Part shown: positions 1-64,000 of the stretch, piece after piece
Numbering within the stretch: position 1 is the first letter of the stretch
How the letters are laid out: each line of letters begins with the position of its first letter
From: Paenibacillus sp. FSL H8-0079
GTDB taxonomy: Bacteria > Bacillota > Bacilli > Paenibacillales > Paenibacillaceae
Reading direction: 5' to 3'
Length of the DNA stretch: 64,000 nt
Assembly (NCBI RefSeq): GCF_037991315.1
Contig: NZ_CP150300.1
Span: 4,774,001 to 4,838,000 of the forward strand
Notes under the pieces: generated by a model
The model's database searches: none
Told to the model about the DNA's origin: nothing
What the model saw: the letters and a program-made list of their open reading frames with translations, nothing else
Position numbers and translations under genes: made by a program

Positions 1-9
1 AAGATAGAA

Positions 10-1194
10 ATGGGAAAAGAACACCTAACAACATTGCATACTTATGTGGATCAGGCCATTGACCGCGCTCTAAGCGAAAAAAGAATCGTAGGAACGGTTG
101 TACAAGTTGCTTTAAGAGGGGAACTGATATACACCCGGGCTGCTGGTTTCGCGGACAGGGAGCAAAAGCGCACCATGTCGGAAAACGCTCTGTTTCGACT
201 TGCTTCCGTAACCAAACCTATTGTATCGACAGCAGCTCTGGCATTGATCTCACAAGGAAAGCTGAGTCTGCATGATCCGGTGACTCGCTGGCTGCCTTCA
301 TTCCTGCCCAAACTTGCCAATGGTCAAGAAGCCCCAATAACGATTCATCAGTTGATGACGCACACTGCTGGCTTAACATATCGTTTCTTCCAAGAAGATC
401 AAGGAACTTATGAACGTGCTGGGATCTCGGATGGAATGGATTTATCCGGAATTAGTCTGGAGGAGAATCTCCGTAGGCTCGCTTCTGTTCCTCTTTTGTA
501 TGAGCCAGGACGCATGTGGAGATATTCCATTGCGACGGATGTACTCGGAGCCGTTATTGAAAAGGTAACCGGAATGTCATTAAGAGAAGCTGTTCAAATG
601 CTGGTTACTCATCCACTTCACATGACGGACACTGATTTTGTTGCGGTGGATTCGAATCGGTTAACGGCTGCATATGCAGATGGTTCTGATGAACCTCGTC
701 TTCTTCATAATCAGTTGGAGCAGGTTCCTTTTATTGAAGGTACTGCCGGTTTCCAGCTTGCCCCCAACCGTGCGAATAATACTTCCGCTTATTTGTCAGG
801 CGGAGCCGGTATGGTTGGAAGTACCGGAGATTTTCTGACTTTACTTGAGACATTGCGGCAAGGGGGTAAGCCTATTCTTACGGAAGCTATTGTCGCCGAG
901 ATGTCCAAGAATCAAATCGGTGAACTCGTGATGCCGTATTGGCCGGGAAGAGGATTTGGCCTTGGTTTTACAGTACTTAAAGACCCCGTTGCAGCCGGTA
1001 CACCGGAATCAGCAGGTACGTGGCGAATGGGTGGAACCTATGGTCATTCCTGGTTTGTCGATCCTAAAGAAGAACTTAGTGTTGCAGCATTCACCAATAC
1101 GGCACTTGAAGGGATGTCGGGTCAGTACACCACCGATATCTGTGATTCCATCTACGCCGGCATTCGTGAAAGCAAAGAAGCTGCAAGAATGTGA
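10..1194 (+). CDS. Serine hydrolase, beta-lactamase/DD-peptidase (class C-like) family
   Basis: A 394-residue protein of the penicillin-binding-protein-like serine hydrolase family (AmpC/EstB-type). The nucleophile motif SVTK is at residues 66-69, a Tyr-Ser pair (YS) at 172-173, and a GHSW box near 344-347 takes the place of the usual KTG/HxG triad. No signal peptide is visible, so it is probably cytosolic. This fits an esterase or peptide hydrolase better than a secreted beta-lactamase; the substrate cannot be told. The frame is open upstream to the window edge and no clear ribosome binding site is visible before position 10, so the true start could lie outside the window. Confidence 0.85.
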   Translation: MGKEHLTTLHTYVDQAIDRALSEKRIVGTVVQVALRGELIYTRAAGFADREQKRTMSENALFRLASVTKPIVSTAALALISQGKLSLHDPVTRWLPSFLPKLANGQEAPITIHQLMTHTAGLTYRFFQEDQGTYERAGISDGMDLSGISLEENLRRLASVPLLYEPGRMWRYSIATDVLGAVIEKVTGMSLREAVQMLVTHPLHMTDTDFVAVDSNRLTAAYADGSDEPRLLHNQLEQVPFIEGTAGFQLAPNRANNTSAYLSGGAGMVGSTGDFLTLLETLRQGGKPILTEAIVAEMSKNQIGELVMPYWPGRGFGLGFTVLKDPVAAGTPESAGTWRMGGTYGHSWFVDPKEELSVAAFTNTALEGMSGQYTTDICDSIYAGIRESKEAARM

Positions 1195-1204
1195 ATACAA
1201 ATAA

Positions 1205-1232
1205 CCGCCCAATCTCATTGGGCGGCTTTATT
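1205..1232. terminator. Rho-independent terminator after the serine hydrolase
   Basis: A perfect stem CCGCCCAAT/ATTGGGCGG with a 3-nt loop is followed by a short T-rich run. It lies between two convergent genes and could serve both. Confidence 0.75.
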
Positions 1233-1250
1233 TCGCAGCGAAGGTAAGAC

Positions 1251-2612
1251 CTACTGTCTGGTACTGCTCAAGTTTCTCTTTTTGAAAAGGTAGATGGCAG
1301 CAACCAGGATAAACCAAACCGGTGTGACAAACAGTGCTACTCGCGTATCATCAGCCAATGCCAATACCACCAGCACGAATACCAAAAACGCCAGGATCAA
1401 GTAGTTGGAGAACGGATATAGTGGCAGTTTGAAGCGACTACGACTCGCCAGTTCCGGCTGAGTACGACGATATCTGAGATGACAGATCACCATGATGCCC
1501 CAGACAAAGATGAAGCACACAGTCGACACGCTCGTGATCAGCGTGAATACGCCCTCTGGCATCACATAGTTCAACACAATCGCGATTAATATAACAATCG
1601 TGGAGAAAAACAGTGCGTTGGAAGGAACTTTCCTTTTATTCAGTCGTGCAAATGACTCAGGTGCGTTGTGATCTTTTGCCATGGAGAATATCATACGGCT
1701 TGTACTGAAAATGGCACTGTTACATGCTGACGCTGCGGACGTCAGTACCACGAAATTCACAATGCCAGCGGCGGCCGCAATACCTACAGCTGCAAACACC
1801 TGTACAAATGGACTTTCCGTAGGAACTATAGCGTTCCACGGGTAGATGCTCATAATAATCAGCAATGCGCCAACATAGAAGAGTAAGACCCGAATCGGGA
1901 TCTGGTTAATCGCTCTCGGAATAACTTTCTCCGGGTTCTCCGTCTCCCCCGCTGTCAGTCCCACCAATTCCATGCCTACAAAGGCGAACACCACCATCTG
2001 GAACGATATGATGAATCCATGCAGTCCATTCGGGAACCATCCCCCATGACTCCACAGATTGGTGAAACTTGCTGGACCTTGATCCGTGGTAAAACCTTTG
2101 AAAATCATATATAAACCTACAACAATAAGTGCCAGAATGGCCACGACTTTAATTAGAGCAAACCAGAATTCCATCTCACCAAACAGCTTGACTGTCGCCA
2201 AGTTCATGATTAGCAATATGACCAACGCAATTAACCCCGGCATCCACTGAGGTACATTCGGAAACCAAAACTGCGTATACAATCCTACGGCGGTAATGTC
2301 GGCCATGGCAATGGAGATCCAACAGAACCAGTAGGTCCATCCTGTAATAAATGCCGCCATATTTCCCAGGTAATCACGCACAAAATCGACAAAGGAATGA
2401 TACTTCAAGTTGCTAAGTAGCAGTTCTCCCAGTGCACGCATGATCAGGAACAACACAACACCCGTTATGATGTAGGCCAGCAAAATGGATGGTCCTGTTA
2501 GTTGAATCGTTTTGCCTGCTCCGAGAAACAGCCCCGTACCGATTGCCCCTCCAATTGCCATCAGCTGCACATGCCTGTTTTTTAAGCCTCTTGTTAACGT
2601 TTCTTCCTGCAT
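1251..2612 (-). CDS. cycA: Amino acid permease, CycA-like (D-serine/D-alanine/glycine type)
   Basis: A 453-residue APC-superfamily (AAT family) symporter with about 12 membrane segments. The N-terminal signature GGAIGTGLFLGAG (about residues 21-33), the run after it with MRALGELLLSNL, and FGEMEFWFALIK are very close to what I recall of E. coli CycA, which imports D-Ala, D-Ser and Gly. Other AAT members (GabP, ProY, AapA) differ more in these blocks. The substrate assignment is still inference. It is a single-gene unit, convergent with the serine hydrolase. Confidence 0.8.
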   Translation of the reverse strand: MQEETLTRGLKNRHVQLMAIGGAIGTGLFLGAGKTIQLTGPSILLAYIITGVVLFLIMRALGELLLSNLKYHSFVDFVRDYLGNMAAFITGWTYWFCWISIAMADITAVGLYTQFWFPNVPQWMPGLIALVILLIMNLATVKLFGEMEFWFALIKVVAILALIVVGLYMIFKGFTTDQGPASFTNLWSHGGWFPNGLHGFIISFQMVVFAFVGMELVGLTAGETENPEKVIPRAINQIPIRVLLFYVGALLIIMSIYPWNAIVPTESPFVQVFAAVGIAAAAGIVNFVVLTSAASACNSAIFSTSRMIFSMAKDHNAPESFARLNKRKVPSNALFFSTIVILIAIVLNYVMPEGVFTLITSVSTVCFIFVWGIMVICHLRYRRTQPELASRSRFKLPLYPFSNYLILAFLVFVLVVLALADDTRVALFVTPVWFILVAAIYLFKKRNLSSTRQ

Positions 2613-2728
2613 GGTAACCCACCACTCTCTTTCTGCACATGCTCTCTACGATGCAAAATATTATTACTCATCATATAATAATCTGCTCAGAATACATATC
2701 CTTCATTTATATATTTTTTTACACAGCA

Positions 2729-2762
2729 AATAGGCCGCCTTTGTAAAAGGTGACCTATGGAT
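2729..2762 (-). terminator. Hairpin terminator for the small membrane protein gene
   Basis: The inverted repeat ATAGGCCGCCTTT / AAAGGTGACCTAT is imperfect and, read on the minus strand, is followed by a short T-rich stretch. It sits just downstream of the 2776-3021 gene. Confidence 0.5.
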
Positions 2763-2775
2763 ATGTACACGTTTA

Positions 2776-3021
2776 TCATACATACCTAATGAAATATATT
2801 AAAATATAAACCAAGCATAGAACAGCAACGACTAAAAAGGTAATTGCTAATGAGCGTTCGTTTTTCCAAATTCGAATCGCATTAGCAACACTAATCATCA
2901 ATAACGCAATAAAGTTAATAACACTCGAATACGATTGAAACGTGTTGAAAACAATCATCATAAATCCTACGATCCAGATTAACAAAAACCACAGTGGAGT
3001 TTTCAGAAAAAGCTGCTTCAT
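2776..3021 (-). CDS. Small membrane protein of unknown function
   Basis: An 81-residue hydrophobic protein with three likely membrane helices (about residues 10-26, 30-46 and 57-78) separated by a short charged loop RIWKNERS. The reverse strand shows an AAGGAG-like ribosome binding site before the ATG (the plus strand reads ...catTATGATTTACTCCTT). I do not recognise the family. It stands alone between the permease and sigK, each with its own terminator. Confidence 0.6.
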   Translation of the reverse strand: MKQLFLKTPLWFLLIWIVGFMMIVFNTFQSYSSVINFIALLMISVANAIRIWKNERSLAITFLVVAVLCLVYILIYFIRYV

Positions 3022-3153
3022 TATGATTTACTCCTTATGTATTAAATTGGTTTGTTTCCAATATATTCTTTAACAGAGAGGTGCATTCCTTTATTCAGGT
3101 TATAAATTAATCGATTTAATATTATTTATATCCAATTTTAAGCATCTTCACAG

Positions 3154-3184
3154 TAAAAAGGGCTCCCACGAATAAGGTGCCCTC
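3154..3184 (-). terminator. Terminator after sigK
   Basis: Read on the minus strand: GGGCACC, a short loop, then GGGAGCCC and TTTTT. Confidence 0.65.
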
Positions 3185-3199
3185 TGGTGTGTTCAGCTA

Positions 3200-3898
3200 T
3201 TATTTTTGCTTATAAAACTCATGATACAGCTTCATTAACGCACGCTTCTCAATCCGCGATACATAAGAGCGTGAAATGCCCAGTTCCTTGGCAATCTCGC
3301 GTTGAGTTCGTTCTTCCCCACCTGCTTCCAGGCCGAATCGACCGATTACAACTTCCTTCTCCCGATCATCCAGGATGTCGAGATTGCGATAAATTTTGCT
3401 TTTTTCAATCTTGAGCTGCACTTTATCTACAACGTCGTCGGCTTCCGTTCCGAGGATATCGATTAGCGTAATTTCGTTGCCTTCTTTGTCCGTACCAATG
3501 GGGTCATGCAGGGATACGTCTTTACGTGTTTTCTTTAGGGAACGAAGGTGCATAAGTATCTCGTTTTCAATACATCTCGCTGCAAACGTAGCGAGTTTGG
3601 TTCCTTTGCCTTGTTGAAAACTTTCGATGGCTTTGATTAAACCAATGGTTCCGATGGAAATCAGATCTTCCTGATCTTCACCCGTATTGTCGAACTTCTT
3701 GACGATATGCGCGACGAGGCGCAGATTGTGTTCAATGAGCAAATTGCGGGAGTGGGCATTGCCTTCAGCCATGAGGCGTAAATGTTTGGCTTCATCATCC
3801 TCAGCCAGTGGCTGGGGGAACGCATTATTTTTGACATACGAGACGAGTAACGTTAACTCTTTAATGAATAGAGCAATTGCGGTAAACAATCCGGGCAC
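3200..3898 (-). CDS. sigK: RNA polymerase sporulation sigma factor sigma-K (pro-form)
   Basis: A 232-residue late mother-cell sigma factor. Region 2 is seen as [17 protein letters not shown] and [12 protein letters not shown], and region 4.2 as [22 protein letters not shown]. The hydrophobic N-terminus before [12 protein letters not shown] matches the roughly 20-residue inhibitory pro-sequence that SpoIVFB removes in B. subtilis. The start is a GTG at 3898 because GGAGGTG lies about 6 nt upstream and the resulting length matches the family. A longer frame to 4036 is an in-frame extension without a binding site. The gene is intact, with no skin-type insertion splitting it. Confidence 0.95.
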
Positions 3899-3961
3899 AG
3901 ATGACACCTCCTGCAGTTTTACAACGATCTGGCCTGAGCACGTGTGGGAACAGGGTCGATC

Positions 3962-3989
3962 TATTGTATGTAGGCAGGGGCCCAGAAGT
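3962..3989 (-). promoter_or_regulatory. Candidate sigma-E/sigma-K type promoter of sigK
   Basis: On the minus strand CATACAATA (3962-3970) matches the sigma-K -10 pattern CATAnnnTA, with AC (3988-3989) 17 nt upstream as the minimal -35. It also resembles the sigma-E -10 CATACAAT. It would give a 5' leader of about 50 nt before the sigK GTG. Confidence 0.45.
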
Positions 3990-4235
3990 GCACGTACACT
4001 TGAAAAAGAGGATGAACTTGCGAAGATTTTATACACTCACGGAAACAATCGAGCCCACCTTCTGAAGAAGGAGAAATTCTTTCTCGACACTTTGAATAAA
4101 ATAATTTCTCTCGCCAAATATGACGACATCATTCTCGGCTAATGGAACATCACTTTTGAAATAAATGAAATTATCCGTTTCCCGAAACGCACCTTTGTAG
4201 TAAAACATCCTATCCCTCTCCCACTAATCGATATT

Positions 4236-4274
4236 AGAAAAAACCTCCACTCCCACATGTTGATGCAGGAGCAA
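4236..4274 (-). terminator. Weak terminator after the MFS gene
   Basis: Read on the minus strand, CCTTTGCTCC pairs, with G-T wobbles, with GGAGTGGAGG and is followed by TTTTTT. Confidence 0.5.
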
Positions 4275-4293
4275 AGGCCTCACATTCCAAATT

Positions 4294-5541
4294 CTAATTC
4301 ACCGGCGCTGACTCCACAGCATCCGGGAATTCCGGCAAGCGCTGTTTGCGCTCCATCGCCAAACTGATGAACAACCCTAGCAAGCCTAACCCGGCAATAA
4401 CTGCTGCATACAAAGGTACCGATATAAGACCCGTGTGGGTAATTGCATACCCGCCCAGATACGCACCGCCTGCATTCCCCAGGTTAAACGCGGAGTGACT
4501 TGAGGTTGTCGCCAGCAGCGGCGCTTCACGGGTCATATTCATAATTCGAATCTGCAACCCTGGCATAATACCAAAGGCCGCAACACCCCAGAAGAATATG
4601 GTGATCACCGCGAGATAAGGATTGTCCAGCGTAATCGTAAGTGCTGCCAGAAGAACAGCCAGTACCCCAAAGTTGACAATCAACGAAGGCATCAGCTTCC
4701 AATCCGCCAGACGACCACCAACCATGTTACCCAAGGTAACGCCGAAGCCGAACAGTACCAGAATCCAAGTCACATTCTGCTCGGCAAAACCACTGATGTC
4801 CACAAGCATCGGGGTGATGTAAGTAAACACTGTGAAGAGACTGCCACAGCCCATCGCGCCAACGATCAGGATCAATAGTACTTGTGGACGCACCAGGTTC
4901 CGGAACTGCTGTCCGAGATTAGCAGGTGCACCTTGAGGTAGGATGGGAATGAAACGAATGATACCCATTAACGAAATGATGCCCAGAATTGTAATCGCCC
5001 CGAAAGATGACCGCCATCCGAGCTGTTGTCCGATAAATGTACCGAACGGAACACCAATGATGTTAGCGATCGTAAGTCCTGCGAGAACAACGGATACAGC
5101 CCCTGCCCTTCTCTCGGGCGCAACAAGTCGCGTCGCCATGATTGAACCTACACCGAGGAACGTACCATGGGCAAATGCTGTTAATATCCGTGCCGAGATT
5201 AACAACCCGTAGGTGGGCGCAATGACAGACAATGCGTTCCCGATAATGAAAATGCACATCAGCAGAACCAGCAGTTTTTTCTGCGGAATCTTGTGTGTAA
5301 ATACGGTCAATATCGGCGCACCTACCGCTACACCAAGTGCATATCCCGTAATGAGTTGTCCTGCCTGTGGAATGCTCACATTCAGATCTGTCGCCACATT
5401 AGGCAGCAGGCCCATGATAATAAATTCAGTCATACCAATTGCAAAAGCGCCTATCGTCAGGCATAACAGGGATAATGGAAATGCCCCTCTTTTACCGGAC
5501 TGTGAAGCCTGTGGTTCTGTTGTGTGTCCTGTGGTGCTCAT
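4294..5541 (-). CDS. MFS transporter, drug/arabinose-efflux (DHA1) type
   Basis: A 415-residue major facilitator with 12 predicted helices, of the AraJ/YdhP-like group (GMTEFIIMGLLPNVA near the N-terminus, GAPILTVFTHKIPQKKLL in loop 2-3, GTFLGVGSIMA in helix 4). It probably exports small molecules; the substrate is unknown. The ATG at 5541 is preferred because AGGAG lies about 12 nt upstream and the protein then opens with a short polar tail. A GTG at 5595 would overlap the preceding gene and lacks a binding site. It lies 26 nt downstream of the ADP-ribosylglycohydrolase stop, so the two are probably co-transcribed. Confidence 0.85.
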   Translation of the reverse strand: MSTTGHTTEPQASQSGKRGAFPLSLLCLTIGAFAIGMTEFIIMGLLPNVATDLNVSIPQAGQLITGYALGVAVGAPILTVFTHKIPQKKLLVLLMCIFIIGNALSVIAPTYGLLISARILTAFAHGTFLGVGSIMATRLVAPERRAGAVSVVLAGLTIANIIGVPFGTFIGQQLGWRSSFGAITILGIISLMGIIRFIPILPQGAPANLGQQFRNLVRPQVLLILIVGAMGCGSLFTVFTYITPMLVDISGFAEQNVTWILVLFGFGVTLGNMVGGRLADWKLMPSLIVNFGVLAVLLAALTITLDNPYLAVITIFFWGVAAFGIMPGLQIRIMNMTREAPLLATTSSHSAFNLGNAGGAYLGGYAITHTGLISVPLYAAVIAGLGLLGLFISLAMERKQRLPEFPDAVESAPVN

Positions 5542-5567
5542 AGATGTTCTCTTCTCCTGTCTCTTTA

Positions 5568-6494
5568 TCAACGATTTTCTGTCGCCTTCAACCACAAGGC
5601 ATCTGTTAATTGATCAAACGTTTCACGCATGGCCAGCTTGTCCAGCCAGTGTGCCGGAATGCCGCTTAGCCCGTAATAAGCACCTGCGATTTGTCCGTAC
5701 ACCGCACCCGTGGTATCCGCATCATCACCCAGATTAACAGCTAGCAACGCGCCTTCCTCAAAACTTGAGGATTTATGGAACGCCCATAATGCTGCTTCAA
5801 GTGAACGAACCACATAGCCACTGCCCTTGATTTCGGGCGGTTCTTTGCTCTGATACGAACCCCTGACAACCTCTTCAATTGCGGGGGAAAAAGTAAGCTC
5901 TTCCCTCCACTGTCGACATGTCTCCGGCATCAGCATGACGTTCTTGTCCGCTCCACGCAGGCCAGCAACAAGTATCGCAGCCAGTACTTCACATGCCTCC
6001 ACACTTTCCGTTGCAGCGTGTGTTGTACGGGAGCTAAGCGCTGCATAATGAACCGCCTCCTTCGGACGTTTCGCGTAAGCCAGCACGATAGGCGCAAGTC
6101 TCATAATAGAGCCATTGCCCGCCGTCATCGGGTCCATTGATCCGCTGTAGGCTTCTCCGGTTATAGCAAACCTCTCCAACGCATTTCGTGTGGCCCCGCC
6201 AATGTCGAAGCAATCGCCTGTGCTGCTCATATACCCCACTTTGTACCAATTGGTATATCTGCGCATCTGATCTGCCGGATCGAAGTTTTCATTACGTACC
6301 AGACTTTCTGCCAGACACAAAGCCATGGATGTGTCATCTGTCCACTGTCCAGCCTCCAGCCCAAATACGCCGCCTCCCACGATATCGGTAACAGGTTCGA
6401 ACGTGCCTGGACTACTGAATTCCACCGTAGTTCCCAACGCATCACCCGCTGCAAGCCCGATGAAGCAGCCATTGAAACGGTCTTTTTGCAGCAT
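5568..6494 (-). CDS. ADP-ribosylglycohydrolase family protein (DraG-like)
   Basis: A 308-residue protein of the DraG/ARH fold, which removes ADP-ribose from proteins or small molecules using a two-metal centre. The metal-ligand segments are visible: AAGDALG near the N-terminus, GQWTDDTSMAL (about 47-57) and NLGDDADTTGAVYGQ near the C-terminus. The ribosome binding site is GGAGG, 9 nt before the ATG. It heads an apparent operon with the MFS exporter; the link between the two is not obvious. It could also be a ribosyl-hydrolase of unknown substrate. Confidence 0.85.
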   Translation of the reverse strand: MLQKDRFNGCFIGLAAGDALGTTVEFSSPGTFEPVTDIVGGGVFGLEAGQWTDDTSMALCLAESLVRNENFDPADQMRRYTNWYKVGYMSSTGDCFDIGGATRNALERFAITGEAYSGSMDPMTAGNGSIMRLAPIVLAYAKRPKEAVHYAALSSRTTHAATESVEACEVLAAILVAGLRGADKNVMLMPETCRQWREELTFSPAIEEVVRGSYQSKEPPEIKGSGYVVRSLEAALWAFHKSSSFEEGALLAVNLGDDADTTGAVYGQIAGAYYGLSGIPAHWLDKLAMRETFDQLTDALWLKATENR

Positions 6495-6994
6495 GTTTAT
6501 GTTCCTCCCTCACTCCATATACTTTCAGAATCTTTATTCCATTTTCCCACAGGGATTCATCAGACGTAAAGCTAATAAATCCAAAACTTAAGCTCCATTT
6601 CTTCTATTATAAAAGTGTCGAAAGCTGTTGAACGGTTAGATCATCAAATTTTCATAAAAAAAGTTTTATTTTATTATGCTGAAAAAACAGTTTATTCAGT
6701 ACACCGCTTACATGTAAAGGGCTTAACGGTTTGCAACGTCCATCATTTTCAGAAAATACGTCATCCATGTGAAAATTTTCAATGTAAACTATCATGACGC
6801 GCTTGACCCTTCAGTTTGTCCTATGTTACGGTTTTATTAGCTTCAACGCATATTTTTTCCCAAATTAATATTCATTTTCGATCTTTTGCGTCAAGTAACA
6901 TTCCGCAGGTTAATGAATATACGGGAATGAATTTGCAGAAAACTTTCATTTTATTCTATCCCCAAACTAATTCTGAAACAGGAGGAACAAATTT
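6495..6994. other. AT-rich intergenic region before the HAD/mtlD operon
   Basis: About 500 bp without a supportable gene. It is strongly AT-rich, with a short palindrome GTGAAAATTTTCA near 6770 and the AGGAGG-like ribosome binding site of the HAD gene at its right end. I looked for a catabolite-repression (cre) site and for a riboswitch and saw neither convincingly. Confidence 0.5.
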
Positions 6995-7663
6995 ATGATT
7001 AAGGCACTGGTGTTTGATTTCGACGGAACGATTATTGATACAGAGACAGCGTGGTATATTGCTTTTCGTGATGCTTACAAGGAACACGGCGTGGATCTAA
7101 CCCTGGAGATGTATTCACAATGCATCGGTACCAGTCTGAAAACATTTAATCCGTATGAGTACCTCATCACAGATTTGAATCTTCCGATCGATCGGGAAGC
7201 GTTCAGGGAGTCTGTTCAGTTGCAGCACGCTGCATTGATGAACAAAGAGGTGGTCCGTCCGGGTATTCAGAATTACCTTGATGAAGCACGCAAAGCCGGA
7301 CTAAAACTGGCTGTAGCATCCAGCTCCAAACGGGAGTGGGTTGAACAGCATCTAGAACAACTAAAACTGAAAGATTATTTTGAAGTCATCCGTACCGCAG
7401 ATGATGTTGCGAATGTGAAGCCTGATCCGGAACTCTACAATCAAGCGCTTGAAGCCCTTGGAGTAACTGCAGACGAAGCCGTAGCGATTGAGGATTCACC
7501 TAACGGCGCGCGTGCAGCTGCTGCGGCTGGTATGCACTGCGTAGTCATATCGAATACCATCACAGGAACACTGGAATTCGATATGCCTCACCAACGGCTG
7601 TCTTGCCTGACCGACCTTGCATTTAACGATTTGATTTCGAAGCCACTCGTCACTACCGTCTAA
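6995..7663 (+). CDS. HAD-superfamily sugar phosphatase / beta-phosphoglucomutase-like
   Basis: A 222-residue HAD subfamily IA hydrolase. Motif I is DFDGT at residues 8-12 (nucleophile Asp8, acid/base Asp10), motif II is the Ser cluster in VASSSKREW, motif III is the Lys in KPDPELY, and motif IV is EDSPNG. A C1 helical cap lies between motifs I and II. The family dephosphorylates small sugar phosphates or isomerises them. It is followed after 47 nt by mtlD in the same direction. That context suggests, by inference, that it acts on mannitol-1-phosphate, turning the pair into a mannitol-forming route. Other sugar phosphates are possible. Confidence 0.85.
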   Translation: MIKALVFDFDGTIIDTETAWYIAFRDAYKEHGVDLTLEMYSQCIGTSLKTFNPYEYLITDLNLPIDREAFRESVQLQHAALMNKEVVRPGIQNYLDEARKAGLKLAVASSSKREWVEQHLEQLKLKDYFEVIRTADDVANVKPDPELYNQALEALGVTADEAVAIEDSPNGARAAAAAGMHCVVISNTITGTLEFDMPHQRLSCLTDLAFNDLISKPLVTTV

Positions 7664-7710
7664 GGTCTGCACGAATTTCGCGATTTAATCTTTAAAGGGG
7701 GAGTTCACAC

Positions 7711-8883
7711 ATGAAAGCTGTACATTTTGGTGCGGGCAATATAGGCCGCGGTTTTATCGGTCATATGTTGTCCGCTTCCGACTACGAAGTCTGCTTTGTC
7801 GCACGTAACCCAAAGAAAATCTCCATGCTGCAAGAGAGACAGGAATATCCGATTACCCTGGCTAATAGGGATCAGGATACAACGATTGTCAACAACGTGA
7901 CGGCTATCAATGTGAGTGAAGAGGATCGTGTTGCTGAAGAAATCGCTTCAGCCGATCTGATCACAACCGCCGTGGGTGTATCTGCACTCGGAGATATCGC
8001 CGAGCCGATCGCCAAAGGCATTCAACTTCGCATGAAAAACAATAATCAGGCTCCACTGCATATTATCGCTTGCGAGAACGCCATCGGTGGCAGCACTCGA
8101 CTGAAGAAACGCATCTATCCATTCCTGGACGAACCAACCCGTAAAAAAGCCGAACGTTATGTTTCTTTCCCCAATGCAGCTGTGGACCGGATTGTTCCGG
8201 CTCAAAACCACAAGGACCCGCTGCAGGTCACTGTTGAACCTTTTTACGAATGGGTCGTTCATCGTCCAGCACTTTTGGATGGTTTTAAGAAAATAGATGG
8301 CGTCCACTATGTGGATTCGCTTGAACCTTATATTGAGCGTAAAATGTTTACGGTAAATACAGGTCACTGTGTCGCCGCATACTTCGGCTATCTCGAAGGA
8401 TTCAAAACAATCCGCCAGGTGATGAGTAATTCCACCCTGCGGGCCAAAGTGCGCCATGTTATGGAAGAGACCGGTCAGATGCTCATCCAGAAGCATGGAT
8501 TCAACGCTCAGAAGCATAACAAATATATCGACACCATACTGGAACGCTTCGCCAATCCTAACCTGACGGATCAGGTCACCCGGGTCGGACGTTCCCCCCT
8601 TCGCAAGCTTTCGCCTCATGATCGGCTTGTTCGCCCAGCGATGCAGGCCATTGAATTCGGAATTGAAATTCCTCATTTAACTTCTGCTATGGCGGCCGCA
8701 ATGCTGTTCAATGACGAACGCGACGAGGAAGCCATGAAGCTACAACACATGATTCGCGAAGATGGTGTCTCCGCCTTCATCCGTGAACGCATGGGAATTC
8801 CCGACGAACATCCCGTTCATCAGAATGTGATCGCGCGCTATCAAGAACTCAGAGGGCGTAAGGAATCGACAATACTAACCTGA
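7711..8883 (+). CDS. mtlD: Mannitol-1-phosphate 5-dehydrogenase
   Basis: A 390-residue NAD-dependent dehydrogenase interconverting mannitol-1-phosphate and fructose-6-phosphate in the cytosol. The N-terminal Rossmann motif is FGAGNIGRGFIG (residues 6-17), and the substrate domain carries the family block KMFTVNTGHC. Length matches E. coli MtlD (about 382). AAAGGGGGAG lies 7 nt before the ATG. No mannitol PTS genes (mtlA, mtlF, mtlR) adjoin it. The neighbour is a HAD phosphatase instead, which points to synthesis rather than uptake and catabolism of mannitol. Confidence 0.93.
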   Translation: MKAVHFGAGNIGRGFIGHMLSASDYEVCFVARNPKKISMLQERQEYPITLANRDQDTTIVNNVTAINVSEEDRVAEEIASADLITTAVGVSALGDIAEPIAKGIQLRMKNNNQAPLHIIACENAIGGSTRLKKRIYPFLDEPTRKKAERYVSFPNAAVDRIVPAQNHKDPLQVTVEPFYEWVVHRPALLDGFKKIDGVHYVDSLEPYIERKMFTVNTGHCVAAYFGYLEGFKTIRQVMSNSTLRAKVRHVMEETGQMLIQKHGFNAQKHNKYIDTILERFANPNLTDQVTRVGRSPLRKLSPHDRLVRPAMQAIEFGIEIPHLTSAMAAAMLFNDERDEEAMKLQHMIREDGVSAFIRERMGIPDEHPVHQNVIARYQELRGRKESTILT

Positions 8884-8941
8884 TTAGACCTATTAGGGTT
8901 GTTGGTTCGATCCCGCAAACTGAATAGAAGCACGGCTAAGA

Positions 8942-8990
8942 AGCCGGGAAGAACCTATGCATCAGCATCGTTCCTTCCGGCTCTTTGTCT
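8942..8990 (+). terminator. Terminator after mtlD
   Basis: The near-perfect arms AGCCGGGAAGAAC and GTTCCTTCCGGCT are followed by a T-rich run. Confidence 0.6.
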
Positions 8991-9019
8991 TTGCACGGTA
9001 TGGTACATTGTATAGTAAC

Positions 9020-9064
9020 ATCAACAAAACAGCGTATCTCCTCTCTCAAGGAAACACGCTGTTT
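9020..9064 (-). terminator. Terminator after the 9123-10013 lipoprotein gene
   Basis: AAACAGCGT and ACGCTGTTT form a stem with a loop of about 20 nt. Read on the minus strand it runs into TTTTG. Confidence 0.6.
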
Positions 9065-9122
9065 AATGGGATTGTTTTAGCTTACTTCATCGTTTGGCTC
9101 GACCGTGTTGCTCGTTCATTTT

Positions 9123-10013
9123 CTACTCATTCATGATGGAATTAAGGGATGCATATGCCATCGGCAGGAAACCTTCAGAAGGTTCACCAATAGGTGCATG
9201 AATGTGGAAAACGAAACCATTGCCGTCCAGTTCTTTGACAATAAAGTACTCTGTTTTCTTATCATTCTGGGACATCATGTACAGTTGAGCATCCTTCATC
9301 GGCCCATTGCTGAGTTGTTCAGCCGTTAACTGCTTTACTTCCCCGGTCTCGGACAACTCTTCCTTCGCATCCATCTTCAGCGCATCCAGATTGTAATCCG
9401 CCGGCAGCTTCTCAATCTCTACCTCATAATCCGGATCAATCTTCATTGATAATTCCTGGTCTTCCGCGTCAAATGTCATCGGTTCAAACACATAAAGTGA
9501 ATAGCCTTTCGCTTGTGCAAGTGTCACTGAGCGCTTCTCGGTCATGCCTTCTACCGTCACTTCCAGCTCTGACGTCTTCGGACGATCGGACGTTACAGTA
9601 CCGCCTGCATTGGAACCGTTATTATCATCACCTGATTCAATTTTTGCAATCTCCGTGAGTACCAGCTGTTTCGTTGTTGCATCAATGGTTTTCTCTACAT
9701 ATTTGAAACGAACGGAATCTTCGTCATCGATATCATCCAGTGATTTCTGCAGATTTTCGCCCACCTGGAAAGACATCGGTTCTTCATTCACTCGAATCTC
9801 CACGGTGTGCGGATCAGCCCATCCAGTCAGAATACCTTCGGCTTCTATAGCAGCACTTTCATTCGGTTGTTGCTCCGGTGCGGGTGACTGTTCTTCCGTA
9901 TTATTCACTGGTGGCTGTACAGCAGGACTGCTGTTCCCACAGGCCACAAGCGAGAATCCCATAAGTAACACCAGTAGTGATGTACTGACTTTCATTGTAT
10001 TTCCTTTTCGCAT
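9123..10013 (-). CDS. Putative secreted lipoprotein of unknown function
   Basis: A 296-residue protein with a lipoprotein signal peptide: basic start, hydrophobic stretch LLVLLMGFSLVAC and lipobox VAC with Cys near residue 25. A Pro/Glu/Gln-rich spacer follows (about 27-55), then a mixed alpha/beta domain with no motif I recognise. GGAGG lies 8 nt before the ATG at 10013, so this longer start is used rather than the internal MKVST. It lies downstream of a YkyA-like lipoprotein and a polysaccharide deacetylase, suggesting a cell-envelope role. Confidence 0.7.
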   Translation of the reverse strand: MRKGNTMKVSTSLLVLLMGFSLVACGNSSPAVQPPVNNTEEQSPAPEQQPNESAAIEAEGILTGWADPHTVEIRVNEEPMSFQVGENLQKSLDDIDDEDSVRFKYVEKTIDATTKQLVLTEIAKIESGDDNNGSNAGGTVTSDRPKTSELEVTVEGMTEKRSVTLAQAKGYSLYVFEPMTFDAEDQELSMKIDPDYEVEIEKLPADYNLDALKMDAKEELSETGEVKQLTAEQLSNGPMKDAQLYMMSQNDKKTEYFIVKELDGNGFVFHIHAPIGEPSEGFLPMAYASLNSIMNE

Positions 10014-10155
10014 ATGAACACCTCCGTTAGCTTATACGCAATGATGCTTGTCCACGTTGCTTCTCATCCATTGGCTTGGCTGTATACTAGTACTTACACG
10101 GGAGACAGGCGGCTCAATCATGCAATATGTCTGAATGGCTGCTCAGATCCGCTGC

Positions 10156-10812
10156 TTAGCTGGCCTGATCCATCTGTACCAGTTTCGCATTGGCTCCGTT
10201 AAATGCTTTGGTCTGTAGGTTGAATTGCTTACGGAATTCAGCAAGCTGCGCATATTCGCTATTCCGTACCCGAATGGCTCGCTTGATCTTCACCAGATTA
10301 GGTTCCACACTTTCTCTCATCAGGCTATATAACTGTTCATCGGCATTCAGACTCTGCTGATACGAAGCTACGAAATTTTCAAATGCACGCGCTCTTGCTT
10401 CATATTGATCCAACACCTTCTCAGCCTGGGCCAACGTTTCTTCATTTTCAAATGATAGTTCCTTAAGGGAGCTGCGCAGGGCCAACGTCTTCTCATTGGT
10501 CTGTTTCATGGCCTCTTCCGCCTGCTGCAACAACGTTCTTCGTTCATGAATATGCTCTGCTGCCTGATCCAGAAGTGCTTCGAGATCACTGTTTTTATTC
10601 TTGCCTTTATCTAAAATAGTCTTGTATAACTTCATGTCTTCCTGCTCATGACCGGTCAGTGCCTTCAAACTCTGGTCAATCCCCTGACCGCTGAGCACCA
10701 ATTGGTTCACCTGATTTGCCGCAGGCTCCTGCGGCTCTCCACAACCACTTGCCAGCAGAATTAGCAATACGCTGACTGCCGCAAGCGCCATTTTTTTACT
10801 CGTTAGCACCAA
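10156..10812 (-). CDS. YkyA-like putative cell-wall-binding lipoprotein
   Basis: A 218-residue lipoprotein with signal peptide and lipobox LASGC (Cys about residue 24), followed by a long, charged, almost entirely helical and probably coiled-coil domain (about 35-215). The pattern matches the YkyA family of Bacillus putative cell-wall-binding lipoproteins. The start is either TTG 10812 or GTG 10809; AGGAAGGA lies just upstream of both. It begins 35 nt after the polysaccharide deacetylase stop, so the two are likely one operon. Confidence 0.7.
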   Translation of the reverse strand: MVLTSKKMALAAVSVLLILLASGCGEPQEPAANQVNQLVLSGQGIDQSLKALTGHEQEDMKLYKTILDKGKNKNSDLEALLDQAAEHIHERRTLLQQAEEAMKQTNEKTLALRSSLKELSFENEETLAQAEKVLDQYEARARAFENFVASYQQSLNADEQLYSLMRESVEPNLVKIKRAIRVRNSEYAQLAEFRKQFNLQTKAFNGANAKLVQMDQAS

Positions 10813-10847
10813 AGTCCTTCCTCTCTTGCATCAATCTTGTTGTTATG

Positions 10848-11756
10848 TTACAAGCGGCTATCTCCGCTAAAATTGGCTACCCAGTGTGCATCCGGATCGT
10901 ATACTTCGAACTCGTAGCCCCGATCTTCCAGCAGTTTCAGAATACGTGGCAATGCCTGAACCGTCTGCTCGCGCTCATGCATCAGAATTACTTCCTTGTC
11001 CCGATGTACACTTTTGCTCACGCGAGCCACAATCTTATCCGGCTGACCGGGAAGATTCCAATCGAGTGAATCTGTCGTCCAATCCCACATTTTGAACCCC
11101 GCTGCCGCAATGTCACCTCTGAACGTTTCACCGATCTGTGGGCTGCTGCCATAAGGTGCACGAATCAGATGAGGTGTAAAACCAATCAGGTCCTGCACCA
11201 TCTTCTGCTCTTTCTTAAACTCTTTCACAAAGTTTGCAGAACTGCCGCTCTTATACAGCTTTTTATAGTTATGCGTCATACTGTGGAGTCCAGGATAACT
11301 ACCTTCCTTCAGCAACCGTTTCACTGCATCAGGATGCTGATTCAACTGACGTCCGATCATGAAAAAGGTAGCTTTCGCCTCATGCTGCTTCAATATATCC
11401 AGCAGTTGTTCCGTATATTCAGTTGGCCCATCATCAAACGTTATGTATGCCAATTTGCGAACCTGGCCCTGGAACCGTGCCGGCTCCTCCTTCGCATCCG
11501 GAGTAACTTGTATCATACCGAGCTTGGCGGGCTGTTCGATTACAGTAATCGGAGGCGGCGCCACAACGCTTTTGATCCAATGCGTCATGCCAAGGAATAC
11601 ATATGTAATACCGGTAACGAACAGTACCAGGAGCATTAGAGCTATGCTAATCCTTCCATACCGGATTTTTCTTCGTTTATGTGTTTTCGTGCGACTTGTG
11701 CTAGGCGGAATACTGCCACGTTCTCCCGCTCTCTCTTGTTGGACTCTCACTGTCAT
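10848..11756 (-). CDS. Membrane-anchored polysaccharide deacetylase (NodB domain)
   Basis: A 302-residue protein with a basic cytosolic tail (1-35), one membrane helix (about 36-58) and an extracellular NodB-type domain. The catalytic and metal residues are visible: TFDDGP (106-111, Asp108/Asp109), the two zinc His of HSMTH (158 and 162) and RAPYG (about 199-203). The family removes acetyl groups from peptidoglycan, chitin oligomers or other cell-wall glycans. AAGGA lies 6 nt before the ATG. It is first in a likely operon with the YkyA-like lipoprotein. Confidence 0.88.
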   Translation of the reverse strand: MTVRVQQERAGERGSIPPSTSRTKTHKRRKIRYGRISIALMLLVLFVTGITYVFLGMTHWIKSVVAPPPITVIEQPAKLGMIQVTPDAKEEPARFQGQVRKLAYITFDDGPTEYTEQLLDILKQHEAKATFFMIGRQLNQHPDAVKRLLKEGSYPGLHSMTHNYKKLYKSGSSANFVKEFKKEQKMVQDLIGFTPHLIRAPYGSSPQIGETFRGDIAAAGFKMWDWTTDSLDWNLPGQPDKIVARVSKSVHRDKEVILMHEREQTVQALPRILKLLEDRGYEFEVYDPDAHWVANFSGDSRL

Positions 11757-11930
11757 GCCACTTCCTTACTTTCATTTTTTCCCGATTATTGGTATATTAT
11801 CTCGTTTCATGTCTCTATATAGAAGATTAATAGAAAAATGGATCGGGAGAATGACAGAATAGTTACAAGCCCGGTTACAATCTACTTATCTCTTCGTTCT
11901 CTTTATCTTTCCTGCGGTTACCTTCTCTTG

Positions 11931-11936
11931 TATAAT
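11931..11936 (+). promoter_or_regulatory. Candidate -10 element for the EamA transporter
   Basis: A perfect TATAAT stands 43 nt before the ATG at 11979. No good -35 is visible at 16-18 nt spacing. Confidence 0.35.
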
Positions 11937-11978
11937 GAAGTGATTTACGCCATCAGACTTCAAGAAGGAGCTACACCC

Positions 11979-12923
11979 ATGACAAGCTTGAACCGTGCCG
12001 GCAGATCCATCTATCTGCTATTCTTTGTCGGCATTATCGCCATTTCTTTTTCTTCGATCTTTGTACGCTGGTCTACCGCAGATGTTGCGGTCATTGCCAT
12101 GTACCGTCTATTTTTGACCAATCTGCTGATGCTACCTTTTGTCTGGAAATACAGACATGAGATGATGCGTCTGAGCTTACGGCAATGGGGTTTGCTGCTT
12201 GCATCCGGTGTGATGCTAGCCCTTCATTTCCTGCTCTGGATGGGTTCGCTACGGCTCACCAGTGTTGCCAGTTCCACAGTTATTCTCGCGCTGGAGCCTA
12301 TACTGATTCTTGCCGGTTCGGTATGGCTGTTCAAAGCCAAAATCAACCGCATGATGATCATCGGCATGGGCATCGCCCTGCTTGGATCAATCGTCATTGG
12401 TGCCGGTGATTTCCAGTTAGCAGGTACTGCCTTGCAAGGTGATGTCCTGTCTTTGCTTGGCACAATCGCAGTCGCCGTTCATATGCTGCTAGGTCAATTT
12501 TTGCGAGCGGGACTTAGTGCATTTTCGTATAACTTCTGGGTGTTCTTCGTGGCTGCTTGCACGCTGGCGGTATATAATCTGATTATGGGCCATCCGTTCG
12601 GAGGTTACGCTGCGTCAGAGTGGGGAATCTTCCTGCTGCTCGCCATTGTGCCAACCATCTTTGGACATTATCTCTTCAACTGGCTGCTTCAATATATGAA
12701 TGCCACAACGGTATCCATGGGCGTACTTGGGGAACCCGTATTCTCTTCATTACTGGCCTGGATGCTGCTCGGCGAATCCCTCAGTGCATTACAAATGTCT
12801 GCCGGGGTTGTCATTATATTCGGGGTATGGATTTTCATTCGATATGGCAAAACCAAACCTCAGATTGCTTCAACAGAAGCTTCTGTTGCGGGAAAAGGGC
12901 CTATTGAACCTACAACGGTATAA
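11979..12923 (+). CDS. EamA-family (DMT superfamily) transporter
   Basis: A 314-residue protein with ten predicted helices in two EamA repeats (about 8-140 and 155-295), ending in a short charged tail. The family exports amino acids or other metabolites; the substrate is unknown. The ATG at 11979 is chosen because AAGGAG lies 8 nt upstream. The frame extends back to 11838 but that part is polar and has no binding site. The GEPVFSSLLAWMLLGE segment near the C-terminus is typical of the family. Confidence 0.85.
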   Translation: MTSLNRAGRSIYLLFFVGIIAISFSSIFVRWSTADVAVIAMYRLFLTNLLMLPFVWKYRHEMMRLSLRQWGLLLASGVMLALHFLLWMGSLRLTSVASSTVILALEPILILAGSVWLFKAKINRMMIIGMGIALLGSIVIGAGDFQLAGTALQGDVLSLLGTIAVAVHMLLGQFLRAGLSAFSYNFWVFFVAACTLAVYNLIMGHPFGGYAASEWGIFLLLAIVPTIFGHYLFNWLLQYMNATTVSMGVLGEPVFSSLLAWMLLGESLSALQMSAGVVIIFGVWIFIRYGKTKPQIASTEASVAGKGPIEPTTV

Positions 12924-12988
12924 CGTATTTTTTCGTAAATCATAGTTATAAACGACTCTACCACTCTCACATAAGGCGGTGTATTTTC

Positions 12989-13825
12989 ATGAAAAATATT
13001 GTATCCATGCGCTGGCTGCTCGCCAGAATGTATGAACCGGATGTCGTCATTGCCGATTGCCGATTCTTGCTCGGTCAGCCGGAGGCTGGAAGACAAGCCT
13101 ATGAAGCTGGACATATTCCAGGGGCTGTCTATCTCGATTTGGAAAAAGATCTTTCCTCTCCTTTATCTACACACGGAGGACGTCACCCACTTCCTGATCC
13201 AGCTGTGCTCGCAAGTCGTCTCTCCAAAGCTGGCATCGGCTCCAATAGTCGTATTGTTGCTTATGACGATCAAGGCGGGATGAATGCATCTCGGCTATGG
13301 TGGCTGCTTCGCTATATCGGTCATGAACAGGTGTATATCATGGACGAAGGTTTCTCCGCTTGGAAAAACGCCAAATTCCCGGTTACCACGGATGTACCGG
13401 TTCAGATCCCATCTTCCTTTGAGGTGAATGTACAGCCAGCCATGCTGGCAAGTGTTGAGGATGTTCAGCAGGCTTCGGCAAGCGGCAGTGCCGTGCTAAT
13501 TGACTCCCGTGATGCTCGCCGCTATGCGGGTCTGGAGGAACCCATTGATGCCAAGGCTGGTCATATTCCTGGGGCGTTGAACTATTTTTGGAAAGATGTG
13601 TTGGATTGGGATGGACGTTGGACAGGTACTGAGGTGTTAGAAGAGCGTTTCAGTAAGCTGGACAAGGATTGTGCGATTATCGTGTATTGCGGTTCTGGCG
13701 TCTCGGCCTGCCCTAACGTGATTGCGCTGGAAGAAGCGGGATTCTCGAATGTGAAATTGTATTCCGGAAGCTGGAGCGACTGGATTAGTTACGAGGAAAA
13801 TCAGGTGGCTACAGGCACTGAATAA
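12989..13825 (+). CDS. Sulfurtransferase, 3-mercaptopyruvate/thiosulfate type (tandem rhodanese)
   Basis: A 278-residue cytosolic protein with two rhodanese domains (about 5-135 and 150-275). The catalytic loop CGSGVSA holds Cys234. It resembles the CGSGVTA loop of 3-mercaptopyruvate sulfurtransferases more than the CRKGVTA loop of thiosulfate enzymes. The first domain is the inactive structural copy. It transfers sulfane sulfur to cyanide or thiols. The gap from the EamA gene is 65 nt and both point the same way, so co-transcription is possible. Confidence 0.88.
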   Translation: MKNIVSMRWLLARMYEPDVVIADCRFLLGQPEAGRQAYEAGHIPGAVYLDLEKDLSSPLSTHGGRHPLPDPAVLASRLSKAGIGSNSRIVAYDDQGGMNASRLWWLLRYIGHEQVYIMDEGFSAWKNAKFPVTTDVPVQIPSSFEVNVQPAMLASVEDVQQASASGSAVLIDSRDARRYAGLEEPIDAKAGHIPGALNYFWKDVLDWDGRWTGTEVLEERFSKLDKDCAIIVYCGSGVSACPNVIALEEAGFSNVKLYSGSWSDWISYEENQVATGTE

Positions 13826-13830
13826 CGTTC

Positions 13831-13860
13831 AAGAACCCGCGCTCTGCGCGGGTTCTTTGT
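13831..13860 (+). terminator. Strong terminator after the sulfurtransferase
   Basis: AAGAACCCGCGC and GCGCGGGTTCTT form a perfect 12-bp stem with a 3-nt loop, followed by TTTG. Confidence 0.85.
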
Positions 13861-13938
13861 GTTCAGGCTTGGGTGGTGTACCCTCGGTACATAGTGCTCT
13901 AAGTAATCCTAAAACAATTAAAGGGTGATTAGGCACTC

Positions 13939-14175
13939 TCAATCCATTTCACGGCTGTCGCTGTCGCCTGGAACAAATTCCAGAATGTCTCCCGGCTGAC
14001 AATCTAAGATTTCGCAGATTGCTTCCAAGGTAGAGAAGCGGATAGCCTTCACTTTCCCCGTTTTCAGATTGGACAGATTGACATTTGAGATCCCTACCTT
14101 ATCTGCCAGGTCATTCAATTTCATTTTTTTGTCGGCCAGAACTCGATCGAGACGTATAATAATCGGCACTGTCAT
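13939..14175 (-). CDS. Small Xre/Cro-type HTH regulator (YozG-like)
   Basis: A 78-residue protein that is almost entirely one helix-turn-helix domain: LNDLADKVGISNVNLSNLKTGK (about 20-41), then a dimerisation helix and an acidic tail. Tiny regulators of this kind are regularly paired with DUF2975 membrane proteins, as here: it starts 12 nt after the DUF2975 stop. The pair is probably one operon. The regulator's target and the signal are unknown. Confidence 0.85.
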   Translation of the reverse strand: MTVPIIIRLDRVLADKKMKLNDLADKVGISNVNLSNLKTGKVKAIRFSTLEAICEILDCQPGDILEFVPGDSDSREMD

Positions 14176-14187
14176 CAGTCTCCATTC

Positions 14188-14805
14188 TCATAAAGTCGAA
14201 TCATGCTCTTCCTGCAGAAGAGCGCCATATTTGAAAATCTCGGAGACGAACAGCACGAGTATGCCGATGATAATTCCGATTAAAGAGATACTTCCTAGAT
14301 TAATGGAGAAGATACGAGTAACGAACAGGCAGATCAGAATGTTGAGAAGCAGCTTCGCTAGCAAAGAATACAGGATAACGACGACTCCCAGCCTTCTCAG
14401 ACGCGTGGCATTCGCCAGGCTAAACGGGCTGCTTCCGCTAAGTATGCTACCTATTATATTGCGAATCTGACCAATTGAGTAGATGTAAGTAATGAAGATA
14501 AGCGTAGTGTTGGTCAAACTGACGACCAGATAAGCGGTCTTGGCATCGAACATATCGGGATTGATCGGTTGAAAATAAGTGAAAGGCACCATGACGCTCT
14601 TCGTCACAGTATCCGATAACGGTAATGAAAAGAACCAGTGTGCGATTCCCTTCTCTGCATAGAACAGCTCCTGAGGTTTTAATCCGATCCATAGATTGAA
14701 ACTCAGCATCGCAATGAGCAGCCCGATTCCTCCCCAGTATCCGATCATAAGTGCAATGTGCATTCTTTTGAGGCCAGGCTTGGCTTTGAATTCAATTCCG
14801 TTCAT
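14188..14805 (-). CDS. DUF2975 family membrane protein
   Basis: A 205-residue membrane protein with four predicted helices (about 18-42, 95-118, 143-170 and 175-196). The layout and the following small Xre gene match the DUF2975 family. The ATG at 14805 is preferred because the AAAGGAG binding site sits about 8 nt before it. An earlier ATG at 14823 would place that binding site inside the coding region. Function is unknown; a membrane sensor or partner for the adjacent HTH protein is an inference. Confidence 0.75.
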   Translation of the reverse strand: MNGIEFKAKPGLKRMHIALMIGYWGGIGLLIAMLSFNLWIGLKPQELFYAEKGIAHWFFSLPLSDTVTKSVMVPFTYFQPINPDMFDAKTAYLVVSLTNTTLIFITYIYSIGQIRNIIGSILSGSSPFSLANATRLRRLGVVVILYSLLAKLLLNILICLFVTRIFSINLGSISLIGIIIGILVLFVSEIFKYGALLQEEHDSTL

Positions 14806-15147
14806 ACGCAATCTCCTTTTCATATGACTTACAATATATACTAAATAATTAATTCACGAAAAACAATAAATATTTAATGATAAACATTAATTATTGATGA
14901 AAAAGCAGTTCATACTAAGCTACTTGATGATGTATTTTCCAGTAGTTTGATCTTTATCGCCTATAAAAGACAAACACGTATAGAGCAAACCAAATCAACA
15001 CCTCACATCGTGAAGAATACTCGTAAATACACCCACATTAACCTCAGAATACAAAAAAAATACATCACCAGTATTGTACGTCACTTGGCGATGTATTTAG
15101 GGTGTTACGCTTATTAGAAATCTGACTAAACTAGCGTGTAGCTTGAG
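14806..15147. other. AT-rich gap containing the terminator of the 15148 gene
   Basis: About 340 bp of AT-rich DNA with no supportable gene. The right half holds a terminator hairpin at 15052-15098. The left part should contain the promoter of the DUF2975/Xre operon, but I see no clear -35/-10 pair. Confidence 0.5.
15052..15098 (-). terminator. Terminator for the 15148-16419 gene
   Basis: Read on the minus strand, AAATACATC..CCA and TGG.GATGTATTT form the stem and a run of eight T follows. Confidence 0.75.
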
Positions 15148-16419
15148 CTACTTCAGTATGTATTTGGTTACGGTGGTATCGGAAAAATCTTTCGTGAGAT
15201 AAAGCTCACCGTCTCCAGCATAAATATACATGTGCCCAGCATTATTATCAAGCCACAGCGTGGAAAGATGATACTTAATCTGCAGATTTCCCGGATTGAG
15301 CACGTAGAAATCTTCTCTAGCCCAATCTCCCTCAAACGTGTTCTCATCAATTATAGCCGGGCGCTCCTGCCACTGATACTGTCGCTCCACGGTAATCTCA
15401 CCTGACGGAGTCATATGGTGATACCATTGCTTATCACCAATCTCACCAATTTGCTGCTTGCCGAGAAGCTGGTTATCCTTGCTGTACAGCCGATACGCGT
15501 TGTCGTTCCGAATTAAATAGTTGTTACCCGTGATATAGATCTGATCTTTCTCATTTAGAGTACGCACCCATTTCTTCTTGCCTTTCGTATCGTAACCGAT
15601 GACCAGTTTTTCATTCTTACTGCTGAGATGAATGATAAAGGATCCGCCTTTGAACGGCAGCACCTCAAGATAGGGTTCTTTCATCGATTTGGGAGCCGTA
15701 TAGGTGACGAGAGGGGTGTTTATTGTGCTCAAATTGCGGTAAACACTGACTACTCCTTGCTCAGGCATATTATGCACCACATAGCCGTTTGGAAGTACAT
15801 CTACCATCCCTATAGTCCATTTATTAGTTAAATTTTGTTTTCGATCCTGTTTCCCATCCTGGTTGTACTCGGTGATACTAATGGAGGATGTCTTCTTATC
15901 GACGGCAGAAACAATGGCAACATTACCGCTGTGGAGCACTACTGGCGCGTATGAATGGGTTATCCGTTTTGTCCACTTCAACTTACCTTTCGGATCGACT
16001 GCAGAGAAATCATAGCCGCTTGAGCCTTTCGTTTTATAAAAAAAACTGTAGCCATTACTAGCAGCATAGAATTGGTTGCGAGTAAAAGGTGTGTCGTTGA
16101 TTACGTCAGAATAATCGTACAACCAACTCGTAGAACCATTGTTGCGATCGATGGACGCGTAGACCTTGCCACTTTCTTTGGTTTTGTTGGCCGAAAGCTT
16201 CACTTTCTTGATCAGTTGAATAAACATCCGATCCTTGCTTTGCAAGCTATCGATCGTATTCCAAAACTTATAACCTTCTGGTAACGTATAACTCCATTCC
16301 GGATCCGGCAGTTGTTCTATGGTCTTGCCTGCAGCCGCAGATTGACCTAATGTAAAAATCTGAACGGCAAGTAGAAGTGTTAACGCAGCGACGATAAACT
16401 TGAAACGTTTTGAAATCAT
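15148..16419 (-). CDS. Secreted protein of unknown function, possible PQQ-like beta-propeller
   Basis: A 423-residue protein with an N-terminal signal peptide (hydrophobic VAALTLLLAVQIFTLG, likely cleavage after QSAAA). The rest alternates beta-strand segments with recurring blocks such as WLYDYSD, LKWTKRITH, KKWVRTLNE and a repeated aromatic-Gly pattern, as in PQQ-like or WD-type propellers. No catalytic motif is seen. The ATG at 16419 is chosen because GAGGG lies about 8 nt upstream; the frame also has an ATG 6 nt earlier and an open extension to 16524 without a binding site. Confidence 0.65.
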   Translation of the reverse strand: MISKRFKFIVAALTLLLAVQIFTLGQSAAAGKTIEQLPDPEWSYTLPEGYKFWNTIDSLQSKDRMFIQLIKKVKLSANKTKESGKVYASIDRNNGSTSWLYDYSDVINDTPFTRNQFYAASNGYSFFYKTKGSSGYDFSAVDPKGKLKWTKRITHSYAPVVLHSGNVAIVSAVDKKTSSISITEYNQDGKQDRKQNLTNKWTIGMVDVLPNGYVVHNMPEQGVVSVYRNLSTINTPLVTYTAPKSMKEPYLEVLPFKGGSFIIHLSSKNEKLVIGYDTKGKKKWVRTLNEKDQIYITGNNYLIRNDNAYRLYSKDNQLLGKQQIGEIGDKQWYHHMTPSGEITVERQYQWQERPAIIDENTFEGDWAREDFYVLNPGNLQIKYHLSTLWLDNNAGHMYIYAGDGELYLTKDFSDTTVTKYILK

Positions 16420-16588
16420 GCTCATATCCCTCTTTTTATATGTAATGATGTTCCAATTGCCTATTATAATTTCGCAAAGGGAAGGAAGACAAGGAAAGTA
16501 GTGGAAAAAAACTATGCACTTCAATCCATTGACTTCATGTAAAGTGGAAATCTGTCATTTACTTCTTAATCCCATTAAAGTGCCTACT

Positions 16589-18199
16589 CTATCGGCCTTT
16601 ATCCACCAACTTAACGATCTCGTCCAATTGCCCATCGACCGCCAGCGGTGTGTACATCCACCATTTGTCGTAGGATACCTTATGCACGTTTCTATTACGA
16701 ACAGCATTCAAGCTCCTCCATACTTCCGAACGACACAGTTTGCGAAAGGCGGCTTCGGCACGCGGGTTTTGCCCATTGACCATGATAAACAATCGATCCG
16801 CGTCATAATGACAGAGTTCTTCGAATGGAAGCTTTTCCGAGAACGCGTTATGACCATTATAGTCATTAATGAATTGCTGCACGAGCGGATGAGGTCTCAA
16901 TTGAAGAGAGCGGTACAGCACATGCCCCATGTTCCGGTCACCTGCCACGCGAAAGCCTGTATCATCGATCACCAGTGCCGCATACGTATCTTGCAATCCG
17001 ATAGCGGCACAGAGTCGCTCCTTTGTCTGGGCAACCTTAAGCTGATGTTGTTCCATCCAATCTCTGCTTCTCTTACGTTTGTTAACAACAGCAGATACGC
17101 TGTCTAACTGTTGGTATACGTCCTGAGATTGCCAGGGGATGCGTACCACTTCGGCGATCGTGGAAAATTGTTCGTATTCCCCAGTCGTCATATGCTCATA
17201 TCCCAAAATGAGATCAGGCTCCATTTCGCGAATCGCCTCAAGATCGTATGGTGCCCACACAAACGGTTTCATCTCAGGCAAATACGGGCGAACGTACTCG
17301 TTGCGGAATAAATGATAATCCGGTGCTCCGATCGGTGTCATGCCAAGTGCAAGCAAATGGGAGGTGAACAGCAGACCGATAACACGCGGCTCATGTTTCT
17401 TGACATAGACGCTTGGAGACACGCCTTCTTGCTGTTTGAACCTGCGGCTGAAATAAAATTCGTCCTTGAATCCAACCTGTGTGGCAATAGAGTGCATGTC
17501 CCGGCTTGATGATCTCAGCAAACGTTTCGCATGGTCGACTCGCACACGATGCAAATAATCCATTGGGCTTGTTCCTGTTACCTGCCTGAAAATATGACTA
17601 TACTGCCTCGTGCCAACGCAGGCGATAGCAGCCAACTCGCCCACCTTCCAATTGTGCTGGTAATTTTCCTCCATATGAGTGATGGTCCGCAGCACAGCCT
17701 CCTTGGTACTCGACGGCTGATTCACACAAGCCTTGACCGCAAAGTGAAAAACCGCTTCTTGCAGTAAAATTTCCCGCCTAAAGCGGCTCATCCCCATATC
17801 GGTCGTCCGTAGCTCAGCAATTTGATCGAATAGTTCCATCAGATTGGCCAACGGCTGAATTGCAACCACTCGGTTTCCGATCATTGCCAATGGATGTTCC
17901 TCTGGTTCTCCTTGCCAGTCCGCATCAAACTCTAGCTTATGCGCATGCACGATATGTCCAGGCTGATGCTCCCACTCCAAGATCGTACCGGGGAGAATCA
18001 GAATACTGCTGCTTGGAACGATTGTAAGGCGTTGTCCGTCCACAACGGCAACGCCTTCTCCCTCATCAATGACCCATAGTTCATAATTGTCGGGTGCAAA
18101 CATCGTGTGTTCTATACCCGAATGAAACGTATATACATCAAGCCCAATCCAACGTAATCGTACGTTATCCATGGGCAAATCGAAGTTCTGCCACTCCAC
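16589..18199 (-). CDS. Btr-like AraC regulator with C-terminal siderophore-binding domain
   Basis: A 536-residue fusion. Residues about 1-150 are a cupin-like AraC N-terminal domain, 165-268 carry two AraC helix-turn-helix motifs (WKVGELAAIACVGTRQYSHIFRQ; MHSIATQVGFKDEFYFSRRFKQ), and 275-530 are a FecB/FeuA-type binding domain with no signal peptide, so it is cytosolic. This is the architecture of B. subtilis Btr, which senses ferri-bacillibactin. Its binding domain matches the lipoprotein encoded just upstream: GFRVAGDRNMGHVL versus SFQVAGTRNMGFVL, and DKWWMYT versus DKWWSYT. The start is GTG with AAAGGTG 6-7 nt upstream. A Fur-like box lies at 18221-18235. It is predicted to induce the neighbouring receptor. 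Confidence 0.9.
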   Translation of the reverse strand: MEWQNFDLPMDNVRLRWIGLDVYTFHSGIEHTMFAPDNYELWVIDEGEGVAVVDGQRLTIVPSSSILILPGTILEWEHQPGHIVHAHKLEFDADWQGEPEEHPLAMIGNRVVAIQPLANLMELFDQIAELRTTDMGMSRFRREILLQEAVFHFAVKACVNQPSSTKEAVLRTITHMEENYQHNWKVGELAAIACVGTRQYSHIFRQVTGTSPMDYLHRVRVDHAKRLLRSSSRDMHSIATQVGFKDEFYFSRRFKQQEGVSPSVYVKKHEPRVIGLLFTSHLLALGMTPIGAPDYHLFRNEYVRPYLPEMKPFVWAPYDLEAIREMEPDLILGYEHMTTGEYEQFSTIAEVVRIPWQSQDVYQQLDSVSAVVNKRKRSRDWMEQHQLKVAQTKERLCAAIGLQDTYAALVIDDTGFRVAGDRNMGHVLYRSLQLRPHPLVQQFINDYNGHNAFSEKLPFEELCHYDADRLFIMVNGQNPRAEAAFRKLCRSEVWRSLNAVRNRNVHKVSYDKWWMYTPLAVDGQLDEIVKLVDKGR

Positions 18200-18220
18200 C
18201 GTATGTCACCTTTTTCTAAA

Positions 18221-18235
18221 TGAAAACAATTCTCA
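18221..18235. promoter_or_regulatory. Fur-box-like operator before the 16589 regulator
   Basis: TGAAAACAATTCTCA matches 11 of the 14 specified positions of TGATAAT-n-ATTATCA and lies about 20 nt before the GTG start. Confidence 0.6.
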
Positions 18236-18270
18236 TCTACAACTTATTGTACGACAATTCAAATATGCAG

Positions 18271-18298
18271 AAAAGCCCCCTTTATCCAGGGAGCTTTT
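18271..18298 (-). terminator. Terminator between the receptor and regulator genes
   Basis: Read on the minus strand, AAAAGCTCCCTGG pairs imperfectly with AGGGGGCTTTT. It may attenuate read-through from the lipoprotein gene into the regulator gene. Confidence 0.6.
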
Positions 18299-18312
18299 AC
18301 ACCAATTCTTCA

Positions 18313-19347
18313 TTATTGATTATGTTGTTTGAACAATTCCACGGCTTCATCCAGCAAAGCATCCGTGGAGAATAATGTGTAAGACCACCATTTGTCATGT
18401 GGCACAATGAAGACGTTGCCGTTTTTGACCGCAGGGAGGTTTTTCCACAGGCTCGATTCCTGCATTTTTTCATAAAATTCCGTCGAACCCGGTTGGGTAT
18501 CATTGACCTTAATGATCAAATAATCCGCGGTAAGCTCCGGCAATTTCTCCAGTGACTGCGGCTCCGTGTACACGACGAATCCATCGCTTTTATCAACCTC
18601 TTCCTGAACCCATGGCATGCGCTTTAATCCAAGCAGATCGTGCAATACGAACCCCATGTTTCGGGTGCCTGCGACTTGGAATGAATCCTTGAAGATTTCT
18701 ACAGCCGCTACTGTCTCGTCTGCTCCAACAAGATTGCTCATTTCAGCTTTGCGTTCTAATACTTTGGTTTCATGTTTCGTGATCCATTCTTCTGCTTCCG
18801 CTTTTTTACCCACGATATCGCCAATATATCTCAGTTGATCGTATAGATTGTCTTCCCATGGATAGATAACCGTCGGAGCGATTTTCTCCAGTTGCTCGAT
18901 TATATCCGCTTCGACAAAGGAAGAAGCGATAATTAGATCAGGCTGAAGTGATGCCACTGCTTCCATATTAGGTGGATAGTCTCCGGCGATTTCAACTTCG
19001 CTGGCAGCATTTTTCAGATAATAATCCTGTTCGATTTCATATTGAAGTCCGCCTACAGGCGTAATGCCCAGAGCCAATAGTTGTGTTGTTGCACTAATAG
19101 AAAAAATGCGCTGCGGTGTCACGGGAATCTCTTTTGTTCCAGTAGGATCCGTGAAAGATTTCGTTTGTGAAGCGTTGGCGGATGCCGTCTCTTCCTGACT
19201 CGCAGTTCCTTCGCCCGTTGATGGCGAAGCCGTCTGACTTCCGTTGGACGAACCGCTATCGGCCTGTGTGCTACATCCCGCCATAATAAAGACCATCAGT
19301 AATATCATTGCTGCAGACATCATGCTATACGTACCTCTTCGTTTCAT
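18313..19347 (-). CDS. Siderophore-binding ABC transporter lipoprotein
   Basis: A 344-residue substrate-binding lipoprotein. The signal peptide ends in lipobox MAGC (Cys25), followed by a Ser/Thr-rich linker (about 26-65) and a FecB/TroA-like two-lobed domain (about 70-340) joined by a long helix. The typical first strand block (QRIFSISATTQLLALGITPVGG) and the central LQPDLIIAS are present. It captures a ferric siderophore outside the membrane for an ABC importer not encoded in this window. Its ligand-site blocks match those of the AraC fusion encoded downstream, implying the same siderophore. A Fur-like box is at 19382-19396. Confidence 0.9.
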   Translation of the reverse strand: MKRRGTYSMMSAAMILLMVFIMAGCSTQADSGSSNGSQTASPSTGEGTASQEETASANASQTKSFTDPTGTKEIPVTPQRIFSISATTQLLALGITPVGGLQYEIEQDYYLKNAASEVEIAGDYPPNMEAVASLQPDLIIASSFVEADIIEQLEKIAPTVIYPWEDNLYDQLRYIGDIVGKKAEAEEWITKHETKVLERKAEMSNLVGADETVAAVEIFKDSFQVAGTRNMGFVLHDLLGLKRMPWVQEEVDKSDGFVVYTEPQSLEKLPELTADYLIIKVNDTQPGSTEFYEKMQESSLWKNLPAVKNGNVFIVPHDKWWSYTLFSTDALLDEAVELFKQHNQ

Positions 19348-19381
19348 TGAATGAATCTCCTCGCTTTGCAGTATTCAGTAA

Positions 19382-19396
19382 TGAGAATCAATATCA
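19382..19396. promoter_or_regulatory. Fur-box-like operator before the 18313 lipoprotein
   Basis: TGAGAATCAATATCA matches 12 of the 14 specified positions of the 7-1-7 Fur consensus, 35 nt before the ATG. Confidence 0.65.
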
Positions 19397-19640
19397 CTTA
19401 GAATAGAATACCGGACAGTCCTCTACTTTGCACATGGAGAATTCGGCGATTTTCTTTAGATCATTGAGAGGTCATGACATCAAACATTTTTCGTCTTTAT
19501 ACTCCATAGTTATGAGAAGAATCCGGTGCTACCGAGGAAACGTTTTGGAAAGTGACAAAAAGCCACTAATATTATTATATAATAACCTCACCACATAAAA
19601 GGCTGGCTTCAACAGCTCATGGAAGGAAGACAACTCTCTA

Positions 19641-21602
19641 TTGAAAGCAACCTTGAATGTACAAGATCACATACTCATCTGGAATTGTGCATCGCTCAAA
19701 ATCATGGATGTACGACATATTGTCATACAATCCGACGAGCGCGTACGTCCTTACCTGTTCCCTGCCAGCGCCTTTCTGTACGTAACGCATGGCAGTGCAA
19801 CCGTGATTTTAGACGGAAATGAGCATGCTACCAAACCATTTTATATGCTTCATGGGGGCAAAAACACCCGTCTGGACATCATGCCAACGGACGAATCCTT
19901 TCATTATTACCTAATTTTCTATAAAGCCTCCTTCCCGCTACCTGGCAAGCAGCATACACTTCAACAACCGGATCAACCATTGCCATTCCACCTCCAGTAC
20001 GGTTTTATTCCATACCATCCTGCCATCCTCTACGAAATCGCTGAGCGTATGCTGTGCGAATGGAATAGACCGGGACGCTTGGAGCGGCTCCATACCAAAA
20101 CACTATTCTATCAATTTGTATATGAATTGCTCAGGCAAATGGATCAACAGCAGGTCAGCATTGTTAGACCTAACCTTGCATCTCAGCTTATTCGCTATAT
20201 GCAGGAGCACTACGCCCAGCCGCTGACGCGGGAAACACTCGCGCATACATTCCATTACAGCGTCCCTTATCTGTCCAAGTACTTCCGACGTGAAACTGGC
20301 GCAAGTATAATCGATTACTTAATCGGTATTAGGATGAACAAAGCAGGAACGCTGCTGCAAAAGACCGAGTTATCTCTGCAAGAGGTCGCTGCAAGCGTTG
20401 GATATGGTGATGTATCCTATTTTATAAGAATGTTCAAAAAGCATACGGGAGTCACACCAAAGCAATTCAAGGATGAGTCCGGACAAGTGGCGAGAGGTTC
20501 TTATCGTCCTATTCTTAGGCTTCGATCATCCATTGCTCCGCGTAAACTCCGTCGTTATATTGATATCAGAGATGATAATCATTATCAACATAGCGAAAAA
20601 GGAGATTTACGGATGTATAGAAGCAAACTACCTGTAGGAATTACCCTGCTGTTGTGCCTAACTCTATTGGTTAGCGCATGTTCCAGACCAGCAAACACGA
20701 ATGGAAGCACTGGCAGTACGCAGAGTCCAACTGTAGGTGCAGAGAGTAATATCAGTAACACAACAACCGGCAGCTCGGAGATGGTAACCTATTCTGCGGT
20801 TAACGGTGAAGTACAAATCCCAAAAAAACCTCAAAGGGTCGTAATGGTGGCAGGAGCCTTTACCGGTCATTTGCTAGCGCTGGGCCTTAAGCCTGTTGGA
20901 ACTGGTGATGAGTCCTTTAACAGTTATACAGAAGGAAAGCTGGATGACGTTGTCAACATCGGTAACGATGTACCCTACGAGAAAATCATGGAGTTGCAGC
21001 CGGATTTAATTGTCGTTTGGAATGACCCTGAAACGATCGAAAAGCTGTCCAAAATTGCGCCGACCGTCTCTGTTGAATATGGAGTACCTCTGCGGGAGCA
21101 ATTGATGGATTTTGGCAAGATGACTGGTAGAGAAGAGCAAGCGAAGGCCTGGATCGCAGAGTGGGATGCTAAAATCGCTGAATATAAACCACTCGTGGAG
21201 CAAGCGGTAGGTGATCGCACGGTTTCGATTTTTGATACGGGAAGTGCCAAAGAATTTTATGCCTACGGGAGCTTTGGTAGAGGTGGAGATATTATTTATG
21301 GCGAGTTTGGCCTGAAGGCACCGCCGATCATTCAGAAGGAAGCCATCGATAGCGGCAAAGGTTGGGCCAAGTTATCACTTGAATTGTTACCACAATATGC
21401 AGGAGATTATATCTTTATTAGTGGATGGACAGGTGATGAGAGTCGGGATTCCGTTTTTGAAGGTCCGATCTGGGATAACCTCCCTGCTGTCCAGAATAAT
21501 CACGTTTATCGCGAGAACAGCCGTGGCTTCGTGTTTAGTGACCCGATTTCGTTGGAAGCCCAACTTAAATTTGTCGTAGACAGCCTAACCACAACAGAGT
21601 GA
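19641..21602 (+). CDS. AraC regulator continuous in frame with a siderophore-binding lipoprotein
   Basis: A single 653-codon frame. Residues about 20-110 are a cupin-like domain, 180-278 an AraC DNA-binding domain (ETLAHTFHYSVPYLSKYFRR; LQEVAASVGYGDVSYFIRMF), 285-324 a basic linker, 325-347 a full lipoprotein signal peptide with lipobox VSAC (Cys347), and 375-653 a FecB-like binding domain. If translated throughout, the AraC part would be cytosolic and the binding domain outside, joined by one membrane helix. A perfect Fur box, a binding site and an ATG lie inside (see the nested CDS). The start used is TTG 19641 behind GGAAGGA; a TTG at 19653 is the alternative. No stop codon or frameshift separates the halves. 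A paralogue at 26228-28180 has the same layout. Confidence 0.8.
   Translation: MKATLNVQDHILIWNCASLKIMDVRHIVIQSDERVRPYLFPASAFLYVTHGSATVILDGNEHATKPFYMLHGGKNTRLDIMPTDESFHYYLIFYKASFPLPGKQHTLQQPDQPLPFHLQYGFIPYHPAILYEIAERMLCEWNRPGRLERLHTKTLFYQFVYELLRQMDQQQVSIVRPNLASQLIRYMQEHYAQPLTRETLAHTFHYSVPYLSKYFRRETGASIIDYLIGIRMNKAGTLLQKTELSLQEVAASVGYGDVSYFIRMFKKHTGVTPKQFKDESGQVARGSYRPILRLRSSIAPRKLRRYIDIRDDNHYQHSEKGDLRMYRSKLPVGITLLLCLTLLVSACSRPANTNGSTGSTQSPTVGAESNISNTTTGSSEMVTYSAVNGEVQIPKKPQRVVMVAGAFTGHLLALGLKPVGTGDESFNSYTEGKLDDVVNIGNDVPYEKIMELQPDLIVVWNDPETIEKLSKIAPTVSVEYGVPLREQLMDFGKMTGREEQAKAWIAEWDAKIAEYKPLVEQAVGDRTVSIFDTGSAKEFYAYGSFGRGGDIIYGEFGLKAPPIIQKEAIDSGKGWAKLSLELLPQYAGDYIFISGWTGDESRDSVFEGPIWDNLPAVQNNHVYRENSRGFVFSDPISLEAQLKFVVDSLTTTE
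20573..20587. promoter_or_regulatory. Perfect Fur box inside the AraC/lipoprotein frame
   Basis: TGATAATCATTATCA is a full 7-1-7 Fur box, translated as part of DDNHYQH in the long frame. It ends 25 nt before the internal ATG of the lipoprotein, where an operator for an internal promoter would be expected. Confidence 0.8.
20613..21602 (+). CDS. Nested siderophore-binding lipoprotein from an internal start
   Basis: Same frame as the 19641 gene, from Met325 onward: 329 residues. AAAAAGGAG lies 8 nt before this ATG, a stronger site than that of the long frame. Directly at the new N-terminus are MYRSK, a hydrophobic stretch and lipobox VSAC with Cys23 in this numbering, which is exactly how a free substrate-binding lipoprotein should begin. 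A perfect Fur box lies 25 nt upstream. It would deliver ferric siderophore to an ABC importer encoded elsewhere. Whether it is made alone, as part of the long protein, or both cannot be decided from sequence. Confidence 0.65.
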   Translation: MYRSKLPVGITLLLCLTLLVSACSRPANTNGSTGSTQSPTVGAESNISNTTTGSSEMVTYSAVNGEVQIPKKPQRVVMVAGAFTGHLLALGLKPVGTGDESFNSYTEGKLDDVVNIGNDVPYEKIMELQPDLIVVWNDPETIEKLSKIAPTVSVEYGVPLREQLMDFGKMTGREEQAKAWIAEWDAKIAEYKPLVEQAVGDRTVSIFDTGSAKEFYAYGSFGRGGDIIYGEFGLKAPPIIQKEAIDSGKGWAKLSLELLPQYAGDYIFISGWTGDESRDSVFEGPIWDNLPAVQNNHVYRENSRGFVFSDPISLEAQLKFVVDSLTTTE

Positions 21603-21628
21603 AATTCAGTAAACCACGTTATGTACGA

Positions 21629-21653
21629 GGCGAGGAGCAATCCTCGCCTTTTT
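21629..21653 (+). terminator. Strong terminator after the AraC/lipoprotein gene
   Basis: GGCGAGGA/TCCTCGCC is a perfect 8-bp stem with loop GCAA and a TTTTT tail. Confidence 0.85.
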
Positions 21654-21681
21654 ATGCTCTACTAGTTGTGCTCACAAATAA

Positions 21682-21718
21682 ACAGGGACCTCTCACCATG
21701 ATCGCAAGGGGTCCCTGT
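21682..21718 (-). terminator. Terminator for the collagen-like protein gene
   Basis: ACAGGGACC and GGTCCCTGT form a 9-bp stem with a loop of about 19 nt, directly downstream of the 21748 gene on the minus strand. Confidence 0.6.
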
Positions 21719-21747
21719 CTATGAACTTGTTATATAGCTAATTTCCG

Positions 21748-23307
<1,560 letters not shown>

Positions 23308-23341
23308 CGCTACATCTCCTCTTTTGGGTATATCTTATCTG

Positions 23342-23701
23342 TTAGATGTCATTAACTGTTTTTTCGTGGGCTACCACCCGGTGTGCATCAACCAATTGTC
23401 CAGACGCCTGTTTGCCCCACACTGAAATTCCTACTTCCTCCACACCTTCCACATCTGTTCCAAAAACAAACTCAAAAGCATCTAAATCTGCAAAATAATT
23501 TCTGGTCACTGCTTCGTTAGGTGCCATACTGATCACTTCACTTACGTACAGCGTTCTTGTTGTGCTTAGCACATAACCCTGAACGGATACAGTTACCGAG
23601 TCCACAACAGCCCGACTTACCAATCTGATCGTTACCTGTTGTGTCGGTCTAACCCCGGAAACCGGATTATTTTCTATCGGCCCAGTTGATAAAATAGCCA
23701 T
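23342..23701 (-). CDS. Stand-alone head domain related to the collagen-like protein N-terminus
   Basis: A 119-residue protein that aligns along its whole length with residues 1-120 of the collagen-like protein: [18 protein letters not shown] versus [18 protein letters not shown], and a shared C-terminal block with SVWGK, then a variable stretch, then AHR. The ATG at 23701 is preferred because it matches the paralogue's start and has AAGGTGG about 10 nt upstream; an ATG 9 nt earlier is too close to that site. I infer a spore-surface role from the neighbour. The domain family is not one I can name. Confidence 0.75.
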   Translation of the reverse strand: MAILSTGPIENNPVSGVRPTQQVTIRLVSRAVVDSVTVSVQGYVLSTTRTLYVSEVISMAPNEAVTRNYFADLDAFEFVFGTDVEGVEEVGISVWGKQASGQLVDAHRVVAHEKTVNDI

Positions 23702-24159
23702 TTTCCCCATCCCACCTTTTTAAGAACCTCATACTCTAGCAGTATTTGGCATAAGCTCACCTGATAGTAATATTCAATCACTCAACCAACGGTGTGGACA
23801 AAACACAGGGGGCAATCCACCATTATCAATAAACAACAACTGTCTAAGCCCCAGGCTTTAGCTAACAAAAGCGGGAATATGTATAACAAGGAGAAGAATT
23901 TATGCTACCGGAAGATAAACAGAAATAAGAGAGTATATTTTTATAACTACTAGCATCAATTCCCGAAAAAAACAAACGACCGTTCCCCCTTTAAATTACA
24001 GGGAAACGGCCGCAGCTTAAGACGTCTTTTTTCGTATTTACTTGATGAGATTAGGACTACGTATATTAAAACCTAAAAGCAGGTGTTTCCTCCGCCTGAA
24101 CACCAATATCATCAACATCCAGAGCCTGAAAATAAAATAATAGCGGGGCGATTCATTTC
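23702..24159. other. Intergenic region with the terminator of the DapA-family gene
   Basis: About 460 bp without a supportable gene. The right part carries a terminator at 23967-24014 for the 24160 gene. The left part should contain the promoter of the spore-surface genes, but I could not find a convincing sigma-K-type -35/-10 pair. An eight-codon frame at 23902-23928 with a good binding site is noted but not called. Confidence 0.5.
23967..24014 (-). terminator. Terminator for the DapA-family gene
   Basis: Read on the minus strand, GGCCGTTTCCC pairs with GGGGAACGGTC across a short AT loop and is followed by TTTGTTTTTTT. Confidence 0.75.
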
Positions 24160-25104
24160 CTATCTAAAAGACTCATCCTTCGTAATCAAAGATTGCCGGA
24201 ATAGCTGGCTTAGCTCCAGGAACTGATCTACCTCCAAACGGTGTACTGGTTTGAGCTCTTCGCTACTTCTGGCTCTGGAATGAAGCGTAAGCTTCAGCCC
24301 TTCTTGTTGCAGCAAATATTTCGCGTTGACCGGATAATGACGTCCCTCAAACAGATGAAGGGGCCCCAGCAATGTCTGTAATCGTTCGGCTCTTGTTTGA
24401 TCCTGCTGCCAATTTTCGATGATCCATACGTACAGATCCGGATGGAAGTTGGTTAGAATGCCACTGTAACCATGCGCGCCTGCTTGTAGCGATCCTAGAT
24501 ACGAAGTGCCGTTGGCATTATAAATTTTGAGCGGTGTCCCTTGAACGGCTGCGACCTTCTGACGGATCTGTTCCAGATCACAGCTTGTTTCCTTGAGAAA
24601 GAAAAAACGTCCGCTATCTGCGCACCACTTCAGCAATTCTGGAGACAACAAGCGATGGTATGGAATTGGACATTCGTACAGACCCAGCTTCACATCTGGC
24701 AACCGTTCCATGATGGTGCTCAGATTGCGTTTCCACACCGCATCGTCATCATCTGGACCCGCTATACGGCTTGTCACAAGAATGACAGCATCAACACCTG
24801 TCTGCGCAATTGCCGTTAACTCCGTGATTTGTTCCTCCAAATTATCCGAATTATGGCCTGAAGCAACGACCGGCACTCTCCCTTTTGTTTTCTCTACTAC
24901 GAATTTGGCCAAGTCTACTCTCTCTTGCAGCGATAGATGGAGCATTTCACTAGAAAGACAAACCGCGAATAGACCATGCACGCCTTTCCCCATATACCAC
25001 TCGATTAATTCTTCTAATGCCGTATAGTCAATCTCATTGTCCTCCGTGAACGGAGTGAGCATAACTGGCCACACGCCGTCCGGGAATAAAGTATCGTTCA
25101 ACAT
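24160..25104 (-). CDS. Dihydrodipicolinate synthase / N-acetylneuraminate lyase family aldolase
   Basis: A 314-residue class I aldolase of the DapA/NanA TIM-barrel family. The Schiff-base lysine is Lys171 in FFFLKETS and the partner tyrosine Tyr143 in LGLYECP. The usual GTTGE loop that binds the pyruvate carboxylate reads AVCLSSEM here. It is therefore unlikely to be the housekeeping DapA and may use another 2-keto acid. It is divergent from an AraC regulator (25282-26112), which probably controls it in response to a sugar or sugar-acid. No other catabolic gene adjoins it. Confidence 0.85.
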   Translation of the reverse strand: MLNDTLFPDGVWPVMLTPFTEDNEIDYTALEELIEWYMGKGVHGLFAVCLSSEMLHLSLQERVDLAKFVVEKTKGRVPVVASGHNSDNLEEQITELTAIAQTGVDAVILVTSRIAGPDDDDAVWKRNLSTIMERLPDVKLGLYECPIPYHRLLSPELLKWCADSGRFFFLKETSCDLEQIRQKVAAVQGTPLKIYNANGTSYLGSLQAGAHGYSGILTNFHPDLYVWIIENWQQDQTRAERLQTLLGPLHLFEGRHYPVNAKYLLQQEGLKLTLHSRARSSEELKPVHRLEVDQFLELSQLFRQSLITKDESFR

Positions 25105-25281
25105 ACTGCCTCCTCGCTGACGCCAATTCCATTCTCAGAGTTGGCGACCTCCTGATATAATAAGGTAATACCTATCCCTATTATAAAATTGTAAACGCTA
25201 TTATCGAATGACATAATAACGCCATTTCATGACATCATGTCGCCATGCGTGTCGTGCTGGAGAGAGTGTGGGTGAATCGAA

Positions 25282-26112
25282 ATGGACATCGTTCAATATC
25301 AATTCTCGAATTTTTCCAAAATCCATAACGTCGATCTGAAATTGTACTATTGCGGCACAGAGCAGTGCTTGTCTGGACATGAGGTCGGCCCTATGGTGCG
25401 TGATTATTACAAAATCCATTATATCCATAGCGGTAAGGGGCGTTTTCATACGGGAGGCCGAACGTACACGCTGGGCAAAGGGCAAGGGTTCCTGATCAGT
25501 CCGGAGAAACTGGCGCATTACCAGGCCGATGATGAAGCTCCATGGACATACTCCTGGATCGCATTCAACGGCATGCAGGTGGAACGCTATCTCAAGCGAT
25601 CATCCTTATCCAACGAACAGCCCGTATTTTCGTCCAAGCGGGACGAGTATATTCAATCCTGCTTTTTGGAGATGTTCAAAGCAACGGAGCATAACCTGAC
25701 AGACGAACTTCGGCTATTGGGCGCCCTCTATTCCTTCTTGTCCGTCATATTGGACCCAGCTTCCATGCCCGTTACCTCACCGGGTGCACGAGGTCAATAT
25801 GTAGAACAAGCCATTGCATTCATCGAGCATAACTATGCAACGGATCTGAGTGTCGAACAACTGGCTGCACGTTTGAAGATCAATCGTAAATATCTGTCCA
25901 AAATATTCAAGAATGCAACCGGATTCACACCTCAACAATATATGATTCAATACCGGATGAATCGAGCCAGCGAGCTTATTCAGAAGTCTTCCCTTTCGAT
26001 GAATGAGATCGCATGCAGCGTCGGATACAAAGACCCCTTTCAGTTCTCTCGTATGTTCAAAAAAGTAATGGGCGCAGCTCCACGAGACTATCGCAACGAA
26101 AAGAAGGAGTAG
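25282..26112 (+). CDS. AraC family transcriptional regulator (cupin plus HTH)
   Basis: A 276-residue regulator with an N-terminal cupin sugar-binding domain (about 15-120: YKIHYIHSGKGRFHTGG) and a C-terminal AraC DNA-binding domain (about 175-275) with two helix-turn-helix motifs (VEQLAARLKINRKYLSKIFK; MNEIACSVGYKDPFQFSRMFK). Unlike the other AraC proteins in this window it has no siderophore-binding domain. It is divergent from the DapA-family aldolase with about 177 bp between starts, and likely regulates it. Confidence 0.9.
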   Translation: MDIVQYQFSNFSKIHNVDLKLYYCGTEQCLSGHEVGPMVRDYYKIHYIHSGKGRFHTGGRTYTLGKGQGFLISPEKLAHYQADDEAPWTYSWIAFNGMQVERYLKRSSLSNEQPVFSSKRDEYIQSCFLEMFKATEHNLTDELRLLGALYSFLSVILDPASMPVTSPGARGQYVEQAIAFIEHNYATDLSVEQLAARLKINRKYLSKIFKNATGFTPQQYMIQYRMNRASELIQKSSLSMNEIACSVGYKDPFQFSRMFKKVMGAAPRDYRNEKKE

Positions 26113-26154
26113 CCTGTCCGAATTGGTCCGTACGATTCTCCCCACCGCAACTCG

Positions 26155-26186
26155 AAAAGCCCGCACCATATGGCGCGGGCTTTTTT
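26155..26186. terminator. Bidirectional terminator
   Basis: AAAAGCCCGC and GCGGGCTTTTTT form a strong stem between two convergent genes. Confidence 0.85.
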
Positions 26187-26227
26187 CGCATATGTTCATT
26201 CACATCAAACTTTTACGATGCTGTGCT

Positions 26228-27223
26228 TTATTCAGCAATCATCTTAGGAAACTCATCCAGCAGCATGTCGCTCGTCAGCATATCTTCATAATTCCATTTG
26301 GACTCGATGAAAGTGACTTTTCCGCTTTGCACAGCGGGGAGTTTTTTCCAAAGTGGCGTTTCCAGCAGTTCCTTAAAGGATGATTCGGCTTCATCATTCT
26401 CAGGGTACAATACGAACAGATGGTCACCTACAAGCATCTCATGCATCAGCTCAGGCGAGATCTCAATGAACGGGGAGCCTGCGGCTGGCTCAATGCCTTT
26501 CACCTTCTCAGACATCTGGTAGCCTTGCGGCTGGTACAACAGTTCAGGCACGCCGCCTGTTTTCATCAGATACATCGTCCGATCCCAATAATACATCAGC
26601 ACCACAGCCGTTTCGCCTTCAGCGACTTGACCTTGATCCCGTACCTCGCTCCACATCTTCTCTGCCTTGACATTATAATCAGCCAGCAATTGCTTGGCCT
26701 CATCCTGTCTGCCTACAATCTCCCCGATCACCGGAAGACGTTCGTTCAATGGTAAATTCTGATCAAAGACAACGGTCGGTGATATTTTGGATATTTCATC
26801 ATACTGCTTATCCAGTACATAACCCAGCATGGTCAGATCTGGTTCCAGGGACAGGATTTTCTCAAAACTCGTGGGAAAACCGATATCCTCTGCGGGCGTG
26901 ATCTCTTTATCCTCATATGCCGAATTGGTAATAAATCTACGGTCAACCCCAACAGGCTGTACACCCAGCGCAAGCAGATCTCCAATCGAATTGCCCTGAA
27001 GCACAACACGTTGCGGCTTCTCCGGTATACTGACTTCATGTCCCTGATTGTCCGTGTATAGCCTTTCGGAAGGCGTTGTGCTGGCCTGTTGACTCGTTTG
27101 CGTTTCTACAGTTGATGTAGATGTTGTGCTTGTATTCCCCCCGGCAGGTGCACAAGCGCTGACCATAATGGTCAGGCATAACAGCATGACAGCCCCCAAT
27201 GATACTTTAGTATTTCTGTACAT
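26228..27223 (-). CDS. Nested siderophore-binding lipoprotein from an internal start
   Basis: The 331-residue C-terminal part of the 28180 gene, starting at an internal ATG. It opens with MYRNTK, a hydrophobic stretch LGAVMLLCLTIMV and lipobox VSAC, then a Thr/Ser-rich linker and a FecB-like binding domain (RVVLQGNSIGDLLALGVQPVG; LSLEPDLTMLG). GGAGAGG lies 12 nt or a little more before the ATG, weaker than in the 20613 copy. A perfect Fur box lies 25 nt upstream. It probably serves as the receptor subunit for a siderophore ABC importer if translated separately. Confidence 0.6.
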   Translation of the reverse strand: MYRNTKVSLGAVMLLCLTIMVSACAPAGGNTSTTSTSTVETQTSQQASTTPSERLYTDNQGHEVSIPEKPQRVVLQGNSIGDLLALGVQPVGVDRRFITNSAYEDKEITPAEDIGFPTSFEKILSLEPDLTMLGYVLDKQYDEISKISPTVVFDQNLPLNERLPVIGEIVGRQDEAKQLLADYNVKAEKMWSEVRDQGQVAEGETAVVLMYYWDRTMYLMKTGGVPELLYQPQGYQMSEKVKGIEPAAGSPFIEISPELMHEMLVGDHLFVLYPENDEAESSFKELLETPLWKKLPAVQSGKVTFIESKWNYEDMLTSDMLLDEFPKMIAE

Positions 27224-28180
27224 CGATAAATCGTTCCTCTCCATATGTTGATAATGATTATCATATTCATTACCAATATAACCTTGTCCTCTGCGTTCTG
27301 CATTAGACAATCTAAGCCTGGTTATAGGACGATCCATTCTTTTGGTTTGATCACGAGCTTCTGACCTATAATTACCGGGTGTCACTCCCACCGTCTTTTT
27401 GAAAATGCGGATAAAGTAAGATAAATCCGTGTAACCCACGCCCGACGCCACTTCCTGTAAAGAAGCCTCTGTTTGTTCCAGCAATTCACAGGCCATTTCC
27501 ATTCGAACTTGAATCAGATAATCAATGAGACTATTTCCGGTCTTATTTTTGAACTGTTTTGCCACATAAGGAGCACTATAATTAAGCCGCTCAGCAACCG
27601 TGGATAACGTAATTGATTCCCTGTAATGTTCGCGGATGTATTGAGTAGCTTGCTCAACTAGATCAGGTTTAACATTAGCTTCCGTATGTATCTTCCATTG
27701 TCTCTCAACTTCGTACGCAAACTGATACAACTGCGATTTCACCTGCAATCGTTCGAGTGAGTTAGGCTTCAGCCATATGTGAAGCATTTTCTTCAGTTGA
27801 AGCAGTAATTCAACCGGATCATTGGGAGCAAAAGCATATTGCCTTTGAAATGGATTGCTGCTCTTATATTGTCTCTGGACAGATGGTAGAGCCGTGTTGG
27901 AGAGAGAAGTTTTATATAACACCAGATAGTATTCCATTCTCTCTCTAACCGGACCGATGTCCAGACGACCTCCCTTCCCACTATGGATGATATAAAAACG
28001 TTCAACATCATGCGTCACACCATCGAGCCGAAAACAAGCGGTACCACGAGCAATATATAGATATCCAGATGTAGGAAAACGATAGGAACTCAACGCTTCC
28101 CCTGGATTCAGAAACTTATAGCGAATATCCATGAGTTGAATATTGGTATAATCCCATAACATTAAATCATCGTCGTTCAA
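26228..28180 (-). CDS. AraC regulator continuous in frame with a siderophore-binding lipoprotein
   Basis: A 650-codon frame from TTG 28180. It has a cupin-like domain (about 5-100), an AraC DNA-binding domain (about 170-270: TVAERLNYSAPYVAKQFKN; LQEVASGVGYTDLSYFIRIF), a basic linker, an internal lipoprotein signal peptide with lipobox VSAC, and a FecB-like domain to the end. It is a paralogue of the 19641 gene over the whole length, linker included. The TTG is chosen because AAAGGGGG lies 7 nt upstream. The frame runs on to an ATG at 28228, but those codons overlap a Fur box and have no binding site. No stop or frameshift separates the two halves. Confidence 0.8.
   Translation of the reverse strand: MNDDDLMLWDYTNIQLMDIRYKFLNPGEALSSYRFPTSGYLYIARGTACFRLDGVTHDVERFYIIHSGKGGRLDIGPVRERMEYYLVLYKTSLSNTALPSVQRQYKSSNPFQRQYAFAPNDPVELLLQLKKMLHIWLKPNSLERLQVKSQLYQFAYEVERQWKIHTEANVKPDLVEQATQYIREHYRESITLSTVAERLNYSAPYVAKQFKNKTGNSLIDYLIQVRMEMACELLEQTEASLQEVASGVGYTDLSYFIRIFKKTVGVTPGNYRSEARDQTKRMDRPITRLRLSNAERRGQGYIGNEYDNHYQHMERNDLSMYRNTKVSLGAVMLLCLTIMVSACAPAGGNTSTTSTSTVETQTSQQASTTPSERLYTDNQGHEVSIPEKPQRVVLQGNSIGDLLALGVQPVGVDRRFITNSAYEDKEITPAEDIGFPTSFEKILSLEPDLTMLGYVLDKQYDEISKISPTVVFDQNLPLNERLPVIGEIVGRQDEAKQLLADYNVKAEKMWSEVRDQGQVAEGETAVVLMYYWDRTMYLMKTGGVPELLYQPQGYQMSEKVKGIEPAAGSPFIEISPELMHEMLVGDHLFVLYPENDEAESSFKELLETPLWKKLPAVQSGKVTFIESKWNYEDMLTSDMLLDEFPKMIAE
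27249..27263. promoter_or_regulatory. Perfect Fur box inside the second AraC/lipoprotein frame
   Basis: TGATAATGATTATCA as written on the plus strand is a full 7-1-7 site. In the minus-strand frame it is read as YDNHYQH, the same peptide core as in the paralogue. Confidence 0.8.
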
Positions 28181-28212
28181 AATAATGCCCCCTTTCCTAT
28201 GGGAAGTATAAT

Positions 28213-28227
28213 TGATAACAATTATCA
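28213..28227. promoter_or_regulatory. Fur box before the second AraC/lipoprotein gene
   Basis: TGATAACAATTATCA matches 13 of 14 specified positions and lies 33 nt before the TTG start at 28180. Confidence 0.75.
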
Positions 28228-28415
28228 TTTACAACAAATTTTTAACTGCTACATCCTTCGTTTAGTTCAAAACGAAAGATTTTCGATTTCATAGATATAT
28301 CGACATTCAACATATCTTCATTCAAGCTTCATTCTTTCCCTTCACTTCTATAGTACGATTATGTAGACTTTCCAATGAAGTACAGACACTGCAATTCCAC
28401 AAGGAGGATTTCCAT

Positions 28416-29135
28416 ATGAAAAGTTATCTCGTGTTCGGTGCAAGCAAAGGATTAGGAGATGCCTTCGTCAGAGGTGTGCCCGAACAAGGCGATAAAGTCT
28501 GGGTCGTTTCTCGAAGCAGACCGGAAAGCCTGGATTTGAGTGATGGTGTACAGCGGAGATGGATACAGGCAGATCTTTCTGAGCTGAATGCCGCCACCAT
28601 TGTCACGGACCAGTTGAAGAATGAACCTTTGGATGTACTCATATACAATGTAGGCATTTGGGAGAAAGAAGGCTTCGAGGATCACTATACGTTCGATAAA
28701 GACGAGCCTGCGGACATCAGTCATCTGATCCATGTTAATATCACTTCAACCATCGTATGTATTCAAGCATTATTGCCTCATCTACGACAATCTGCAGCGG
28801 GAAAAATCATTCTCATTGGTTCAACAGCCGGTCTGAATAATGCCAATAGTACACAAGTTTCTTTTGTCGCCTCCAAGTTTGCCATTCGCGGAATCACAGA
28901 GGCTCTGAGAGAACATACCCGACATGACGGCATTGCCGTTACATGTATTAACCCCGGAGAGCTGGCAGCGGAGATCCCTTATGAAGAAGGACCGGATCGA
29001 GCTCTTGCTGAGTATGACGGGACACGTATTCCACTTCAGGACATGGTTTCTATCGTTCGTTGTATCGTGAATTTATCCAAAGCAGCTTGTGTAAAAGAGA
29101 TCAACATGCCAGCACTAACGGATATGAACACCTAG
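28416..29135 (+). CDS. SDR-family protein with the catalytic Tyr replaced by Phe
   Basis: A 239-residue short-chain dehydrogenase/reductase fold. The cofactor glycine motif is GASKGLG (8-14), the YNVG block replaces NNAG (77-80), and Ser136 is in place (IGSTAG). The YxxxK catalytic pair reads FVASK (150-154), so the proton-donating Tyr is Phe. It may be inactive as a dehydrogenase, use another donor, or act as a binding protein or regulator of the NmrA sort. AAGGAGG lies 9 nt before the ATG. It stands alone, divergent from the AraC/lipoprotein gene. Confidence 0.82.
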   Translation: MKSYLVFGASKGLGDAFVRGVPEQGDKVWVVSRSRPESLDLSDGVQRRWIQADLSELNAATIVTDQLKNEPLDVLIYNVGIWEKEGFEDHYTFDKDEPADISHLIHVNITSTIVCIQALLPHLRQSAAGKIILIGSTAGLNNANSTQVSFVASKFAIRGITEALREHTRHDGIAVTCINPGELAAEIPYEEGPDRALAEYDGTRIPLQDMVSIVRCIVNLSKAACVKEINMPALTDMNT

Positions 29136-29172
29136 CTAGAATAAGAATATTCCAATACTTAACGGTACAGAA

Positions 29173-29207
29173 AAAAGCCCGCTTCTCTTAAATGAGGGCG
29201 GGCTTTT
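29173..29207. terminator. Bidirectional terminator
   Basis: AAAAGCCCGC and GCGGGCTTTT arms lie between convergent genes. Confidence 0.8.
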
Positions 29208-29231
29208 GGCACAGTTTAACGGGCAATGCAT

Positions 29232-30977
29232 TTAAATGTTAAACCCTTTTACAATGTCGTTAAGACGTAATGCACTTTCCTTCACTTGATCCGACTGACT
29301 CGTTACTTGCAGTGATTGCTCAGTAGAGGACACCATATGTTCAGCAATATGCTGACTCGACGCAGCGGATTGCTCACTGGCCGTCGCGATCTCATGAATG
29401 GCTCTCACCAAAGTTTCAACGGTTTCATTCACCTGTCGCGCCGTCGTGTGGAGGTCATTCACCGTGTTGGCTTGTTCAACTGCATGGGTGTAATACTCAT
29501 CTGCCGTATCTTCCAACAGTTTATAGTCACTGCCCACCTGGTTGAACATAAAGGTAAGCATTTCCTTCGCGCTAGAAGACAGAAGAGCTACAGACTCTGT
29601 AACTTCACTTGTGACATGCCGGATCTCGTCTGCAGCTTGTCTGGAGCCATCTGCCAATTTTCGGATCTCCTCAGCTACAACCGCAAAGCCACGTCCTGCT
29701 TCACCTGCACGAGCCGCTTCAATGGAAGCATTCAATGCGAGCAAGTTGGTCTGCGAGGTAATATCCAGAATGGACTGGGACAGAACACCGATCTGGTCCA
29801 CTGCATGGGCACGCTCCAACGCATCATTCATCTTCACACTTGCACTGGTATACATATCCTGTGCTGCCTTACTAGACACACTAGCCTCCTGCTTCAGAAC
29901 CTCAGCTTTGCCGCTAGTAACATTAGCAGACTCAGCCTTCTCCTTGGTACGGGCGGAGATGTATTCAGCTGCTCGAAGGACCTCATTAACGGATTGATTC
30001 ATATTCTCCGTATATGCAGAAGTCTCTTCCATCGTTGCTGACAACTCTTCTACCGTTGCAGATACCTCACGTATACGCTCATTGAGTTCCGACATGTTCT
30101 GATTCGTGAGGTCACTCATCTCATTGATCTGCTGAGACTCATTCACCACACTTGTAATTACATTCGAAGTGGAACCCGTCATTTTATGAATGGCACGAGC
30201 AATGACACTAATTTCATTCTGACCTTGAAGCAACTGGGGAGCAATGGTAGCTGACAGGTTGCCCTGCGTAATCTCTTCACAGTAACTATTGATTGCACGC
30301 ATCCGAGAGCGAATATTTCGAATCGTCAGATAAGACACAACGACCAGAATGAACAGTGAAGTGAGAAGCACAATGCCAAGAAACAGCGCTGTATCTCGAA
30401 TGGTGTCTTGGGTTTGCGCATATAAATTCGCAGATTCTTCTTCATTATATGTACTTAACTTCGTAACCGTTTCCACAATAGCTGTACTGCTTTTGTTAAT
30501 TCGGTCTCTCTCTTCATCATCATAAGTACCCGTTGTTTTCTTGACGTTCATGATCTGTTCAATGTCCTGGTCGTAAACTTCCAGCTTCGCCTTGAGATCA
30601 TTAAAGATTTCTTGTTCTGTTGTATCAAGAGTTCTTGCGGAAAACTCGTCCATCCCACCCATAACCTTTTTCTTGTTCTTCTGAACTTGCTCATACTGCT
30701 TGTCCGTATATTCTTGCTTATCGAGAAGCTTGGTATAGTTGGCACGCATATTATAGAAGTCAGCCTTAATCTCCAAAATATTAGTCTGATGCAAGAATCG
30801 ATCTGTATATAACGCGCCCTGTGCCAGTCTTACATCATTCATGCCAAATATGCCGAATAGAAATAATACAACGAGTCCAATCAAACTAACGGCAATCATT
30901 AATATCAAGGTTGTCGTTATCTTCAGCTGTTGAATCCCTCTCCCCCTTAATTTATTACTCTCTGATTTCTTAGCCAT
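29232..30977 (-). CDS. Methyl-accepting chemotaxis protein (four-helix-bundle sensor)
   Basis: A 581-residue chemoreceptor. Membrane helices lie at about 22-46 and 193-215 and frame an extracellular, mostly helical sensor of about 150 residues (4HB_MCP-like). A HAMP domain (about 215-268) and a cytoplasmic signalling domain follow. The conserved hairpin tip that contacts CheA/CheW is visible as [20 protein letters not shown]. It transmits an unknown chemical signal to the flagellar motor. No chemotaxis partner genes adjoin it, but a second chemoreceptor is divergent 268 bp away. Confidence 0.9.
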
Positions 30978-31245
30978 TCATGCTCCTCCGGTTCTCCATA
31001 GGTCTATATTTCACAACGTGATACTTATAGTATCGGTGTGTAGTGGTCTCAATTGTTAGCTGCATGTAAAGTTCTGTATCGTTCTGTCCCCACTATGATG
31101 TCACTTCCATACCTTCTCGATCCGATCTTATTCCCATTTCTGTTGATTTTTTTCGTTTAGCCTACAGGAATCTACATAATTATATATATTATTCCGACAT
31201 ATAATTAGAAGCTTTTAGCTTAATACACATCTGGGGAGATGGAAC

Positions 31246-33318
31246 ATGTCAAACATTTTAAGGAATCGGGTATTAAAGAAAACACGAACATCCAGCATCG
31301 CGAACACATTATCCATTGTGCTATTGGTCATTATCGTGGTCGTCTTTGCCGTTCTGGGGACGTTCATGTATTCAAGCACACAAAACATTTTGGTCAAACA
31401 ACAGGAGTCTATGCTTCAGACCAAGACACAAGCGATTGTAAGTGAGTTCGATGCATTATTCAAAGAAAAAGGTTCACTGGTCAAGCAAATGTCTACCAAT
31501 AAGTTATTTCGACAATACATAGAAACGACCGAATCGGCAGAGGTTGCAGCCAGTTCCACATACGCAGCGGAAACTCAGGAAACACTCGCAGCCATCGTTA
31601 AGGAAGAGCCTTCGTTCGCCGATGCCTGGATCGCAGGTTTAGGAGGTAAAGGCTTCTGGCTGCAAAATGATGGTGCGGCTTCCGCCCCGGATTTTGATAT
31701 CCAAACACGCCCATACTATAATCCGGCTGTAGCCGCAGACGGGTTATATTTCTCTGATCCGTACATTGATCTTGCAACAGGCAGTGTGCTCATGGGCATA
31801 TTCTATCCAATCAAAGATGACAATGGTCAGCTTATTGGATTTGCCGCGGCTGATATTGCATTCAAGGATATCCCGGCCATTATGGAGAGCTACTCACTGG
31901 GAAGCACGGGTTACTCCATTCTACTTTCCAAGTCCGGAGATATTCTCTACCATCCGGATCAGGAGAAAGTTTTGAAAGAAAAGATTACGGACACGACTGG
32001 CGGTATTGGGGACATCGGCAAAAAGATGATCGCTGGGGAATCCGGTGTGCAGTTGATTAATGACAATGGGGAAAGTCGTTATATCGGCTACGCAACCAGT
32101 AAAGATACAGGGTGGTCAGTAGGTCTAACCATATCCGAGAAAGAAGTTCTCGCGGAATTAAAAACATTTACATGGATTACGCTTGGCGGATTTGCCGCTG
32201 CTACCATTCTGCTCGTGATCATCAGTTACATTACACTTCGTTACCTCTTGAGATCGATTCCACAGCTGCTTACCAAGATCAAGTTGATTGAACAAGGCGA
32301 TCTGACAGTTCAGCTGGATGCGAATTCCAATAATGAGATCGGACAGATTGCTCAGGGATTGAATTCCATGGTGCAGAAGATTCAAGGCATGTTACAGATG
32401 GTCGGCAGCTCGGCGCATGTCCTGAATCAGTCGTCTAATGATCTGCAATCCATATCTTCAAGAACAGCAGGGACCATGAACGACACGTCTACAGCCATCA
32501 ATGAAATTGCTAATGCAACCAATTATCAATCGATTGAGACAGAAAATATTTTACGCAAAACAGGTTCATTATCGAATCAAATCGATGAAATCGCGACGGA
32601 TGCTCAAGCGATCGAGACGATGGTGCAGACATCTGTTGATCAGAGCGGCCAAGGACTCTTAGTCGTTGAACAACTCTCCAAATGGGCTGAGGAGAACCAC
32701 AATTCTACACAGGCGATGTCCTCCATTATTCAGGAGATTGATCTGAGTCGTAATGAAATATCCAGTTTTGTGGATACCGTAAAACAAATTGCTTCACAAA
32801 CCAACCTGCTGGCACTCAATGCATCGATTGAAGCTGCACGTGCTGGGGAACAGGGCAGAGGTTTTGCTGTCGTGGCCGAAGAAGTGCGCAAGCTTGCAGA
32901 ACAAACTGCGATGGCGACAGAAGAAATCAACAAGAAGGTACGTGTGATTGAAGAGAAAACCAACATCTCGGTTGAACATACCGTGCGCGGCATGAAAATT
33001 GCGGATGAAAATGCCAAATCCGTAGAGGACACGAAACAAGTCTTCTTCAGTATTAACAAGGACCTGGAAGATTTGAAATTACGCATGGTCCAGATTACTG
33101 GCAATACAACCAATGTTCATAAGCACAAAGATGAGATTTTCCAGGCGCTGGAGATTATCTCCTCGACAACAGAAGAGAACTCTGCTTCAACAGAAGAAGT
33201 TAGCGCCAGCACACAAGAACAATTGGATAGTATTGAACAGGTGGCTGATCTTTCGAAGCAGTTGAATCAGTTATCCAATAAATTGCAAGACGAATTGAGC
33301 CAGTTCAAGGTTGAATAG
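31246..33318 (+). CDS. Methyl-accepting chemotaxis protein with dCache sensor
   Basis: A 690-residue chemoreceptor. Membrane helices at about 23-45 and 306-331 enclose an extracellular double-Cache domain (about 60-295, with [23 protein letters not shown] typical of Cache ligand pockets; binding residues R and Y in that block). HAMP (about 332-385) and the signalling domain follow, with the tip [20 protein letters not shown]. dCache domains usually bind amino acids or small organic acids; the actual ligand is unknown. Confidence 0.9.
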
Positions 33319-33414
33319 CATAAGTGACTATCTCCCTCCTCTTCTCATTTGCGCCTGATCCATTTATTATAAATAGATATGTGTGTACGAAGAGGATTGG
33401 AGGAATACATCATC

Positions 33415-34587
33415 ATGAACTTTGCTAAACGTATGGAGCACTTCAGTGAAGGGATCTTCACCCGGTTGCTGGAGATCAAACGCCAGCGCCTGGAGAATGG
33501 GCAACCTGTCATCGATCTCAGTGTAGGTACACCAAATATTCCACCTGCGCAGCATATCATCACTGCACTATGTGAAGCTGCTGCTGACCCGTTGAACTAT
33601 ATATACGCGGTGAATGACCAGAGTGAGCTGCTGCAAGCTACAAGTGAGTGGTACAAGCAGCGCTATCAGGTCGAATTGGACCCGAAGACACAGGTCTGCT
33701 CCTTACTCGGTTCACAAGAGGGACTGGCGCATATCTCCCTCTCCATCGTGGACGAAGGAGATCTCGTTCTGGTACCTGATCCCTGCTATCCTGTCTTCGC
33801 CGATGGACCTTTATTGGCCGGAGCAGAGCTGTATTATATGCCGCAAAAAGAAGAAAACGGATATGTTATTCAGCTTGAGGATATTCCGGAAGATATCGCT
33901 CATCGAGCGAAATTCATGCTGGTCTCCTATCCCAACAATCCGACAACAGCGATGGCACCGGATCAGTTCTATCTTGATCTGATTGCCTTTGCCAAGAAGT
34001 ATGATATTATCGTGCTCCACGATAACGCGTACAGTGAACTTGTATTTGACGGAAAGTCATGTGGAAGCTTCCTCGCGTTTCCTGGCGCTATGGACGTCGG
34101 TGTGGAATTCAATTCCTTATCCAAAACCTATGGCCTGGCCGGAGCCCGAATTGGCTTCTGTGTGGGCAATGCAGCTATGGTCGCCATGATGAAAAAGCTA
34201 AAATCCAATATGGATTACGGCATGTTCCTACCGATCCAAAAAGCAGCGATTGCTGCCATAACCGGAGATCAATCCGAGGTTGAACGGGTCAGAGCGATCT
34301 ATGAACAGCGCAGAGACATCCTCTGTGAGGGCTTCAGCAATCTCGGTTGGCCGATTGCCAAACCTGAAGCGACCATGTTCATCTGGAGCCGGATTCCGGC
34401 GCACTACGACAGCTCGGAGCAATTCGCCATGGATCTGGTTACACATACGGGAGTCATCGCAACGCCAGGAAGTGCCTTTGGCCCTTCAGGTGAAGGTTAT
34501 GTGCGATTCGCCCTCGTTCAAGATCATGAGATATTACAGCAAGCCGTACAGTCAGTCGATGACAGCGGGATTCTGAAATCCAGCTAA
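33415..34587 (+). CDS. Class I/II pyridoxal-phosphate aminotransferase (DapL/AspC-like)
   Basis: A 390-residue fold-type I aminotransferase. The internal aldimine lysine is in SLSKTYGLAGARIGF, the PLP-contact Asn/Tyr block is SYPNNPTTAM and HDNAYSEL, and an Arg near the C-terminus (YVRFALV) should bind the substrate carboxylate. Sequence style resembles LL-diaminopimelate and related aminotransferases, but the substrate is not certain. The ATG at 33415 follows GGAGG by 11 nt; the frame opens 36 nt earlier without a binding site. Confidence 0.85.
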   Translation: MNFAKRMEHFSEGIFTRLLEIKRQRLENGQPVIDLSVGTPNIPPAQHIITALCEAAADPLNYIYAVNDQSELLQATSEWYKQRYQVELDPKTQVCSLLGSQEGLAHISLSIVDEGDLVLVPDPCYPVFADGPLLAGAELYYMPQKEENGYVIQLEDIPEDIAHRAKFMLVSYPNNPTTAMAPDQFYLDLIAFAKKYDIIVLHDNAYSELVFDGKSCGSFLAFPGAMDVGVEFNSLSKTYGLAGARIGFCVGNAAMVAMMKKLKSNMDYGMFLPIQKAAIAAITGDQSEVERVRAIYEQRRDILCEGFSNLGWPIAKPEATMFIWSRIPAHYDSSEQFAMDLVTHTGVIATPGSAFGPSGEGYVRFALVQDHEILQQAVQSVDDSGILKSS

Positions 34588-34615
34588 CGACAGCACGATT
34601 CACATGTGCTCAACC

Positions 34616-34702
34616 CAAAATCCCCTCAAGGTACACAGGGAGTAAGAGCTTCACGCTTAATAACGTGACTCTCTATTCCCTGTAGACCTGAGGGGATTTT
34701 TT
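34616..34702 (+). terminator. Long nested hairpin ending in T-run
   Basis: AAATCCCCTCA..GG and CC.GAGGGGATTTTTT form the outer stem. An inner stem CAGGGA..GAG / CTC..TCCCTG lies within it. It is much longer than an ordinary terminator. Confidence 0.7.
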
Positions 34703-34836
34703 CATCTCCGGAGGACTAGACATTCTTTAGGTGATGCTTTGTGTGTTGTGCCAGCTAGGGGGACACAAACCATTGTCTGTACACACGGGTTTAACGAGAT
34801 CATAAGATCGTGAGATGAATGGTACCACGCGACAGC

Positions 34837-34864
34837 AAAAAGCCTGCTCCGAGAGCAGGCTTTT
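34837..34864. terminator. Terminator after the FecCD permease gene
   Basis: AAAAGCCTGCTC/GAGCAGGCTTTT is a strong stem usable on either strand; it lies just downstream of the minus-strand permease. Confidence 0.8.
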
Positions 34865-34876
34865 GGTTTTAACTAT

Positions 34877-36925
34877 TTATACAGACTTGCGCCAGTTGGA
34901 ACGATACATCAGATACAGGAAGTACGGCGTTCCGATAATCGCAATGAGTATGCCTGATGGAATCTCTGTTGGCGCCATGACGGTTCTGCCGATCGTATCG
35001 GCCAGCACCAACATGACTGCACCGGCTAATGCGGATAAAAACATCGAACGTCTTAACTTATTCCCCGTCAGTAACCGAACCATATGTGGTGCAATCAGAC
35101 CGATAAAACCAACAGTTCCTACACAAGCAACAGCACCTGCTGCAAGTAATACACCCACGGTCATGGCCAGTAATCGTGTACGGCGTACACCCAGTCCAAG
35201 TCCAGATGCACTATTGTCGTCGAATACCAACAGTTCGAATCTACGCGCCAGCCACCAGGCCACAGGTACCAGAATAACTAAAAATAATCCGATAACCTTC
35301 ACCTGTTCCCAGGTACGAGCATAGGTGCTTCCCGTCAGCCAGATATACCCGCTGCTACCGTATACGGCACCACGGACAATCAGAATCTGAATCCCTGCTC
35401 CAGCAATGGCAGACATCGCAATTCCCAGCAACACAACCGCCGAAGGGTTCAGTCCTTTCTTCCAGGCGAGGGAGAACACAACCACTGCAGCAATGGCTGC
35501 ACCGATGATTGCCGCAATTGGCAGCAAGTATATCGGAAGACCCGGCCATAAGATGATGACCATCATCGCTCCAAGCCCTGCACCTGAGGATACACCGACA
35601 ATTGAAGCATCTGCCAGCGGGTTACGTACCGCCATCTGAATGAGCACACCACTGATTGCCAGTGCTGCTCCTGCACCTGCGGCAACAAGGGTACGCGGAA
35701 TTCGAAGCTGAATCAGCGCAGAGAACAGTCCATCCGATTGGAATAGACTCGGTAACCAATCGGCCAGAGGAATTCGCATACCGCCAAACATCGTACTGAG
35801 CAAGATTAGCGCGACGGTAATGACTGAAAATAATACAGCCATTGGGCCAAATGCAAAGCGACGCGCAGCTCCTCCTGTACTCATTGAAGTGGACATGCCT
35901 GAGCCGTTCGCTGCCTTCATGCGAGTAAGGACAAGCCAGATGAGCCACGGTGCACCAATGATCGCCATAACAGCACCTGTCGGCAGCTCCATGCTGGAGT
36001 TATGCACCATTTTGGCAAGCACATCCGCCCCAACCAGGAGCGCTGCTCCCCATATGAACACACCTGGTAACAGCAATCGGTTGGAACGTACGCCACTCAA
36101 TCGAACCAGATGTGGCGCAACCAGCCCCACGAAGCCAATCGGCCCAATTACACTGACGATGACTGCAGCCAGCAGTACCGCGAGAATTAAACCACCCGCA
36201 CGAGCCAATCCAACCTTTTGCCCCAATGAAGAAGCCGTTGATTCATCCAGCTCTAGCATATCCCACTGTCTGGACAGGATTAACGCGAGAAGCGTAATAC
36301 CAATCACCCAAGGCCAAGCATAGGACACACCACTCCAGTCATTCTGGACAAGTGTTCCCGAGCCCCAAAGGAACAACCCTTGCGTCTCCATGGAGAAAAA
36401 AATATGTAATGCGCTTGTAAATGAACCGAGCACCATCGATACAATCATACCGGACAACGCAAGCCGAACCGGGCTTGATGTTCGTCCGCCGCCCATGAAA
36501 TAAGCCGCAAAGGCTGCCAGCAGACCACCAAGAGCTGCGAAGAGAAAAGGCGACTGACTTAACAGTCCTGGAAAAGCAATAACTCCCAGCACCACCACAA
36601 AGTACGCTCCTGCATTAATGCCCAGCGTATCTGAAGCAGCCAATGGATTACGAGTAATCGTTTGCAGCAAAGCACCCGCAACAGCCAGTGCGCCACCCGC
36701 AAGAATACCAATCACTGTGCGTGGCATTCGCAAATCCCAGACCATATTGTGCTCTAATGTATCCTGTCTGCCTGTAAGTGCGTCCCAAACGACATGCAAA
36801 GGAATGGATGCCTCTCCATAACACAGACTTACAAAAAAAAGCACGATGAGAGCGGTTAGACCGCCCCCATATATGCTTATTGTGCGCCAATTCATAGTTG
36901 GCTTAGATCCTTGAACCGAACTCAT
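34877..36925 (-). CDS. Double-length FecCD iron-siderophore permease
   Basis: A 682-residue inner-membrane protein made of two full FecCD/BtuC-type halves (about 10-340 and 355-680) joined by a Ser/Gly/Met-rich linker. Each half has about ten helices and the family block GxxGFxGLxxPHxxR (GPIGFVGLVAPHLVRL and GTVGFIGLIAPHMVRL), where the ATPase docks. This is the FhuB-type layout, one polypeptide replacing the usual permease pair. It overlaps the lipoprotein gene by 4 nt (ATGA), so the two are translationally coupled. No ATPase gene follows. Confidence 0.92.
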   Translation of the reverse strand: MSSVQGSKPTMNWRTISIYGGGLTALIVLFFVSLCYGEASIPLHVVWDALTGRQDTLEHNMVWDLRMPRTVIGILAGGALAVAGALLQTITRNPLAASDTLGINAGAYFVVVLGVIAFPGLLSQSPFLFAALGGLLAAFAAYFMGGGRTSSPVRLALSGMIVSMVLGSFTSALHIFFSMETQGLFLWGSGTLVQNDWSGVSYAWPWVIGITLLALILSRQWDMLELDESTASSLGQKVGLARAGGLILAVLLAAVIVSVIGPIGFVGLVAPHLVRLSGVRSNRLLLPGVFIWGAALLVGADVLAKMVHNSSMELPTGAVMAIIGAPWLIWLVLTRMKAANGSGMSTSMSTGGAARRFAFGPMAVLFSVITVALILLSTMFGGMRIPLADWLPSLFQSDGLFSALIQLRIPRTLVAAGAGAALAISGVLIQMAVRNPLADASIVGVSSGAGLGAMMVIILWPGLPIYLLPIAAIIGAAIAAVVVFSLAWKKGLNPSAVVLLGIAMSAIAGAGIQILIVRGAVYGSSGYIWLTGSTYARTWEQVKVIGLFLVILVPVAWWLARRFELLVFDDNSASGLGLGVRRTRLLAMTVGVLLAAGAVACVGTVGFIGLIAPHMVRLLTGNKLRRSMFLSALAGAVMLVLADTIGRTVMAPTEIPSGILIAIIGTPYFLYLMYRSNWRKSV

Positions 36926-37923
36926 TTGGTAATCGCCTCTACTACGCCATCAACCAATACTTTGGAGGAGATCGGTCCACCAAATGTCCATGTTGTGCTA
37001 TCCAGTTGATAAGTGCGTTTGTCCTTCACGAAGTTCAGTCCATTCCATACAGAGTTATCTTTCATGGCTGTGCCAAAGACATCATCGTCTGGTTGGGTGA
37101 TGTAAATGAAGTTACTGTCCTTTACAGCAGTCAAAGACTCAATGCCTACTGTGGAGAAGCCATAGTTTTCAACTTTGTCCGGCTTCCAATCGTTAACCAG
37201 TCCGATTTTATCCAATGTACCAATCACAACGGAATTATCGGTAAACATACGCAGGCTAACTGCATTTTGATAAGTGAACGCTTGTGTCAGTGCAAAGTTG
37301 AAGTTTTCTTTACCCGCAGCAGCCAATTTTTCTTTGGCTTCTACATAGTGCTGATCGAGATCACTCAGAACTTCTTTTGCTTTGTCTTCTTTACCCAGAG
37401 CAGTTGCAATGTTATTAAAGATCTCTGTCATTTTGTCATAATCATAGCCGTTACCATCGTACGGATCATATTCAATCGTTGGTGCAATCGCGTTCAGTTG
37501 ATCATAGACCGCCGTATTATTATCTGCATTAGCAATGATGAGATCTGGCTTCAAAGCAGCAATAGCCTCCAGATTCGGTTCACTGCGTGTTCCGATATCC
37601 GTTACACTGTCATCCAGTGCTGCTTCGGATGTTACCCATACTTTATAGTTAGCGTTATCTGCATTACCTACTGGTTGAACACCCAGGGCAACGACATCTT
37701 CCGTATATGTCCATTCAAGTGTAACGACACGCTCTGCTGGCTTGTCCAGCTTAAGCTCTCCACGTTTATGCTTCACGGTAACAGGACCTGCTGTCTCTTC
37801 AGCTGGAGCACTACCCGAATCAGTACCTTGACTTGTATCTGTTGTAGTCGTGGTTTTACCACAACCTGCCAAAACCAGCACAAAGGCCAGCATAATCAAC
37901 AGTCCGTTTAACCCTTTTTTCAT
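36922..37923 (-). CDS. Iron-siderophore binding lipoprotein (FecB/YfmC-like)
   Basis: A 333-residue lipoprotein with lipobox LAGC (Cys21), a Thr/Ser/Glu-rich linker and a FecB-type domain (about 55-330). The block RVVTLEWTYTEDVVALGVQPVG resembles YfmC-type ferric-citrate or hydroxamate receptors. It is coupled to the double permease gene downstream, and a 13/14 Fur box lies 32 nt before the ATG. Alone among the free receptors here, it sits with a transporter gene rather than with an AraC fusion. Confidence 0.92.
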   Translation of the reverse strand: MKKGLNGLLIMLAFVLVLAGCGKTTTTTDTSQGTDSGSAPAEETAGPVTVKHKRGELKLDKPAERVVTLEWTYTEDVVALGVQPVGNADNANYKVWVTSEAALDDSVTDIGTRSEPNLEAIAALKPDLIIANADNNTAVYDQLNAIAPTIEYDPYDGNGYDYDKMTEIFNNIATALGKEDKAKEVLSDLDQHYVEAKEKLAAAGKENFNFALTQAFTYQNAVSLRMFTDNSVVIGTLDKIGLVNDWKPDKVENYGFSTVGIESLTAVKDSNFIYITQPDDDVFGTAMKDNSVWNGLNFVKDKRTYQLDSTTWTFGGPISSKVLVDGVVEAITK

Positions 37924-37955
37924 ATCTTTATCTCCCCTGTTTATATGTATTTATA

Positions 37956-37970
37956 TGATAACAATTATCA
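37956..37970. promoter_or_regulatory. Fur box before the receptor/permease operon
   Basis: TGATAACAATTATCA, followed directly by a further half-site-like TTATCA. Confidence 0.8.
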
Positions 37971-38054
37971 TTATCACTATTGGATTATGCCGTAGGAATG
38001 GATTTTTGTCAATGCAAAGTACCATGTAATTCAGATTCTCCGAATAAAAGGAAC

Positions 38055-38078
38055 AGGGACTGCCACTAGGCAATCCCT
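38055..38078 (-). terminator. Terminator after the cueP-like gene
   Basis: AGGGATTGCC and GGCAGTCCCT arms, followed on the minus strand by a T-rich stretch. Confidence 0.55.
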
Positions 38079-38104
38079 ATCGCACAGGTAGATCAAATGG
38101 ATGT

Positions 38105-38647
38105 TTAACTCAGCTGCATCGTTGTGATACACGTATCATCGTTGTCATATGTAGACAGTTGAGTCTCAGCAATTTTTCCATCATGAAGTATACGAATAAG
38201 ATATGTTCTATCTCGGGGTACCCATAGATCCATAAATCCGTTTGCACCAGACTTCACCATGGTATCCTTCATCAAGGTGTTGCCCTCGGAATCGTGAATG
38301 GTTACATTGAACTCCTCGTTGCTCAGTTCCCCCTGACAGCCGGTCAAGCTATGAATTGCACAGGGATGGGTCTGGTCCACGTAGGGCGCAATGGAAAGGA
38401 AAAATTCATTTTCAGGCAAATCGTATGTAGTGGTCTTTTTATCTTGATCGGTGACAATTAACTGTTTGGCATTAATGGAGGCAGATTCCGGTGTCTCTTT
38501 ACCTGTGCTGATATCTTCCACCAATTTTCTGATGTTGGGCGCACTGGCTGTACCCGCCTCATCCTTGCCCGTATTGCTTGCAAACAGATAGGTTCCGATC
38601 ACAATTACAACTGCAACACTTGCAATGATCCACATTTGTTTTTTCAT
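38105..38647 (-). CDS. CueP-family metal-binding protein
   Basis: A 180-residue exported protein with an N-terminal membrane helix (about 5-22) and no lipobox. It holds the family Cys/His segment HPCAIHSLTGCQGE, the block NGFMDLWVPRDR and a C-terminal Cys (DDTCITTM), matching the CueP family, whose Salmonella member binds periplasmic copper. The ATG at 38647 has GGAG about 13 nt upstream (GGAGATGGACTCCAG); an earlier in-frame start at 38695 lacks one. It is divergent from a TetR gene. Copper binding here is an inference from the family. Confidence 0.8.
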   Translation of the reverse strand: MKKQMWIIASVAVVIVIGTYLFASNTGKDEAGTASAPNIRKLVEDISTGKETPESASINAKQLIVTDQDKKTTTYDLPENEFFLSIAPYVDQTHPCAIHSLTGCQGELSNEEFNVTIHDSEGNTLMKDTMVKSGANGFMDLWVPRDRTYLIRILHDGKIAETQLSTYDNDDTCITTMQLS

Positions 38648-38811
38648 CTGGAGTCCATCTCCTCGTCCGTTTTGGTTTATTATAAGGTAGAACACAGTGA
38701 GACGGACAGATTACGACACCAAAGTCACCATATATTCACATTTTTGTATTGTAGTAAGATTAATCTACTGCCTGTGCACTGTATCATTGATAAGTAAGGG
38801 AGGTTGTGTAT

Positions 38812-39444
38812 ATGTTTAAGTCTCCATCTGTATCTGACACTGATCGAAGAGTACACAAATCCAAACTGGCTCTGAAGACAGCCCTTCTGGAATGGATGTC
38901 CCGTAAACCATTGGCCAGTATAACCATCACCGATATTGTCAAATCCGCCGATTTGAACCGCAGCACATTTTACAAGCATTATGTATACAAAGAAGACCTG
39001 TTTGATGAATTGTTACATGACGTGATTGACGATCTCAAATTAGCCTATCGAGCACCCTATCAGCATTTCCGTGATTTCGATATGAAGGACCTTAACGCCT
39101 CAGCAATTCAAATTTTCGACCATGTACTGGCTCATGCCTCCTTCTATACATTGCTGGTTCATTCTAACGTGCTACTGGATTTCAGGGATACACTCTATAT
39201 AACACTTAAGAACTTGTATCTGGAGGATGTGACCGATCTGTCACCTGATCCACGGTTGGATAAGGAACTTCTCGCCTGTTATCAGGCTAATGCCGTTCTT
39301 GGTTTAATTACGGGTTGGGTGCAAAGCAACTTCAAATACAGTGCCTCCTATATGGCGGAACAACTGTTGGAATTCACACGCATGAACCGATCCCAAGAGA
39401 TTTATCGGTCTAATCTCCATTCTGCAACGAGTCCACCAAGATAA
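38812..39444 (+). CDS. TetR family transcriptional regulator
   Basis: A 210-residue regulator: N-terminal TetR helix-turn-helix (about 12-60: ASITITDIVKSADLNRSTFYKHYVYKEDLF) and an all-helical C-terminal domain of the TetR_C type found in YxaF/DhaS-like proteins. GGGAGG lies 8 nt before the ATG. It is divergent from the CueP-like gene and convergent with an SDR, either of which might be its target. Confidence 0.88.
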   Translation: MFKSPSVSDTDRRVHKSKLALKTALLEWMSRKPLASITITDIVKSADLNRSTFYKHYVYKEDLFDELLHDVIDDLKLAYRAPYQHFRDFDMKDLNASAIQIFDHVLAHASFYTLLVHSNVLLDFRDTLYITLKNLYLEDVTDLSPDPRLDKELLACYQANAVLGLITGWVQSNFKYSASYMAEQLLEFTRMNRSQEIYRSNLHSATSPPR

Positions 39445-39481
39445 AGTTACGCCATAACTCTGTAGTGGAATCTACTCTTAA

Positions 39482-39527
39482 AAAGAGGTACTGTCTCCCC
39501 TGAAGCTTGAGATACAGTACCTCTTTA
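39482..39527. terminator. Bidirectional terminator
   Basis: AAAGAGGTACTGT and ACAGTACCTCTTT form a 13-bp stem between the convergent TetR and SDR genes. Confidence 0.8.
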
Positions 39528-39550
39528 TTATGTCGAAACATTTATTTTAA

Positions 39551-40321
39551 TTAGTTGCTGATCCAGCCACCATCTACAGGCAACTCAACACCTGTAATGA
39601 ATTTGGATTCATCAGATGCCAAAAACAGGTAGGCGTAAGCGATATCCATAGATTCACCAGCATGTGGAGGCAGTGGAGCAAGATTTTTGTAATGCTCCCC
39701 CATCTCCACCTGGGATTTGATGCCTGCTTTCTCCACCATCCCCGTAAACACAGCACCCGGATGTACGGAGTTCACACGAATATTGTCTTTGGCAAACCAC
39801 TGTGCCCCGTGTTTGGTCAATGAACGTACAGATCCCTTGGAAGCACTATAAGCCGCGCCCTGGGCATCCGCGATTCCACCAATGATCGCTGCAATGGAAG
39901 AGGTATTAACGATGGAACCTTGTCCATTCTTCTGCATATAAGGAATGACTGCCTTCATGCCGAGCCATACACCTGTGCCATTAATGGACATAACCTTGTC
40001 CCAATCCTCTAACTCAGCTTCCAAAATACCTTTGGCCATATGAATTCCCGCATTGTTGATCAGAATATCTATTTTACCGTATTTCGATACGGTTTCTTCC
40101 ACAACAGCATTCCATGACTCTGGACTGGACACATCCAGCTTCAACGCAATGGCTTCCCCGCCATCAGCTACGATCAGTTTAACCTGTTCCTCCAAAGCAT
40201 CGATTGCCACATCGGTAGCCACTACCTTGGCTCCTTCTCTTGCAAATAATTGAATACCTGCCAATCCCATTCCACTTGCGGCACCGGTTATAATTGCAAC
40301 TTTTCCAGTTAATCTGCCCAT
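39551..40321 (-). CDS. SDR family oxidoreductase
   Basis: A 256-residue classical short-chain dehydrogenase: cofactor motif TGAASGMG (12-19), NNAG (89-92), Asn114, Ser141/142 and the active pair Tyr158/Lys162 in YSASK. The Asp after the second strand (TDVA, Asp37) suggests NAD(H). The substrate is unknown, perhaps an alcohol or steroid-like ketone. It has the complete catalytic set, unlike the SDR at 28416. Confidence 0.9.
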   Translation of the reverse strand: MGRLTGKVAIITGAASGMGLAGIQLFAREGAKVVATDVAIDALEEQVKLIVADGGEAIALKLDVSSPESWNAVVEETVSKYGKIDILINNAGIHMAKGILEAELEDWDKVMSINGTGVWLGMKAVIPYMQKNGQGSIVNTSSIAAIIGGIADAQGAAYSASKGSVRSLTKHGAQWFAKDNIRVNSVHPGAVFTGMVEKAGIKSQVEMGEHYKNLAPLPPHAGESMDIAYAYLFLASDESKFITGVELPVDGGWISN

Positions 40322-40538
40322 TTCATATCATCCTTTCCTATTAAGATGAATACCTCATTATGACATCCAACCTGCTAACACCTTTAGTATACGGATGAAA
40401 TGAAAGCTCTTTCAATCAGCAAATAGACAGGCTTTTGTGGGATAACCGATAGTGTCTGCCTCCTTTTGTCTGTTATGTCAAAGTTAATCCACAAATCTAA
40501 ACCAATCTGTTGTTTTCACTCTCATACTGTATTCCATC

Positions 40539-42392
40539 TCAACGTGCCATAATCCGCTCTGCCATTTCCTCGGCTTGCAGCACGGCAGACAACGGGTCGG
40601 AGAGAAAATATCTATTCCAATCAAGGTTAATAATCCGGCAATGATCTGTCTCGATGGATTTCTGCCATGGTTTGCCTGAAGCTTGATCAACCCCAGGTCT
40701 TGGACCATTATCCAACACCAACAGGTAGTCCTCCACGTACCCTCCTACCGCACTCCGCGCAATATCTAGGTACTCCAAGCCCGGCTCCAACAGTTCCTGA
40801 CGAACCTTGCCTGCCGGCTTCAAGTTCAGTAAGCCATAGGCTGCCTTCCCCCCACGAGTTCCCGTATTTCCCACAAGAGTAATATGTTCTCCCCAATTCG
40901 GATCAATAACAGTAAATGTCTTCTCTGCGGAGACTTTGCCTGTGATCGTTTGCTGCAAAGTATGTACTCTCCGCATGTATTCCTTAATCCATGTTTCGGC
41001 CTCTGTCCGGCGATTCAGAATACGTCCCATCTCTCGAATCTCCTCCGCGACAGAGCTGTAACCATTCCCTCCATAGACCACCGTAGGTGCAATCCGGGCA
41101 TAGGAAGCGTAGGCGGCAGGATTCCAGGTGATGATCAGATCTGGCTCCAGTTCAAGCACTCTTTCAATGGAGATAAAATTATGATTCCCGATATCCTGTA
41201 CTTGGTCATAGATATAAGGCTCCAGCATTTGGTTGCTTTCAATGAGTGAATGTGGCGCTCCAAGAGGTGTTACCCCCAATGCTAGCACTTCTCCCAAATT
41301 CCAGTCCACAACAACACGGCTAGGCTTGTTCGGTACCGTAATCTCGCCCATGCTTGTGGCAAGCAACCGAGTTCTGGCTCTTGGCAACGCGGCCGCCGAG
41401 GATTTCCACACTTGGACTCCTTTCAAATCTATAGTCTCCTGTTCTGGCTGGGGCTGGTCAGCTTCAACTATGGATACTGTTCTTACGCTCCAGCCGGAAT
41501 AGTGACTTTCCAAAGCGGCGTGTGGTTGGAAAGTTTTCGGGGCTACATCTGGAATACTGCTCTCTCGACGCTTTCTGTAGAACTCCGGAGAAACCCCATA
41601 ATGTTTTTTGAAATAACGACTTAGTGTATAGCCATTCTCATAGCCTACTCTTTCCGCGATTTCCTGTAAGGTCCCTTTCGTACTCACCAGTAGTTTCAGC
41701 GCCTGTTCCATCCGAATCTGTAACAGCACACGACTGGGACTCGTGTTCAATTGAAGCTGAAACAATTGGTTCAGATACCTCGGACTGCAATCCAGCATTT
41801 CAGCAACCTGTTCCATCTTGAGTGATTCCGCGTAGTGACGTTTCAGATAACGGACTGCCTGATCTACCCGATCCAGCTTCGTACGGTTCTTCCTCTTCTC
41901 TTGCATTTGTTTCAGCATCTCGGCGAGCCATTGATAGAACAACGCCTTGGTTTGAATCCGGCCTGCTGACTGTAGTTCATTCCACTGTCTGTATATCAAC
42001 TGCATAATTTCAATTAATGGCAAAGGGTACGTTGGTTCAAAACCAAAACTGACTTGCAGAGACTCCGCCCCAGTATATGTTTGGGATTCTTCAGCATTTG
42101 GCTTCTCTGACTCTGGTGACGAATACGACAACACATGTAATTCCATTCGCTTCTTAGCCAGACAATCCAGACGCATTCCTTTGGAGGCATGCAGAATATA
42201 TGTCCCTTTAATGTGATGCATCGCCTGACCGAGCCAGATCTTCCCCTTGCCATTCGTAATTAATAAAAAAGCATTCGAGGGAAGCGTCCACGTATTAGGA
42301 TCTTCACTGATGTTAATGGTAATGATTCGAATATCCAGTAATCGGATCGTTATATGCTCCCATAATGCGCCGTATTCTTCTATGTTCATCAT
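40539..42392 (-). CDS. Btr-like AraC regulator with C-terminal siderophore-binding domain
   Basis: A 617-residue fusion: cupin-like domain (about 20-105), AraC DNA-binding domain (about 185-285: MEQVAEMLDCSPRYLNQLFQ; LQEIAERVGYENGYTLSRYFK), a polar linker (about 290-340) with no hydrophobic stretch, and a FecB-like domain (about 345-615). The absence of a signal peptide makes it cytosolic. Its binding domain matches the divergent lipoprotein at 42590: ITVPNKPSRVVVDWNLGEVLALGVTPLG versus VTVPLNPERVVVDWNIGHVLAVGVTPVG when compared in blocks, and NTGTRGGKAAYGLL versus NSANRGGRAAYELL. Start is ATG 42392 or 42389 behind AAAGG. A Fur-like box is at 42449-42463. Confidence 0.9.
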   Translation of the reverse strand: MMNIEEYGALWEHITIRLLDIRIITINISEDPNTWTLPSNAFLLITNGKGKIWLGQAMHHIKGTYILHASKGMRLDCLAKKRMELHVLSYSSPESEKPNAEESQTYTGAESLQVSFGFEPTYPLPLIEIMQLIYRQWNELQSAGRIQTKALFYQWLAEMLKQMQEKRKNRTKLDRVDQAVRYLKRHYAESLKMEQVAEMLDCSPRYLNQLFQLQLNTSPSRVLLQIRMEQALKLLVSTKGTLQEIAERVGYENGYTLSRYFKKHYGVSPEFYRKRRESSIPDVAPKTFQPHAALESHYSGWSVRTVSIVEADQPQPEQETIDLKGVQVWKSSAAALPRARTRLLATSMGEITVPNKPSRVVVDWNLGEVLALGVTPLGAPHSLIESNQMLEPYIYDQVQDIGNHNFISIERVLELEPDLIITWNPAAYASYARIAPTVVYGGNGYSSVAEEIREMGRILNRRTEAETWIKEYMRRVHTLQQTITGKVSAEKTFTVIDPNWGEHITLVGNTGTRGGKAAYGLLNLKPAGKVRQELLEPGLEYLDIARSAVGGYVEDYLLVLDNGPRPGVDQASGKPWQKSIETDHCRIINLDWNRYFLSDPLSAVLQAEEMAERIMAR

Positions 42393-42448
42393 CAAGGACC
42401 TTTCTTTATTTCCTCGTTACCACACCCAAAGCTTTGCCTCATCATATA

Positions 42449-42463
42449 TGATAACCATTCTCA
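42449..42463. promoter_or_regulatory. Fur-box-like operator before the 40539 regulator
   Basis: TGATAACCATTCTCA matches 12 of 14 specified positions, in the divergent region shared with the lipoprotein gene. Confidence 0.65.
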
Positions 42464-42555
42464 GTTCAACCTGTCGATCTGTTCTGAAATGGTTATGCTG
42501 CCGCTTCCGAATCGGTTATTGTGCAATTGCAAGTTTCCCTCTAGAGTTATATAAA

Positions 42556-42570
42556 TGAAAATCATTATCA
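42556..42570. promoter_or_regulatory. Fur box before the 42590 lipoprotein
   Basis: TGAAAATCATTATCA matches 13 of 14 specified positions, 19 nt before the ATG. With the box at 42449 the divergent region has two operators. Confidence 0.75.
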
Positions 42571-42589
42571 ATTAGAAAGAGGGTTCGTC

Positions 42590-43564
42590 ATGTTGTTCAA
42601 GAAAGCTTGGTATCGAATGGCCCTGCCGGTTTTGCTGATCATGGCTGTATTCATTAGTGGTTGTACCCAAAAAGAGACGGTGGAATCCGTCACGACAGAA
42701 ACAGAAAACGCCGCACCACAGACAAGAACACTCTCAACGATGATGGGAGACGTCACCGTACCCCTTAACCCGGAGCGGGTTGTCGTTGACTGGAATATAG
42801 GACATGTTCTGGCTGTCGGCGTAACACCCGTTGGTGTGCCGGGTAGCCTGCTGGATTACGGAATGTTCCTGCGTGACAAACTTACAGATAGCGCAGATTT
42901 GGGTAACCACAGTGAGGTTTCGCTTGAGAAAATGGTAGAGCTGGAACCGGACCTGATTATCACATGGGACCAAGAGAAATTTCAGACCTATTCCAAAATC
43001 GCTCCGACTGTCGTATTCGTACCAGATCAGTATGATTCCATGGAAGCCGAAGTAACAGCCATGGGCGAGATTCTGAATCGTCCGACAGAGGCCATAGCGT
43101 GGAACGAATCATTTAAACAACGGATCGCAGCTGCTCAGGCCAAAATCAAAGATGTGATTCCGGACGGCGCCACCTTTACCGTTGCCGATTTTAACTTTTT
43201 GAAGAATCCCGCCATTATCGGCAACAGCGCCAATCGTGGCGGGAGAGCAGCCTATGAATTGCTAGGACTGACTCCAGCACCCAAGGTGAAGTCGGATCTT
43301 CTGGACCAAGATAAAGAAAACCTGGAAGCTAGCGCGGAGGTATTCGGAGAGTACGTGGGTGATTACCTGCTGATGATGGTTACAGAAGGCACGAAGGATC
43401 ACTCCCTGTTGCCGAACGTCTGGGACAATCTGCCTGCGGTGCAGAACAACCATATCTTCAAACTGGATATCCATAAATATTTCACCGCTGATCCCTACAC
43501 CTCCATTCTACAAGCCGAAGAGATCGCAGATCGACTCGCAAGTGGACAGACTGAGCTGAATTAG
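42590..43564 (+). CDS. Siderophore-binding ABC transporter lipoprotein
   Basis: A 324-residue lipoprotein with lipobox ISGC (Cys about 25), a short acidic linker and a FecB-like domain (about 45-320). AGAGGG lies 6 nt before the ATG. It is divergent from the AraC fusion at 40539, whose C-terminal domain is its closest relative in the window, so the two should recognise the same ferric siderophore. No permease or ATPase adjoins. Confidence 0.92.
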   Translation: MLFKKAWYRMALPVLLIMAVFISGCTQKETVESVTTETENAAPQTRTLSTMMGDVTVPLNPERVVVDWNIGHVLAVGVTPVGVPGSLLDYGMFLRDKLTDSADLGNHSEVSLEKMVELEPDLIITWDQEKFQTYSKIAPTVVFVPDQYDSMEAEVTAMGEILNRPTEAIAWNESFKQRIAAAQAKIKDVIPDGATFTVADFNFLKNPAIIGNSANRGGRAAYELLGLTPAPKVKSDLLDQDKENLEASAEVFGEYVGDYLLMMVTEGTKDHSLLPNVWDNLPAVQNNHIFKLDIHKYFTADPYTSILQAEEIADRLASGQTELN

Positions 43565-43650
43565 CGCGAGTTTTCAAATCTAGTGAGACCCGAAACCGAA
43601 CCTACAGTCTGGGATTCAAGATTTTTATCCAGCTCAAAAAAGATTACACA

Positions 43651-43690
43651 AACAGCGCCCACCAGAACGATTCAGGTGGCGCTGTTTTAT
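43651..43690 (+). terminator. Terminator after the 42590 lipoprotein
   Basis: AACAGCGCCCACC and GGTGGCGCTGTTTT arms with a short loop. Confidence 0.8.
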
Positions 43691-43728
43691 TTGGTTTGAA
43701 TATGTCGCTGTTACCGAAACATTATATC

Positions 43729-43922
43729 TATATAAGTTGAACTAATCATTTACACGATAACGGAGAGGACAGAAAAAACCTGAAAAAGCGAAGCGTTCGC
43801 CTTTATCCCCGGATTTTCCCCTTCGGAAAAGGGGATCAAAAAAATTCTGGGGATAACAGCGATTGGAAGGTTATTCTGTCATCGTAGTGTCAGTGTAAAT
43901 AATCTTTAGTTCAACTTATATA
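43729..43922. mobile_element. MITE-like palindromic element, 194 bp
   Basis: The terminal inverted repeats begin with TATATAAGTTGAACT (43729) and end with AGTTCAACTTATATA (43922) and continue imperfectly for about 27-30 bp on each side (TCATTTACAC / GTGTAAATAATC). The inside has no coding capacity and contains two smaller hairpins (GCGAAGCGTTCGC and CCCC..GGGG around CTTCGG). Both ends begin with TATA and lie in TA-rich flanks, consistent with a TA target duplication. No transposase is present. It abuts the stop codon of the 43924 gene. Confidence 0.65.
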
Positions 43923-43923
43923 G

Positions 43924-44157
43924 TTACACAAATAAGTGTTCATACTTTCGAATCTGAGATCTTAAAATTTGAGCAACTCTCCCAAGATCTTGATCATGTT
44001 GTTCAATGAATTGAATAACTGAAGATCGATCGAATCGAAGATTTGTTTCCAGCGCACGTGCTTGTTTTGAAAAATCACTGCTAAATGGCTTCGCCTTAAT
44101 CTTACGCAATGCAATACTTGTTGGCATGCTTAGCGGATAGTCTGTTGTATCTGACAA
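43924..44157 (-). CDS. Small hypothetical protein
   Basis: A possible 77-residue basic protein whose TTG start lies 5 nt after the stop of the 44163 gene, without its own clear binding site; an ATG at 44127 is an alternative. The C-terminal half is predicted helical (RSSVIQFIEQHDQDLGRVAQILR). Translational coupling to the upstream gene would explain the poor start. It ends one base before a MITE-like element. I do not recognise it. Confidence 0.45.
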   Translation of the reverse strand: MSDTTDYPLSMPTSIALRKIKAKPFSSDFSKQARALETNLRFDRSSVIQFIEQHDQDLGRVAQILRSQIRKYEHLFV

Positions 44158-44162
44158 AAGTC

Positions 44163-44561
44163 TTACGAGAATCCTTGCTCACCTGCAAAACGGGGATGGA
44201 CATCAGCACAAGACAACTCCTCATTAGAAAATCGAATCCAGACATAATCATCATATAACACACCATGGGTTTGTTTTACGATCTCCGAAGCTACATAATC
44301 ATTCAGACCCAATGATTGCAAAATTTTATCGGCATGGTGTCTGGTGCGAGGGAAGCATCTGGATTCGAAGTAATCCAATACATCTCCTACGGTTACCTTG
44401 GACTTGCTTGGAAAAGGGAGAAAAACAGGAGATACACTTTTATCTTGCCATACATCAACCGTTTGATTGCTATAATCCAACTTCACTTTGGCAATCACCT
44501 GGTCATGCTCCAAGACCTCAAATTCAAGAGGAGAAGATATAAATTTGTTTATTTTTTTCAT
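44163..44561 (-). CDS. Small hypothetical protein, possible HipA-related domain
   Basis: A 132-residue protein with an excellent binding site (GGGAGG, 6 nt before the ATG). The C-terminal part LGLNDYVASEIVKQTHGVLYDDYVWIRF resembles the short THG..L.D.YW signature that I associate with HipA-like or phage-linked proteins of Firmicutes. No kinase-type HipA domain follows. It may be a leftover of a larger mobile or toxin-antitoxin locus. Function is unknown. Confidence 0.6.
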   Translation of the reverse strand: MKKINKFISSPLEFEVLEHDQVIAKVKLDYSNQTVDVWQDKSVSPVFLPFPSKSKVTVGDVLDYFESRCFPRTRHHADKILQSLGLNDYVASEIVKQTHGVLYDDYVWIRFSNEELSCADVHPRFAGEQGFS

Positions 44562-44654
44562 CTGCTACCTCCCATAGTGATCTTTCATATTTCTTTGTTA
44601 TGATTATATCATTTCTTCAACTTGTATTTCATTTCCTTACTGCACCATTCTATT

Positions 44655-44704
44655 AAAAAAAGCCCGACGCAAGTTCGAGGAAATCTCGACGTTGTTCGGG
44701 CTTC
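44655..44704 (-). terminator. Terminator after the reductase gene
   Basis: Arms AGCCCGA and TCGGGCT with an inner CGAG/CTCG stem, followed on the minus strand by TTTTTTT. Confidence 0.75.
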
Positions 44705-44735
44705 TTTAGATTGCCTTCCATCCGTACAAACCTAT

Positions 44736-45767
44736 CTACGTATTGGAGAGCGCTTTGTTTTTCTCATAGAACCGGGCATTGTGAGAAGATACACCCGCCA
44801 TATCGGAAGCAGAAGGTTCCAGATATGTCTTGGCACTGTTGACTGCGAGCACCGCATCGTTAAAAGCACCTGCGATCAGCCTGACTTTGCTTCCATAAGT
44901 GATGAAATCACCTGCTCCGAATATGCCTGGAATGTTGGTACGCATGCGCTGATCAACGGATACGCCGTAATCTTCCCGCGCCAGTCCCCATTGCACGAGG
45001 TTACCAAAATCACGATCATACCCATGGCTTACGACGACTTCATCCACCTCAACTTGTGTGATTTCACCGGTTTCTACATGGGCCAACTCGACACGATCTA
45101 TTTGGTCACCTGTACCGTATAAGCGTGAGATACTATATGGCGTCATGACGTTCGCTTGAGCTTTCATCTGGGCAACAGGCGACTCATGTCCGGTAAATTC
45201 ATGACGCCTGTGGGCTACCGTAACTTCACTTGCTATTTTGCCCATTTCATTCGCCCAGTCGACTGCGGAGTCACCACCACCCGAGATCAGAACACGCTTC
45301 CCGGCAAATCGGGATAGATCAGTTACGGTATAGTGCAGATTCGTCAGCTCATACCGATTGGCACCCTCGACATCCAACTTTTGCACCTGAGTCATGCCTC
45401 TGCCCGCACATAACAGGATGGTACGTGTGTAATGACGCTCGCCTGTTTTGGAAATCAGTACAAATACACCATCCTCACGTCGTTCAAGCTCGGCAATTTC
45501 CTGCCCAAACACAATCGTTGGATCGAACGTTCTCGCCTGTCTCTCCAGTGATTCAATCAGTTTCTCACAGCGAATCGGATCAATCCCACCTACATCCCAG
45601 ATCAGCTTCTCCGGGTATGTCCGCATGAATCCACCCAGTTCCTGTTTGGCTTCAATGATCTTGGTGCGCATCGCTCTCATACCACTATAAAATGAGGCAT
45701 ACATGCCAGCAGGCCCACCACCAACGATGGTAATATCGTAGATATCCAATTGTGTCTCCATCGTCAT
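44736..45767 (-). CDS. Ferredoxin/flavodoxin-NADP reductase (YumC type)
   Basis: A 343-residue FAD enzyme of the thioredoxin-reductase-like FNR family. The FAD motif is VGGGPAGMYASF (about 15-26), the NADP motif SGGGDSAVDWA (about 160-170) and the second FAD block GAGDFITYG (about 285-293). There is no CxxC pair, which excludes thioredoxin reductase. It starts immediately after the stop of the siderophore-binding lipoprotein gene (TAAATG), so the two are translationally coupled. That suggests a role in reducing imported ferric siderophore, by passing NADPH electrons directly or through ferredoxin; this is an inference. Confidence 0.9.
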   Translation of the reverse strand: MTMETQLDIYDITIVGGGPAGMYASFYSGMRAMRTKIIEAKQELGGFMRTYPEKLIWDVGGIDPIRCEKLIESLERQARTFDPTIVFGQEIAELERREDGVFVLISKTGERHYTRTILLCAGRGMTQVQKLDVEGANRYELTNLHYTVTDLSRFAGKRVLISGGGDSAVDWANEMGKIASEVTVAHRRHEFTGHESPVAQMKAQANVMTPYSISRLYGTGDQIDRVELAHVETGEITQVEVDEVVVSHGYDRDFGNLVQWGLAREDYGVSVDQRMRTNIPGIFGAGDFITYGSKVRLIAGAFNDAVLAVNSAKTYLEPSASDMAGVSSHNARFYEKNKALSNT

Positions 45768-46784
45768 TTAAGGCACCAACTTTTCAACAACGTAGTCCAT
45801 CAATTTTACAGAACCAATCGGACCCACACCGGATACGAATTGGCTTGTCTTCAACGGGAAGACATGATCATTCTTCACAGCCTCCAGATTCGCCCACACC
45901 TGGCTTGCTTTCAGATCTTCCATAGATTTCTTCGTGTCATAACCTACGAGGGTTCTGTCTTCCAGGAAAATATAATCCGGATTCATCTCAGGCAAGAATT
46001 CCAGGGAGAACTGGCTAAACCAATCTGTAGAGTCTTTGATCGCTTCAGGACTATTCAGGCCCAGGATATCATAGAAGAAGACACTGCTGCTTCCTCCTTT
46101 GGGACCCATGAAACGGTAACGATTGTGCTCTACCCGGAGAACCAATACCGTCTTGTCTCCAAGGGCTGCCGCAATTTTCTCTTTCGCTTGTGAAGCTTTC
46201 TCGTCGAATTCGGCCAGTACTTTGGCAGATTCTTCGGTCTTATCGAATATGGCACCCAGCTTCGGCATAGCACGCTTCATTTCACTGTTGGCATCCACAG
46301 CCACCGTTGGAGCGATTTTGGACAACTCGTCATATACGCCCTGCTCCATACCTTCTCCAGCGGTAAGGATCATATCCGGTGACAAGGCAAGCAACTGCTC
46401 ATAGTTATATTGATATTGCTCAACTTCAATGATCTGAACTCCGTGTTCTTTCAAATAATCAGGGCGGTATTCCGCTTCAACCTCCGGAGTTAACAAGACG
46501 ATTTGGGGTGTGATACCCATCTCAATCAAATACTCCGCATAGATCGAATCGAACACAAGCAGATTTTGAGGATGGGTCGGAATCGTTACTTCTCCGAACT
46601 GATCCTGCACCACCTTAGTCGCACTTTCATTCGCTGCTTCTTCCGTTGTACTTGCTTCTCCTTCAGTCTGGGTACTTGATGTTCCAGCTGTAGTGTTCTC
46701 TTCAGTAGTTCCACCGGAACATGCCGCCAGCATAATACTGATCACCAACAGCATAATGCCCAACCCTTTAAATCTTCGTGACAT
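45768..46784 (-). CDS. Siderophore-binding ABC transporter lipoprotein
   Basis: A 338-residue lipoprotein with lipobox LAAC (Cys about 21), a Thr/Glu-rich linker and a FecB-like domain (about 60-335). It has blocks in common with the AraC fusion encoded upstream at 46887: HGVQIIEVEQYQYNYEQL versus HGVQMLEVTQYEVEIELV, and LLRVEHNRYRFMG versus LLRVEAFGYRYLG. It is followed without a gap by the ferredoxin-NADP reductase gene. A strong overlapping Fur site lies 26 nt upstream of the ATG. Confidence 0.92.
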   Translation of the reverse strand: MSRRFKGLGIMLLVISIMLAACSGGTTEENTTAGTSSTQTEGEASTTEEAANESATKVVQDQFGEVTIPTHPQNLLVFDSIYAEYLIEMGITPQIVLLTPEVEAEYRPDYLKEHGVQIIEVEQYQYNYEQLLALSPDMILTAGEGMEQGVYDELSKIAPTVAVDANSEMKRAMPKLGAIFDKTEESAKVLAEFDEKASQAKEKIAAALGDKTVLVLRVEHNRYRFMGPKGGSSSVFFYDILGLNSPEAIKDSTDWFSQFSLEFLPEMNPDYIFLEDRTLVGYDTKKSMEDLKASQVWANLEAVKNDHVFPLKTSQFVSGVGPIGSVKLMDYVVEKLVP

Positions 46785-46809
46785 GATATACTTCGCCCCT
46801 TATATATGT

Positions 46810-46830
46810 TGATAATGATAATTATTATCA
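46810..46830. promoter_or_regulatory. Extended overlapping Fur boxes
   Basis: A TGATAAT heptamer and an ATTATCA heptamer are separated by GATAATT, giving a 21-bp inverted-repeat region that can hold two overlapping Fur sites. Confidence 0.8.
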
Positions 46831-46886
46831 AATAGTATCAAATAAGAAGTGTTGCTTCCATAGCATATCGTGCGCATTCAGTTGGA

Positions 46887-48512
46887 TTATTGTGCTATCT
46901 CATGAAGAGGTTCCGTAAGATTGCGAATGATCTGATTGAGAATCAGGGCATGTCCCGTAATTCCGTGGCCGTCTACCCACAGATGGGTATCTACGTAAAA
47001 TACCCGATTATTTTTTACAGCCTTCAACTCGTTCCATTGTGGACTCTCCCATAGTTTCCTCATATTCTCTTCAGCACTGAAGTGCTGCATGATGCGCTTC
47101 TCCACAAAAAGATAATCGGGATTGGCTTGTGTCAGCAGATCAAGCGAACACGGGTTAAACCAGGCTGTACCTGGTTGCAGTACTTGCGGCAGTGCTAATC
47201 CAAGCTGTTCATATAACAATTGTGATACCCCGTGTGAATGCCCCCCCAGATATCGATAACCAAATGCTTCTACCCTCAGCAGCATGACTGTGGATGCGGA
47301 TTGAATGATCGGTTGCAACTGTTGCTTCGCTACACTGACTTCGTGTTTCATCTGCTGATGCAGTCTATGAGCCTCTTCTTCTTTATAAAACCAGGCTGCC
47401 ATTTGATTGAGCATTGGTTCTACATCTTGATGAAGTCCGGTTAGAATCGGTGCAATTGTGCGCAACTCCCTTTTGACCTCTTCCGTCAATACGTTTCCTA
47501 TCAACATCTCCGGTTGAACTTGTCGAACAAGTTCTATCTCCACCTCATACTGTGTAACCTCCAGCATCTGCACTCCGTGCGCTATAAATTGTTCATGGTG
47601 ATGTGGGGACAGCAGGATTGGGGTGACCACTACGGCATGGGGGATGACACCCAGATGAATCATAATTTCTGCACAGATTGGAGAAAGTGATACGATCTTT
47701 CGCTGCGTCATCGTCTGCCTATATATCTTAGGTGATACGCCAGTCAGTTGTTTGAAGCGTCGGCTAAAATAATGAGCATCTTCAAATCCAGATTTTTTGG
47801 CAATATCCTGTGAGGTTGCATCTGTTAATAACAGTTCTTCCTGCGCACGGTAGATCCGGTAGTGTGCCAGATAATCCAGAGGTGGCTTACCATATCGTTC
47901 ACTAAATTTGCGGGAATAATGCCATGGACTAATACCGGCGATCTGAGCTAACTGTGTACGTGTTATGACCTGATCATAATGCTGCTGCATGTAGTCAATG
48001 GAGCGAAGTATACCGTGTTCTGGCTTCAACTCGTCATCCGGCTGTTTCCGATATAGATTACTTAACAACTCATATAACAAATGCTGATTGCCAACCCTTT
48101 CTGCACTCTGATCCTGTGAATGCACTTCACTCCAATGCTGAATGATACTTGCCAAACCTCCACCGGACAGTTGCACTTTCTGATACGCCTCTCCTGACGG
48201 TAACCGCCATTCGAACTTCTCAGCTTCCCGTCGCTCATGCAGCACCAAATATGTATCGAACTGAACATGCCAGCCTGCCAAATCCAGATTACCACCTTCA
48301 ATGACCTCCATTACGGAGTTCTCTTCGAGCGCAATTAATTCTCCAAAGGAGACATGAACTCGGTGTCCATTTATATTCCAGACCGCTTTTCCATCAATAA
48401 TAAATATCAAGGTGTGACTGAAAAAGTGGTGCAGTTCGCCTTTTGTTATCCATGCATTGGTTAATGCCTTCGTCGACTTCCACTGAGCGATCCATTCCAT
48501 GTTGTCAGACAT
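46887..48512 (-). CDS. Btr-like AraC regulator with C-terminal siderophore-binding domain
   Basis: A 541-residue fusion: N-terminal cupin-like domain (about 25-110), AraC DNA-binding domain (about 170-268: RTQLAQIAGISPWHYSRKFSE; SQDIAKKSGFEDAHYFSRRFKQ) and a FecB-like domain (about 275-530) with no signal peptide. It is cytosolic, like Btr. The binding domain is closest to the lipoprotein at 45768, which lies directly downstream on the same strand. AAAGGA lies 7 nt before the ATG. No Fur box is visible before this gene, unlike its two counterparts, so it may be made constitutively. Confidence 0.9.
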   Translation of the reverse strand: MSDNMEWIAQWKSTKALTNAWITKGELHHFFSHTLIFIIDGKAVWNINGHRVHVSFGELIALEENSVMEVIEGGNLDLAGWHVQFDTYLVLHERREAEKFEWRLPSGEAYQKVQLSGGGLASIIQHWSEVHSQDQSAERVGNQHLLYELLSNLYRKQPDDELKPEHGILRSIDYMQQHYDQVITRTQLAQIAGISPWHYSRKFSERYGKPPLDYLAHYRIYRAQEELLLTDATSQDIAKKSGFEDAHYFSRRFKQLTGVSPKIYRQTMTQRKIVSLSPICAEIMIHLGVIPHAVVVTPILLSPHHHEQFIAHGVQMLEVTQYEVEIELVRQVQPEMLIGNVLTEEVKRELRTIAPILTGLHQDVEPMLNQMAAWFYKEEEAHRLHQQMKHEVSVAKQQLQPIIQSASTVMLLRVEAFGYRYLGGHSHGVSQLLYEQLGLALPQVLQPGTAWFNPCSLDLLTQANPDYLFVEKRIMQHFSAEENMRKLWESPQWNELKAVKNNRVFYVDTHLWVDGHGITGHALILNQIIRNLTEPLHEIAQ

Positions 48513-48663
48513 ATCGTTATCCTTTCAAGGGGAATAATCATCCCGATTTATACATTTCACTATATCAAAATATATGACAACTCCATAACCAACAAGCTAT
48601 GGCTTGAATAAAATGGAGGACAGCTATTATACATTTCATACTTGTATTCTTCAGATAAAAAAC

Positions 48664-48698
48664 AAAAAAAGCCCGTACCATCAGGTACAAGCTCTTTC
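48664..48698 (-). terminator. Terminator after the PTS gene
   Basis: Read on the minus strand, AAAGAGCTTGTACC and GGTACGGGCTTTTTTT form the stem and tail. Confidence 0.8.
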
Positions 48699-48740
48699 TT
48701 ACAACTTTAATACTACTTTTTCAAAAGTACGTTCTACGTA

Positions 48741-50144
48741 TTACTCGATGCTAGCTTTCGGTGCTGCCTGTCCCGATTTCTGTCCTTTTCCTGCCATCCA
48801 ATACGTCAGTCCACCAGAGACAACGAAAGCAATAACCACACCAATACAGGTGTGTAACAGATTCAGGCTCCCCTCTTCGATGAAGAGCGGGAGGCTGACC
48901 AAGCTCGGATTGCCAACGATAGCGAAAGCCTTGACAGATAACAACCCGAAGTACAGTCCACCCGCTGCTCCACCCAGCAGTGCCGAGTAGAAAGAGGATC
49001 TCTTTCTCATGTTGACCGCATACAATGCAGGCTCTACGACTCCCAGGAGTGCTGTTCCAGTAGCCCAGAAAGCCAGTCTTCTGGATGTTGGCTCTTTCGA
49101 GCGCAGACCGTTTGCGAGCGAGGCCCCTGCTTGTCCAATAATCGCCACCATCATAGCAGCAATCACCATGGAACCACCATCCATAACCATTTCATTAATT
49201 ATGATGGCAAGTACCCAGTAGTGTAATCCCATAACTAACATCAGCGAGAAGACCGCTCCCAATAACATTATCGTCACCACTGGAGCGTTAGCTAACAGTG
49301 AATCCAATGCCTCTGGCAGATATTCATCGACCCAGGTGCCGACTGGACCGAGGATCATTAAGACCAGTGGGACAAGAATCAATAACGTCAGGAATGGTGC
49401 AACCATCCCTTTGGAGAATTTTGGACTTATTCGTTGAACGGCTTTTTCCAGATAGGCCGCTGCACAGATCGTTAGAATGACCCAGATGGCAGTAGTGTAA
49501 AAAGCCGGCTGGGACACGAGTGGCAAGCCCAGTAAATGGACGTCTTGTTCACCTGACATCATCATGGTCATCTCCGGATGGAACATCAATCCGCCAATAG
49601 ATGCTGCAACATAGATATTGCTTTTCAACCGATACGCTGTGCTGATTGCTACCAGTACAGGCAGTAGATAAATCACACTATTTCCAATGATCCTGAATAT
49701 CGTAAAGGTCTGACTGTCCATCAGTGCAGAAGAATCGGCTGAACCGTAAGTATCCATTAACGTAATTATAGCGAGTAAAATCTTAATTACGGCGGCTCCG
49801 AGAATCGCAGGCATCAAGGGCCGAAACACATCGGATACAAAATGTAAGATCGAGAACCTGTTCTTCTTCGCGTGTCCTGCTTCCTGCAATGCTGTTCCTT
49901 CCGCTGCCCCCACGCCCTGAAGCGCATTGTAGATCCGGGAAGATTCATCTCTTATTGCCAGATGACACTGCTCACCTGTTACCCGAATATCTGCCACAAC
50001 ATCTGTGGAGGCAAGAACCGACATGTTCAATTGGGTACTGTCCTTCAGTACCAACGTCGTTGTACCCTTATTGTGTTCTACGAGCTTGATGTTCTCCTTG
50101 CCACCTGCGAGTTTCAACCAATCTTCAATCTGTGTGTCATGCAT
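48741..50144 (-). CDS. PTS EIIBC permease, glucose/beta-glucoside superfamily, with degenerate EIIB
   Basis: A 467-residue protein with an N-terminal EIIB-like domain (about 1-80) and an EIIC domain (about 95-455) of about ten helices. The EIIC substrate motif reads GVVEPALYAVN. In active EIIB domains the phosphorylated Cys sits in a THCxTRLR loop after GGKENI; here GGKENI is kept (14-19) but the loop reads EHNKGTTTL, so Asn25 occupies the Cys position. The domain cannot be phosphorylated in the usual way. No EIIA, hydrolase or antiterminator adjoins. AGGAG lies 10 nt before the ATG at 50144; a start 18 nt earlier would place that site inside the gene. Confidence 0.85.
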   Translation of the reverse strand: MHDTQIEDWLKLAGGKENIKLVEHNKGTTTLVLKDSTQLNMSVLASTDVVADIRVTGEQCHLAIRDESSRIYNALQGVGAAEGTALQEAGHAKKNRFSILHFVSDVFRPLMPAILGAAVIKILLAIITLMDTYGSADSSALMDSQTFTIFRIIGNSVIYLLPVLVAISTAYRLKSNIYVAASIGGLMFHPEMTMMMSGEQDVHLLGLPLVSQPAFYTTAIWVILTICAAAYLEKAVQRISPKFSKGMVAPFLTLLILVPLVLMILGPVGTWVDEYLPEALDSLLANAPVVTIMLLGAVFSLMLVMGLHYWVLAIIINEMVMDGGSMVIAAMMVAIIGQAGASLANGLRSKEPTSRRLAFWATGTALLGVVEPALYAVNMRKRSSFYSALLGGAAGGLYFGLLSVKAFAIVGNPSLVSLPLFIEEGSLNLLHTCIGVVIAFVVSGGLTYWMAGKGQKSGQAAPKASIE

Positions 50145-50321
50145 TATGTACAATCTCCTCATGTTACGGTAAACCCGTGTTTTGTGATGTGATACGTTCT
50201 AATATGCCTCTATCTATATAGACATTTCCACGAAAAAACTTCAATAGGATAATAAAACTAATTTTCCTTACATTTCATGTTTATTTATACAAGGTATATG
50301 GACCTACTAAGGTCGAAAAGC

Positions 50322-50349
50322 AAAAAAGCCTACTCGTATGTAGGCTCTT
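50322..50349 (-). terminator. Terminator after the 50362 gene
   Basis: AGCCTAC/GTAGGCT stem followed on the minus strand by TTTTTTG. Confidence 0.8.
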
Positions 50350-50361
50350 CTCCATCTTTAT

Positions 50362-51483
50362 TTATAAGTCATACTCGCCGTATTCACAGCCGACATTCGC
50401 GGTCATCAGATGATCGATAAGTATCACCCTGCCCTGCTGCTTTTTATACAATTTGATCTCTCCCCGCCCGGTTCCACCATTCCACAGCCGATTGTGAAGT
50501 TTCTTCCCGTTCGGAGCTTCGTAATTCACCAGCAGCATCTCGTTCTTCGGACATGAAATATCAATCTGAATGGCGTATCCGCTATTTTGCGAGGACACGT
50601 TCCAGACAATCTCATCATCGGTTTCATGGCAGTCGAACTTTGTGCGGGTAAACGTCCAGAATTTGGAGAAATTGAATTCATAGCTCTGACCCTCATAATA
50701 AAAATCAATCAACAACTTGCGATCCAATGGAACGCCAAACACTTTGGGTTTACCTCCTCCTACATCAAAAACGGAGTTTTCCAGCCGTCTGCCACTGATC
50801 TTGCTTATCAGATTACAGCTACTGAGCCAGACCCAAGGGCTTGTAAAATCCCCACCCCAGTTTTTATCCGCATATCCATATGAAGTTTTAGGGGAAATAG
50901 TATAGGTCACACCATCCAGTATGACGGTTCCCTCATATTCCGTCTTCATTCCTTCCGCGTGCCAGAACATCTCAAAGGCATTCATCGCCCGAAACATACT
51001 CGCGGCACCATATCCAACATGGAATGCAACCTGCTTGTCGATCTTAAGATCCCAGCTCATCTGCCCACTATCGCTCATATACTCCGGGTGCTTCTCACCT
51101 TCTTCCTTCGATAGGGCTACCGAGCCCTTCATGCTTGTTTCGGATAACGTACAATCTCCTACAACCAAATCAAGCTGGTCCGAACGCATCTTCATATGAT
51201 CGATACCATAGAATCGGTGGATTTGTTTCGCATTTTCGCCCCAATGCCCCGCCTTGATCATGACATACGAAGGCTTGTTCGTTGTGCCCGGCAGCTGTCC
51301 AAATACGGGGTGTTCTCCACCCAACGCAGGGTTAATAATAAAATACTCAATAAAAAATGATTTTTCTTCCCCTGTCTGTTCATTCTTGCCTGTAAAAGAG
51401 TGCCACCACCAATCATAACCTCTAGATGCCAGAGGTCCTTTCTCCAACATGTATCGATTTCTGCGCTTGTCCTGTTTATTCAT
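50362..51483 (-). CDS. Tocopherol-cyclase-like (lipocalin-type) protein
   Basis: A 373-residue protein with no signal peptide or membrane segment. The early WWWHSFTG, the central YGYADKNWGGDF and the beta-rich remainder match the tocopherol cyclase / CrtC-AttH lipocalin-like group. Bacterial members lack tocopherol synthesis and their substrate is unknown. It stands alone between the PTS gene and hcp, each with its own terminator. I am moderately sure of the family and make no claim on the reaction. Confidence 0.6.
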   Translation of the reverse strand: MNKQDKRRNRYMLEKGPLASRGYDWWWHSFTGKNEQTGEEKSFFIEYFIINPALGGEHPVFGQLPGTTNKPSYVMIKAGHWGENAKQIHRFYGIDHMKMRSDQLDLVVGDCTLSETSMKGSVALSKEEGEKHPEYMSDSGQMSWDLKIDKQVAFHVGYGAASMFRAMNAFEMFWHAEGMKTEYEGTVILDGVTYTISPKTSYGYADKNWGGDFTSPWVWLSSCNLISKISGRRLENSVFDVGGGKPKVFGVPLDRKLLIDFYYEGQSYEFNFSKFWTFTRTKFDCHETDDEIVWNVSSQNSGYAIQIDISCPKNEMLLVNYEAPNGKKLHNRLWNGGTGRGEIKLYKKQQGRVILIDHLMTANVGCEYGEYDL

Positions 51484-51618
51484 ATGGGATGACCGCCTTA
51501 CGGAGGGATTGATTTCGTTTTACAATGTACTAGTGATGTATACCGCTGTTGATCCCATCCTAACTGAAGAACTTATCATGTGCAATAATACGCTCCATGT
51601 TGTATCCTCATAGCAAAG

Positions 51619-51638
51619 AAGTCGTGCTACGCACGACT
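51619..51638 (-). terminator. Terminator after hcp
   Basis: AGTCGTGC and GCACGACT form a perfect 8-bp stem with a 3-nt loop, followed on the minus strand by TTCTTTG. Confidence 0.65.
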
Positions 51639-51668
51639 CCCTATATACTTTACTGTATCCTTTTCCCC

Positions 51669-52961
51669 TTATGACAGTGCCAACATCGCGTTCATATCTT
51701 CTTCTGCCGTTGTAATTAACTTCAGACCAAACATATCCACGAGCACATCCAAGACACCTTCCGATATGAACTCAGGTGGTTTCGGTCCAATCCGAATGTC
51801 CTGAATGCCGAGGCTGAACAGGCCGAGCAGGATCGCAACTGCTTTTTGCTCAAACCATGACAGTACGATGCTGACAGGTAATTCATTCACAGTACAGCCA
51901 AAAGCATCCGCCAAAGCCATGGCAATCTTCACCGTGGAACCGGAATTATTGCATTGACCCAGGTCGATATAACGCGGTATGCCGGTGTCTCCAACCGTAC
52001 CATAATCCACATCGTTGAAGCGGAACTTACCACAGGATGTCGTCAGAATAACGGTGTCATTCGGCAACGATGTAGCCAATTCACGATAGTAGTTGCCACC
52101 TTTGCCTGGTGCATCACAGCCTGCAATAACGAAGAATCGACGGATATGACCGTCTTTCACCGCCTGAATAATCTCGGGCGCAAGTCCGATCACCGTCTCG
52201 TGATGGTATCCTGTCGTTAAGACTTGCTCGGACTGTACATTAGCCGCTGGTAGTGACAATGCACGTTCAATCAGAGGTGAGAAGTCATCCTCTGTAATTT
52301 TGGCAACGCCCTCCAGACCCGCCACTTCGTATGAGAAAAAGCGGTCAGCATATGTGCCTTTGATCGGCATGACACAGTTGGTCGTTGCGAGAATAGCACC
52401 CGGGAATTGTTCAAACAGTCTACGCTGATCGTACCAGGCTTTACCGATATTACCCTTGAGATGGGCATATTTCTTCAGCGCCGGATAACCGTGCGCAGGC
52501 AACATTTCCGAGTGGGTATAGATGTTGATTCCTTTCCCTTCGGTTTGACGAAGCAACTCCTCCAATGCATACAGATTATGCCCTGTCACCACGATACATT
52601 GTCCTTCGATCTGGTTCTGACTAACCGTAATCGGTTGCGGTACACCAAAGCGGTCCGTGTGCGCACGATCCAGCACGTCCATAATGCGGATTGCTGCATT
52701 ACCAACCTTCATCGTCATCTCCAGATGTTCTTGTACATTAAAATTCGAGTTCGTTAATGTCATATATAATGCCTCATGTGTAATCCGATCCACCTCAGGA
52801 TCAGAATATCCCAACTGGCGTGCGTGTGTTGCATAAGCAGCGATGCCTTTTAACGCAAAGATCATCGTATCCTGCAAACTTGCGATCGTTTCATTTTTGC
52901 CGCATACCCCAACGACGGTACACCCGCCACTCGGCGTCTGTTCGCACTGATAACAAAACAT
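51669..52961 (-). CDS. hcp: Hybrid cluster protein (hydroxylamine reductase-like), short class
   Basis: A 430-residue hybrid-cluster protein. Four Cys at positions 3, 6, 14 and 20 bind the N-terminal Fe-S cluster. The downstream blocks CIVVTGHNLYAL, TTNCVMP, IAGCDAPGKG, TSCGKFRFND and LGQCNNSGS supply the hybrid-cluster Cys, His and Glu ligands. At 430 residues it is one of the shorter Hcps, which lack the extra N-terminal helical domain. The protein reduces nitric oxide or hydroxylamine and protects under nitrosative, low-oxygen conditions. The ATG at 52961 puts the first Cys at residue 3 and has GGAGG 10 nt upstream. No hcr reductase gene adjoins. Confidence 0.93.
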   Translation of the reverse strand: MFCYQCEQTPSGGCTVVGVCGKNETIASLQDTMIFALKGIAAYATHARQLGYSDPEVDRITHEALYMTLTNSNFNVQEHLEMTMKVGNAAIRIMDVLDRAHTDRFGVPQPITVSQNQIEGQCIVVTGHNLYALEELLRQTEGKGINIYTHSEMLPAHGYPALKKYAHLKGNIGKAWYDQRRLFEQFPGAILATTNCVMPIKGTYADRFFSYEVAGLEGVAKITEDDFSPLIERALSLPAANVQSEQVLTTGYHHETVIGLAPEIIQAVKDGHIRRFFVIAGCDAPGKGGNYYRELATSLPNDTVILTTSCGKFRFNDVDYGTVGDTGIPRYIDLGQCNNSGSTVKIAMALADAFGCTVNELPVSIVLSWFEQKAVAILLGLFSLGIQDIRIGPKPPEFISEGVLDVLVDMFGLKLITTAEEDMNAMLALS

Positions 52962-53039
52962 AATGGGTTCCCCTCCAAACATAGATTAAACACGCTTCGT
53001 TATGAAATAGCGTAACAGACCCCGATAGGAGCGAGTGTG

Positions 53040-53414
53040 ATGGTGCACACAGTTTCCGATCCAACATCTATATTTGGTTCTCTGACTGTGTATAGTCAAG
53101 AGAATTTCAGAGGATTACGAAGAGTATACCGTGGTAACTTGGGTATTGCCGATGTCGATTCTGTCCTAACCGGAATTGAGAGCCTGCGATTCTTCTCGAC
53201 GAATCCGAACGCCACACTTGTGCTGTTTGATCGGTCACGCTTTCGTGACAATTTCTATATATTGCGGGGAAATCGCAGCATTCGCGAACTGGATGATATC
53301 CTCAGAAGAGGTGACGTGGAGTCATTAATCGCTACGAATCAGCGGTTAACAGCCGCTCAGGTTCGCCGAATCCAGCGTACAGGAAACCTGCCTCCAGGTT
53401 ATCGTCTGATCTAA
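53040..53414 (+). CDS. Small protein with two beta/gamma-crystallin-like motifs
   Basis: A 124-residue protein with two Greek-key-like blocks: VYSQENFRGLRRVYRGNLG followed by ESLRF, and LFDRSRFRDNFYILRGNRS followed by ESL. These fit the Y/F-x(4-5)-F-x-G pattern of beta/gamma-crystallins, which often bind calcium; the second lacks the Gly. A basic helical tail follows. AGGAG lies 8 nt before the ATG. No signal peptide is seen. It is divergent from hcp. The family call is tentative. Confidence 0.55.
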   Translation: MVHTVSDPTSIFGSLTVYSQENFRGLRRVYRGNLGIADVDSVLTGIESLRFFSTNPNATLVLFDRSRFRDNFYILRGNRSIRELDDILRRGDVESLIATNQRLTAAQVRRIQRTGNLPPGYRLI

Positions 53415-53449
53415 ACTTTTCCCATTGTTATAACCAGTTCTAAGTTCCA

Positions 53450-53486
53450 TTCCAGTGATGTCTGTTATGTCTGTGCATCACTGGAA
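53450..53486 (+). terminator. Hairpin after the crystallin-like gene
   Basis: TTCCAGTGATG and CATCACTGGAA form a perfect 11-bp stem with a 15-nt loop, but the 3' side is AT-mixed rather than a T-run. Confidence 0.55.
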
Positions 53487-53628
53487 ATAATAACATTGGA
53501 AAAGAAGCATATCTCGGCTCATTCTGAAAAATACTGTGTACATAAAAAATATGGAAATGAAACGATTCTAGATTTTGCCCGTAAGGGTAATACACAGAGA
53601 GAAATCTAATATTCAAGGAGCTGGTCAA

Positions 53629-56280
53629 TTGCAACATTACAGACACAGTGCAGAGGAAACCCTTCAGGATGTGCAGAGTTCCTCCAAGGGACTCACGACC
53701 TCCGAAGCTGCTAAGAGACTTGAAACGGCAGGATATAACGAGTTAAAAGGCAAAGATGCAACGCCTGTCTGGAAACTGTTCCTCGAAAATTTCAAAGATC
53801 CGATGGTCATCGTGCTGCTGATTGCAGCCGCTGTACAGGTTGTACTTGGACATCTGATTGAATCATTGATCATATTCCTGGTTATTTTGCTCAACGCGGT
53901 AATCAGTGTTGTGCAGACCAAAAAAGCGGAGAGCTCACTCGACGCGTTGAAACAAATGTCTGCACCCGAAGCCAAGGTCATCCGTGACGGCCAGAAAAAG
54001 ACCATTCCAGCAAGGGAGCTCGTTCCCGGTGATATTGTTATGCTGGACGCAGGCGATTATGTCCCGGCTGACGGGCGTATTCTGGAATCAGGCAGTCTGA
54101 AAATCAACGAAGGTATGCTGACCGGAGAATCGGAAGCTGCGGAAAAACACGCGGATGCTATCCCGGATGAAGCGCCCATTGGAGATCGTCGCAATATGGC
54201 CTTCAGTGGTTCACTGGTTGTATATGGACGCGGCATGCTTGTCATTACAGGTACGGCACTCAAAACCGAAATCGGCAAAATCGCCGAACTAATTGAAAAT
54301 GCCGAAGCCAAGAACACACCACTACAACGCAAGTTGGAATCATTCAGCAAAAAACTGGGCTTTTTCATCCTTGGCTTGTCGATTCTCATCTTTGCCATTG
54401 AAGCTGGTCGTGTGTGGTTGACCGAAGGTACGGAAAATATCGGACCATCCATCGTGAATGCACTGATGTTTGCTGTAGCTGTTGCGGTTGCTGCCATTCC
54501 TGAGGCGCTATCCTCCATTGTGACCATTGTATTGTCACTCGGTACGAACAAGATGGCCAAACAACATGCGATCATTCGCAGACTGCCTGCCGTTGAGGCG
54601 CTCGGTTCTGCCAGTATCATCTGTACGGATAAAACAGGAACACTAACTCAGAATAAGATGACTGTCGTTGATTATTACATTCCCCATGGCACCAAAGACG
54701 AATTCCCCGATGATCCCGATCAGTGGTCGGAAGAGGAACGACGTTTGTTACATATTGCAGTGCTCTGCAATGATTCGAATATTAACCAGGAAGGCAAGGA
54801 ACTGGGTGACCCCACCGAAGTGGCCCTCATTGCCTTCAGCAACCGGGTGAACAAGGATTACAATGAAATCCGTGACCAGTTCCCACGTGAAGCCGAGCTG
54901 CCTTTTGACTCGGATCGAAAGCTCATGAGTACGGTTCATACGTTTGAAGGACAGACGGCTTTGCTGACCAAAGGTGGACCAGATGTGCTGTTCAGTCGCT
55001 GTAGTCATGTGTTTATTAACGGTGAAGTTCAGCCCCTCACGCCCGAGATTCGCACACAGTTTGAAGAAAAAAATGAAGCCTTCTCCAAACGTGCCTTCCG
55101 TGTGCTGGCCTATGCGTATAAAAAATTCGATGATAAAAACCAAGTCACCATTGATGACGAGCATGATCTGACACTGGTTGGCCTGACAGCGATGATTGAC
55201 CCACCGCGTGAAGCGGTATATGGCTCTATTGAAGAGTCCAAAAAAGCGGGCATTCGCACCATCATGATCACTGGAGATCACAAAACGACGGCTCAGGCCA
55301 TCGGTGTGGATATCGGACTTGCCGAACCGGACGATCTCGCCATTACCGGCGCCGAGCTGGACAAAATGTCCGATGAAGAGCTGGATCAACAACTCGAACA
55401 CATCTCGGTTTACGCAAGGGTATCTCCTGAAAACAAAATCCGGATTGTTCGTGCATGGCAACGCAAAGGCAAAGTTGCAGCCATGACCGGAGATGGAGTT
55501 AATGACGCGCCTGCGCTGAAACAAGCCGATATCGGCGTAGCGATGGGTAGCGGAACAGATGTCGCCAAGGATGCGGCTGCCATGATTCTGACGGATGATA
55601 ACTTTGTCTCCATCGTGAATGCGGTAAGTGTCGGGCGGATGGTATTTGATAATATCAAAAAAGCCATCGCATACCTGTTCGCCGGTAACCTCGGCGCGAT
55701 TATCGCCATTTTGTTTGCCTTGATCGTCGGCTGGGTTAATCCTTTTACGGCGCTTCAGCTGCTGTTCATCAATCTGGTGAACGACTCCCTGCCTGCTATT
55801 GCCTTGGGTACCGAAAAGCCCGAGCCAGATGTCATGCGACGCAAACCGCGTGATATCAACGAAGGCATCTTCGCAGGCGGAACCCTGCAAGCTGTAATTA
55901 CGCGTGGTGTCCTGATTGGTGCGGCTGTTATTGTGTCCCAATATATCGGACTTGGCATCTCGGAGGAAATCAGTGTGGCTATGGCATTCACAACCCTGAT
56001 TCTGGCACGCAGTCTGCAAACATTTGCAGCACGTTCCAACACACAGACGATCTTCCAGGTGGGCTTCACGACTAACAAACTCGTGCTCGGTTCCATCCTG
56101 GTGTGTCTCTGTCTCTATGCAATCACACTGATTCCAGGTGTACGCGGCGTCTTCGCCATCCCGGATACGTTCGGCTGGAATGAGTTCCTCATCGCAGGCG
56201 GACTCGCTCTTGCTGCCGTCATTCTGATGGATGTCATCAAGTGGATTCGCAATCGAGGCAAACAAGTTACTGCGGCATAA
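53629..56280 (+). CDS. Cation-transporting P-type ATPase (P2A, Ca2+ type)
   Basis: An 883-residue P-type ATPase. The N-terminal cytosolic domain (HSAEETL...) precedes membrane helices M1-M2. An actuator motif TGES follows (MLTGESEAAEK), then the helix-4 site PEALSS (AVAAIPEALSS), phosphorylation motif DKTGTLT, MTGDGVNDAPAL hinge and C-terminal helices with NLVNDSLPAIALG. The helix-4 Glu with helix-6 Asn/Asp is typical of calcium pumps (PacL/YloB type). The start is TTG 53629 because AAGGAG lies 8 nt upstream and the N-terminus then matches the family; the frame is open further upstream. Confidence 0.92.
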   Translation: MQHYRHSAEETLQDVQSSSKGLTTSEAAKRLETAGYNELKGKDATPVWKLFLENFKDPMVIVLLIAAAVQVVLGHLIESLIIFLVILLNAVISVVQTKKAESSLDALKQMSAPEAKVIRDGQKKTIPARELVPGDIVMLDAGDYVPADGRILESGSLKINEGMLTGESEAAEKHADAIPDEAPIGDRRNMAFSGSLVVYGRGMLVITGTALKTEIGKIAELIENAEAKNTPLQRKLESFSKKLGFFILGLSILIFAIEAGRVWLTEGTENIGPSIVNALMFAVAVAVAAIPEALSSIVTIVLSLGTNKMAKQHAIIRRLPAVEALGSASIICTDKTGTLTQNKMTVVDYYIPHGTKDEFPDDPDQWSEEERRLLHIAVLCNDSNINQEGKELGDPTEVALIAFSNRVNKDYNEIRDQFPREAELPFDSDRKLMSTVHTFEGQTALLTKGGPDVLFSRCSHVFINGEVQPLTPEIRTQFEEKNEAFSKRAFRVLAYAYKKFDDKNQVTIDDEHDLTLVGLTAMIDPPREAVYGSIEESKKAGIRTIMITGDHKTTAQAIGVDIGLAEPDDLAITGAELDKMSDEELDQQLEHISVYARVSPENKIRIVRAWQRKGKVAAMTGDGVNDAPALKQADIGVAMGSGTDVAKDAAAMILTDDNFVSIVNAVSVGRMVFDNIKKAIAYLFAGNLGAIIAILFALIVGWVNPFTALQLLFINLVNDSLPAIALGTEKPEPDVMRRKPRDINEGIFAGGTLQAVITRGVLIGAAVIVSQYIGLGISEEISVAMAFTTLILARSLQTFAARSNTQTIFQVGFTTNKLVLGSILVCLCLYAITLIPGVRGVFAIPDTFGWNEFLIAGGLALAAVILMDVIKWIRNRGKQVTAA

Positions 56281-56301
56281 AAGTCATAAGTATACATGAT
56301 G

Positions 56302-56338
56302 CACAAACAGGCGCCCGTGATCGGTGCGCCTGTTTGTG
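56302..56338. terminator. Bidirectional terminator
   Basis: CACAAACAGGCGC and GCGCCTGTTTGTG form a 13-bp stem between convergent genes. Confidence 0.8.
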
Positions 56339-56345
56339 TATCTAA

Positions 56346-56729
56346 TTATCCCTGTTTGATGCCAAAAGCGATCCATCGTCCATCGATATCCTCGATCACA
56401 AACTCCTTGTTATTATAGTCTGTATGATTGAGGACTCGTACGATTTTCACATCTGCGTTGATCAATTCCTGTTGAAGCTCTTCCTGATTCTGGGTAATAA
56501 AATATGCATCATATCCATAGCCATATAATTCTCTGTTGGGTACAACTTTCTGTCCATTGCTTTGGGTTAAAATAATCTCGGTTAGATCACGATACAGGCA
56601 GATATGAGGTTCCGTGGCATCGAGATATTCGACCACCCGAAAGCCCATCTTTTCTTCATAAAACTGTGCGGTTCGCTTCATATCAAGCGTCGGAAATACG
56701 CTGTGGGACATTAATAATGTATGAGTCAT
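56346..56729 (-). CDS. VOC (glyoxalase/bleomycin-resistance) superfamily protein
   Basis: A 127-residue protein with two beta-alpha-beta-beta-beta modules of the VOC fold; the first holds SVFPTLDMKRTAQFYEEKMGFRV when read in blocks and the second ends in EFVIEDIDGRWIAFG. Conserved His8/Glu-type metal ligands of glyoxalases are only partly present. A role as a lyase, dioxygenase or resistance protein cannot be chosen. The ATG at 56729 has AAGGGG about 9 nt upstream. Confidence 0.78.
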   Translation of the reverse strand: MTHTLLMSHSVFPTLDMKRTAQFYEEKMGFRVVEYLDATEPHICLYRDLTEIILTQSNGQKVVPNRELYGYGYDAYFITQNQEELQQELINADVKIVRVLNHTDYNNKEFVIEDIDGRWIAFGIKQG

Positions 56730-56997
56730 CGGTATAATCCCCTTCATTTTCAGTATGCTATTATGTGTTGCTGTTTCTAATGCTGTTATGTATGTTCAAT
56801 GATCATTTTAGTTAAATACAGGAAATTCGTCTATTGTTTATTATTAATATCTTTCTATGCTCATCACATCCGAACGAATTAGTATGACATTATTGCCATA
56901 TGATAAATTTGGGTGTAAAATGATATATTGCTTTTCATCACATTTTCATCAAGGCTCAATCCGAATTCATATTCATACCCAAGACAGGAATGGTACC

Positions 56998-58338
56998 GTG
57001 AAAGATAAAATCGTCATGCCACTCTGGACATGTTGCCTGTTCATCGTTGTGATGAACACCACCATGTTCAATGTTTCTTTGCCAGTCATTATTCAAGATC
57101 TACATATTACCTCCGACCTGGGGTCTTGGGTTATCTCAAGCTATTCGATTGGTTACGCTTTGTCGACGGTGATCTACAGTCGATTGTCAGACCGCATCCC
57201 GGTACGCAAACTGCTAACGGTTGGACTCCTGATCCTGGGATTATCTTCGTTGCTCGGATTGTTCGCGCATAGCTTCGCGATTCTGTTGCTGACACGTATT
57301 TTGCAATCTGCGGGTGCAGGAGTTATGGCCGGTCTGGGCCTCGTCATTGCGAGTCGTTATATCCCAGTGGAACGGCGCGGAGCTGCCATCGCACTGATCT
57401 CATCAGGCAGCGCCATGGCTTTTGGACTTGGCCCTATTGTCGGCGGACTCATTAGTGAGTATTGGGGCTGGAACGGACTTTTTGCCATAACGGTAATTGT
57501 CCTGCTCGCCCTGCCTGTACTGCTCTATTTCCTTCCACGGGAAACGGTCAAAACAGATCAGCCGTTCGATGTTATTGGCGCCATATTAACCGTCATTAAC
57601 GCAACTACACTTCTCGTCGCGATCACCCAGCAATCCTGGTTCTGGTTTGCCATCGGCGTTATCTCTCTTATTGCACACCTCTTGTATATTCGTAAAGCGA
57701 ATCTGCCGTTTGTGAATCCACAAGTGTTCCGAACGCCAGGATACACCCGATTAATCCTGATCGGATTCTGTGTGCTGGTCGTGAATCTGGGCAATCTGTT
57801 TTTGATGCCACTTGTGCTCGCTGATCTGTATGGACGCTCTTCGCTCGCCATTGGTTTGCTGATTGCTCCTGGAGCCATCGTTGCGGCATTCTGTACCCGT
57901 TTCGTCGGACGCTGGATCGACCGTTATGGCAATATGCGATTTATGATCATCGGACACATTCTGCTCGCAGCTGTCCTTGCCTTATTCATGCTCGAACTTG
58001 ATCAGTCCGCCTTGATCATTACCAGTGGTTATCTCTTTTTCTCACCGGCACTCTCAGCCTCCATGGCATCATTGAATAATGAAGCGTCACGTGTACTGCC
58101 CAAAGCGCAAATTGGTTCTGGTATGGGCATGTTACAAATGATTCAATTCTTCGGTGGTTCGGTGTCTGTAGCCGTGTGTGGGCTGCTGCTGCACAGCATT
58201 CCGGGAGTCTCGGTCGAGCAAGCTTATCATGTGGTGTATGGTTGTCTGTTGCTCGTCTGCGTTGTTTCACTCGGATTGACCGTCTGGCACAACAGAGCTT
58301 CACGCTCAGGCATTAAACCTGTCACATTGGACAGTTAA
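56998..58338 (+). CDS. MFS drug-efflux type transporter
   Basis: A 446-residue major facilitator with 12-14 helices. Motif A-like SRLSDRIPVRKLL lies in loop 2-3, and the antiporter motif C reads GLGPIVGGLISEYWGW. It is probably a proton-driven exporter of the DHA2 or related group. The start is taken as GTG 56998 because AGGAA lies 7 nt upstream and helix 1 begins soon after. The frame extends 141 nt further upstream but that part is polar and unlike an MFS N-terminus. Confidence 0.8.
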   Translation: MKDKIVMPLWTCCLFIVVMNTTMFNVSLPVIIQDLHITSDLGSWVISSYSIGYALSTVIYSRLSDRIPVRKLLTVGLLILGLSSLLGLFAHSFAILLLTRILQSAGAGVMAGLGLVIASRYIPVERRGAAIALISSGSAMAFGLGPIVGGLISEYWGWNGLFAITVIVLLALPVLLYFLPRETVKTDQPFDVIGAILTVINATTLLVAITQQSWFWFAIGVISLIAHLLYIRKANLPFVNPQVFRTPGYTRLILIGFCVLVVNLGNLFLMPLVLADLYGRSSLAIGLLIAPGAIVAAFCTRFVGRWIDRYGNMRFMIIGHILLAAVLALFMLELDQSALIITSGYLFFSPALSASMASLNNEASRVLPKAQIGSGMGMLQMIQFFGGSVSVAVCGLLLHSIPGVSVEQAYHVVYGCLLLVCVVSLGLTVWHNRASRSGIKPVTLDS

Positions 58339-58354
58339 TCATTAAGTTCAAAAC

Positions 58355-58386
58355 AAAAAGGCCCGCGCCAAGCGCGAGCCTTTTTT
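58355..58386 (+). terminator. Terminator after the MFS gene
   Basis: AAAAAGGC..GCGC and GCGC..GCCTTTTTT arms with a 3-nt loop. Confidence 0.85.
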
Positions 58387-58479
58387 AGTTTGGAACAGAA
58401 ATTCCGTTTTTTTTAGAAGTAGATCACTCCATGAACTTACCCGTTACTTTCCTTATTCCATCCCAAAGCACCATGCCAA

Positions 58480-59137
58480 CTATTTACCGTCCAGTGCGGA
58501 CTTCCAAGCTTCCAAGATGTGAATAGGTGATTTACTGCTGCTCTCGCCGCCACCTTCCTGCGTCCAAAGTGGTGGATAATACGCAAACACTTGTCCTGTC
58601 TGGAGCTGAGACATATCCTCTTGCCAGCCTTTCCAGCGAAAGGTCTGATAGAACTTCTCCAGATCCCCATTCGCCAGCCAGTTGATGAAACCTGAATATG
58701 TCAGTTCTGTCGATTCCCATTCAAGTGTATCCGGTGCAAAATAATAGACTTGTCCCGTACGACCATACTTGCCTGTATCCAGTCCGAAGAAACCTCCTGC
58801 CGCATCATATGCGACGACCATCATGCCTTCCAGTACATCTACCCAAGGTTGCTCACTCACACCATTCCAACTGGTTAGACTTCCCGATGTACTGTCACCA
58901 CCCGCACCAAGCAGCATGATCCAGCCATGGTCAAGTACAATGCCTTCTGTCTCATAAGCAACAGCTCCCAAATAGGATTTGGTGCTTATGAGACAGACGA
59001 TAGAGAGTATCCTCTCCAACCTCCTGCTTTGCTGGAACATACACATATGTATTTTGCCCGCTGTCCAGGAGTTCCTTGAGTTCTTCCCATGCGTGATTCT
59101 CCCGATCCACTAATTCAGCTATAGTTAATGTATTCAT
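58480..59137 (-). pseudogene. DUF2625 family gene broken by a frameshift
   Basis: Two overlapping frames together make one DUF2625 protein of about 215 residues. The first (ATG 59137, GAGGAG 7 nt upstream) gives the N-terminus MNTLTIAELVDRENHAWEELK through DTLYRL. The second, shifted by one base, continues with STKSYLGAVAYETEGIVLDHGW, the Trp-rich core (GGFFGLDTG, VYYFAPDTLEWE) and ends at 58480. The change of frame falls near 58985-58995, in CTCATAAGCACC on the minus strand. Neither part is complete alone, so the gene is either a recent pseudogene or carries a one-base sequencing error. Function of the family is unknown. Confidence 0.8.
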
Positions 59138-59199
59138 GAGCACTCTCCTCGCTGATTTTATAAGAGCATATCATGGCTTATTAACCCGTTCAAATCTGC

Positions 59200-59205
59200 T
59201 ATAAT
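59200..59205 (+). promoter_or_regulatory. Candidate -10 element before the beta-helix lipoprotein
   Basis: TATAAT lies 34 nt before the TTG start; the best -35 is a poor TTATTA at 16 nt spacing. Confidence 0.35.
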
Positions 59206-59239
59206 CTATCTTCAAAGCTAAATGCAAGGGGGAAGCGAT

Positions 59240-60727
59240 TTGACTCGCTTAGTTATACTTATAATTCCGATTCTGATGCTGCTCGTATCCGGTTGTCAGG
59301 ATCATACATCTTCCATGAAGGAACCTGTTTCTGTTCAAAAGTCCGATCCTCAGGTCATCCGTTACATATCACCCCAAGGAAACGACTCGAATAAAGGAAC
59401 CATTCAATCTCCATGGAAAACATTACAGCACGCTGCCGACCATGCTTCGCCAGGAAGCACGATCTATTTGCGTGAAGGGGTCTATCATCAGAAAGTCAAA
59501 ATCACCCGGAGCGGTCATTCCTCAGGTAATCCCACCCTGTTTTCCAGCTATCCTCAGGAGAAGGTTATCATTGATGGGGAAGATCTATCCGTTCGAGGGA
59601 TCGAAGGGTTGATTGAAATTGAAAATGCCAGTTATATCACGATTCAGAATCTCGAAATTCGTAACTTTACAACCACACTTCGGGGGCAGGTTCCAACTGG
59701 GATCTATGTCCACGGAGCAGGAGAGCATATTCAGCTGTTGGGCAACACCATACACGCGATCGCTAATCACGCACCTCCTGAAGGTCCGGATTTGCGAGGC
59801 AGAGATGCACACGGTATTGCCATATATGGCACAGAGCACCCACAAGCTTTACGCGATATCATCGTCAAGGATAATGAATTGTATGATCTGATACTTGGTT
59901 CGAGCGAGTCACTCGCAGTTAACGGCAATGTCGATACCTTCGCCATTTTGGACAATACCATCCATGATTCCGACAACATTGGTATTGATCTGATCGGGTA
60001 CGAGGGTACGTCTGAGGACGACACGTACGATCAGGCACGGAACGGTATCGTGCGCGGGAATGAAGTATACGATATTACGTCCAACGACAACCCCTCCTAC
60101 GGAACAGATCTGCCCAATGATACCAACTCGGCGGGCGGTATCTATGTAGATGGCGGGAAAGATCATATCATCGACCAGAACCGGTTATATCGGAGCGATA
60201 TCGGAATTGAGATTGCCTCGGAGCATGCCGGACGTTCGACAAGCAAAATTACGGTAAGGGATAACCTAATTTATGCCAACCGACTGACGGGCATTGCGAT
60301 GGGAGGTTATGACGAGGAACGGGGAGCTACCGAGGATAGCAAGATTATGTACAATACGCTGGTCGGGAATGATACGCTGAATGCAGGCAATGGACAGTTA
60401 TTCATGCAATCAAGGACGAAGAACAATACGTTTATGCATAACATTCTCGTATCGGGCAGCTCGGAAGTACTAATATACAACGAATATACTAGCAATACCG
60501 GCAATGTGTTTGACCACAATGTCTATTACTCACCAGGTGAGCAGGAAGATGCTCTGTGGGTTTGGAAAAATAAAGCCTACTCCGGCATCGCCGCTTACAT
60601 CAAGGGATCTGGCAATGATACACACTCCATATATGTGAACCCGGCATTTATGGATGTGTCCAACGAAGATTTCCGTCTTCAGGCGAATTCTCCGGCGAAA
60701 GCGTATGGCTACCTTGCTCCACGGTAA
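59240..60727 (+). CDS. Right-handed parallel beta-helix lipoprotein
   Basis: A 495-residue lipoprotein: signal peptide LVILIIPILMLLVSGC with lipobox VSGC (Cys about 20), a short linker, then a DUF1565-type start YISPQGNDSNKGTIQSPWKTLQ and many parallel beta-helix (PbH1) turns (ENASYITIQNLEIRN, DTFAILDNTIHDSDNIGIDLIG and so on). Proteins of this build are polysaccharide lyases or glycan-binding proteins such as pectate lyase or chondroitinase B types. No active-site set is assigned. The start TTG 59240 follows AAGGGGG by 7 nt; an ATG 18 nt earlier would include that site in the gene. Confidence 0.82.
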   Translation: MTRLVILIIPILMLLVSGCQDHTSSMKEPVSVQKSDPQVIRYISPQGNDSNKGTIQSPWKTLQHAADHASPGSTIYLREGVYHQKVKITRSGHSSGNPTLFSSYPQEKVIIDGEDLSVRGIEGLIEIENASYITIQNLEIRNFTTTLRGQVPTGIYVHGAGEHIQLLGNTIHAIANHAPPEGPDLRGRDAHGIAIYGTEHPQALRDIIVKDNELYDLILGSSESLAVNGNVDTFAILDNTIHDSDNIGIDLIGYEGTSEDDTYDQARNGIVRGNEVYDITSNDNPSYGTDLPNDTNSAGGIYVDGGKDHIIDQNRLYRSDIGIEIASEHAGRSTSKITVRDNLIYANRLTGIAMGGYDEERGATEDSKIMYNTLVGNDTLNAGNGQLFMQSRTKNNTFMHNILVSGSSEVLIYNEYTSNTGNVFDHNVYYSPGEQEDALWVWKNKAYSGIAAYIKGSGNDTHSIYVNPAFMDVSNEDFRLQANSPAKAYGYLAPR

Positions 60728-60840
60728 AATAACCCTGAGGAACCCATGTTCGATTAGAGGTGTCTCAAAACTCGCTGAAGTGCACTTTCGGAATTTTCAG
60801 ACACGCCCTAGTTCATTCTATTTCACACAAATAAAATAAA

Positions 60841-60890
60841 AGGAGCCTGTGCATGTGGGATCATCTCCCTCATATTGCACAAGCTCCTTC
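60841..60890 (-). terminator. Terminator after the PAS-GGDEF gene
   Basis: Read on the minus strand, AAGGAGCTTGTGCA pairs with TGCACAGGCTCCTTTTATTT. Confidence 0.8.
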
Positions 60891-60914
60891 TCGTTTTTTA
60901 ATCCAATCCAACCC

Positions 60915-61898
60915 TTAACTTCTTACCATCTGGGCTGCATGTGTCACCCGGTTTCGTCCTCCTGTTTTGGAGGCATACAGGGCGTTGTCCGCTTTTTGGA
61001 ACAAGGTCTGTTCCGTATCTTCCTCGACTACAGTGGCCGCACCGATACTCACGGTAATGTTATATTCGCCCCAATCGGCTGAAGCAACCTGTGACCGATA
61101 TCGCTCTGCGATTCCGCTCGCCTGCTCCTCTTCACAATCCGAAAGAATGATGACAAATTCCTCTCCGCCGTAACGCGCCACCACATCCGTACTGCGCGAC
61201 ACCGATTGCAGCAGCCCCGCCAGATTGCCGAGTACCAGATCTCCGATCGGATGTCCGTACGTATCATTAATACTTTTGAAATGATCAATGTCGACAACGA
61301 GAAGAGAGAAATAACGTTCTTTCTCCTGGAACAACAGCAAGCTTTCAACCATTTTTTCCTGGAAAAACCTGCGGTTCTTCAGTCCTGTCAGCAAGTCTGT
61401 GGAGGCCAGTGTCTCCAACTGATCATTCACTTTAATGAGCGCCTGCTCTTTGATCTTATATTCCTCGTGTAATCGTTCAAGCTCCTTGTTCGCTTCTTGG
61501 GTCGCTTGATACAGCTCCTGTAGCTTCGTTTTGGTATGCAAAATATCCTTCTCATGTTCGATTCGCTTACGCATGACTACAACGACACAATCTACCACGC
61601 TTTCCCCGTTACGGGTCTGACGAATACCGTTAAGCAGCACGGGAACAGGCTGCTGATCACGAGTACGAAACGTGAAGTACATCTCGTCCACATGTCCATA
61701 TAACTGGATGTAGGGATAGAAATACGTATGGAAAAACACCTTGTTGCTCACCGACATGGTGGACTCAATATGTTGCCCCACAAGCTCATCGCGTTCATAT
61801 CCAAGCATCGCAAGCAAGGTTTGATTAATCGATTGTACGATGCCCGAATCTGAGATAGAGAAGTATCCACAGGGAGCCAGATCTAATTGTATATCCAT
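60915..61898 (-). CDS. PAS-GGDEF diguanylate cyclase with RsbP-like PAS domain
   Basis: A 327-residue cytosolic protein: PAS domain (1-112), coiled coil (about 114-163) and GGDEF domain (165-322). The active loop is GGEEF (244-248) and the inhibitory I-site RSTD sits at 235-238, so it should make c-di-GMP from two GTP under product inhibition. The PAS start (MDIQLDLAPCGYFSIS, LLAMLGYE) resembles the PAS domain of B. subtilis RsbP as I remember it. It begins 24 nt after the rsbQ-like gene, forming a sensor pair in which the output is a cyclase rather than the RsbP phosphatase. Confidence 0.88.
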   Translation of the reverse strand: MDIQLDLAPCGYFSISDSGIVQSINQTLLAMLGYERDELVGQHIESTMSVSNKVFFHTYFYPYIQLYGHVDEMYFTFRTRDQQPVPVLLNGIRQTRNGESVVDCVVVVMRKRIEHEKDILHTKTKLQELYQATQEANKELERLHEEYKIKEQALIKVNDQLETLASTDLLTGLKNRRFFQEKMVESLLLFQEKERYFSLLVVDIDHFKSINDTYGHPIGDLVLGNLAGLLQSVSRSTDVVARYGGEEFVIILSDCEEEQASGIAERYRSQVASADWGEYNITVSIGAATVVEEDTEQTLFQKADNALYASKTGGRNRVTHAAQMVRS

Positions 61899-61922
61899 GG
61901 AATAACGCCTTTCTACCGAGTT

Positions 61923-62729
61923 CTATGCGCTCGTCAAATAATCTTTAATCATTCGGATCGTTTCTTCCGGTTGACTTAGATGCGGATAATGTCCCTTGGC
62001 CGTCATCTGTTGCAATCGGCTATTCTTCAGATGAGCATGTAAGTAATCCCCTACTTCAACCGGAGCAATGCTGTCTTCGGAGCACTGAAGAATGAGTGTC
62101 GGCACAGTAGCCTGATCCAGATCAATACGACAATCAGATAAAAACGTCACTTCGGCAAATTGTCTCGCAATATGCGGATCTCTGGAGCAGAAGCTTTTCT
62201 CCAATTCTTCCGTCAGATCTTTCCGTTCCGGATTGTTCATCACAATGGGTGCCAGATAACTCGCCCATCCAATAAAATTCATCTGCATCATCTCAAGTAA
62301 TTCATCGATATCATTCCGATCAAAACCTCCATAATAATTCGGAAGATCATTCACGTAACGCGGGGAAGGCCCCAGCATAACAATTTGTTTGAAATACTTG
62401 GGGTTATGAATCGATGCCAGCATGCCAATCATGCTGCTGACGGAATGCCCGACAAATATGGTGTCCTGTAGTTCAAGTACTTCCATAATTTCCAGCACAT
62501 CCTGGGCGTATCCTTGGAGGTTGCTATATTTGCCAGCATCATAATAGTTAATTTGAGATTCACCAGATCCAACATAATCAAACAAAACCACACGGTAGTT
62601 CTCCGTAAAACTTGGAACAATGTAACGCCACATATCCTGATCGCATCCAAAACCATGAGCAAATACAATCGTTTGGCTACCTGAACCAAGAACTTTAACA
62701 TTATTTCTTACAAGCACATCAATCGTCAT
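61923..62729 (-). CDS. rsbQ: RsbQ-like alpha/beta hydrolase
   Basis: A 268-residue alpha/beta hydrolase close to B. subtilis RsbQ. The catalytic triad falls at Ser96 (GHSVS), Asp219 (SEDS) and His247 (KGHYPH), the same numbers as in RsbQ, and the blocks FAHGFGCDQDMW, FDYVGSGES and YYGGFDRND are shared. RsbQ is related to the plant receptors KAI2/D14 and is thought to pass a small hydrophobic molecule or signal to a partner PAS domain. The neighbouring gene encodes such a PAS domain attached to GGDEF. Confidence 0.9.
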   Translation of the reverse strand: MTIDVLVRNNVKVLGSGSQTIVFAHGFGCDQDMWRYIVPSFTENYRVVLFDYVGSGESQINYYDAGKYSNLQGYAQDVLEIMEVLELQDTIFVGHSVSSMIGMLASIHNPKYFKQIVMLGPSPRYVNDLPNYYGGFDRNDIDELLEMMQMNFIGWASYLAPIVMNNPERKDLTEELEKSFCSRDPHIARQFAEVTFLSDCRIDLDQATVPTLILQCSEDSIAPVEVGDYLHAHLKNSRLQQMTAKGHYPHLSQPEETIRMIKDYLTSA

Positions 62730-62948
62730 TTCATATCACCTCTCTGAGGTAGTACTCACTTAAGTCAATCTATCTGATTATTATATCGGAAAATGTTGGG
62801 ATATGGATTAAAAATTATTAATCACTTCTTTCATCTACAAAAAACTCATTAATCCATGCTCTGGATACGCACTTTACAATCTGACTATCGTCAGGTAAAA
62901 TCAGTTCAACATGTCGCGCGACAGAGATTACATTTACGGAGGAATACC

Positions 62949-64000
62949 ATGATTACTTCAACACACAGCCCGACTCCTCAGCAACTCTGGGGAAGATCAT
63001 TCATTTTTATCATGTTAGCCAACGCATTATTGTTCATGGCCTTTGAAATGTTGCTTCCCACCTTACCTTTATTCGTTTCAAGTTTGGGTGGAGAAGCTTC
63101 CCAGATTGGGCTTGTTACTGGCATATTTATGTTCTCTGCCATCTTGATTCGGCCCTTCACATCTGTTTTGGCAGCTCGAATAGATAAAAAATATCTCTTG
63201 ATTATTGGCATCACCATCTGTGCATTAATGACTGGCGCATACTACCTATCGTCAGGTATCTGGATGATCCTCGTGTTCCGGGTAATTCATGGATTTGGAT
63301 TTGGTTTGGCAACGACATATTTTGCGACGATAGCTACAGAAAACATACCCAGGGATCGCCGGGGAGAAGGTATGGGGTACTTTGGGGTAGGGGAAACCGT
63401 CGCTATATCCATTGGTCCGCTGATCGGCACCAGCCTGTTGTTTCAATACGATTATCAGAGCCTGTTTATGGGAGGCATGTGCATTTTGCTGTTAGCACTT
63501 CTGATGGCCGTGTTTGTATCCAGAAAGCCCAGACCGTTATCTGGTAGCGAAAGCTCTGACCTTCCTGCTGCGACCGTCAAGTTGATTGAAAAGAAAGTAC
63601 TGTTCCCTTCGTTGTTGATCATGCTGGTTGGCATTGCGGCCGGCTCAATCATGTCCTTTGTAGCTTTATTTGCTGCGGAAAGAGGGTTCAACAATGTCGC
63701 CTGGTTTTTCTTTATCGTCGCCATCGCCAGCTTCGCCGTCCGACTGTTCTCTGGTAAAATGTTTGATCGATGGGGACCAGGCTCCGTGTTATTGCCTTCT
63801 GCGGTGTTTGCAATCGCAGGACTACTGGTTCTGATTATCGCCCAGAGTGATGTTCAATTCCTGATCGCTGGCGCGTTATACGGCTTTGGCTTTGGTGCCA
63901 TATTCCCGGCTATTCAGACCTGGTGTGTGAATCTTGTAGAAGAACATGAGCATGAAAATGCGATGGCTTCCTTCTTTAATTTTTTTGACCTCGGGATTGG
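62949..64000 (+). CDS. MFS transporter, truncated by the window edge
   Basis: The frame opens at ATG 62949 with GGAGG 6 nt upstream and runs past the end of the window without a stop (350 codons seen). It reads as a major facilitator: helix 1 MLANALLFMAFEMLLPTLP, motif A-like region RPFTSVLAARIDKKYLL, and FGFGLATTYF in helix 4. Similar proteins include YfkF/YttB-like exporters and the staphylopine-type metallophore exporter CntE. No metallophore genes are visible here, so the substrate is left open. It is divergent from rsbQ. Confidence 0.82.
   Translation, partial: MITSTHSPTPQQLWGRSFIFIMLANALLFMAFEMLLPTLPLFVSSLGGEASQIGLVTGIFMFSAILIRPFTSVLAARIDKKYLLIIGITICALMTGAYYLSSGIWMILVFRVIHGFGFGLATTYFATIATENIPRDRRGEGMGYFGVGETVAISIGPLIGTSLLFQYDYQSLFMGGMCILLLALLMAVFVSRKPRPLSGSESSDLPAATVKLIEKKVLFPSLLIMLVGIAAGSIMSFVALFAAERGFNNVAWFFFIVAIASFAVRLFSGKMFDRWGPGSVLLPSAVFAIAGLLVLIIAQSDVQFLIAGALYGFGFGAIFPAIQTWCVNLVEEHEHENAMASFFNFFDLGI

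Follow-up and report, generated by a model that had tools for sequence, protein, structure and literature searches.

In Btr (YbbB) of Bacillus, an AraC-type helix–turn–helix and a Peripla_BP_2 domain are joined in one chain in an iron–siderophore context, as they are in the long protein considered here. ToxR, TcpP, and CadC are membrane-bound one-component regulators, and the short form of cheA is an in-frame nested product made from an internal start. In the passages of PMC13293324 considered here, 229 multi-domain Peripla_BP_2 genes from siderophore clusters are reported to have HTH_18 as their partner domain in 98.7% of cases, and the Paenibacillus receptor-to-cluster ratio of 29.43 is read as xenosiderophore pirating; these passages mention neither signal peptides within such fusions nor internal Fur sites. 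The arrangement reported below was not found described in the accessible parts of the open-licence literature, subscription papers lying outside that scope. Our main reading, to which we give a probability of about 0.8, is that one frame makes two in-phase products, a long AraC–receptor sensor and a shorter lipoprotein for transport that is repressed by Fur, which would share a ligand-binding domain.

The frame at 19641–21602 (+) of the window, i.e. the whole 64,000-nt stretch of Paenibacillus sp. FSL H8-0079 analysed here, has 653 codons from a TTG start and encodes an AraC part (residues 1–280), a linker, a lipoprotein signal peptide (SP, residues 325–347), and an FhuD-like siderophore-binding domain (residues ∼380–650). 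A domain search with the long-frame protein placed HTH_18 at residues 200–277 and Peripla_BP_2 at residues 400–624. By direct reading of the sequence, a Shine–Dalgarno (SD)-like GGAAGGAAG (19621–19629, +) stands ahead of the TTG, and the Fur-box scan found a site with two mismatches (19382–19396, +) in the shared intergenic region 5′ of the long form. Inside the frame lie a candidate promoter (20533–20561, +), with TTGCTC at 20533–20538 and TATATT at 20556–20561 separated by 17 nt; the internal Fur box TGATAATCATTATCA (20573–20587, +), which has no mismatches in the scan and encodes part of DDNHYQ; the internal SD AAAAAGGAG (20596–20604, +), identified by reading and family comparison; and the ATG of Met325, which would open the short form, a predicted Fur-controlled siderophore lipoprotein (20613–21602, +) with the lipobox VSAC and Cys347. 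The original prediction of a stop-free passage from the AraC domain into a lipoprotein signal peptide, with a perfect Fur box, an SD, and an ATG within the frame, was confirmed, and the case for it is stronger than first put. The short form has the signal peptide with its lipobox Cys, and domain search and fold comparison of the receptor half both recognized the class III binding-protein fold. Its gene sits inside the AraC frame and is not a separate gene with a promoter outside other coding sequence. A terminator-like hairpin immediately 3′ of the stop (21627–21650, +; terminator scan) suggests a monocistronic unit. Adjoining the long frame are a classical Btr-type regulator (16589–18199, −) beside a siderophore lipoprotein (18313–19347, −), and a collagen-like GXT repeat protein (21748–23307, −).

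Another gene built in the same way (gene 2), found from the ORF list and domain search, lies at 26228–28228 (−), with a likelier start at the TTG at 28180, which has an SD, than at the 28228 given by the ORF tool. Its protein is 38% identical to that of the first (gene 1), and it has a perfect internal Fur box (27249–27263, −) with an internal ATG at 27223, as well as a box with one mismatch 5′ of the entire gene (28213–28227, −; Fur-box scan). Over the window there are 21 Fur-box sites at ≤3 mismatches versus 6.0 expected from shuffles. Additional Fur-box-like sites with 0–1 mismatches lie at 37956–37970, 42556–42570, and 46816–46830, and the stretch holding them looks like an iron-uptake island. 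The window also has an SP-less AraC–SBP fusion (40539–42395, −) opposite a divergent lipoprotein (42590–43564, +), and the receptor domains of these two group with an SP fusion on the receptor tree.

The source genome, a single contig, contains 12 fusions with a signal peptide (L001–L010, L012, and L013); two of these, L003 and L005, form a tandem pair at G000:C1:4255588–4259688, each with its own internal Fur box. When gene 2 was the query, 45 of 60 genus genomes matched at E ≤1e-80, and when gene 1 was the query, 93 of 198 order genomes matched at E ≤1e-60, some rows being the lipoprotein half only. The phylum search gave matches in 8 of 398 genomes at E ≤1e-50, three of them via the lipoprotein half only, and a Lysinibacillus member used as query matched 42 of 398 class genomes at E ≤1e-70. 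Signal-peptide fusions are kept across several families of the class. The AraC part was also used alone, so that the receptor could not bias the outcome; 149 genomes were searched with at most 15 candidates scored per genome, and 141 of the 150 AraC-part matches listed lie in frames of at least 634 aa, with one (L218) having a stop inside AraC near residue 133. Nine of the 150 listed have shorter frames: five SP-less fusions of 581–598 aa (L235, L236, L311, L312, and L313), three interrupted copies of 349, 370, and 430 aa (L233, L234, and L219), and L314, a 549-aa frame with a lipobox, a box with one mismatch, and a short receptor part. The frame lengths from the search read through stops; L238 and L171 were flagged with a stop, yet from stop to stop their frames are open at 656 and 655 aa. 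The frame of L233 is broken within the signal peptide, L234 has a stop inside AraC, L044 is interrupted by a frameshift at about residue 394, and L045 has a frameshift in the linker (residues 307–309) just 5′ of the internal Fur box, its lipoprotein start being intact. A clean split, with a stop after AraC followed by the lipoprotein, was not found among the 150 AraC-part matches listed. The original prediction had named homologues that always keep the two parts in separate frames as evidence against it; the 141 long frames among the 150 matches listed show the opposite.

For the conservation analysis, 228 loci gave 153 fused frames, and 84 of these remained at <80% identity. Three were set aside as having no hydrophobic segment (mean hydropathy over 16 residues <1.8), leaving 81 SP fusions, among them L193 and L198, which have SVC replacing the standard lipobox and were assigned by hand. 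The 81 were gathered as fusions and filtered by their hydrophobic segment, and they are related, so that the following counts are not independent events. The AraC halves are ∼39% identical (median) among these non-redundant fusions. A Fur box lies within 180 nt 5′ of the lipobox Cys in 81/81, with 0, 1, 2, and 3 mismatches in 31, 37, 9, and 4 of them, while just 5 of 877 same-gene control windows reach ≤3 mismatches (none with 0–1, two with 2, and three with 3). A lipobox is found in 26 of 28 loci from other orders, and each of these 26 also has a box with 0–3 mismatches in the same phase (near-copies included). Because gene 2 repeats the layout and all 81 fusions carry the box, the internal box is not a chance occurrence, and what the original prediction presented as a lone oddity is instead the rule in a large family.

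Picked by a best-of score, the internal start codon is ATG in 72, GTG in 5, and TTG in 4 of the 81 fusions, and the box-to-start spacing is 25 nt in 60 of them. Against control windows picked by the same best-of choice, 77 of the 81 observed starts exceed the best 5% of the control in SD score, and the observed median is attained in 29 of 2719 matched control windows. A conserved internal SD and start, the marks of an in-frame nested gene, are therefore present, and on comparative grounds we consider the conserved nested gene to be real. Of the 81 fusions, 41 have a TTG at −40 and 36 a candidate −10 at −17, with internal promoter scores modestly above controls (8.5 versus 7.3 and 7.7). A strict consensus promoter scan made no call at 20533–20561, and the weak internal −35 and −10 are what might be expected of an activator-dependent promoter. 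Further upstream, a Fur-like site with ≤2 mismatches lies within 320 nt 5′ of the AraC part in 55 of 81, versus 0.2% of shuffles. A conserved DNA block 5′ of the internal −35 (20504–20527, +) recurs in gene 2 at 27309–27332 (−). In the whole genome its pattern has only these two sites at 0–1 mismatches plus one at 3, and a reversed-pattern control has two sites at ≤3 mismatches. Our guess is that this block is the AraC operator of the internal promoter.

Stand-alone lipoproteins and SP-less fusions serve as natural controls. The 33 stand-alone lipoprotein frames include the frameshifted fusion copies L233 and L045 and some near-copies of the window gene at 18313–19347. Without L233 and L045, 27 of 31 have a box with ≤3 mismatches, many at the same distance, and the 25 boxes with ≤2 mismatches are spread over the three phases as 12/7/6. 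An in-frame stop lies within 80 codons 5′ of the Cys in 31 of 32 stand-alone lipoproteins (29 of 30 without L233 and L045). No box at ≤3 mismatches was found before the receptor domain in two sets of complete SP-less fusions (0/18 and 0/3). Two lipobox-less relatives, L304 and L305, retain a site with two mismatches in the linker, which may be a remnant, and therefore the box and the signal peptide are not perfectly linked; nevertheless, the comparison indicates that signal peptide, Fur box, and internal start were nearly always gained and lost together. In L235, L236, L311–L313, and L305, the signal peptide is absent, the fusion is kept, and a separate lipoprotein of the same family lies directly downstream (L235, L236, L311, L312, and L313 are alike in size and layout, and L235 and L236 are the two of these five on the AraC tree). 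In L304 the lipobox Cys is replaced by His, and no lipoprotein receptor lies next to the fusion. The pairs of SP-less fusion and separate lipoprotein look like a sensor and a receptor, formerly one gene, that have been divided. These lineages argue that the long fusion is useful in itself and can sense without export, and suggest that it can also act as a cytosolic Btr-like sensor.

The receptor half retains E447 and E581, which, from the roles known in BtuF and FhuD, we take to be the two glutamates through which class III binding proteins dock to their permease. Both are invariant in 82 aligned proteins. Among 171 aligned SP-fusion rows (of 173 examined, without de-duplication), the two positions are E in 170 and 171, and among aligned stand-alone rows in 41/41 and 40/40. 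Of the 18 complete SP-less fusions, in contrast, only 4 have E at both positions; this count leaves out duplicate, truncated, and SVC-type rows, and distant rows are aligned with less certainty. Since the pair is kept in the SP family, the receptor half has been kept fit for transport. On an AraC tree of 118 rows, built without eight near-copies by a quick method with SH-aLRT support only and with long branches flagged, the SP label needs three changes, for which one gain and two losses would be the natural reading, and the AraC halves form nearly one clade. In contrast, on a receptor tree of 85 rows, comprising 37 SP fusions (39 picked of the 81), 32 stand-alone rows including the frameshifted copies L233 and L045, and 16 SP-less fusions, the SP fusions need 19 changes, at least eight of which are forced by well-supported branches. 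Furthermore, AraC and receptor identities are uncorrelated (rho 0.017; 5671 pairs from 107 fusions), as in example pairs with 36% AraC and 66% receptor identity or 55% and 20%. It therefore appears that the AraC–linker–signal front has been joined to different receptors repeatedly. Receptor-type residues and, on the trees, domain exchange are both observed. As a single coding sequence would supply both sensor and receptor, an exchange would alter both specificities at once, and use of one sequence in both roles would make the exchange self-consistent.

One rival explanation questions the frame itself, and another denies a second product. A sequencing error or missed stop that fused two genes has a negligible probability: a few copies are indeed frameshifted or carry a stop, but the 12 SP copies of the source genome lie in a single contig, and 141 of the 150 AraC-part matches listed (149 genomes searched) are in long frames. 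A lone artefact was rejected on the family of long-frame relatives across genus, order, and class genomes. Alternatively, there might be one product only, with DNHYQ kept for protein reasons and happening to spell a Fur box, and with SD and ATG incidental. In agreement with this, all 81 boxes share a single phase (the phase that would place TGA in frame is unused), the peptide D/E-N-x-Y-Q/H recurs, and resampling of synonymous codons for the same peptide does give a perfect box in 6% and a box with ≤1 mismatch in 26% of cases. However, the observed values are 38% and 84%, a signal that is collective, with only 16 of 81 genes passing 0.05 individually. At third positions of the box codons, T occurs 268 times and C six times (background 61–74% T), and GAT is changed to GAG or GAA 27 times and to the synonymous GAC never; synonymous C is thus nearly absent, while non-synonymous G and A are tolerated. 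We regard this third-base pattern as the cleanest sign of selection on the DNA. Across 38 disjoint pairs, dS is 1.06 in AraC, 0.47 in the linker, 0.044 in the box, 0.29 from box to signal peptide, 0.83 in the signal peptide, and 1.05 in the receptor. On the codon pattern and the dS of 0.044, constraint on the peptide alone was rejected as the cause of the box. In 51 pairs, the fraction of identical codons, with a background of 0.55, is 0.83 at nt −75 to −61, 0.73 at −60 to −46, 0.82 at −45 to −31, 0.67 at −30 to −16, 0.94–0.96 at −15 to +14, and 0.77–0.84 to about +59, and then 0.51. Codon conservation is therefore raised from ∼75 nt 5′ to 60 nt 3′ of the box, a length that would, in our judgement, suit a promoter preceded by an activator site. 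In this way the open frame and its embedded, conserved Fur box, SD, and start are accompanied by a promoter-length constraint on the DNA. Together with SD strength above matched controls, and with stand-alone lipoproteins that have the same box type at a similar distance in mixed phases, these data make a single product highly improbable, and this conservation at the DNA level strongly supports the proposal in the original prediction that the lipoprotein has its own Fur-controlled start and that two products are made.

The remaining alternatives concern what becomes of the long form. The original prediction, partly supported overall, also proposed that the signal helix anchors it in the membrane and that its sensor lies outside the cell, and we see an even chance of this. 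The hydrophobic segment and lipobox between AraC and receptor are conserved, yet a free lipoprotein requires both anyway. One would expect the leucine-rich segment of 16 residues, which follows K/R, to insert into the membrane from within a nascent chain (its mean hydropathy of >1.8 is also the filter that defined the 81), and AlphaFold predicts a helix at residues 332–345 flanked by disordered stretches. Both points weigh against two products in which the receptor domain of the long form is cytosolic and the internal signal peptide unengaged, a Btr-like sensor of imported ferric siderophore. This is a possible but rather unlikely arrangement, to which the Btr-type outgroup fusions without a signal peptide, and the retention of the fusion by lineages that lost theirs, lend some support. 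Still more doubtful is a precursor role, in which lipidation and a signal peptidase II cut at Cys347 would detach the receptor from an AraC part that stays behind on a membrane stub; a RasP-type intramembrane protease may then release this AraC part, so that receptor export is coupled to regulator release. The idea leans on an analogy with RasP and Eep and fits the lipobox residues A346–C347, invariant in 82 aligned proteins, but the free short form alone accounts for the lipobox. Moreover, SP-less descendants keep receptor and AraC joined, and so the joining itself seems to matter. Finally, we tentatively propose, at somewhat less than even odds, that the same domain is used twice, as the outside sensor of a transmembrane AraC protein and as a free lipoprotein from an embedded promoter controlled by Fur and AraC.

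In the two-product reading, the long form of ∼73 kDa would combine an AraC activator with a siderophore-binding domain as a ferric-siderophore sensor. Translation of the short form of ∼36 kDa would begin at Met325 on a transcript from a Fur-repressed promoter within the gene, and the product, an ordinary exported lipoprotein, would deliver ferric siderophore to a permease of the FecCD type whose genes lie elsewhere. At low iron, Fur would leave the upstream and internal sites, and the long form with bound siderophore would then activate the internal promoter, through the candidate operator at 20504–20527, to give more receptor. We infer that both in-frame products are very likely made and that the long form probably senses ligand; its action on the internal promoter is proposed. 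In the source annotations examined, the names given are AraC regulator or substrate-binding protein, and one of the two roles is therefore missed each time. The comparisons strongly favour a regulated gene that lies in phase within the frame of a bacterial regulator, and they offer a possible mechanism by which large Paenibacillus receptor sets could have matched sensing and uptake. If the long form does span the membrane as an AraC sensor, siderophores outside Gram-positive cells would be sensed by a one-component route that is new, and if the outside-sensor cassette is true, domain recombination would re-target sensing jointly with uptake and so account for both the domain shuffling and the large number of copies in a genome.

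Compared with known systems, the long form scores 78.7 bits against the Btr model NF049932 (NCBIfam equivalog), whose cut-off is 900. Btr has no signal peptide before its binding domain, whereas here a VSAC lipobox and a hydrophobic core are found at residues 325–347, and for this reason we classify the protein as a variant of the AraC–SBP fusions and not as a Btr member. The Btr-type and other SP-less fusions compared here also differ in having no internal Fur box (except for the possible remnants in L304 and L305) and often altered docking glutamates. Nearly all of the stand-alone FhuD-type lipoproteins compared have upstream stops, whereas the short form has its candidate promoter and start inside a regulator's frame. 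Like ToxR, TcpP, and CadC, the long form has a DNA-binding domain, one hydrophobic segment, and then a possible extracytoplasmic sensor, but it belongs to the AraC family, its insertion into the membrane is putative, and its segment comprises an entire lipoprotein signal peptide, with which a second product would also start. Like the short form of cheA, the short lipoprotein is a C-terminal product from an internal start, but it appears to have its own embedded iron-regulated promoter, and it would enter a different cell compartment.
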